From Candidatus Pacearchaeota archaeon (GTDB lineage: Archaea > Nanobdellota > Nanobdellia > Pacearchaeales > GW2011-AR1), in assembly GCA_023139205.1 (NCBI GenBank), contig JAGLOA010000008.1, positions 1-37,482 on the forward strand: a stretch of 37,482 bases of DNA, given 5' to 3'. Shown here piece by piece: positions 1-37,482 of this stretch. Made by a program: the position numbers and the translations under genes. The notes below the pieces were generated by a model that saw nothing but the letters and a program-made list of their open reading frames with translations, was not told the origin of the DNA and searched no databases. The stretch's first letter is position 1; each line of letters opens with the position of its first letter.

Positions 1-1
1 T

Positions 2-541
2 CTTAATGTTGAAAAATCAAATCCAATTAAGGCGCTTTCAAGTGAAGAGATAGTAAACATGATAACAGCAATAGGGACAGGGGTAGGTGAGCAATTTAAT
101 ATTGATAACTTAAGATATTCTAAGATTATAATTATGACTGATGCAGATGTTGATGGAGAACATATTAAAACTCTTCTTTTAACTTTCTTTTTTAGATTTA
201 TGCCCCATTTAATTGAAAATGGAAATATTTATGTTGCAATGCCCCCACTTTATAGGATTCGAAAAAGGAAAGATTATTATGTTTATTCTGATGATGAGCT
301 TAAGAAAACTCTTGAAAAATTAGGCACAACAAATGTTACAAGATTTAAGGGTTTAGGAGAAATGAGTTCAATTCAATTATGGGATACAACTATGAATCCA
401 AAGACCAGAAAAATCAAGAAAATTTTTATTGAAGATGCTGTTGAAGCAGATGCAACTTTTTCAATGCTTATGGGCGATGATGTTCAAGCAAGAAAACAAT
501 TTATTTCAGAAAATGCAAAGGAGGCTCAGTTGGATATTTAA
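2..541 (+). CDS. gyrB: DNA gyrase subunit B, C-terminal part (5' end outside window)
   Basis: Frame is open from base 2 (LNVEKSNPIKALSSEEIVNMITAIGTGVGEQFN). TOPRIM/GyrB motifs IIMTDADVDGEHIKTLLLTFFFRFMPHLIE and RFKGLGEMSSIQLWDTTMNP; followed by gyrA. Confidence 0.96.
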   Translation, partial: LNVEKSNPIKALSSEEIVNMITAIGTGVGEQFNIDNLRYSKIIIMTDADVDGEHIKTLLLTFFFRFMPHLIENGNIYVAMPPLYRIRKRKDYYVYSDDELKKTLEKLGTTNVTRFKGLGEMSSIQLWDTTMNPKTRKIKKIFIEDAVEADATFSMLMGDDVQARKQFISENAKEAQLDI

Positions 542-543
542 AA

Positions 544-855
544 ATGGCTAAAAAAGGAAAATTATCAACACCTACATGGATTTTAGAAGGTTATGGTAGT
601 GAAGCTGATTATAATAAAGCAAAAGGAATAGGTAAAAAGAAAAAACAAGAGAAAACCTTTAAGATTCGTGAGTGTCCAAAATGTGGAAGTGATGATGTGG
701 GGCTTGTTTTAAGTGGAAGTAATTCAGAAGAAGGTGGAGGAAAAGAATGGGGATGCAACAAATGTAATTGGAAAGGAGAAGAGATCGTTGAAAAAGAATT
801 AACAGAGAATGAATTAATGAAATATTTAGATGAGAAAGGGGAGGAAGTATTATGA
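544..855 (+). CDS. small zinc-ribbon protein
   Basis: CPKCGSDD...WGCNKCNWKG, two CxxC pairs; packed between gyrB and the next gene. Confidence 0.75.
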   Translation: MAKKGKLSTPTWILEGYGSEADYNKAKGIGKKKKQEKTFKIRECPKCGSDDVGLVLSGSNSEEGGGKEWGCNKCNWKGEEIVEKELTENELMKYLDEKGEEVL

Positions 856-1265
856 TAAAAATTGCTGTTAGTGGATATTTTGATCCGATTCATAGGGGGC
901 ATATTGAATATTTGAAATTGGCAAAAGAATTAGGAGATAAATTAATTGTTATTTTGAATAATGATAGACAAGTATTATTAAAAAAAGGGCAGGCTTTTAT
1001 GCCTTTAGAAGATAAGAAAATAATCTTGGAAGCAATAAAATATGTTGATGAAGTTTTTGTGAGTATTGATGAGGATAAAAGTGTCTGTAAATCTCTTGAA
1101 GCAGTAAAGCCAGATATTTTTGCGAATGGTGGAGATAGATATCATACTGAAATTCCTGAGGCAAAGATCTGTGAAGAGCTTGGGATAGAAATAGTGGATG
1201 GGTTAGGAGAGAAGGTTCAATCTTCTTCTAATTTAATTAAAAATTTTGGGAAAAAAGAAAAATGA
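852..1265 (+). CDS. cytidylyltransferase-like nucleotidyltransferase (FAD synthase / glycerol-3-P cytidylyltransferase type)
   Basis: [32 protein letters not shown] is a HxGH-type nucleotidyltransferase fold; 4-nt overlaps with both neighbours. Confidence 0.8.
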
Positions 1266-4200
1266 CCCCAATTAATGAAGATATAAAAGAAATGAGGGAA
1301 TCTGAAAAGGGAGTTTTTGATACAGAAGTTTCTGGAGAAATGAAAAAGGCGTATTTAGATTATGCAATGTCTGTTATTGTTTCCAGAGCAATTCCTACAA
1401 TTGAAGATGGGTTGAAACCTGTTCAGAGAAGGATTTTACATTCGATGAATTTGATGGGATTAAAACCAAATACTCAAACAAAAAAAAGTGCTAGAATTGT
1501 TGGAGATGTTATTGGTAAGTATCATCCTCATGGAGATTCTGCTGTTTATGATGCTATGGTTAGAATGGCTCAAACTTTTTCTTTAAGATATCCTTTGGTT
1601 TATGGTCAGGGAAATTTTGGTTGTTTCACGGCAAATACAAAAGTTAAACTTACAGACGGTAGAAATTTATCTTTTGTGGATTTAATACAAGAACATAAAA
1701 AAGGAAAAAGGAATTTTACATTTACTATTGATGATAATTTGATAAAAATTGCTGAAATAAAAAACCCAAGAAAGACTATAATAAATGCAAAAATTATGAA
1801 AGTGATTTTAGATAATGGCGAGGAAATAAAATGCACTTTGAATCACAAGTTTATGTTAAAAAGCGGTGAATATAAAGAAGCAAGAAATTTAGAATCTGGA
1901 GATTCTTTAATGCCCTGTTATTCTAGACTTTCTGCTAAAGATGATGATCCAAAAACAATTGGATATAAGATGGTTTTCCAGCCTCAAACAAAAGAATGGA
2001 AATTTGTTCATATTCTTTCAGATAATTGGAATTTAGAAAAGGGTATTTATGCAAAACCTGCTGGAAGAATAAGACATCATGTTGATTTTAATAAATTAAA
2101 TAATAATCCAGATAATATCAGAAGAATGCATTGGAAAGAACATTGGCAGACTCATTATAATTTTACTTCTATGAAACACAAAACTGATCCTGAATATAGA
2201 AAAAAATTAGCAGAAGGGAGAAAGAAATTTTGGGATAATCAAAAAAATAGAGAGGATTATTCTAAGAGAATGACTGAAAGAAATTTAAAAAATTGGAAGA
2301 AAAAAAATTATAGGGAGAAAATGATTGTAACATTAAGTGAAGTTAATAAAAAATATCTTAAAGAACATCCAGAAAGAATAGAGGAAATTAGAAAAACAGC
2401 GTCAATTACAATGAAAAGGATGTGGACAATTCCAAAGTATAGAAAACTTTTCAATGAAAAAATTATTGCTGTAAATAAAAAGAGAAAAACTAATTTAACA
2501 GGGAGAAAGAAATTTATAACTATTTGTAATTACTTAAAAAATAATTGCCTTCTTTTGAATGAACAAAATTATGAAGAGGTAAGAGAAAAAATATTTAAAA
2601 TAAAAAGTTTTACAAGTTGGGGTTTAGGAATTAAAAAATATTTTAATAATGATTTAAATTTATTGTTATGCGAAATAAATCAAAATCATAAAATTGTTAA
2701 AACTGAATTTTTAAATGAATCTGCTGATGTTTATGATTTAACTATTGATAAGACTCATAATTTTGCTTTAGCTTCAGGAGTTTTTGTTCATAATTCAGTT
2801 GATGGTGATCCTGCTGCGGCTTACAGATATACTGAGGCTAAATTAATGCCAATTTCTTCTGAGCTTATTCAGGATATTGATAAAGAAACTGTTAAGTTTT
2901 CTCCTAATTTTGATAATTCTTTAAAAGAACCAGAGTTACTTCCTGGAAAACTTCCTACCTTGATGTTAAATGGAGCTACAGGTATTGCTGTGGGAATGGC
3001 TACAAATATTCCTCCGCATAATTTAAGAGAGGTTTGCGATGCTATTATCTCTTATGTTAAAAAACCAGAAATTACTATTGAAGAACTTTGTGAAATTGTT
3101 ACTGGTCCTGACTTTCCTACAGGAGGAATGGTTCAGGGGGATATGGTTGAATTGTATAAAACTGGAAGAGGAAGATTAATTTTAAGAGGAAAAGTTTCAA
3201 GTGAGACAGTTCATAAAAAAGAGGTTGTTGTTATTACTGAAATTCCTTATATGCTTAATAAATCTACTTTGGTTACTCAGATTGCTGGTTTAATTCAAAA
3301 CAAGAAGATAAAAAATATTTCTGATTTAAGGGACGAATCTTCCAAAGGTAAAATAAGAGTTGTTATTGAGTTGAAAAAAGGTATTAATCCTAATTTTGTG
3401 ATTAATTCTCTTTACAAATATACTCGTCTTCAGGATTCATTTAATGTTAACTTTCTTGCTTTGGTTGGAGGGCAGCCAAAAGTTTTGACTTTAAAGGATG
3501 TTGTGGAAGAATATGTTAAGTATAGGAAAAAGATAATTACTCTTAGAACAAAGTTTGAATTAAAAAAAGCTAAAGAAAGACAAGAAATTGTTGAAGGTCT
3601 TTTAATTGCTTTGAAAGATATCGATGAAGTTATAAATTTAATTAAGAAATCAAAAGGTAAAGTTGAAGCTATGGAAGGTCTTATTAATAAATTTAAATTA
3701 ACCAAGAAACAAGCAGAAGCTGTTCTTGAGATTAAATTACAACAATTAACTTCTCTTGAAGTTGATAAATTAAAGAAAGAAGCAGAAGAATTAAAAAAGA
3801 AGATTGCTGATTTAGAAAAAATTTTGGGAGATATTAAAGAAGTTTTGAAAATAATTGTTCGGGAAGTTAATGATTTAAGGTCTAAATATGGAGATCCAAG
3901 AAAGACTAATGTTTTGAAAAGGATTTCTGAAATTTCTGAAAAAGATTTGATTCAAAAGAAAGAAGTTGTTGTTACTATTACTGATAAAGGATATTGCAAG
4001 AGAATGGATGTTCAAACTTACAAGGAGCAGAGAAGGGGTGGAAGAGGAGTTATTGGAAGTAATTTAACTACAGGGGATTTTGTTAAGCAAATTATTACCT
4101 GTTCAACTCATGATTATTTGATGTTTTTTACCAGCAGAGGAAGAGTTTTATGGTTGAAAGCTTATGATATTCCTGAGTCTGAAAGATATAGCAAGGGTAA

Positions 4201-4879
4201 GGCAATAATTAATTTACTTAATTTAAAAAATGAAAAAGTTACAAATGTTATTTCAGTGAATAAATTTGATGGTTACTTATTTATGGCAACTAAAAAAGGG
4301 CAGGTTAAAAAAATTGCATTGAGTAATTTTTCAAAACCAAGAGCTTCAGGAATCAGGGCCATTAATCTTCCTCAGGATAATTCTGATGTTTTAATTGGTG
4401 TTGGGCTTTTAGATAAGAACCAGGAAGTTTTCCTTGCTACTAAAAAAGGAAAGGCAATTAGGTTTGATAATGAGAAAGTCAGGTCTATGGGAAGAGCAAG
4501 TTATGGTGTTACTGGAATTAAATTTGGCAAGGATGATGAAGTTGTTAGTCTTGAAATTTTAGATACTGAAGCTATTTTGACTATTACAAAAAAAGGTTAT
4601 GGTAAAAGAACTACTGTAAATGATTATAGAAAAACTGCCAGAGCTGGAAAAGGAGTTCTTAATTTGAAAGTTTCAGAAAAAACAGGGGAAGTTGTTACAA
4701 CTGTTTCAGTGAATAAAGAAGATAATATAATAATCACAACTGCAAAAGGAATGGTCATAAGAACTTCTTTAAAAAATATAAGGGTTATGGGAAGAGCTGC
4801 TCAAGGTGTTAGGATTGTTAAGCTTCAGCAAGGAGATTTTGTAACTGATTTGATTAAGGTTGTTAATGGGGAAGAGTGA
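1262..4879 (+). CDS. gyrA: DNA gyrase subunit A precursor containing an intein
   Basis: GyrA extein motifs [68 protein letters not shown], GyrA box QRRGGRG; interrupted after NFG by a 391-aa intein. Confidence 0.97.
1622..2794 (+). mobile_element. GyrA intein (391 aa) with HNH-like endonuclease insertion
   Basis: Begins with Cys ([18 protein letters not shown]), TLNH block B, ends [24 protein letters not shown] followed by Ser+1 ([15 protein letters not shown]). Central [23 protein letters not shown] resembles an HNH motif. Confidence 0.93.
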
Positions 4880-4948
4880 AAATGAGTAAAGAATGTTTAT
4901 TTTATAATTTTGATTAATTTTATATATTTGAGAATGAGAGTAATTATT

Positions 4949-6334
4949 ATGGGTAGATTAGAGCCGATAATAATTGATATTTTGTTTGAGAATGGGGGGA
5001 TCATCTTAGAAGAATCTTTTATAAAAAAGTTGTCCCCGGATATTGATTTAGAAGAGGAAAAAATTAAAAAGAGTATACAAAAGTTAATTAATAAAAATAA
5101 ATTATACCGATTAGAAGATAAATATATTTCTTTAACTGATTTTGGTGATACTCAAGAAAATAAAATTGATAAATTACTAAATCAATTAGTTTATGATAAA
5201 TTCTTATTTAAAAATCCCAAACTTCAAAATGGAAAGGAGTTCTGTGATAATATGATTTTTTTTGATGGAACATTAATTATTTTTCAATCAAAAACAAAAG
5301 ATTATACCAAAATAGAGGAGTTTGAAAGATTTAGAAAAAAATGTATTGATAATGCCATACATCAATTAAATACTACAATCAATTGGGTTAGAAAAGATTT
5401 AGTTGTAAAGAAATTTAAGAATAATTTGGGAAAAGAGATTGAAATCAAATCAGAAAATGTTAAAAAAATAATTGGTGTTTGTGTTTCTTATTTTCATCCA
5501 GATAAGGATTATTTTATTACTAAAGGTAATGTAATTAATTTAAAAAATAAAGAGGAGATTGCAAATATTATCACCTACCAAGAGTTAGCCAAAATAATTG
5601 AATTTAATGATACTCTTCCTGAGTTTATAGAATATCTTGACAAAAGAAGAATTTTGGTTCAAAAAAATGTCCCTTTATTAAGTGAACGTGAAATAATAAG
5701 CTATTTTTTTTCAACAAATAGAACTATGATTCCAAAAGAGATGTCAAAAAGCGAGTTTGATAATTGTTCAATGTTGATAATTGATAGTTTTGAAGATGCT
5801 TTAAAAAAAGGAGATTTAAGTAAAAAATTGAAAAAAAGGACTGAAAAAAATAAAGATAGCTATTTTATTGATATGATTATAAATAAAATTCTTCCAAAGA
5901 TTCTAATAGAGGATGATACTTTTTTTATTGAATTACTTAATTTGAATCGCTTCCAAAGAAGACTAATTGTAAAACAAATATTACCTGCTTACCACCATTT
6001 TATAGCTAAGAAAAGTGATTTTAGAGCACCTTTTATTTCTTTAGGCAAAGATTTAAATTTTATGTTTTTGTTTTCTAGAAAGTTTCAGGATTTTAAAGAG
6101 AATGAAAAAATGTTATCTGTTCATACTGCAATAATGAAAAAGAAACATAATGTGAACAAAATAATAGGGATTTCTGAAAATCATTATTCTAATGGTATGG
6201 TTAATCACAACTTTTGTATGATGAAAGGAGAAATTGTATTTGATGAATCAAATTTACCAGAATCATTTAAACAGAATATTAAAGACACCAGTAAAATGAA
6301 GCAATTAAAAGATATCTATGAATTTGATATTTAA
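4949..6334 (+). CDS. putative PD-(D/E)XK-like nuclease with N-terminal winged-helix-like region
   Basis: GKEFCDNMIFFDGTLIIFQSKTKDY matches a D-Xn-(E/Q)xK nuclease core. Longest ORF begins at 4910; start at ATG 4949 preferred because TATA-like ttttatata lies ~25 nt upstream. Confidence 0.5.
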   Translation: MGRLEPIIIDILFENGGIILEESFIKKLSPDIDLEEEKIKKSIQKLINKNKLYRLEDKYISLTDFGDTQENKIDKLLNQLVYDKFLFKNPKLQNGKEFCDNMIFFDGTLIIFQSKTKDYTKIEEFERFRKKCIDNAIHQLNTTINWVRKDLVVKKFKNNLGKEIEIKSENVKKIIGVCVSYFHPDKDYFITKGNVINLKNKEEIANIITYQELAKIIEFNDTLPEFIEYLDKRRILVQKNVPLLSEREIISYFFSTNRTMIPKEMSKSEFDNCSMLIIDSFEDALKKGDLSKKLKKRTEKNKDSYFIDMIINKILPKILIEDDTFFIELLNLNRFQRRLIVKQILPAYHHFIAKKSDFRAPFISLGKDLNFMFLFSRKFQDFKENEKMLSVHTAIMKKKHNVNKIIGISENHYSNGMVNHNFCMMKGEIVFDESNLPESFKQNIKDTSKMKQLKDIYEFDI

Positions 6335-6385
6335 GAATCTCCTATTTTACTTGATTATTTAGAATTTTCTATTCTTGAAGCTTTT

Positions 6386-7147
6386 TTATATTATATTATT
6401 TTTCACATCACTTAATCTTTTCTTTGCAGTTTTATTATATTCTTCTGAAATATCTAAATGAATAAAATTCCTGTTATTTTTCGTTGATACAACTGCAACT
6501 GTTCCTGTTCCGCCAAACATATCTAAAACAGTATGCCCTTTAAATGAATAAAATTTCATCAAACGATAAATTAATTCTTCTGGAAATGGTGCTGGATGTC
6601 CATTTCTTTTTTTCTCTGGTGAAATTTTCCAATGACCATCAGAATATTCTTTGAATTCTTCAGAAGTGATATCGGCATCTTTTTTATCTCCTTCTAATTT
6701 ATCGCCATTTTTAGAAAATACTAAAACATATTCCCAAGAGGGAACAATATGAGGATTAGATGGGCTTTTCCAACTTCCCCAAGCAGTTCTTCTTAACATA
6801 GTTTGCTTGTACCAGATTATTTCTGTCCTAAATTTCATTCCCAACTTTCTTAATTGATTACTAAAATCATGATGAATTGGAGTAAAATTCTTTATTCCTG
6901 TTGGTGCAATGTTTAAACAAAATCTTCCCCCAGGCACTAAAACTCTTTGAGTTTCTTCCCATACTTTATTCAACCATTTAAGGTATTCCCCATAGTCCAT
7001 TTTATCGTGGTGATTATCATAATCTTTTCCTACATTATATGGTGGGGAAGTAATTGCAAGATGAATACTATCACTGGGTATTTGTTTTAGGGATTCTAAA
7101 ACATCTCCGGTTACGATCTTATTAAGAAATTTATTTTGTTTTACCAT
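6386..7147 (-). CDS. Type II DNA methyltransferase, beta-class, SPPY motif (likely N4-cytosine)
   Basis: Motif IV AITSPPYNVGKDYDN precedes motif I VLDMFGGTGTVAVVSTKNNRNFIHLDIS; overlaps the restriction enzyme gene. Confidence 0.9.
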   Translation of the reverse strand: MVKQNKFLNKIVTGDVLESLKQIPSDSIHLAITSPPYNVGKDYDNHHDKMDYGEYLKWLNKVWEETQRVLVPGGRFCLNIAPTGIKNFTPIHHDFSNQLRKLGMKFRTEIIWYKQTMLRRTAWGSWKSPSNPHIVPSWEYVLVFSKNGDKLEGDKKDADITSEEFKEYSDGHWKISPEKKRNGHPAPFPEELIYRLMKFYSFKGHTVLDMFGGTGTVAVVSTKNNRNFIHLDISEEYNKTAKKRLSDVKNNII

Positions 7148-7862
7148 CTTGTTCAACTAATTTTTTTATATCTTCAAATAAATCATCAATGTCTTTAACT
7201 TTATCAGTTTTTTCAAAATCTTCTCTCGCCATATACATTCCATCTAATTCGTATTCCAAGATAACTCTTGTTTTCTTTGGACCTCTTGCACCAATAATTA
7301 CGTTTACTTCGTTATCTTTATCTGGAGTAACCATGAAAACTTTTATGTGTTTTGTAATTTGATTTTCTAAAAGTTTAAGTTTCCAGTAAGTTGTTTCAAA
7401 TCCTCTTTCTCTAAATGAGTTTTTCACAGAAAGCACACAATAAATTCTTACTTTTTCTTCTTTCTCATTATATCTGTAAACAATTATATCAGCATCAGGC
7501 AAGAATGAATATTCCTTGAAATGAATTTCAAGCATCCTTCTTACCAAATCTTTTTCTCTTGAAAGATTATTGCTTCCTAATTCTGCATCTTTTATTAATT
7601 TAATATCTGTTCCTTCAAATAATTCTTCAAGAATGACCATCACTAATCTTTGCAACGAATGTCCTACAAATGTTCTCCAGGATTGTCTTGCTTTATTATG
7701 TGCTGAATCTCTTTGTAATCCTGTTCCAATTAATTCTTTAGTTTTTTCAATTAAATATTCTTTTTTAATTTCTTCAAAGAATTCATCTATTTTAGAGAAA
7801 GATTTATTTTTATACTTCTCCTTAAAATCATGAAATTTAGTTTTTATATCTTCAAAGTCCAT
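7131..7862 (-). CDS. Type II restriction endonuclease, BsaWI / CCGG-family-like
   Basis: RDSAHNKARQSWRTFVGHSLQRLV and LPDADIIVY...VLSVKNSFRERGFETTYWKLKL (PD...SxKxSFRER, as in CCGG-family enzymes); translationally coupled to the methyltransferase. Confidence 0.75.
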   Translation of the reverse strand: MDFEDIKTKFHDFKEKYKNKSFSKIDEFFEEIKKEYLIEKTKELIGTGLQRDSAHNKARQSWRTFVGHSLQRLVMVILEELFEGTDIKLIKDAELGSNNLSREKDLVRRMLEIHFKEYSFLPDADIIVYRYNEKEEKVRIYCVLSVKNSFRERGFETTYWKLKLLENQITKHIKVFMVTPDKDNEVNVIIGARGPKKTRVILEYELDGMYMAREDFEKTDKVKDIDDLFEDIKKLVEQDGKTK

Positions 7863-7920
7863 TTTTATCTCCTCTCTTAATAAATATATATTCTTATTTA
7901 TAAATTCTTGTTTGATGTTC

Positions 7921-8769
7921 CTAATCCCAAATATCCAATTTTTTTTCTTTAGTATTTATTGGTTCTTTTTTTATCTCTGTAAAATTTTCTTTTGGTATTT
8001 CTTGTTTGTTAAACATGGGGCAGATATTTTTGTATTCGCACCAGTTGCAGAGAATTGATTTATTTGCTGGAAATTCTGTTGTTAATTCTATTTTTTTTAT
8101 CAGTTCAACAGTGTCTTTTTTTAATTGAGTTAGTTGTTCATTTGTTCTTTTTGAAATTATTTTTGTATTGTGTGCTAAGTAATGCCATATTAAAATAACT
8201 TCTTTATCTTGTCCAAATAATTCTTTTATTGCAATGGAGTATAATGCAAGTTGTCTGTCTTTGTCTATTTTTTCCTTGGTTGGTAAATAACTTGCTGTTT
8301 TATAATCATGAACTTCATATTCTCCTGTTTTTAAGTTATGAACTAATCTGTCAATAAATCCTTGAAGTTTGTATTCGCCTGTTTCATTTAATTTAATTAA
8401 TATTTTTTTTTCACATTCAATTGTTCCGTCCTGAAATGGTTGGTGTTTTGTGTAATAATTTATTAAAAATTCTACTCCTTTGTTGAAATAATCTTTTTCA
8501 GATAGTTGTTTTTTTACAATTAATATTTCTTCTGAAAATTCATCCTGCCATTTTATTGAATAGTATGTTATTATTTCGTCAAGGGTTGGTGTTTTTTTCT
8601 CATTTTTGACAGAATTATAAACCCATTCAAGAGTGTCATGGACAATATTTCCAAGATGAGCTTCAATGCTTTTTTCAATTTCAGGAATTATTTTATCAAT
8701 ATATTTATATTTGAATCTAAGAGGGCATTGTTCAAAAGTGCTTAATCTTGAGTGAGAATAAATCGTCAT
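7921..8769 (-). CDS. PD-(D/E)XK superfamily nuclease (RecB/Cas4-like)
   Basis: YSHSRLSTFEQCPLRFKYKYIDKI, GFIDRLVHNLKTGEYEVHDYKTA, QLALYSIA, C-terminal CNWCEYKNICPMF cysteines. Confidence 0.85.
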   Translation of the reverse strand: MTIYSHSRLSTFEQCPLRFKYKYIDKIIPEIEKSIEAHLGNIVHDTLEWVYNSVKNEKKTPTLDEIITYYSIKWQDEFSEEILIVKKQLSEKDYFNKGVEFLINYYTKHQPFQDGTIECEKKILIKLNETGEYKLQGFIDRLVHNLKTGEYEVHDYKTASYLPTKEKIDKDRQLALYSIAIKELFGQDKEVILIWHYLAHNTKIISKRTNEQLTQLKKDTVELIKKIELTTEFPANKSILCNWCEYKNICPMFNKQEIPKENFTEIKKEPINTKEKKLDIWD

Positions 8770-8814
8770 TTTAGTAGTAAGGAAAACTTCAGATAGGTTA
8801 TAAATTTAATTATA

Positions 8815-9396
8815 TTATAATCCTAAACAGCTTTTGTATTTTAAAATATTTTTATACTTCCACATTAAATTTACTTGAGAAATTTTCAATTCAATTCCAA
8901 GGTCGTTATTTTTGTCTGCAGTTTCAAGAACATCACAAAGTGGAGAATTTTTTAATTCATCAACATATTTTGAGTGGACAAAAATAAAAATATCTTCATC
9001 ATTTATGTGTTTTTCCTGAATATTGTTTTGTTCAATTGTAAAGGATTTTTCCCATTGTCTTTGTCCTGTATTAAAATTATAAAACCTTAATAATATTTTT
9101 GCATTTTTAGGGAGGTCTTTTACCAGAGGACTTTTTAATAGGTCTTGCTTAATTGTTGAATAATCTGTTAAGATTGGTTGAATTTGTTTTTCAGATATTG
9201 ATTTTTCTTTTTCAACATATGTTTTTTGTATTACTGGATCTTCTTTTGAAAAATAATTGGTTACATATGCTGTTGCACTAATAATACTTATAATGCAAAT
9301 AAAAGCTATAATTGGTTTTATCAGTGGCTTTATTTTTTCAGGAAGTGTTTTTCTTGGGTCATATAACTCAAGCCCTTTTAGAAATTTTCTGGTCAT
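8815..9396 (-). CDS. hypothetical membrane-anchored protein
   Basis: 193-aa ORF with one N-terminal TM segment (IKPIIAFICIISIISATAYVTNYF). Confidence 0.6.
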   Translation of the reverse strand: MTRKFLKGLELYDPRKTLPEKIKPLIKPIIAFICIISIISATAYVTNYFSKEDPVIQKTYVEKEKSISEKQIQPILTDYSTIKQDLLKSPLVKDLPKNAKILLRFYNFNTGQRQWEKSFTIEQNNIQEKHINDEDIFIFVHSKYVDELKNSPLCDVLETADKNNDLGIELKISQVNLMWKYKNILKYKSCLGL

Positions 9397-9572
9397 ATTA
9401 AAAATATTTTGATATTGTTTTTATATTTTTATAACTCTTTGTGAGTGAGGAGATAAATAATTATATTATTTCTGCTCAGTCTTGCAAGAACTGTTATTGA
9501 TAGTTTTATTTACTCATTATTGCAAAACTTCTGCTCAACAGTTGGAAAGCTGTTATAATTAAATTAAGTTCC

Positions 9573-10784
9573 TCACTGTCCAACAACTATTTCACCCCAG
9601 CCGATTAGTCTCCAGTGGCTGTCAATGTTTCTTGCAATTCCAAGATTGTCCCCTTTTAATGCAACTATTGGAATGTTTAAATTTAGTTCAATTTCATTTC
9701 CTTTTATTTTTTCAATTGTTCCAACTGTTATTGTAGTATTTACACTTAACATTACTAGTTCTTTTGTTTTTAGCGGCTCAACTTCTTTGTGGTCTGATGT
9801 TCCTAAAACTTCTTTGAATAATTCTGATTTTATTTTTACATTATGGCTTATTTCTGGGAGTGAATTTTTTGTTGAAATTAAACAACCTGTTAAAGAATCT
9901 GTTTTTGTTAAAAATGGGTCTAATTCTGTTTCAATAGAAATGCTTGCTCCTGGAAGAATTTCCTGTACTGATTTGTTTCCTTTATGTAATGAGAGAATTT
10001 TTGTTGTTAAAGTTTGGTAAATTTGTTGGTTAGCTTTTTTCATGCTTAATCCTGGTTTTATTTCAATTTCATCCCCAACTTTTAATTTTCCTTTTTTTAA
10101 AATTCCTCCTAAAACTCCTCCATTTAAATTTTGTATTTTTGTTCCTGGTTTGTTTATATCAAAACTTCTTGCTATTAAGAAAATTGGTTCTGTATCTGTC
10201 TCTTTTTTTGGTATTTCTAATTTACAAATTTCTTCAAGTAGTTTATCGATGTTGATTCCTTGTTGTGCAGAAATTGGGATTATTGGTGCATTTTCAGCTA
10301 AACTTCCTTTTACAAATTCTTTTATTATTTTGTAATTTTCTAGTGCTTGTTCTTTTGAAACTAAGTCTATTTTGTTTTGAACTATGATTATGTTTTTTAT
10401 TTTTTTTGCTTGTAATGCTATGAAGTGTTCTTTTGTCTGTGGTTTTATTCCCTCATTTGCAGCAATTACTAAAATAGCAGCATCAATTATTGCAGCACCA
10501 GAAAGCATTGTTGCCATGAGCATTTCATGTCCAGGAGCATCTATGAAGCTTATATATCTTTGAGGAGTTCCTTTACTTTGCCCGTTCTTGGGCAATGATG
10601 TAGAATATTCATCTCCCTCTTTGTAAATTGTTGTGTCTGCATAACCTAATTTTATTGTAATCCCTCTTTTTAATTCTTCAGAATGTGTGTCAGTAAACTT
10701 TCCAGTAAGTCTGCTAAGTAAAGTTGTTTTTCCATGATCAATGTGCCCTACAACACCAACATTTAATTCAGGTATTTCATTCAT
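9573..10784 (-). CDS. eif2g: translation initiation factor aIF2 subunit gamma
   Basis: GVVGHIDHGKTTLLSRLTG...DTHSEELKRGITIKLGYAD...FIDAPGHEMLMATMLSGAAIIDAAILVIAANEG...VQNKIDLV; aIF2g-specific ordering. Confidence 0.95.
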   Translation of the reverse strand: MNEIPELNVGVVGHIDHGKTTLLSRLTGKFTDTHSEELKRGITIKLGYADTTIYKEGDEYSTSLPKNGQSKGTPQRYISFIDAPGHEMLMATMLSGAAIIDAAILVIAANEGIKPQTKEHFIALQAKKIKNIIIVQNKIDLVSKEQALENYKIIKEFVKGSLAENAPIIPISAQQGINIDKLLEEICKLEIPKKETDTEPIFLIARSFDINKPGTKIQNLNGGVLGGILKKGKLKVGDEIEIKPGLSMKKANQQIYQTLTTKILSLHKGNKSVQEILPGASISIETELDPFLTKTDSLTGCLISTKNSLPEISHNVKIKSELFKEVLGTSDHKEVEPLKTKELVMLSVNTTITVGTIEKIKGNEIELNLNIPIVALKGDNLGIARNIDSHWRLIGWGEIVVGQ

Positions 10785-10801
10785 AAAAATAGATTGGAGA
10801 A

Positions 10802-11107
10802 TTAGTTTTTAAAGGTTTTTGAGAATTGGTATTTGGTTACTATTTTATTATATTCATTCATCGCATTAGAAGAAATGTTTAGATATTCTTTTTGCCCTTT
10901 TTCTTTATACTTCCCCCATAAATTTCCTATCCTTGTCATAAAGAAGTCTTCAGCTATTGTGAAGTTTCCGCCATTTTTTGCGAAATTTTTCCCTTGTTTG
11001 TATTCTTCTTTTATTACATATAATAAATCTTTTAACCCTTCCCGAGATATTTGAAAAGAATCTTCTGTGGGTGTTTTTGATTTTTTTTCTAAAGTATTTT
11101 TTGCCAT
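10802..11107 (-). CDS. hypothetical protein
   Basis: ORF between aIF2g and S6e on the same strand; ATG at 11107 preferred over upstream TTG. Confidence 0.55.
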   Translation of the reverse strand: MAKNTLEKKSKTPTEDSFQISREGLKDLLYVIKEEYKQGKNFAKNGGNFTIAEDFFMTRIGNLWGKYKEKGQKEYLNISSNAMNEYNKIVTKYQFSKTFKN

Positions 11108-11159
11108 TTTATTTAGCAAGATATATAGTTTATTAAGATTATTGTCCTGAGAAATAACT

Positions 11160-11684
11160 TTATTTTTCTGTTTTTTCTTCTGGTTTTACTTCAGTTTTAA
11201 GTGCTTCTTCTTTTTCAGGAGCTTGTTCTGTTGGTTTTTCTTCTGCAGGTTTTTCCTCAACTTTTGCTTTGCATTGGTCTGGGAAAATCTCTGCAAGTTT
11301 TTTATTTCCTTGTTTAAGAACTTTTAAATTTATTTGAACAATTGCAGGAGAAATAACTTTTCCTCTTACTGTTTTTCTTAATCTTAATCCTTTTGGTTTG
11401 CTAGTTGAATATTTCTTTTTCCCTTCTTTTCTTGGTTTTTTTTTCATGGCTTTTTCATAGCTTAATAAAAGTTTTTTTAATCCAATTCCTTCAACATTTG
11501 CCATTGAAGTGAAACCTGCATTGTCGCTTGCTCCTGTTATTTCAAATTCATATCCTTCTAAATCTAGAGAAACATCTTTTCCTTGTATTTTGTTATGAAG
11601 CTCTTTTTCAAGAAGTTCTTCTGCCTCAGCTTCTAAATGAAATGTTTTTCCTGTTTTTTCTGATATATTTATCTTGAAAACCAT
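11160..11684 (-). CDS. rps6e: 30S ribosomal protein S6e
   Basis: MVFKINISEKTGKTFHLEAEAEEL...GYEFEITGASDNAGFTSMANVEGIGLKKLLLSY...GLRLRKTVRGKVISPAIVQINLKV. Confidence 0.94.
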   Translation of the reverse strand: MVFKINISEKTGKTFHLEAEAEELLEKELHNKIQGKDVSLDLEGYEFEITGASDNAGFTSMANVEGIGLKKLLLSYEKAMKKKPRKEGKKKYSTSKPKGLRLRKTVRGKVISPAIVQINLKVLKQGNKKLAEIFPDQCKAKVEEKPAEEKPTEQAPEKEEALKTEVKPEEKTEK

Positions 11685-11772
11685 AAAGTTCAATTGAGAA
11701 TTTAGTTTATAAAACTTTTCTTAAACTTTTTAAATAAGTTAATTTTAAATAATCTTTTTCTTATAAGAGATT

Positions 11773-12483
11773 ATGAAGAACAAAGAGGTTATAATTAATT
11801 TGAAAAATGTTGCAAAATATTATTATATGGGGGATAATATTGTAAAGGCGGTTGATGGAGTTGATATTTCTATAAAACAAGGGGAATTTGTTGCTGTTAT
11901 GGGCCCGAGTGGTTCTGGTAAATCAACTTGTATGAATTTAATCGGAAGTTTAGATATTCCTACAAAAGGAGTTATTTATCTGGATAATGAAGATATTTCT
12001 AGTTTAAGTGAATCAGATTTAGCAGTGTTAAGAGGCAAGAAAGTAGGGTTTATTTTTCAGCAGTTTAATTTAATTCCTAATTTAACTGTTAAAGAAAATG
12101 TTATGCTGCCAATGATGTTTCAGGGAGAAAGTAAACAAGAACGTGAAAATGTTGCTGAAGAGTTGTTAGTTAAAGTGGGTCTTGGAGATAGAATGAAGTT
12201 TTATCCTAATCAACTTTCAGGAGGTCAGCAACAAAGAGTTGCTATTGCCAGAAGCTTGGCAAATGATCCTGAAGTAATTTTAGCTGATGAACCTACTGGG
12301 AATTTAGATACTAAAACAGGGAAAAAAGTAATTGATTTTTTAAAGTCTTTAAATAAAGAAGGAAAAACAGTTATTATGGTTACTCATGATCCAAATTTAG
12401 CAAAAGAGCATGCTGATATTGTTTATTCTTTAAGAGATGGAAAAGTTGAGAGAATAACAAGGAAAAACAAATTAAGGATTTAA
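11773..12483 (+). CDS. ABC transporter ATP-binding protein (MacB/LolD-type)
   Basis: Walker A GPSGSGKST, signature LSGGQQQRVAIARSLANDPEVILADEPTGNLDT. Confidence 0.96.
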   Translation: MKNKEVIINLKNVAKYYYMGDNIVKAVDGVDISIKQGEFVAVMGPSGSGKSTCMNLIGSLDIPTKGVIYLDNEDISSLSESDLAVLRGKKVGFIFQQFNLIPNLTVKENVMLPMMFQGESKQERENVAEELLVKVGLGDRMKFYPNQLSGGQQQRVAIARSLANDPEVILADEPTGNLDTKTGKKVIDFLKSLNKEGKTVIMVTHDPNLAKEHADIVYSLRDGKVERITRKNKLRI

Positions 12484-12484
12484 G

Positions 12485-13693
12485 ATGAATTATTTATTGT
12501 TCTCATTTAAAAATTTAAGAAAAAGAGGAATAAGAAGTTGGCTTACTCTTCTTGGAGTTTTTATAGGTATTGCTGCAGTTATTTCTTTGATGACTCTGGG
12601 AGCCGGATTAAAAACAGCAATAGTAGGGCAATTTGGAGTTAGTTCTACTGAAATAATTACTGTTCAGGCAGGAGGTTTATCTTATGGCCCTCCTGGATCT
12701 GATGTTACAACTCCTTTAACAATTCAGGATGTGCAAGCTATTGAAAAAATTAGTTCTGTTGATTATGCAATCCCAAGAAATGTTGAGACTGTGAAATTAG
12801 AATATAATGAAAGGGTTGTTTTTACGATGGCTCTTTCTGTTCAAGAAGGGTTTGAAAAAGAAATTTATGATATTTTTGAAATAGAGGCAAGAGAAGGAAG
12901 ATTGTTGAAAAATGGGGATTATAAAAAAGTTATTTTGGGATATGATTATGGTGATGAAAAAAAAGGTGGATTTGAAAAGAGAATTGAAGCTAAGAAAAAA
13001 ATTCTTATACAGGACGAAAAATTTGAGGTTGTTGGAATTTTAGAAAAAAAAGGGAGTTTTATTATGGATAAAGCAGTTTTTATTTATGATAATGATTTAA
13101 AGCAATTAATGAAGTATGGTGATGATGTTGATGTTATTGCTGTTAAGGTAAAGAGCAAGGATTTAATAGACAAAGCTAAAGAAGATATTGAAAAGTTATT
13201 AAGGAAAAGAAGAAATGTAAAAGTTGGTGAAGAAGATTTTGAAGTAGCAACTCCTGAGGCAATGTTAGAAACAATTAATAGTATTTTAGGAGGGGTTCAG
13301 GCATTTATTGTAATCATAGCTTTTATTTCAATTATTGTTGGGGCTATTGGGATTATTAATACTATGACTACTTCTGTTGTTGAGAGGAAAAAAGAGATTG
13401 GTATTATGAAAGCAATTGGTGCGAAAAATAAACACATCTTTTTTCAGTTTTTTATTGAATCCGGGGTTTTAGGTTTGGTTGGAGGTATTGCCGGGATTGT
13501 TTTTGGGCTTTTAGTAGGATATCTTGGAACTATTGGAATTAATAATTTTGTTGGAGCTTCTACTAAACCAGAAATTAATTTTGTTTTAATAATACTTTCT
13601 TTAATTGGAAGTTTTTTAATTGGGGCTGTTGCCGGAATAATCCCTGCAATGGGGGCGGCAAAACAAAATCCAGTGGAGGCATTGAGAAATTAA
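12485..13693 (+). CDS. ABC transporter permease (MacB/FtsX family), copy 1
   Basis: N-terminal SWLTLLGVFIGIAAVISLMTLG; C-terminal TTSVVERKKEIGIMKAIGAKNKHIF...AGIIPAMGAAKQNPVEALRN. Confidence 0.93.
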   Translation: MNYLLFSFKNLRKRGIRSWLTLLGVFIGIAAVISLMTLGAGLKTAIVGQFGVSSTEIITVQAGGLSYGPPGSDVTTPLTIQDVQAIEKISSVDYAIPRNVETVKLEYNERVVFTMALSVQEGFEKEIYDIFEIEAREGRLLKNGDYKKVILGYDYGDEKKGGFEKRIEAKKKILIQDEKFEVVGILEKKGSFIMDKAVFIYDNDLKQLMKYGDDVDVIAVKVKSKDLIDKAKEDIEKLLRKRRNVKVGEEDFEVATPEAMLETINSILGGVQAFIVIIAFISIIVGAIGIINTMTTSVVERKKEIGIMKAIGAKNKHIFFQFFIESGVLGLVGGIAGIVFGLLVGYLGTIGINNFVGASTKPEINFVLIILSLIGSFLIGAVAGIIPAMGAAKQNPVEALRN

Positions 13694-14902
13694 ATGGCAG
13701 GTATGGAAAGCATAGCATATTCATTAAGAAATTTAAAACAAAAGAAATCCAGAAGTTTTTTAACAATTTTATCTATTTTTATAGGTATAACCACTATTTT
13801 TATTTTTATTAGTTTTGGATGGGGATTGTATGATTATATGGAGGATTTATCAAGCAGTTCTTCAGCAGATAAAATAATTATTCAGTCTAAGGGTGTTGGG
13901 GCTCCTGGCTTTGATACAACTTTTGCATTAACAGATGATGATTTAAAGGTAGTTGAAAAAACTGCAGGAGTTTATGAAGCTGTAGGAATATATTTTAAGA
14001 CAGCTGAAATACAGCAAGGCACAATAAAAAAATATACTCTTTTGTATGGTTATAATCCCGGTAAACCCTTACTTATGGATACTTTTAATATTGAGGTTGA
14101 AAAAGGAAGAGAATTAAAAAAAGGTGAAAAAGGAAAAATGGTTTTAGGTTATAATTATCAAATTAAAGATAAGATATTTCCCAAAGCATTGAGTATAAAT
14201 GATAATCTTGAGGTGAATGGGGAAAAAATAAAAATAATTGGGTTTTATGAGTCTGTTGGAAGTCCTCAGGATGATGCTCAAATATATGTGACTCATGAAT
14301 TTGTAAAAGATTTATATGCTGGTGAAAATCTTTCTTATAATTGGATAGTGGCGAGAGTTGATGTAGATAATTTAGAAAATATTATTACGAGTGTTGAAAA
14401 GAATTTAAGAAAACACAGAAATTTAGAAGAAGGTAAGGAAGATTTTTTTGTTCAGTCCTTTGAATCTTTAATGGATAGTTATTCTAGTGCATTGAATATT
14501 GTAATTGGTTTTGTTATTTTGATAGCATTAATTTCAGTTTTTGTTTCAGCAGTTAATACAGCAAATACAATGATAACTTCTGTGTTAGAAAGGGTAAAAG
14601 AAATAGGAATTCTAAAATCTATTGGGGCAAGAAATTCTGAAATATTTAAAATATTTTTATTTGAATCTGGATTTTTAGGATTTGTTGCAGGAGTAGTGGG
14701 AGTTATTTTAGGTTTTGTTCTTAGTTATATTGGAGGATGTGTTTTAGCTAATCTGGGGTGGGGATTTTTAGCTCCTCATTATTCTTTTTGGTTGTTTACT
14801 GGGTGTATTTTATTTGCAACAGTTACAGGGGCTGTTTCAGGAGTTTTGCCTGCAATGAAAGCTTCTAAAATAAATCCTGTTGATGCTTTGAGGTATGAGT
14901 GA
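13694..14902 (+). CDS. ABC transporter permease (MacB/FtsX family), copy 2
   Basis: Same architecture, same length (402 aa): SFLTILSIFIGITTIFIFISFG...ITSVLERVKEIGILKSIGARNSEIF...SGVLPAMKASKINPVDALRYE. Confidence 0.93.
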   Translation: MAGMESIAYSLRNLKQKKSRSFLTILSIFIGITTIFIFISFGWGLYDYMEDLSSSSSADKIIIQSKGVGAPGFDTTFALTDDDLKVVEKTAGVYEAVGIYFKTAEIQQGTIKKYTLLYGYNPGKPLLMDTFNIEVEKGRELKKGEKGKMVLGYNYQIKDKIFPKALSINDNLEVNGEKIKIIGFYESVGSPQDDAQIYVTHEFVKDLYAGENLSYNWIVARVDVDNLENIITSVEKNLRKHRNLEEGKEDFFVQSFESLMDSYSSALNIVIGFVILIALISVFVSAVNTANTMITSVLERVKEIGILKSIGARNSEIFKIFLFESGFLGFVAGVVGVILGFVLSYIGGCVLANLGWGFLAPHYSFWLFTGCILFATVTGAVSGVLPAMKASKINPVDALRYE

Positions 14903-14934
14903 GATTGGGAAGGTAATGTGGTCGAGAAGAGTAG

Positions 14935-14987
14935 CGGAAACAGAGGAGTAGTCTGCAAGATGGTTTTTTGCTTTGCAAAAAATTCCG
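14935..14987. other. candidate structured intergenic RNA / hairpin
   Basis: Perfect TTTTTTGC-TTT-GCAAAAAA hairpin (14964-14982), CAGA/TCTG hairpin (14941-14955), closed by CGGAA/TTCCG (14935-14939/14983-14987). Confidence 0.35.
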
Positions 14988-15004
14988 AAGAGTTGAGTTT
15001 AAAA

Positions 15005-15193
15005 TTATCTCTTTTTTAATCCTTTAAGTGAATAAACAATAACTTTCCAATGCTGAATAAGATGTATGATGATAAGAATAAAAAAGATTGGTTGAATAAT
15101 ATTTGTGAAAGGTAGATTGATAAATTTTGATACTATCATTAGTATGAATATTATTATCAAAAACCAATCTACGATTAAGATACTCTTCTTCAT
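15005..15193 (-). CDS. small membrane protein (62 aa)
   Basis: Two hydrophobic segments ending in basic SLKGLKKR. Confidence 0.45.
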   Translation of the reverse strand: MKKSILIVDWFLIIIFILMIVSKFINLPFTNIIQPIFFILIIIHLIQHWKVIVYSLKGLKKR

Positions 15194-15360
15194 GATGTTA
15201 CCTTAAGTTATTGTTTATATATAAATCTTTTTCTAAATAATTTCAAGATTCAATTGAATACCTCCTAGGGTTTAAGGGAAGTTTTTATTAAGGGGATTTT
15301 AGAGAGGGACGAAGTGACCCCGTGAGTTTTAATTTTTCTTTTTAGGTTGGGGGCGAGCAT

Positions 15361-15524
15361 TTTGCTTTTTGACTAAATAAAAAATAACAAAAAGTAAAGT
15401 GGGAGTTGGATGGTGGGATGATCAATGTATTTGAGAGATAAGCCCGCTTTTTGTTTCTTTTTTCTGCTCGAAGAGTACCCCTTTGGGGCGCACCCATCTG
15501 GTGTACCTCTGCTGAGGCAAAAAG
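15361..15524. other. candidate structured intergenic RNA / repeat element
   Basis: 11-bp stem TTTGCTTTTTG/CAAAAAGTAAA (15361-15371/15388-15398), CTTTTTG/CAAAAAG (15447-15453/15518-15524) enclosing AGAG/CTCT, CCC-TTT-GGG and GCACC-CATCT-GGTGT hairpins. Confidence 0.35.
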
Positions 15525-15610
15525 AAAATGGGGAGTTCCTATTTTGCCTTCTTTTTTTAAAAGAAGAAATCTTTAGTTAGATTTTTATAGGTTATATTGT
15601 TTAAATTTTT

Positions 15611-16354
15611 ATGAAAAATTATATCAAATCTAAATGGGAAATAGTAAAAAATAGTTTTTTGTGGGCATTAGGTTTAACTTTTGGAATTGCTTTATTATGG
15701 TGGATTCCTGCATTATTAATTTTGTTTTTTACTATGAATAAAATTGATGTTCTTGTCCCTGTGTATTATAATTTATTTTCTATCTTTTTTATTATGTTCC
15801 TCGTGTTTCTAATAAAGAATAGTTTCAACCATCGTTCTTTCAAAAAAAGAATTTTTGAATCTAAAACAGACTTTGAAAAAAGTATGATTTGGAAAGCAGA
15901 AGAAAATTATATGAATAATTATTCTTTGAAGATTGAAGATAAAACAATTAAAATAAAATTTGAAAATTACCAAATAAATTATCCTAAAGATAATAGATTA
16001 ACCTTAGAAAATCAATTGATTAAAAAAAGACAATATTTTAATGCCCTTGTATTTCAAGATTTGCAAAATATTTTACTTTCTAAAAATCATAACGAATTTG
16101 ACCCCTCATTAAAAAATTATAAAGAATTAATTATTGAATATGAAGATGTTGGAATGAATGTTCGGGGGGATAATATCCCAGTTACAATTGCAAGAATAAA
16201 ATGTAATTTGGAGAATTTGAAATCAAAAAATATTGTAAATATTTTTCATAATGACAGATGGGATTTATTTTTACAACTGATAGATTTTAAGTTTAATAAA
16301 TTTCCCACTGGTGCAGATGGATTTAGAGGTTATCAAGGAGATATAGAAGATTAG
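15611..16354 (+). CDS. hypothetical membrane protein
   Basis: Two N-terminal TM segments (FLWALGLTFGIALLWWIPALLILFF; YNLFSIFFIMFLVFLI) then a soluble region; coupled to the next ORF. Confidence 0.6.
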   Translation: MKNYIKSKWEIVKNSFLWALGLTFGIALLWWIPALLILFFTMNKIDVLVPVYYNLFSIFFIMFLVFLIKNSFNHRSFKKRIFESKTDFEKSMIWKAEENYMNNYSLKIEDKTIKIKFENYQINYPKDNRLTLENQLIKKRQYFNALVFQDLQNILLSKNHNEFDPSLKNYKELIIEYEDVGMNVRGDNIPVTIARIKCNLENLKSKNIVNIFHNDRWDLFLQLIDFKFNKFPTGADGFRGYQGDIED

Positions 16355-16355
16355 A

Positions 16356-16976
16356 ATGGCGAAAGATGTTTTTAATTTGCCAGCAAACCATCCAAATAAG
16401 GAACAAATAGATATAACAAATCAAACTATCGGACAGATTTCTGGAAGAATTAGAGAATTGAATAATGGTTTTGGGAATTTGCTTTGGGTGATAATCTCAA
16501 TAGTAATTGGGGTTTCAATTACCCTTTTAATGAGTTATTCTTTTTTTAAAATATATGGGTTAATTATGTTTGTTCTTTTTGTTTTATTTGCTATTTATAT
16601 TTTAATCAAGAACTATGTCAAAAAAGAAAAAGAGGTTAAAGATAATTGGGAGGGAAGAGAAAAAGCAATTGGGCAAATGTTTGTTCTGGGATTTTTGAAT
16701 AAAGAACAACTTTATGATTATGTAAAAAGAAAAAAGATGGGTCAAAATTATTTTGATTGTGTTACAAATCAAAAAAGGGAAGAAATTAATCAACAGGTAG
16801 TTATGCCTTTTTTCAAAACAAAAATAATTTACAAAAATAATAAGGAAGAAATTTATGAAAAAGCTTTCGTAGACCAAACAAATAAACAAGTTTTAATTTT
16901 GGGAGCAACAGGAACTTTAAACAAAATAATTTTTGTAGATTTTGCAGAAGTAAAATCAGTAGAAATTATAGATTAA
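16356..16976 (+). CDS. hypothetical membrane protein
   Basis: TM segments LLWVIISIVIGVSITLLMSYSFF and YGLIMFVLFVLFAIYILI; starts 1 nt after the previous stop. Confidence 0.6.
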   Translation: MAKDVFNLPANHPNKEQIDITNQTIGQISGRIRELNNGFGNLLWVIISIVIGVSITLLMSYSFFKIYGLIMFVLFVLFAIYILIKNYVKKEKEVKDNWEGREKAIGQMFVLGFLNKEQLYDYVKRKKMGQNYFDCVTNQKREEINQQVVMPFFKTKIIYKNNKEEIYEKAFVDQTNKQVLILGATGTLNKIIFVDFAEVKSVEIID

Positions 16977-17110
16977 TTCTTGGCGAAGCCGATTATTCAT
17001 CCGAAGGATTAAGAACCTCTCAAATTAAATGAAAAATTTGAGAGAGCCTTTTATCCTTGGTTATGCGAAATTTTAATTTTGTAGTCTGGTTTTCGTTGGT
17101 CGGATAAAAG
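16977..17110. other. candidate multi-hairpin RNA element
   Basis: TTCTT/AAGAA enclosing GGC-GAA-GCC and ATCC-GAA-GGAT; then CTCTCAAATT/AATTTGAGAG (10 bp); then CTTTTATCC/GGATAAAAG (9 bp). Confidence 0.45.
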
Positions 17111-17164
17111 AAGTTTTTCTCTAAAAATCTTTGATTTTTAACTATCTGTCTGAAAAACTAAAGT

Positions 17165-17172
17165 TTTATATA
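17165..17172 (+). promoter_or_regulatory. archaeal TATA box for the ORF starting at ATG 17194
   Basis: TTTATATA centred about 25 nt upstream of ATG 17194, consistent with leaderless or near-leaderless transcription. Confidence 0.5.
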
Positions 17173-17193
17173 GTTATACAAGTATGTATAACC

Positions 17194-17472
17194 ATGCCAC
17201 AAGCAATGTTAGAAAGAAATATTTTGCACTATCCACAATTAGATACAATTCTAAGGATGGAAGATTTTATTAGAGAAAACTCTGGAGAGTACAAGAAAAA
17301 AGCTCTTTGGGAATCTTTACCTAAAAAAATGATTTATCAAACTTTTTGTGTAATTTTCGATTATCTTTTGGAATCTGGAAAAATAGCTCAGGACAAAGAA
17401 GGTCATGTTGCCTGGATTTGGAATCCGGAATTAGTTCAAAGATATCTGAATAAGCCTGAATTATCAAGATGA
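17194..17472 (+). CDS. small winged-helix-like protein, possible antitoxin partner
   Basis: MPQAMLERNILHYPQLDTILRMEDFIRENSGEYKKKALWESLPKKMIYQTFCVIFDYLLESGKIAQDKEGHVAWIWNPELV; ATGA overlap with a downstream toxin-like stub. The 17131 start in the track is upstream of the TATA box. Confidence 0.6.
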   Translation: MPQAMLERNILHYPQLDTILRMEDFIRENSGEYKKKALWESLPKKMIYQTFCVIFDYLLESGKIAQDKEGHVAWIWNPELVQRYLNKPELSR

Positions 17473-17546
17473 AATCAAAAATTAGATATGTTGAAGAAAG
17501 AGTAAAAATAAGTTTTGAAAAATTAAAAGAATCTGGGCACTTTTAA
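17469..17546 (+). pseudogene. truncated N-terminus of a putative RelE/HigB-like toxin
   Basis: 25-aa ORF MKSKIRYVEERVKISFEKLKESGHF; overlaps upstream stop (ATGA) as coupled TA genes do; resembles the start of archaeal RelE-like proteins (recalled, not searched). Confidence 0.4.
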
Positions 17547-17560
17547 TTTTATAGAAAAAT

Positions 17561-18421
17561 CTAAAATTTAACAATGGTTTTTTTGTTTGATTGTTTTTTC
17601 TTTTTTCTTTTGACTACAACCCAAACAATTACGCCAATAACTAAGAGTATAAGAAGATATATCCAGATAGATATTGAATTTTTATCTCCATTTCTTTCTT
17701 TAAAATAATCTGGATCGAAATTTACTGTTTTGAAAAGAGTCCTTCTTATCCCTATTATATCTGTATAAGTAACTTTTACTTCTATTTCTCCTTCATTCAC
17801 TGTTGCTTCAAAATCTGCTGTTGTATATTCATTTGAATCTAAATCTCCCACAACAATCCTGTTTGTTCCTTTAATTTTTATGTTTTCTTGTTTTGGAATT
17901 TCTAATGTTAATGCTTCTACATCATCATCTGCAATATTGAGAATTTCTATTGTTAATTCATTTGTTTTAGAGGAATAATCTTTGAGATGCAATTCAAAAT
18001 CTGCACAAGCATCTTCTATGGTAATATTAAATTTTTTAGAAAATCCACTTTCTGAATTTCTTTGAGAGTATTTTACTTCTATTTCATTTTCTCCATCTAA
18101 AGCATCTTTATCTACTAAAATTTTATAAGGAATCATCCATTCTGTTTTATAATCCTTAACATATGTATTTCCATTGATTGTTTTTATTGCAGTTTCTTCT
18201 AATGAAAAAGGATATTGTTCTAAAACTTCGAAATCTATTGTTCCGCATTCAGGATTTTCTACACCAGTCATCTGAAAAACAACCTTTACATAATTATTTG
18301 GAATTGCAGGGTAAGGGTCTTGATTGATTAATGATACTTTTAAGTCACATCCTTCTGCACTAATAAAAGTAAAACTAAATAAAAATAATGCTAGAATTAT
18401 TATTAGCCCCTTATTTTTCAT
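17561..18421 (-). CDS. secreted/membrane-anchored hypothetical protein
   Basis: N-terminal signal (MKNKGLIIILALFLFSFTFISAEGC), beta-rich region, C-terminal TM anchor (IWIYLLILLVIGVIVWVVVKRKKKK). Confidence 0.65.
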   Translation of the reverse strand: MKNKGLIIILALFLFSFTFISAEGCDLKVSLINQDPYPAIPNNYVKVVFQMTGVENPECGTIDFEVLEQYPFSLEETAIKTINGNTYVKDYKTEWMIPYKILVDKDALDGENEIEVKYSQRNSESGFSKKFNITIEDACADFELHLKDYSSKTNELTIEILNIADDDVEALTLEIPKQENIKIKGTNRIVVGDLDSNEYTTADFEATVNEGEIEVKVTYTDIIGIRRTLFKTVNFDPDYFKERNGDKNSISIWIYLLILLVIGVIVWVVVKRKKKKQSNKKTIVKF

Positions 18422-18506
18422 ATTTTAAAATAGAATTTATTGTTTTTAAATTTATTTAATTTGTTTGTAAAGAGGTATTTATAAAATTAAAGAACTTTAT
18501 ATTAAA

Positions 18507-19142
18507 ATGTTTGACTGGGAAAAGACTAAATTCATGAAAAAAAGATTAATAGATAAAATTGCTGTTAAAAATGGGACTGATTATTATCAAGGGAGATTTG
18601 TGATTAACAGGGATTCTTTGGTGGATGGAGGAGTTTATTTAGGGCAAGGGTCAAGAGAGGCGATTGTTGTGGATTTTAGAAGGTCTAAAAAATTAAAAGA
18701 ACTTTATGAAATAGCTAAGATTAAAGCAACAGAAAATGGGAAAATTAAAAAACAGAATATTTTGCAGGCAGTTTATAATTCTGTTGAAGAAGCAATGCCT
18801 AAACAAAGTGAGGTTTTTGTTAAGAATTTAATTAATAAATATGGGCTTGGACAAGATAAGAAAATTGCACTTGATGTTTTTCTTGATAATAAAATTGGTG
18901 TATGCAGACATGATGCTTTAACCTGTACATTGCTTCTTGAGTTGTTTAAAAAAGAAAAATTCATAAAAGGGGAATCAAATATAAACAGAAACTCTGCTAA
19001 ATTCGGTGGACATGCCTGGTGCAGGTATAAAAATTCTGATTGTGAAATTTTCATTCTTGATGTTGCAAAAAAATATATAGGCAGATTAGAAAATGCTCCT
19101 AAAAAAGTAAGATGGTGTTATGAAAGGCCAGATGATTTTTAA
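18507..19142 (+). CDS. transglutaminase-like cysteine protease fold protein
   Basis: Spaced Cys-His-Asp candidates: GVCRHDALTCTLLLE, GGHAWCRYKNSD, EIFILDVAKKYIG. Confidence 0.6.
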   Translation: MFDWEKTKFMKKRLIDKIAVKNGTDYYQGRFVINRDSLVDGGVYLGQGSREAIVVDFRRSKKLKELYEIAKIKATENGKIKKQNILQAVYNSVEEAMPKQSEVFVKNLINKYGLGQDKKIALDVFLDNKIGVCRHDALTCTLLLELFKKEKFIKGESNINRNSAKFGGHAWCRYKNSDCEIFILDVAKKYIGRLENAPKKVRWCYERPDDF

Positions 19143-20875
19143 TTTCCCCAATCTGCTTTTTCCTGTCTTTTGATTTCAGCGATTTCCTGCAAAATTTTTA
19201 TTTCGTTTTGGGAAAGCAAGTCTTTATTTTTCTTGAAATTTTTGAACTGAGATTCTGAGATGTCTGAATAAAGGAATTTTTTGTCTTTTAATTGTCTTTC
19301 AAAATTAACCCCTGGAATTGATATTGCTATTTCCATGCCTTCTGTTGCTTCGTTAACTGATTTGTTTTCTGATTGAATGTTTTTAACTCTCCCAATTTTT
19401 TCTTTTTTATTGTCTATTAAATTTAAACCTGAACTTAATTTTCCTGCTTCTATTTTAACTCCAAAAATTGCAGGTTTGGTGTTTCTGAAAATATATTGAT
19501 GAAGAATGTTTAATTTGCATAAAGTCTTGAGACCCATTAATCTTTTCTTTTCTATTTCTTTTCTTTTTTCTGTTCTAAATTCAACGAGATTTTCAATTAA
19601 TTTGTAAATAACTTCATCTGTAATTATTTTTGTGTTGCCTTTAATTTCTTTTGCTTCTGAATCAATTGAAATATTAAATCCTACAATCACTGAGTCAAGT
19701 TCGTTTATTTCCAGATTTGCTTTTGCAGAAATTATATCTGTTTTGTTTATATCTCCTATCCCTGCTTTTACAACCTGGATATTGTTTTGTTTTAATAAAA
19801 CTAATAATGCTTCTAAACTTCCTAAAGAATCTGCTTTTGCGATTATACCTTTTTTCTCTGTTTTAATGTTTTCAGAAACTTCTTTTTTGAATATTTTTTC
19901 AATTTCTTCTTTATTGTTTTTGTAAATTACAAAAGGCATTCCAGGAAGAATTTCGTCTTTTGTAACAAGCTGTATTCTTAATCCTGTTGAAGCCTGAACT
20001 TTTTCTTTTGGCTTGAATTTTGCACATAAAGGTTGTATTTCTTCGAGAATTCTTATTTTTGTGATAATTGGTTCTCCGTTAAAATTTGCAACAGCGATTT
20101 CATCTTTTTTTGAGAGTTCACCATCATATAAAATTGATTCAATATAATTTATTGATTTTTGCTTTTTTATTTCAAGCATAACTCCTTTTGCGTCTTTTCC
20201 AAGAATTAATTTATTTTCTAGATATTTTTGGCTTAATCCACAGAGCATCATTATTAATTCAGGTATTCCTTGTTTTGTTCTGGCAGAGCAGGGAACTAGT
20301 GCTATTTTTTTTGTGAAGTCATCAATATTGTAGAATAAATCAGATTCAAATCCATGGCTATTTAATGAACCAATTAATGTCATGTATCTTTCATCAAAAA
20401 TTTGTTTTATGTTTTGAGGTTGAGATTCAATACTTTGTTGTAGTTTATCGTCTAATTTTCTTAAACCAGAAATGTTGTCTATTTTATTTAATGCTATTAA
20501 AAAAGGTGTTTTGTTTAATTTTAAGATTTGAATTACTTCTGCTGTCTGGGGTTTTATTCCTTCATTTATATCAATTACAAGAACTGCTAAATCTGCCAAG
20601 CTTCCTCCTCTTTTTCTTAGATTTGTGAATGCTGCGTGTCCGGGGGTATCAATAAATAAAAATCCCGGAATGTTTAATTTTATACCTGAACTTTCAATTA
20701 ATGGACAGGATTTTTTTAATTGGTTTATTGGGTAAGAAGTAAATGAAATTTTTTGGGTTATGTTTCCTGCTTCATTTTCTTGGACACAGCTCTCTCTAAG
20801 ACAATCTAAAATACTTGTTTTTCCGTGGTCTACATGCCCGCATATTGTAACAATTGGTTGTCTTATTTTGTTCAT
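19139..20875 (-). CDS. infB: translation initiation factor IF-2 / aIF5B
   Basis: PIVTICGHVDHGKTSILDCLRESCVQENEAGNITQKISFTSYP...FLFIDTPGHAAFTNLRKRGGSLADLAVLVIDINEGIKPQT. Confidence 0.95.
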   Translation of the reverse strand: MNKIRQPIVTICGHVDHGKTSILDCLRESCVQENEAGNITQKISFTSYPINQLKKSCPLIESSGIKLNIPGFLFIDTPGHAAFTNLRKRGGSLADLAVLVIDINEGIKPQTAEVIQILKLNKTPFLIALNKIDNISGLRKLDDKLQQSIESQPQNIKQIFDERYMTLIGSLNSHGFESDLFYNIDDFTKKIALVPCSARTKQGIPELIMMLCGLSQKYLENKLILGKDAKGVMLEIKKQKSINYIESILYDGELSKKDEIAVANFNGEPIITKIRILEEIQPLCAKFKPKEKVQASTGLRIQLVTKDEILPGMPFVIYKNNKEEIEKIFKKEVSENIKTEKKGIIAKADSLGSLEALLVLLKQNNIQVVKAGIGDINKTDIISAKANLEINELDSVIVGFNISIDSEAKEIKGNTKIITDEVIYKLIENLVEFRTEKRKEIEKKRLMGLKTLCKLNILHQYIFRNTKPAIFGVKIEAGKLSSGLNLIDNKKEKIGRVKNIQSENKSVNEATEGMEIAISIPGVNFERQLKDKKFLYSDISESQFKNFKKNKDLLSQNEIKILQEIAEIKRQEKADWGN

Positions 20876-20925
20876 ATTAAGGGAAATATCGAGAGATTTT
20901 TAAAGTTTGAGTTCTTGCTATTTTT

Positions 20926-21316
20926 ATGAAAAAGAGGTTTGAATTTTTAAAAGAGGGGGCAAGGGATTTTTTAGCTTTAGGAAGTATTCCTTTTTTTTAT
21001 TCTTGTGCTAGTAAGAGTCTGGATATTAGATACTCCTGTTTATTTTAGCCAGTTTGCTATTGCAGGAAGTTTGTTTTTAATACTTACATTTATTTTAAAA
21101 AATAATTTATATTCTGGATTAGCGTTGATGATGTTGTTTTTTACTGCTTTAGTTTATAGTGAAATTAGATATACAATTTTTGGAAGTTTAGTTTATGTTG
21201 GATTAGTTGGTTCATTATTTTATTTAAATTATGAAAAAAAGAAGATTTTATTGGGAATTTTATTTGGAATAATAACTACTGCAATAGGATATTTTTTAGT
21301 TGATTTTATATTTTAA
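20926..21316 (+). pseudogene. small membrane protein interrupted by an apparent frameshift at a T8 run
   Basis: ATG 20926 reads MKKRFEFLKEGARDFLALGSIPFF then leaves frame at 20991-20998 (T8); removing one T joins it to ILVLVRVWILDTPVYFSQFAIAGSLFLILTF...DFIF. Confidence 0.6.
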
Positions 21317-21357
21317 AAATTTCCAAAGTTATAAAAGTAGAGATTCTTCTTTGAATT

Positions 21358-21654
21358 ATGCAAAATAAAACAATTAGCGAAATTGAAGAAATTTATGACT
21401 TAGAGTTAGATAAAGTTATTTCTAATATTAAGAAAAGTAAGGCTAAATTGGTTTTATTGCAGTTTCCAGATGGATTAAAACCTTATGCAACTAGTGTTGT
21501 TGATTATTTAGAGAAAAAAGTAAATGTTGCATTTTTAATTTGGTTTGGAGATTGTTTTGGAGCATGTGATACTCCTGTTCTTGGAAAAGAATTAGATAAG
21601 GAAATTGATTTAGTTGTTCAGTTTGGGCATAATGATTTGATGCCGAGTTATTGA
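21358..21654 (+). pseudogene. truncated diphthamide biosynthesis Dph2-like protein (N-terminal ~98 aa)
   Basis: KAKLVLLQFPDGLKPYATSVVDYLEK...WFGDCFGACDTPVLGKELDKEIDLVVQFGHNDLMPSY then stop; family proteins are about three times longer. Confidence 0.7.
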
Positions 21655-21712
21655 TTTGTAGTTGTACAAGATATAAAAATTTATATATCCTTTTTTATAT
21701 ATTTTACTTAAG

Positions 21713-22069
21713 ATGCCTGAAAAAAAATTTAGTAAAGGAGATGTTATAAAATTCCTGAAGCCTTTACCTCTTAGAAAGTTGGAACATGGATTTTCAACAT
21801 ATATTATTGATACAAAGGTGAAAGGATCTAGATTTTTAGATGGATTATATTTTGTTGAATCAATAGAATTTGAATCTAGAGCCTCTAATTTAGAGAGGGA
21901 TTTTTCAGCAAAGAAAATTTATGCAAAATTGTTAGGTCCAGATAAAATTTATGATTCTGAGAATGATTCAGTTGGATTTAACGCTGACAATAAATATTGG
22001 AGTGATTATGTTTCTCCTGAAAACATTAAGGTTTGTGATAAGATGGTTAGAATTTCTGTAAAATTTTAG
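21713..22069 (+). CDS. hypothetical protein (118 aa)
   Basis: Intact ORF with TATA-like atttatata ~25-35 nt upstream; no family recognised. Confidence 0.55.
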   Translation: MPEKKFSKGDVIKFLKPLPLRKLEHGFSTYIIDTKVKGSRFLDGLYFVESIEFESRASNLERDFSAKKIYAKLLGPDKIYDSENDSVGFNADNKYWSDYVSPENIKVCDKMVRISVKF

Positions 22070-22133
22070 GGTTTTCTCACATTATTTTACAACCAACCTA
22101 TTAAAAAAGTGTTAGTTCAACTTGATTTAATCC

Positions 22134-23177
22134 CTAATCTTTAAATTCAATATCTTGTTTTGGTTTTTGAACTTTAATTAAATCAACTTTTGCTTCTTCT
22201 AAGAATTTTTTTGCAGATTCATCAGGGTAATCTTGGTAACTTACAATTTTGTCTATCCCGGAATTAACAATCATTTTTGCACAAATCATGCAGGGAGTAT
22301 GTGTGCAGTATAATGTTGAATCTTTTAATGAAATGCCGTGAAAAGCTCCCTGGATTATTGCATTTTGTTCTGCATGTATTGCCCTGCATATTTCATGTCT
22401 TGTTCCAGAAGGTATTTTCAATTCATTTCTTAAGCACCCTAATTCTAAACAATCTTTAACACCTTTTGCAGCTCCATTATAACCTGTTGTAATTATTCTT
22501 TTGTCTTTTACAATTACTGCTCCAACATGATGCCTTAAACAAGTGCTTCTTTCTGCAACAAGGGCAGCAGTTTTCATAAAATATTCATCCCATGTTGGTC
22601 TGGGGATTTTGGAGGAAATATTGTTTTGAAGTTCCTTTATTTTTTTAATTATTTCTTTTGTTTTTTCTTCTAATTCTTCATAACTTTTGTTGTTTTGTAT
22701 GATGTAATCTGATCTTTTAATACATTCACTTAGATTTTGTTTGTTTGGATCTGTTGAAAACATTTCCCTTTTTTCATCTTCCATAAATTCATCGTACGAT
22801 CTTTTATCAGTTTCACTTTTCCTAAGCAAAATCCTTGAATATCTTATTTGTGGAGATGCATCAACTGCAATGAGATAACCCCCCATTTCTTTTATTTTCT
22901 TTGCTTCTTCAGGAGTTCTGATGCTTTCAATTATTATGTTCCCTTTTTCTTGTTTGGCTTTTTTAGATAGTTCTTCAATAATATAGCTTGGAGAATTCAT
23001 TTCTCTTAATTGGTTTGCTACTAAAACCATGCTGTCTCTATTTATTGGCAAATCTCTTTTTTTTATTTCTTCAATTAAAAATTCTCTAACAGAATAATGT
23101 TCAAAGCTGTTTTGTTTAAGAAAATTAACAATTGTTCCTTTTCCAGCACCAAGTGTACCTGTTAGACCAATTATCAT
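22134..23177 (-). CDS. fusion of N-terminal P-loop nucleotide-kinase-like domain and C-terminal dCMP/cytidine deaminase domain
   Basis: P-loop GLTGTLGAGKGTIV at the N-terminus; deaminase motifs HAEQNAI and TPCMICAKMIVNSGI at the C-terminus. Confidence 0.85.
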   Translation of the reverse strand: MIIGLTGTLGAGKGTIVNFLKQNSFEHYSVREFLIEEIKKRDLPINRDSMVLVANQLREMNSPSYIIEELSKKAKQEKGNIIIESIRTPEEAKKIKEMGGYLIAVDASPQIRYSRILLRKSETDKRSYDEFMEDEKREMFSTDPNKQNLSECIKRSDYIIQNNKSYEELEEKTKEIIKKIKELQNNISSKIPRPTWDEYFMKTAALVAERSTCLRHHVGAVIVKDKRIITTGYNGAAKGVKDCLELGCLRNELKIPSGTRHEICRAIHAEQNAIIQGAFHGISLKDSTLYCTHTPCMICAKMIVNSGIDKIVSYQDYPDESAKKFLEEAKVDLIKVQKPKQDIEFKD

Positions 23178-23302
23178 TATTGTAAATTGTAAATTTATTT
23201 TTTAAATATTTAGTTATTTGAGTTACATTTGGGGGTGTAATCAATCTTAACTTTGAAGTGGTTGAGAAAAGATTTATAAGGCGTTTATTTATCAGAAATT
23301 AT

Positions 23303-24274
23303 ATGGATTTCGAAGAATTTAATATGAAAGCAGAAGGTTTGGTTGCTAAAATTAAAGAACAGAGGCCAATAGGAATTATTAGGTTTGGTAGTTCTACTAG
23401 GCAAGAAGATTATATTCCTGGAGTTTCTGATTTAGATATGGTGGTGGTATCAAAAGAACCAATAAAAGAAATCTCAAACGAGATTGGTTTTGAATATTTT
23501 TTCAATCATCCTAATCAATTTGTAACAGATTTTGCAAATGGAAATCCCTTTATTATGAATGCTATATTTAATGGCGATGTTGTTTATGATCCGGATGGTT
23601 TTGTTGAGAATGTTAAATCTCTTTCTGACAGAGGATTAGAAGTAACTCCAACTAAAAACACTTTATATCAAATTGTTCAAGGAATTGGAAATCAACTTAG
23701 CTCATCTATAAATCACTATTTTTCTGAAGAGGGAAATGATGGTAAAGTTAAGTTATTAAGAAATGCCCATTCAGCAGTGAGGGGGATTGGGATTATGCAT
23801 GTATTAGTATCTAGCGGAGAATTACCTGAGGGTTATAATTCAATTCTATCTAAACTTGAGTTTTCTAATCCTGAACTTGCACAATTTCTTAAATCCACTA
23901 GAAATTATTTAGTAAACCATTCTGAGGTTTCACCTGAAAAATTTGACCAGGTTTTAATTGGGGAGGATTCATTAGGCTCTGCAATAAAAGCTTCTGAAAA
24001 AGCTTATGTCGCAAATGCTCCCTTGATTAATATAAGAGTTCCAACAAACGAATTAATAGAGGGATATCAAAGTCAGGTTGGAAAATTAAATAGAACTCTT
24101 GCTGTTAGAATTAATAATGGAGAATTTAATCATTTAGTTTTAGGAAATCAACAAGGTAAAAATTATGTTTTTGGTTTGGTAGAAACTAATAGTCAACAAC
24201 CTAAAATGATTGGACAAGACATTTCTGAAGAGCAATTTCAGCAATTATATCCTCAATTGAAAATATTAAGATAA
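23303..24274 (+). CDS. nucleotidyltransferase (Pol beta-like) domain protein
   Basis: GIIRFGSSTRQEDYIPGVSDLDMVVV (GS-x-DxD). ATG 23303 preferred over the longer 23258 start because of TATA-like sequence upstream. Confidence 0.65.
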   Translation: MDFEEFNMKAEGLVAKIKEQRPIGIIRFGSSTRQEDYIPGVSDLDMVVVSKEPIKEISNEIGFEYFFNHPNQFVTDFANGNPFIMNAIFNGDVVYDPDGFVENVKSLSDRGLEVTPTKNTLYQIVQGIGNQLSSSINHYFSEEGNDGKVKLLRNAHSAVRGIGIMHVLVSSGELPEGYNSILSKLEFSNPELAQFLKSTRNYLVNHSEVSPEKFDQVLIGEDSLGSAIKASEKAYVANAPLINIRVPTNELIEGYQSQVGKLNRTLAVRINNGEFNHLVLGNQQGKNYVFGLVETNSQQPKMIGQDISEEQFQQLYPQLKILR

Positions 24275-24296
24275 TTTTTCTTAATTAGTTTACAGT

Positions 24297-25001
24297 TTAC
24301 AACCAACCCATTAAAAGAGCTACACCAACTAAGAATAATAAAATTCCTGCAATTAAATGAAGAATTTTAATGTGTTTTTCTTTCCAACCTGAGACTTCTT
24401 CAACTTTTGCAAAACCATAATAAACAACCCCCACAATTATTAACATTGGCAAGACAAATAATAAATTATAATATAAAAGCCAGGGAAGTGCTCCAAAAAT
24501 TCCTAGTTCAGATAATAATCCTGAGGCAATTATGTAAGGTCCGATTGTGCATGGCAGTAAAAATAATGTTACTAAAAATCCAATTATAAATGCCCCTGCA
24601 GGCGAAGTTATTTTTTGAATTATTTTCTTGACTTTTGGTCTCATAAATATTGGCATTTCTGTTGCAACTCCTCCTTGTTTATACATGAAAAAATCTTTTA
24701 TGTTTAATGCCCCAATTATCATTGCGAAAATTGCCAAACCATTGTATATTAATCCTGAGTTTTCCCGCAATATTTCTGCGAAAGTTTTGAAGAATTGAAT
24801 AATCACTACACCATAAAATAAATACCCTATGTATATGGATGTAGTGAATGCAAGACCCCCTAAAAGAACCTTTCTTTTTTTGTCAGGGTTTTGAATTAAA
24901 ATTGTCATAAGAACCATTGTTAAAACTGCAATAGCACAAGGGTTCACAGAATCTGCCAAGGCAAGAGTTGTAATTCTCCAAAAATTTATTCCATCTAACA
25001 T
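24297..25001 (-). CDS. CcdA/DsbD-type transmembrane thiol transporter
   Basis: Polytopic; LALADSVNPCAIAVLTMVL and GFLVTLFLLPCTIGPYIIASGLL. Confidence 0.85.
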   Translation of the reverse strand: MLDGINFWRITTLALADSVNPCAIAVLTMVLMTILIQNPDKKRKVLLGGLAFTTSIYIGYLFYGVVIIQFFKTFAEILRENSGLIYNGLAIFAMIIGALNIKDFFMYKQGGVATEMPIFMRPKVKKIIQKITSPAGAFIIGFLVTLFLLPCTIGPYIIASGLLSELGIFGALPWLLYYNLLFVLPMLIIVGVVYYGFAKVEEVSGWKEKHIKILHLIAGILLFLVGVALLMGWL

Positions 25002-25002
25002 T

Positions 25003-25341
25003 TTAGCATCCAGTAAGTTCTTTTAATTTTTCAATTGATTGAACCCCAACATATTTTTCTCCTTTTATAATCCATGTAGGAGTATATTCAATTTCCAAAC
25101 ATTTTTCTCTTTCATTCCAACAATCAATTATAGTTAAATATTTAGAATTTTCTCCAAAAAGTTCTTCTTGTTTTTTACATGCACTGCATCCAAGTTGACC
25201 ATATAATTCTGAATTTTCTCCGATACATTTTACAATATTTTCTGGTGTTTCTGGATGTTTTTTACTTAAAATTAACATTGAAAGAATTATTACTGCTAAA
25301 ATAATTATAATTGTTATCCAAAAACTTTTTTTTATCTTCAT
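25003..25341 (-). CDS. membrane-anchored thioredoxin-like protein
   Basis: N-terminal TM, LGCSACKKQEELFG (CxxC) and EYTPTWIIKGEKYVGVQSIEKLKELTGC; adjacent to ccdA. Confidence 0.8.
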   Translation of the reverse strand: MKIKKSFWITIIIILAVIILSMLILSKKHPETPENIVKCIGENSELYGQLGCSACKKQEELFGENSKYLTIIDCWNEREKCLEIEYTPTWIIKGEKYVGVQSIEKLKELTGC

Positions 25342-25390
25342 AGTTGATAATATTAAATACAAGTTTTAAATGTTTTGATGTAATTTATTT

Positions 25391-25828
25391 TTATTTGATA
25401 TTTCTCTTCAAGGATTGAGCGAATTTTTCTGCATTTTTTAAATCTTTTTTATTTGGTCTTTCTTTATATGTTTTAAGAATGTGATGAAATCCCGGGCATT
25501 TAAATTTTCCAATATATTTTGCATTAATTCTTTTTTTCATGTAATTCAAACAATTATTCGCAGAAATCTTCCCAATTAAATAAGCACCATATGTGCAAAA
25601 AAGAGCATAAGATTTTTTTATTCTTTTCTCTTTTAAAAATTTCTTGATTTTTTTGCTTGGCATTGCTGCATGAACTGGTGTGCCTAAAACAATTAAATCA
25701 TATTTTTCAATTTTATATTTCTTAATATTGTTTATGTGACTTAATTCACATCCTAATGTTTTGGCAATTACTTTTGCAATGTTTTTAGTATTCTCTGTAT
25801 AACTGTCATAAATCACTATTGATTTCAT
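25391..25828 (-). CDS. flavodoxin family protein
   Basis: IVIYDSYTENTKNIAKVIAK, YDLIVLGTPVHAAMPSKKIKKFL; overlaps the upstream MinD/ferredoxin gene. Confidence 0.82.
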   Translation of the reverse strand: MKSIVIYDSYTENTKNIAKVIAKTLGCELSHINNIKKYKIEKYDLIVLGTPVHAAMPSKKIKKFLKEKRIKKSYALFCTYGAYLIGKISANNCLNYMKKRINAKYIGKFKCPGFHHILKTYKERPNKKDLKNAEKFAQSLKRNIK

Positions 25829-26687
25829 TTTTTATTTTTTTAATTATCTCTTCAAATATTTTTTTATATTTTGGATTTATCTTAACAACTGGCTTCATTT
25901 TTATTGTTGAATTTACAAAATCTTTTTTATAAGGAATCTTTCCGATTATTGGAATTTTATTTTTCTTGGCAAATGATTCTATTTTTGAATAAAAGTTTTC
26001 TGCTAAATCAAATTTATTTATTACAATCCCACTTTTAATTTTAAAATGATCTGCTAAATATAAAACTCTTTTTAAATCATGTAATGCCGACGGAGTTGGT
26101 TCTGTTACAGCTACTATATAATCTGTCCCAACTAAAGATGCAATAACCGGGCACCCAATTCCTGCAGAGGAATCTATTATCATTATTTCTGATTTTAATT
26201 TTTTATTAATTTTTTCAGAGTTTTTCCTGACTTCAGATACAACTTCTCCAGAAGCTAATTCTCCTAATTTAAGTTCCCCGATAATTAAATTTACATTGTA
26301 ATTTTTTCCTGTATAAACTGTTCCTATTTGTTTTTTAGTTTCAGAAATTGCATTATTAGGGCAGGCAACAATACACGCCTTGCAACCTATACACACTTCT
26401 TTTACAAAAGCAGGAAATTTATCTTTTACAAAAACAACAGCATTTTGCTTGCAAACAGAAGCACATTTACCGCATTTTATACATTTGCTGAAATCCCATT
26501 TTGGAATTGGCTGATAAACATTGCAATATTTTTTTCTTTTTACAGAAAGTAAAAGATGGTCATTAGGACATTCCACATCAGCATCGACTAACATTGTTTT
26601 ATTAGTTTTGGCGAATTCCACTGCTAAAGAAGTTGCCACTGTAGATTTTCCAGTTCCTCCTTTACCTCCTGTCACGGCTATTTTCAT
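25806..26687 (-). CDS. MinD/ParA-type ATPase with inserted 2x[4Fe-4S] ferredoxin domain
   Basis: KGGTGKSTVATSLA deviant Walker A; CIKCGKCASVCKQNAV and CIGCKACIVACPNNAI. Confidence 0.92.
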   Translation of the reverse strand: MKIAVTGGKGGTGKSTVATSLAVEFAKTNKTMLVDADVECPNDHLLLSVKRKKYCNVYQPIPKWDFSKCIKCGKCASVCKQNAVVFVKDKFPAFVKEVCIGCKACIVACPNNAISETKKQIGTVYTGKNYNVNLIIGELKLGELASGEVVSEVRKNSEKINKKLKSEIMIIDSSAGIGCPVIASLVGTDYIVAVTEPTPSALHDLKRVLYLADHFKIKSGIVINKFDLAENFYSKIESFAKKNKIPIIGKIPYKKDFVNSTIKMKPVVKINPKYKKIFEEIIKKIKNEINSDL

Positions 26688-27364
26688 TTTTGTAATAATG
26701 ATGCAATGTAAGTTCTAATTAATCCCTTTCTTTCTACATGTCCTGATTTCTCATGAATAATTTTACAATCAATTAATTTAAAATTAGAAAATACTTTATC
26801 TGATTTGATTTCATTAATGCTATAATAATGCCTAATTTGTTTTGCTCCTTTACTTGTATATGTATAGGTATTTTTATCGTTTTTAACAGGGTAATCAGGA
26901 CGTCTTTTTCTATCTTTTTCTAAGTCACTGATATCTGTAACTACAACAATCGCATATCCTTTTGGTTTAAGCACCCTATACATCTCCTTAATTGCTGATT
27001 TCCTAAATTCTTTTTTACCTAGATGGAATATACGCCAAGCCATTGCAATATCAAAAGAATTATTTTTAAAGGGCAATTTTGTCATATCTGATTGTTTAGT
27101 ATCAACTTTTAGAGTCGGTTTAATTTCTTTTAATTTAGACTTTAATTTTGTAATAGCTTTTGGTGAATTATCGATTGCAGTAATTTCAAAATTTTTTGAT
27201 GCAAGATATAAAGTATTTCTTCCAGTACCACACCCAATATCAACAATAGTTTTAACCTTTTTTTCTAACTTTTTTATTTTTTTAATATATGAAATTAAGA
27301 TTGGATGTACTTTGCTTCCTATATCGTAGGTTGATGTGTTATAAGGAGTTTTTATAATTGACAT
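26684..27364 (-). CDS. class I SAM-dependent methyltransferase
   Basis: VDIGCGTGRNTLYLASKNFEITAIDNSPKAI; FDIAMAWRIFHLG. Confidence 0.85.
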   Translation of the reverse strand: MSIIKTPYNTSTYDIGSKVHPILISYIKKIKKLEKKVKTIVDIGCGTGRNTLYLASKNFEITAIDNSPKAITKLKSKLKEIKPTLKVDTKQSDMTKLPFKNNSFDIAMAWRIFHLGKKEFRKSAIKEMYRVLKPKGYAIVVVTDISDLEKDRKRRPDYPVKNDKNTYTYTSKGAKQIRHYYSINEIKSDKVFSNFKLIDCKIIHEKSGHVERKGLIRTYIASLLQK

Positions 27365-27375
27365 GTTTTTTCTAT

Positions 27376-27747
27376 TTATTTTAAACCACTATGTTGCGGA
27401 CCATTAGAATCTGTTAATTCTTCTAATTTTCCGTCTATAAGATTTTGAACAGCATCTTTTATTTTGCCTTGTCCTTGGTAAATCTTAATTCCAAATTGAT
27501 TAAATACTGAAAAAGCTCTTGGACCTAAATTTGTAGTAATAATTGCATCAACTTTTTGGTTTGCGACAATTTCTCCTGCAGTAATTCCAGCTCCGCCCAT
27601 TTGTGCTTTTGCTGTGTTTTCAACTGCTTTAAAATTTTTTATTTCTTTATTTTCAATTTCTACAATTAAGAAATAATCGCATCTTCCAAATTTTGCATCT
27701 ATTTCACTTTCCAAGTCTTTTCCTGTTGAACTTATTGCTATTTTCAT
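27376..27747 (-). CDS. NifX/NifB-type dinitrogenase iron-molybdenum cofactor biosynthesis domain protein
   Basis: KIAISSTGKDLESEIDAKFGRCDYFLIVEIEN...GAGITAGEIVANQKVDAIITTNLGPRAFSVFNQFGIKIYQG. Confidence 0.88.
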   Translation of the reverse strand: MKIAISSTGKDLESEIDAKFGRCDYFLIVEIENKEIKNFKAVENTAKAQMGGAGITAGEIVANQKVDAIITTNLGPRAFSVFNQFGIKIYQGQGKIKDAVQNLIDGKLEELTDSNGPQHSGLK

Positions 27748-27771
27748 TTTTTTACCTCCTGTTTTATTTAA

Positions 27772-28062
27772 TTATTTTCTTCCTTGACCTTTACCACTAC
27801 CTCTTCCTTGACCATAGCCTAAACCTTTATCATTTTTACAAGGGTCTTTGTTTACATTACGTCTTCCACCATCTTTCTGTCCTTTTCCTTTACCACTTCC
27901 ATCTTTTTGTCCATAAGTCTTTGCAATATTATAAATTCCTTCAAATCCATTGACAAGACCTTGGTATAATCCAGTTATTCCTTTGTAAAAGCTGTTTCCA
28001 ATTTCTTCAATTTTGCTTTGGCTTATATAATAATTTTCTCCAATTAGTTCTAAATTTTTCAT
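27772..28062 (-). CDS. small protein with Gly/Lys-rich low-complexity tail
   Basis: 96 aa; GQKDGSGKGKGQKDGG...GYGQGRGSGKGQGRK; SD-like aggaggt upstream. Confidence 0.6.
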   Translation of the reverse strand: MKNLELIGENYYISQSKIEEIGNSFYKGITGLYQGLVNGFEGIYNIAKTYGQKDGSGKGKGQKDGGRRNVNKDPCKNDKGLGYGQGRGSGKGQGRK

Positions 28063-28089
28063 TTTTTTACCTCCTATGATTTAATTATT

Positions 28090-28362
28090 CTATTTGATTT
28101 TAATTGCTTTTCCATTTATAATTGAATCTGATATTTTTTTTCTTGCTGATTTTAATATCCTTGATAATGTTGGTTGAGATATTTCCATTTTTTTTGCTGC
28201 TTTTTCCTGAGGAGTTTCTTTAAAATCAATTAATCTTATTGCTTCAAATTCCGGGAGAGTTAAAATAGTTTCCTCTAGTTCAATCATTCTTATTCCTGCT
28301 GGTTTAAAGTAAGAAGAATTTGGTCGACCTCTCACCCTTCTTCTCATAAATGGTCTTGGCAT
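28090..28362 (-). CDS. DUF134 / UPF0251 family HTH protein
   Basis: MPRPFMRRRVRGRPNSSYFKPAG...LTLPEFEAIRLIDFKETPQEKAAKKMEISQPTLSRILKSARKKI. Confidence 0.88.
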   Translation of the reverse strand: MPRPFMRRRVRGRPNSSYFKPAGIRMIELEETILTLPEFEAIRLIDFKETPQEKAAKKMEISQPTLSRILKSARKKISDSIINGKAIKIK

Positions 28363-28363
28363 T

Positions 28364-29410
28364 TTATTTTCTTGTTAAATCTATTTTACATTTAGGACAT
28401 TTAATTGTTGAGCATGGAATTCCTCTTTCATGTTTTTGTTTATATCCACATCCTGGACATATACAATCTCCTTCTGGTCCTTTTCCCAGAGCTTCTTTAA
28501 TTGTATCTCTGAATTTAGCTTTTCTCTGCCATCCAAATCCTTTTCCTAATGAAGGTTTAAAATATCCTTTTTGTATATCATGGGATTTAATTTGTATTGA
28601 TATGTAATCAAGTTCCTGTATTTGTGAAGTTAATCTTTCTCTTAATTTGTTAGAGATTTTGTCTGCTTCATCTACTTTTAATTTTGAAGGAAGTTTGATA
28701 GTTATTTCTGCAAAAACTTTTTCTCCTAGTTTTTGTGTTTTTAAATTTGTTAATTCTATTTTTTCTTTTTTTATTATATCTTTTATTTTTTCTTCGGTTT
28801 GTGGAGAAGAAGCTCCTAATAAAGTATCTGTACTTTCTTTTCCTAATTTAAATGCTTCTTTTGTTATATATAATCCAATTAATAATGCAATTATTGAATC
28901 AAAGTGAACCCAGTATTTTGTTAAAAATAATCCAATAAAAACACCTAATGAAACTAAGACATCAATTCTTGAATGGATACCGTCTGATAACAGGCTTACA
29001 GAATTTTCTTTTTTACCATAATGAATTTTTAGTTTTGACATTATAAAATTAATCAAAGCAGAAGAAGCCATTATTATAAATGCAATATATGATATTGTTA
29101 CAACTGGTTTTCCTAAAAATCCTGCTATTGCATCATAAATAATAAATATTCCTGAACCTAAAATTATCAGGGTTATTATGAATCCTGAGATTACTTCTGC
29201 TTTTTCATGTCCATAGGGATGTTCTTTATCTGCAGGTTTTTTAGCTGCTCTAATTCCAATTAAACTTATTGCTGAGCTAAAAACATCTGTCCCGGAGTTT
29301 ACTCCATCTGCTAAAATTGATGCTGATTTTGTAAAGATTCCTGCAGTTATTTTACTTACTGCTAAGAAAACATTTGCAATTATTCCTAAAATTGAGATTT
29401 GTTCTTTCAT
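28364..29410 (-). CDS. cation diffusion facilitator (CDF) transporter with C-terminal zinc-ribbon extension
   Basis: ILADGVNSGTDVFSSAISLIG, HPYGHEKAEV, LLSDGIHSRIDVLVSLGVF; C-terminal CICPGCGYKQKHERGIPCSTIKCPKCKIDL. Confidence 0.9.
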   Translation of the reverse strand: MKEQISILGIIANVFLAVSKITAGIFTKSASILADGVNSGTDVFSSAISLIGIRAAKKPADKEHPYGHEKAEVISGFIITLIILGSGIFIIYDAIAGFLGKPVVTISYIAFIIMASSALINFIMSKLKIHYGKKENSVSLLSDGIHSRIDVLVSLGVFIGLFLTKYWVHFDSIIALLIGLYITKEAFKLGKESTDTLLGASSPQTEEKIKDIIKKEKIELTNLKTQKLGEKVFAEITIKLPSKLKVDEADKISNKLRERLTSQIQELDYISIQIKSHDIQKGYFKPSLGKGFGWQRKAKFRDTIKEALGKGPEGDCICPGCGYKQKHERGIPCSTIKCPKCKIDLTRK

Positions 29411-29415
29411 TCTTT

Positions 29416-29631
29416 TTATTTTAATTCTTCTAATCTTTTTTCAATTGCAGCTTTTTCAGATTCAAGGTCTTTTATTTCTTCTTCAGAAGAAGGATTGTAT
29501 CTTCTGTTTCTGAAACCCCTACCTAATCCTCTGCCTCTTCCAGCAATTGGTTTTGCACCTTCGCAGTTTCCCATTTGTCTTCCTGTTTTAGGTCCTTTTC
29601 CTTCAGGTCCTGTTTTATCTCCTCGTGGCAT
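29416..29631 (-). CDS. DUF5320-like small protein
   Basis: MPRGDKTGPEGKGPKTGRQMGNCEGAKPIAGRGRGLGRGF plus C-terminal coiled-coil. Confidence 0.75.
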   Translation of the reverse strand: MPRGDKTGPEGKGPKTGRQMGNCEGAKPIAGRGRGLGRGFRNRRYNPSSEEEIKDLESEKAAIEKRLEELK

Positions 29632-29666
29632 TTTGATTTCTCCTACCTATTAAGGTTTATTTAGTT

Positions 29667-29682
29667 ATGAATATATATTCAT
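29667..29682. promoter_or_regulatory. palindromic operator candidate, copy 1 (ATGAATATATATTCAT)
   Basis: Perfect 16-bp palindrome with core TGAATA-TA-TATTCA upstream of the DUF5320/CDF cluster. Confidence 0.6.
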
Positions 29683-29689
29683 TATACTA

Positions 29690-29698
29690 TTTAAATGT
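29690..29698 (-). promoter_or_regulatory. TATA-like box for the metal/redox cluster
   Basis: Minus strand reads aaacaTTTAAATAGta, located between the two palindromes. Confidence 0.5.
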
Positions 29699-29703
29699 TT
29701 TGT

Positions 29704-29721
29704 TTTGAATAAGTATTCAAA
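29704..29721. promoter_or_regulatory. palindromic operator candidate, copy 2 (TTTGAATA-AG-TATTCAAA)
   Basis: 8-bp perfect inverted arms, same core TGAATA-N2-TATTCA as copy 1, centres 38 bp apart. Confidence 0.6.
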
Positions 29722-29726
29722 TAGAA

Positions 29727-30029
29727 TTAGTAATCAGGTAATTGCTCTTTAGAAGATTCTTCTTTGTCTGTTAAAGTTTCCTGTTCAGGTGGAGTTTGTT
29801 CTTCAGGTTCTTCTTGTCTCATGTCTTCATCTGAAATTGAGTTTAACATTTCTTTGAATTTTTGAAAGTCTGTTGAAAGAATTCTTACCCCAGATTTTGT
29901 AAAACCAGTATATCTATCAGAAGTCACAAATTCTCTTATTGTTAGTCCTTTTCTTCCACCAAAATCATCAACTCTTATGAGAATGTCAGTTGTATCATTT
30001 TTATTTATTTTTCCGATTTCTTTTTCCAT
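29727..30029 (-). CDS. PC4-like (transcriptional coactivator p15) domain protein
   Basis: EIGKINKNDTTDILIRVDDFGGRKGLTIREFVTSDRYTGFTKSGVRILSTDFQKFKEML. Confidence 0.65.
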   Translation of the reverse strand: MEKEIGKINKNDTTDILIRVDDFGGRKGLTIREFVTSDRYTGFTKSGVRILSTDFQKFKEMLNSISDEDMRQEEPEEQTPPEQETLTDKEESSKEQLPDY

Positions 30030-30090
30030 TTTATTAATTATTGATTGTTGTTTTTAAATGTTGTGTGTTAATAAAGAGTATAATTGTTTT

Positions 30091-30708
30091 TTATATTTTT
30101 AGTCTTGTTTTTATGTGTTGCCTAATTTCCTTTTGCATTTTATCTGGATTTCCTTCCTGATATTGAATAATAACGCATCTTTTAGAATTAGGTTTTGCTA
30201 TATCTAAAAATCCTTGTCTAACTCTTTTATGATATTCTAATCCCTTCTCTGAAAATCTATCTTTAACAACTTCTTTTTCTAAACCTAGTCCTGGGTCTAT
30301 GTCAATTATGAATGTAATATCTGGCTTTATCCCTTTCATAGAAATGTTGTTCATAAGTTTAATACAATCCAAATCAATCCCCCCTCCATAGCCTTGATAG
30401 GCGATTGTTGAATATCCTGACCTGTCTGAAATTACATTTATTCCTGTGTCTAATTTTGGAATTATGATTTTGTCAAAGAATTCTGTCCTTGCAAATTCAA
30501 AACCAAAAAGTTCTCCTATTGGAGAAATGTCCTCTTTGTTATGTTTTAGAATTTTTCTCATTTCTTCTGCCGCCTTAATTCCTCCTGGTTCTCTTCCAAG
30601 ATAACAGGCAATATTTTTTTCTTTTAGATAATTGTGTAATAATTCTGCCTGTGTTGTTTTTCCACATCCTTCACCGCCTTCAATAACAATATATGATCCT
30701 CTTGACAT
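30091..30708 (-). CDS. tmk: thymidylate kinase
   Basis: YIVIEGGEGCGKTTQAELLHNYLK, GREPGG, DRSGYSTIAYQGYG. Confidence 0.92.
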   Translation of the reverse strand: MSRGSYIVIEGGEGCGKTTQAELLHNYLKEKNIACYLGREPGGIKAAEEMRKILKHNKEDISPIGELFGFEFARTEFFDKIIIPKLDTGINVISDRSGYSTIAYQGYGGGIDLDCIKLMNNISMKGIKPDITFIIDIDPGLGLEKEVVKDRFSEKGLEYHKRVRQGFLDIAKPNSKRCVIIQYQEGNPDKMQKEIRQHIKTRLKI

Positions 30709-30709
30709 T

Positions 30710-32245
30710 TTAATTTTTTTGCAGTTCTTTTTTTAATTCGTTAAATTCGTGTTTACCACAAAGAGCTCTTGTTGTTAATTGAGAGTCTTTCTCTTGTAAG
30801 GATTTGTGATATTCATTTGCGGTTTTTCTTATATCCCACTGTGCTGCGAGATTTTCTCTTTCCATACAAAATGCATAAACCTGTCTGTTATTAGCATCAA
30901 ATAAAACACGCCTTTTGTTTGCATTTGTTAATGCATATTCTGCAATCGATTTTGGATATGCTTCTGCAAGTAGATTGTTGTGCAGTTGAACTGATTTTTT
31001 TACAATATTTTCTAATTCTTTTTCCAATCCTGTTTCTTTTATTGACTGGGGGATTGTTAATCCTAATGAAGGATTGTATTCTTGGGAGATTAATGTGTTT
31101 ATTCTGTGCCTTTTCATCTGAGCAAATGCAGAAGAACTCATAGTCATCTCGGCAATCCTGTCTCCAAGTTCATATTCCCTTAACATTGGATCATGTTTTT
31201 CTTGATATTTTATTGTTTGGTTTAATAGCTCTATCTTTTCGTTTTTATTCATTTGGCTTGTCATTAAAAGACATTTATCATACTGTAAATTACTTGATGA
31301 AAAGATTAATCCTGCTATGATTGAGTTATCTCTTTTGAGATTTTTAAATATTTTAACCCTTTCCACATTAAAGAGATAGTCTTTAATGTTGTGTTTTTTA
31401 ATTAATTCTGAAACAGATCCAGTTAATTCTTTTCTTGTTTTTGCAAAATAATCTGCTGGTTGAGTATATTTAATTACAGAAGGAGCAACTCCATCAACTT
31501 CAGAGAAAAGTTTTCCTCCAAGCTCTTTTAGTTCTTCATTATCTGAACTTCTTAACCGGGTTATGATATTTTCAAGTGTTCTCGCTGAAACAGTCATTCC
31601 AAGCTGGGTCTGGGTTGCAAGTCCAAGAGAGTATCTTGAATCTTCTTTTCCCAACCCCTCTCTGACTTCTTTTTGTTTATCTGATTTTTTTGCACTTACT
31701 ACTGGATATAATTCAGAATAATCCTGTTTGTGATGCCATTTTGTTATTTTTTCCAAATTTTTCTTATAAAAATTATTTTGCAATCCAACTAATTTTAAAA
31801 ATTCTGATTCAAATTTAGTATTTTGAATTTCTTTAGGAAGAACAAAATCCCCGTCCATTGTGATATATCTTTGTGATTTTTCAGTGTAGGAATCAAGTCT
31901 GTTTTGTTCCACTGCTTCAACAGCTCTTCTTGATATGCCTGTGATATCAAAATTAAATCTTGCATGTTCTGCAATGGACTTGTGCCCCATTGTAAATATT
32001 ATTGTTTTATTTGATTTTCTTGAAGCTTCCACATCTTTTCTTGCTTCTACTCTTAATTCAGAAATGGGTCTTGGATCTCTGGAGATTCTGGCATAAGAAG
32101 CAGCAATTGTTTCAGGGGTTAAATTTGATACAATATTTATTGCAGTTAAATGGTCTTTTTGTGATAATTGGTTCTTAGTTAAAATTTTTTTTAATTCATC
32201 TATCGCATCTCTGTCAACATTAAATCCTGCTAATTTTACATCCAT
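30710..32245 (-). CDS. two-domain FAD-dependent thymidylate synthase (ThyX-like)
   Basis: N-half HKSIAEHARFNFDITGISRRAVEAVEQNRLDSYTEKSQRYI; C-half AFAQMKRHRINTLISQEYNPSLGLTIP...LFDANNRQVYAFCMERENLAAQWDIRKTA. Confidence 0.87.
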   Translation of the reverse strand: MDVKLAGFNVDRDAIDELKKILTKNQLSQKDHLTAINIVSNLTPETIAASYARISRDPRPISELRVEARKDVEASRKSNKTIIFTMGHKSIAEHARFNFDITGISRRAVEAVEQNRLDSYTEKSQRYITMDGDFVLPKEIQNTKFESEFLKLVGLQNNFYKKNLEKITKWHHKQDYSELYPVVSAKKSDKQKEVREGLGKEDSRYSLGLATQTQLGMTVSARTLENIITRLRSSDNEELKELGGKLFSEVDGVAPSVIKYTQPADYFAKTRKELTGSVSELIKKHNIKDYLFNVERVKIFKNLKRDNSIIAGLIFSSSNLQYDKCLLMTSQMNKNEKIELLNQTIKYQEKHDPMLREYELGDRIAEMTMSSSAFAQMKRHRINTLISQEYNPSLGLTIPQSIKETGLEKELENIVKKSVQLHNNLLAEAYPKSIAEYALTNANKRRVLFDANNRQVYAFCMERENLAAQWDIRKTANEYHKSLQEKDSQLTTRALCGKHEFNELKKELQKN

Positions 32246-32307
32246 CTTAACCTTTTAGAAAAAGTCTAAATTGTTTTATAAAGAAATATGTTTTTTAGAA
32301 TATAATT

Positions 32308-32616
32308 TTAATCTCTCATCTCTATTTTTATGTTAACGTTTTTTGGAATCTGCATCCTCATGATATGGTGGATTACTTTTTCATTTGCTGGTAAGTCAAT
32401 AAGTCTTTTGTGAATCCTCATTTCATATCTGTCGAATGTTGCTGTTCCATCGCCACAAGGAGATTTTCTTGTTGTTATTTTAAGTTTCTTTGTTGGAAGT
32501 GGAACTGGTCCACTAACTGTGATCCCTGCTTTTTTAGCAATTTCTTTAATAGAATCGCAAATAGTGTTAAGCATTGTGATGTCTGTGCTGTTTAGTTTTA
32601 TTCTTATCTTTGGCAT
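32308..32616 (-). CDS. rps10: 30S ribosomal protein S10
   Basis: MPKIRIKLNSTDITMLNTICDSIKEIAKKAGITVSGPVPLPTKKLKITTRKSPCGDGTATFDRYEMRIHKRLIDL. Confidence 0.95.
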   Translation of the reverse strand: MPKIRIKLNSTDITMLNTICDSIKEIAKKAGITVSGPVPLPTKKLKITTRKSPCGDGTATFDRYEMRIHKRLIDLPANEKVIHHIMRMQIPKNVNIKIEMRD

Positions 32617-32660
32617 AATGATTAGATTTAAAATTGCTTTATAAACATTTTCCTAGCTAT

Positions 32661-33263
32661 TCACAGAATTTTTAGAGCTAAAAGAATACCAATTATTATA
32701 ATTATTCCCCCTCCAATTCTTTCTGGATGTGGGAATTTTTTTAATTTATTAGATAAAAAATATGCTATTGTTAAAGATACAAATGTGGCAGCTAATACCC
32801 CCAGACAAATTGCTATCCATGAACCTTTGGCCATGATTAAATTAGAATATGCAATTAGGTCGTCAATCCCTGTAGCAAAGAAAATTATCATCCCTAAGCC
32901 AATAAATTTTAATTTAGTATATTTTGGTTTTTGTTTTAAGTGTTTTTTAATTTTTGATAAATGTTTTTTCTTTTTGTTGGATGATTCTTGCCCACGGGCA
33001 ATCATGATTACTCCCAGAGTAATTAATACTGCACCTCCGATTAAATGTTTGGAAGGTAAAGCTTCCATTAATGAACCTGCAAAAATTGCAATTCCAAGGG
33101 CAATTAAGGTTCCAAGAACTATCCCAAAAGAGATTAATTTCTTTCCTCCATTTCTTTGATTTTTTAAATATATTCCAGCATATGCAAAAGTGTCATCTAT
33201 TCCTGTTGCAAAAAAGGAAATAAATCCTAAAGCAAACAAAATAATTGTTTTTATCATCTCCAT
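32661..33263 (-). CDS. CadD-like / LysE-superfamily cation transporter
   Basis: Internal repeat ISFFATGIDDTFAYAGIYL and IIFFATGIDDLIAYSNLIM; polytopic. Confidence 0.65.
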   Translation of the reverse strand: MEMIKTIILFALGFISFFATGIDDTFAYAGIYLKNQRNGGKKLISFGIVLGTLIALGIAIFAGSLMEALPSKHLIGGAVLITLGVIMIARGQESSNKKKKHLSKIKKHLKQKPKYTKLKFIGLGMIIFFATGIDDLIAYSNLIMAKGSWIAICLGVLAATFVSLTIAYFLSNKLKKFPHPERIGGGIIIIIGILLALKIL

Positions 33264-33294
33264 TTTTAACAAAAGTTTCTTTTCATTTTTAAAC

Positions 33295-33945
33295 TTATTG
33301 AGTTTCTTCTTCCATGTTTTTTTCTTCTATTCCAAAAAGAGAAAAGATGAAATCAAAAAGTCTTAAAATAATTTCTATTAAGAATATAAAAATTAAATAA
33401 TAAGTTATGTTGCTGAAAAATTGAGGAATTTGACTGAAGTTAGAGAGTATTCTTTCAACATCAAAAAAGCCTGGATTAATTATAGATACTGCTAATAAAG
33501 TAAGTGGCAAGAGTTTAGCAAGGTCTTTAGATAGATTTTCTTTGTAATAAGAAGTCATCCTAATTGCTGCGATTATTGTTGCGGAAATAATTAAAAGTGT
33601 CTGAATTTCCAGTTCTGTTAAAAATACTAAGAAAAGTGTAAATACTGAGAACCAGATAAATATGAAAAATGGTAGTATTATAATATATTCTAAAAGATAA
33701 AGGAGACCTGCGAAGAATTTTGTTAAAAGAGGATGATTTGATTTATTGTATTTGTTTAAGTCTAGTCCTAAAATATTTTTCTTTGCTACAAATCTGTAAA
33801 ATTTCCAGATGAAAATTGAATAGATTACAACCATTAAAACAAGAATCATAAAATTAAGAAAAGTTGCTACAGAAGGCGAAAATGTTGCGAAAAGATCTTT
33901 ATAGATTTCAATTAACTGTGTTCCTATCTTTAGCACCCCTTCCAT
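33295..33945 (-). CDS. hypothetical polytopic membrane protein
   Basis: Multiple predicted hydrophobic helices. Confidence 0.65.
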   Translation of the reverse strand: MEGVLKIGTQLIEIYKDLFATFSPSVATFLNFMILVLMVVIYSIFIWKFYRFVAKKNILGLDLNKYNKSNHPLLTKFFAGLLYLLEYIIILPFFIFIWFSVFTLFLVFLTELEIQTLLIISATIIAAIRMTSYYKENLSKDLAKLLPLTLLAVSIINPGFFDVERILSNFSQIPQFFSNITYYLIFIFLIEIILRLFDFIFSLFGIEEKNMEEETQ

Positions 33946-34080
33946 AAATCTTTTTGGTAATTATTATTTTTAAACACTTCGTTTGAGGGAATTGAACAGC
34001 GATAAATTTGAATAATTCATAACGACTTTTTAATTGCCGAACTAAGATAAATTTAAATATAACTTTTTATTATTTTTATT

Positions 34081-35349
34081 ATGATTGATATTAAGTTGAT
34101 TAGGGATAATCCTGAATTAGTAAAAGAGAATATGAAGAAGAAATTTCAGGAAGAGAAATTTGTTCTTGTAGATAATGTGAGAAAATTAGATGAAAAATGG
34201 AGAGCTTTGAAATATAAAGAAGATAATTTAAGGAGTGAGAGAAATAAAATCTCCCAACAAATTAATCAAACTAAAAAACAAAAAAAAGATGCTTCAGCTT
34301 TAATAAAAAAGGCTAAAGAAATTCCCGGGAAAATTGAGGTTCTTGAAAAAAAGAGAAAGAAATTTGAAGAAGAAATAAATCAGATTATGTATAAGATTCC
34401 GAATATTATTTCTAAAGATGTTCCAATGGGGAAAGATGAATCTAAAAATGTTGAGATTAAAAAAGTTGGAAGATTGAGAAAGTTTGGTTTCCCTGTTAAA
34501 GGACATGTGGAACTGGGAGAAAAACTGAGGATGCTTGATTTTGATGCTTCTGCAAAGGTTTCTGGAAAAGGATTTTATTATTTAAAAGGAGATTTGGCTT
34601 TGTTGAATATGGCTTTGATTAATTTTGCAAGAGATTCTCTTATTGGCAAGGGATTTGAGTATATTGAAACTCCTTTGATGTTAAGGGAGGAAATTATAAA
34701 AAAAGTTACGGATTTGCATGATCAAAAAAATCAAATTTATAAAATTGAGGGAGAGGATCTTTATTTGATTGGAACTTCTGAGCATTCATTAATTGGGAGG
34801 TTTATTGATACAACTATTTTGGAAAAAAATCTTCCGATAAAGAATACTTCTTATTCTATGTGTTTTAGAAAAGAAATAGGAAGCCATGGAATTGATGAGA
34901 AAGGAATTTTTAGAACTCATCAGTTTAATAAACAAGAAATGATTGTTATTTGTGGGGCTTCTGATTCAGATAGTTGGTATGATAAGATGTTAAAATATTC
35001 AATTGATATTCTCAAAGCTTTGGAAATCCCAATAAGAGTTTTGGAAATTTGTTCAGGGGATTTAGGAGACTTAAAACATAGGCAGGTTGATATTGAAGCC
35101 TGGAGTCCAAGACAGAAGAAATATTATGAGGTTGGTTCTTGTTCAAATTTAACTGATGCTCAGGCAAGAAAGTTAAATATTAAAATTGAAAATAAAGGAG
35201 AAAGATCTTTTCCTCATACTTTGAATAATACTGCAATTGCAACATCAAGAGTGTTGGTTGCTTTAATGGAAAATAATCAGCAAAAAGATGGGAGTATTAA
35301 AATTCCTAAGGTTTTGTGGAAATATACTGGATTTAAAGAAATTAAATAA
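34081..35349 (+). CDS. serS: seryl-tRNA synthetase
   Basis: MIDIKLIRDNPELVKENMKKK coiled-coil arm; class II motifs TSEHSLIG, CFRKEIGSHGIDEKGIFRTHQFNKQEM, HTLNNTAIATSRVLVALMEN. Confidence 0.96.
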   Translation: MIDIKLIRDNPELVKENMKKKFQEEKFVLVDNVRKLDEKWRALKYKEDNLRSERNKISQQINQTKKQKKDASALIKKAKEIPGKIEVLEKKRKKFEEEINQIMYKIPNIISKDVPMGKDESKNVEIKKVGRLRKFGFPVKGHVELGEKLRMLDFDASAKVSGKGFYYLKGDLALLNMALINFARDSLIGKGFEYIETPLMLREEIIKKVTDLHDQKNQIYKIEGEDLYLIGTSEHSLIGRFIDTTILEKNLPIKNTSYSMCFRKEIGSHGIDEKGIFRTHQFNKQEMIVICGASDSDSWYDKMLKYSIDILKALEIPIRVLEICSGDLGDLKHRQVDIEAWSPRQKKYYEVGSCSNLTDAQARKLNIKIENKGERSFPHTLNNTAIATSRVLVALMENNQQKDGSIKIPKVLWKYTGFKEIK

Positions 35350-35410
35350 GGTTTCAAAATAATTGTTTGAGTATAGAAGTTATTATAAGTTTGAGAAGAC
35401 TATTCTTTTT

Positions 35411-35665
35411 ATGAAGTTTAAAGTAAAAAAACAAAATTCTGACGGGGTTGTTAGGCTGGAAACTTCTGGTTCAATAAGAGAAGTTTTAATTAATGAAGAT
35501 TTTTTACATTTGAAAGATGCTTCTGTTGCAGTTTGTTTTAGGGGAAAAGATAGTTCTGGAATCGTGGAATTTACTCCTGAAGAGATTGAAGATTTGTATA
35601 AAGAAATTGCCCCGAAACTTCATCTTCTTAAGAATGTTAAATTGTTTAAATATAAAAAAGATTAG
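35411..35665 (+). CDS. hypothetical protein (84 aa)
   Basis: MKFKVKKQNSDGVVRLETSGSIREVLINEDFLHL...; ATG 35411 preferred over the 35363 start. Confidence 0.55.
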   Translation: MKFKVKKQNSDGVVRLETSGSIREVLINEDFLHLKDASVAVCFRGKDSSGIVEFTPEEIEDLYKEIAPKLHLLKNVKLFKYKKD

Positions 35666-35699
35666 TAAGATATATTAAGGGTTTTTTTCTAATTAGAAT

Positions 35700-35915
35700 A
35701 TGAAAATTAATGAGTTTTTTAAATTGACTTGGAAAAAGATTTGGATTCTTGTTGTGGGAGGTTTTGTTTGCATTTCACTTCATAATTTGATTTATGCTTT
35801 GTTTAAATTTGAAGAAGCTTTTTTCTTTAGTTTAGTTGTTTTTGTTCTTCCTGTTTATTTTGTTATTGCACTTGTTTACACTTTTATTAAAACATTAAAG
35901 AGGAAAAGAAGATGA
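35700..35915 (+). CDS. small membrane protein (71 aa)
   Basis: Two TM segments; 4-nt overlap with next ORF. Confidence 0.5.
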   Translation: MKINEFFKLTWKKIWILVVGGFVCISLHNLIYALFKFEEAFFFSLVVFVLPVYFVIALVYTFIKTLKRKRR

Positions 35916-36097
35916 GAGAATGCAGAATAATTGATATTAGTGAGTTGGAAAAAGGGGCTAAAGAATCGTTTTTATTAAAAAATACAACTGAAGAAATTTT
36001 TGAAAAAGAACGTCAAGAATTAATTAATCCTTTTGCTAAATATCATGAGAATTATAGTTTACTTGGAAATCAAGTTATTGGGGCGGAATATTTATAA
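35912..36097 (+). CDS. small hypothetical protein (61 aa)
   Basis: Coupled to upstream ORF (ATGA overlap). Confidence 0.45.
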   Translation: MRECRIIDISELEKGAKESFLLKNTTEEIFEKERQELINPFAKYHENYSLLGNQVIGAEYL

Positions 36098-36130
36098 TTA
36101 ATTTTGTTAATATTAAAAGGAGAAAAAATA

Positions 36131-36298
36131 ATGAAAAATTGGGAAATTGGAGCTGTTACAGGAGGGATTTCTGGTTTAGCTGGTGCTTGGTTAATGGGTG
36201 CTTATGGTTTTAGTTTAGTGTCTGTTATTTTTGTTGGGATGCTGATTGGGGTTTTTGTTGGGATGGTTTTCAAATTAATAAAGAAGAAAAGGAAATAA
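36131..36298 (+). CDS. small Gly-rich membrane protein (55 aa)
   Basis: MKNWEIGAVTGGISGLAGAWLMGAYGFSLVSVIFVGMLIGVFVGMVFKLIKKKRK; aaggag SD-like sequence upstream. Confidence 0.5.
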   Translation: MKNWEIGAVTGGISGLAGAWLMGAYGFSLVSVIFVGMLIGVFVGMVFKLIKKKRK

Positions 36299-36299
36299 A

Positions 36300-36473
36300 A
36301 TGGGGCATGACGATCATTATATTTATTTAGGAAGATTAATGGATATGAAAGATGTAGATAAAAAATTAGAAAGAATAGCTTTTGAAGGTCGGCTTCGTGA
36401 AGCAGGGGAGAAGGTTAAGAAAACATTTTATTATTTGATTGGAAAAAAGTATGAAAAAGATGAGAAGATTTGA
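36300..36473 (+). CDS. small hypothetical protein (57 aa), absent from ORF track
   Basis: MGHDDHYIYLGRLMDMKDVDKKLERIAFEGRLREAGEKVKKTFYYLIGKKYEKDEKI; starts 1 nt after upstream stop. Confidence 0.45.
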   Translation: MGHDDHYIYLGRLMDMKDVDKKLERIAFEGRLREAGEKVKKTFYYLIGKKYEKDEKI

Positions 36474-36570
36474 TTGTAGTAAGTTTTAAAAAAGAATTTT
36501 TCTAAAGTAAATTAGGTTCGCGAGCCCACTCGTCACTGGATTACACTGAGTCTCTCGTGAACATCGCTCA

Positions 36571-36642
36571 GCCTACGTGGTCTAACGGCTATGACATATC
36601 CCTGTCGCGGATATAACCCGGGTTCGACTCCCGGCGTGGGCG
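36571..36642 (+). tRNA. tRNA-Asp (anticodon GTC)
   Basis: Acceptor GCCTACG/CGTGGGC + G73, anticodon arm TATCC-CTGTCGC-GGATA, T-arm CCGGG-TTCGACT-CCCGG; CCA not encoded. Confidence 0.94.
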
Positions 36643-36727
36643 TAATACCTTCTTGGCACATTGATGAGAATCACTATGTTGGGAATTTGTCCATATTTTT
36701 TATAAAAAAGAGGAGGTTTGGCAGATT

Positions 36728-37482
36728 ATGAAAATAGATCCTTACAAGCATAAGGAAAGATATCTTTCTTGGAAGAATTCTCTAAATGGCAAAATTTCGG
36801 GAATTTCTGAGAAAAATTCTAAGATATTTTTAGAATATATGTTTGATATGGAACAAGGTCTTAATGTGGCTAGTGGGAGCAGGAAAGGTGCGAGGAGTTA
36901 TATAAGATTGAATAATTTGAAGCAAAGAATTCTTTTTTTAATGAGGAATTTTGAGGAAAGATATAATATAAAAGATATTACAAAAATAAGTGAGCGAGAG
37001 TTGCATGACTTTTTTACTGGAATGAGAAATGGCACGATAAAACGGCAAGATGGCAAGCAGTATATGTCTCCTGTTGATTATGTCAAAATTTTTAAGGCTT
37101 TTTGGCACTGGAATCAAAAGGTTAATAGGAAAAGAGGAATAGCGGTTTATGATATTACTCTTGATTTGGATATAAGCTATAGTAAACCAAAATGGGTTTA
37201 TCTTAATGAAGAACAAGTCAAAAAGTTGTGTGATAATGCAATTTATGATTATAAGGTTTTGATGATGTTTTTATTTGATACTGGAATTAGAGCTCCTACT
37301 GAATTAGTTAATATCAGAGTTTCTGATTTTTATAATGATTTTAAGGAGCTAAATATTCGAGATGAAATTAGTAAAACTTTCGGAAGAAGAATTAAATTAA
37401 TGCTTTGTTCACATTTAATAAAAGAATATGTTAAAGCTAAAAATCTTGGTTCAGAGGATTATCTTTTTACAAAAAATCCTAC
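36728..37482 (+). CDS. tyrosine recombinase / phage-type integrase (3' end outside window)
   Basis: MKIDPYKHKERYLSWKNSL... SAM-like core-binding region, then catalytic-domain start VYLNEEQVKKLCDNAIYDYKVLMMFLFDTGIRAPTELVNIRVSDF...ISKTFGRRIKLML; frame open to window end. Confidence 0.85.
   Translation, partial: MKIDPYKHKERYLSWKNSLNGKISGISEKNSKIFLEYMFDMEQGLNVASGSRKGARSYIRLNNLKQRILFLMRNFEERYNIKDITKISERELHDFFTGMRNGTIKRQDGKQYMSPVDYVKIFKAFWHWNQKVNRKRGIAVYDITLDLDISYSKPKWVYLNEEQVKKLCDNAIYDYKVLMMFLFDTGIRAPTELVNIRVSDFYNDFKELNIRDEISKTFGRRIKLMLCSHLIKEYVKAKNLGSEDYLFTKNP

Follow-up and report, generated by a model that had tools for sequence, protein, structure and literature searches.

Gyrase subunit A is a textbook intein host, and its mycobacterial intein GyrA-a is inserted at the RY|T site, which we take to be Y122|T123 in Escherichia coli numbering. 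An intein allele of gyrB has been described in haloarchaea and bacteria, and the available part of that haloarchaeal survey includes gyrB among the intein alleles and contains none in gyrA (PMC4071816). The dCTP deaminase intein of cyanophage CL131 self-excised in E. coli (PMC6293099), and phage-type HNH enzymes have elongated DNA-binding regions (PMC3943268). One intein-containing GyrA family was matched in NCBIfam (NF038098, GyrA_w_intein); because it aligns to a double-intein GyrA (L051) through the second of the two inteins, which lies at RY|T, we assign this family to that site. The protein studied here scores 808 bits against it, below the cut-off of 1850. In the literature searched, which covered only a minority of subscription papers, neither the NFG|S site nor a GyrA intein of HNH type was found described, and the accessible part of PMC9348778 states neither an insertion site nor a nuclease.

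The window (the whole analysed stretch of 37,482 nucleotides) belongs to a small DPANN archaeon whose 720 kb genome is assembled in 21 contigs. Its gyrA open reading frame (1262-4879, forward strand) scores above the cut-offs of NF004043 and TIGR01063 and encodes 1205 aa with the intein and 814 aa without it. The 391-aa intein (CFTANT...GVFVHN; 1622-2794, forward strand) occupies codons 121-511 in frame and without a stop, between an N-extein ending in VYGQGNFG (1262-1621, forward strand) and a C-extein beginning with SVDGD (2795-4876, forward strand), exactly where the first-pass annotation had placed it. The splice junctions proposed there are also exact: the Cys1 codon lies at 1622-1624, the terminal His-Asn pair at 2789-2794 and the Ser+1 codon, TCA, at 2795-2797. 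The insertion falls presumably between G110 and S111 of the E. coli protein, 11 residues before what we take to be the catalytic Tyr122, and thus, as had been claimed, 12 residues upstream of the mycobacterial site. The GC content of the intein is 25%, compared with 31-34% for the gyrA exteins.

The splicing domain is split between residues 1-99 (1622-1918, forward strand), which hold Cys1 and the block B TxxH motif T72-H75 (1835-1846), and residues 353-391 (2678-2794, forward strand), which end in His390-Asn391. The Hint part of the profile search proposed in the first-pass annotation gave a clear match to Pfam Intein_splicing (E 3e-23), and the models of the intein termini (TIGR01445 and TIGR01443) both scored above cut-off. 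In the AlphaFold2 model (pLDDT 85 overall, 93-95 in the N-terminal part of the Hint domain) the Hint domain is followed by a strand-strand-helix unit and then by a series of long helices, and a Foldseek search with this model matched inteins in the PDB. In an alignment of 35 inteins, 17 from the gyrA site and 18 from a gyrB site, residues C1, T72, H75, D372, H390 and N391 are invariant. The element thus has the sequence and fold features of a class 1 intein: Cys or Ser at position 1, TxxH in block B, a C-terminal His-Asn, Cys, Ser or Thr at +1, and a Hint fold.

The window begins inside gyrB (2-541). The contig starts about 20 codons after the SAGG|SAK site of that gene, and the assembly lacks the N-terminal portion of gyrB; an intein at this site could have broken the assembly there. 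Further along the reverse strand, an open reading frame at 6386-7156 resembles a DNA methyltransferase (SPPYN and FGGTGT motifs), and a neighbouring one at 7131-7862 is a possible restriction partner.

We read the gyrA element as a mobile class 1 intein with an HNH homing endonuclease, with a probability of roughly 0.88; splicing, DNA cutting, the position of the cut and DNA binding by the repeats we infer from sequence and structural model. The gyrA precursor would be translated whole, and the Hint domain would then excise itself through an acyl shift at Cys1, aided by the block B His75, transfer to Ser+1, and cyclisation of Asn391 beside His390, leaving an active GyrA with NFG-SVDG rejoined beside the catalytic tyrosine. 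The basic helical repeats would hold the HNH domain on DNA; its target would be the GQGNFG|SVDGD codons of intein-less gyrA, which it would nick or cut, and the intein would be copied in during repair off the occupied allele. This reading draws on the sequence anatomy, the invariance of key residues, purifying selection, the patchy occupancy of a single site, a case of flank-free transfer and a codon signature.

The central nuclease proved to be of the HNH-like type proposed in the first-pass annotation. Within its core (residues 150-178; 2069-2155, forward strand), H152, H153, N161, N165, H174 and H178 are invariant in all 35 aligned inteins, and the motif is present in every one of 74 full-length relatives inspected, having been recognised by a pattern in 73 and by eye in the remaining one. 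The window protein matches PF13392 (HNH_3) at E 0.031, below the curated cut-off of that model, and matches were obtained for 24 of the 35 relatives at E<=1 (best 1.4e-4) and for 13 of 17 isolated HNH cores at E<=0.1 (best 2.4e-4). The model places strands at 150-153 and 166-169 and a helix at 171-181. The assignment to the HNH family is based on the motif, on weak profile matches across many members and on the topology of the model, in which the His-Asn-His motif lies in a predicted beta-beta-alpha fold. A profile of the HNH core matched none of the solved HNH structures, and the central domain folded alone gave a model too poor for use (pLDDT 66.5). Pfam scans of the window intein and 35 members returned no LAGLIDADG family, in keeping with the earlier failure to see such a motif, and with no match to it or to another nuclease fold these alternatives were rejected. 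In pairs with measurable dS, dN/dS ranged from 0.06 to 0.19 for the HNH core and from 0.10 to 0.15 for the repeats, with similar values in the Hint part; judged from these ratios, selection on the nuclease region is purifying.

The HNH core is followed by basic, helical tandem repeats of about 17-21 aa (residues 186-290; 2177-2491, forward strand) with a consensus of roughly W..PEYR.KMSE, a presumed DNA-binding array. Of the first-pass description, the basic tandem repeats stood and their likeness to NUMOD modules did not: a repeat model built from a few units, one of them from the window, found a median of 3 units in forms of 390-394 aa (0.2 in shuffled sequence, 0.05 in GyrA exteins), whereas Pfam gave no NUMOD match for the window intein, for 35 relatives or for two long variants. 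The number of repeats differs among relatives (6-8 units in forms of 466-481 aa and 8-11 in those of 523-525 aa), and extra repeats thus account for the length of the long forms. The charge, helicity and position of the repeats, together with the analogy to phage-type HNH enzymes, suggest that they bind DNA. The variants from 391 to 525 aa would then provide a natural series showing how HNH homing enzymes lengthen their grip on DNA.

The first-pass annotation had regarded an HNH intein in an archaeal gyrase as an unusual combination, a view that did not survive the survey of other genomes: the element recurs at NFG|S in numerous genomes of DPANN archaea and CPR bacteria, and related gyrB inteins are common. 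A survey covering the phylum of the host, Micrarchaeota and one CPR class turned up 42 distinct inteins of full length (390-394 aa) at exactly the NFG|S site of gyrA. Of these, 14 come from the 181 genomes of the host's own family, 6 from 371 sampled genomes in the remainder of its phylum, 8 from 245 Micrarchaeota genomes and 14 from 384 genomes in the class of Kaiserbacteria. Longer forms are found at this site in all three lineages. Reduced, nuclease-less forms of 147, 178 and 209 aa bring the occupied genomes of the own family to 17, and a 294-aa form occurs elsewhere. Ultra-small archaea and CPR bacteria therefore have one gyrase intein family in common. Some loci are more complex. Two GyrA proteins, L051:355-5340 (reverse strand, G085) and L149:2-4516 (reverse strand, G907), each contain two inteins 12 residues apart, one of HNH type at NFG|S and a LAGLIDADG-like one (440 and 433 aa, respectively) at the mycobacterial RY|T site. 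In L150:1197-5951 (reverse strand, G1098), the NFG|S intein is accompanied by another one upstream, at ARIVGE|C, a third GyrA site. The gyrA-site intein of L117 (G1088:C13:1340-2736) extends over two frames with an internal TAA and is either decayed or affected by a sequence error.

A sister HNH intein is found in gyrB at SAGG|S, where inteins of like architecture are common. Some nuclease-less inteins are chimaeras of the two types. In G070, the gyrB-site intein is gyrB-type over its first residues and its C-terminus but gyrA-type in between; in G172, the gyrA-site intein starts out gyrA-type and continues as gyrB-type. Gene conversion between resident gyrA and gyrB inteins would explain both. 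A 146-aa mini-intein with a mostly gyrA-type Hint domain was also observed in a RadA-like gene (L041:3184-3621, reverse strand, G139; GGNILGHA|...|STYRLYLRRGKQGSRV). A 98.9-kb contig from a viral collection encodes a GyrB with a 432-aa HNH intein at the gyrB site (L129:4001-5296), and represents either a virus with gyrB or mis-sorted cellular DNA.

The nuclease-less forms at NFG|S demonstrate that the nuclease can be lost, and one may ask whether the window element is itself a splicing-active but resident intein, inherited with its gene and equipped with a nuclease that is inactive or only weakly nicking. Vertical descent fits the comparison with G035, whose exteins are more similar to those of the window (82% identity) than are the inteins (75%), and from these sequences the window intein and its nearest kin do look vertically inherited. 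However, the window protein has kept its HNH residues, the dN/dS ratios of the nuclease region indicate purifying selection and the tandem helical region is open and conserved, and we consider a purely resident element unlikely. Domestication as a gyrase regulator acting by conditional splicing might be suggested by the proximity of the insertion to the active-site tyrosine and by the persistence of a reduced form in a few genomes; with no condition-dependent feature found and most relatives devoid of the intein (an exact empty gyrA site is present in 123 of the 181 own-family genomes), this appears highly improbable. The reading as a mobile homing intein is moreover supported by a pair of CPR genomes (G394 and G185) in which the inteins are 80-89% identical in DNA and the exteins on both sides only 63-69% (85% versus 58% in protein), a case of the intein moving without its flanks.

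The junction codon supplies a further line of evidence. Serine is encoded by two codon families, TCN and AGY, which cannot be interconverted by a single substitution. The Ser+1 codon is TCN in all 60 occupied gyrA alleles (17 from the own family and 43 others), and AGY in all 19 occupied own-family gyrB alleles. Empty own-family sites are mixed, with 64 TCN and 62 AGY in gyrA (Fisher p=3.3e-5 against occupied alleles; stratified by genus, p=4.4e-4) and 43 TCN, 34 AGY and 15 Thr in gyrB (p=2.7e-6; by genus, 4.1e-4), these p-values being guides, as species are not independent and the comparison was picked after inspection of the consensus. A negative control, the serine four codons upstream of the gyrB junction, gave no difference (p=1.0). 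Beyond the own family the gyrB rule weakens, with 15 AGY (two of them own-family loci) and 6 TCN, and most empty gyrA sites of CPR genomes have TCN, with at least 19 AGY among those listed. The simplest reading of these codons is an event at the DNA level, either target preference or co-conversion, and the contrast between TCN and AGY would then be a footprint of insertion; the signature could also stem from shared ancestry instead of target specificity. Co-conversion from the donor, rather than nuclease specificity, is a serious contender that we rate somewhat below even odds. Flanking bases are copied in homing repair, a single codon family is found in all occupied own-family alleles, nuclease-less ones included, and in the chimaeras the +1 codon follows the site and not the Hint type; but no flanking codon beyond +1 is comparably uniform in occupied gyrA alleles, and the converted tract would need to be very short. 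At the consensus level, the gyrA and gyrB target DNAs have no clear similarity.

The GyrA exteins of CPR bacteria and archaea are well separated, with the exception of one short row; that the two groups have homologous inteins at a single site thus implies transfer between domains at some time, in either direction and perhaps more than once. In approximately unbiased (AU) tests a single clade of CPR inteins was not rejected (p=0.15) and that of Micrarchaeota was borderline (p=0.055), and the interleaving of the CPR inteins L034 and L071 with those of Micrarchaeota in a quick tree is therefore only suggestive. Among viral contigs no relative was found at the gyrA site, and the sole relative on plasmids is a gyrB-site intein in Bernardetia. 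Six viral contigs (L131-L134, L138 and L141) carry relatives of the gyrA-site intein in RtcB-like genes (VGVDIG|CGM), and are a possible vehicle of spread. Taken together, one might tentatively picture related HNH homing inteins in the adjacent gyrA and gyrB genes of DPANN archaea and CPR bacteria that read opposite serine codon families at Gly|Ser (TCN in gyrA, AGY in gyrB), swap splicing-domain segments by gene conversion, have crossed between two domains of life and tune their specificity by the number of helical repeats, although in its entirety we find this scenario doubtful.

Among known systems, the own-family gyrB inteins at SAGG|SAK (431-432 aa) are similar in their Hint-HNH-helical repeat architecture, their Gly|Ser junction and all splicing and HNH residues, with 36-40% identity over the full length; they differ in gene and site, are 40 aa longer and, in the own family, have AGY instead of TCN at +1. 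RtcB-related inteins (NF052663) give a full-length profile match of 1e-36, and those of viral contigs L131-L134 are 32-41% identical to the window intein, but their host gene is RtcB-like, their +1 residue is Cys and their length is 334-369 aa. The CL131 intein (Hint plus HNH_3, 28% identity) and the Hint protein SP15_022 of Bacillus phage SP-15 (Foldseek full-length E 7.6e-27) both match over all 391 aa, at 27-28% identity for the two; these are phage-borne and reside in other host genes. The mycobacterial GyrA-a intein is likewise of class 1 and sits in GyrA near the catalytic tyrosine, but lies downstream and is of LAGLIDADG type where RY|T inteins were seen here (L051 and L149). By its site and its HNH-repeat nuclease, we regard the NFG|S intein as a new allelic class within a familiar kind of element, adding to a classical intein host gene an apparently undescribed insertion site that is occupied in many genomes.
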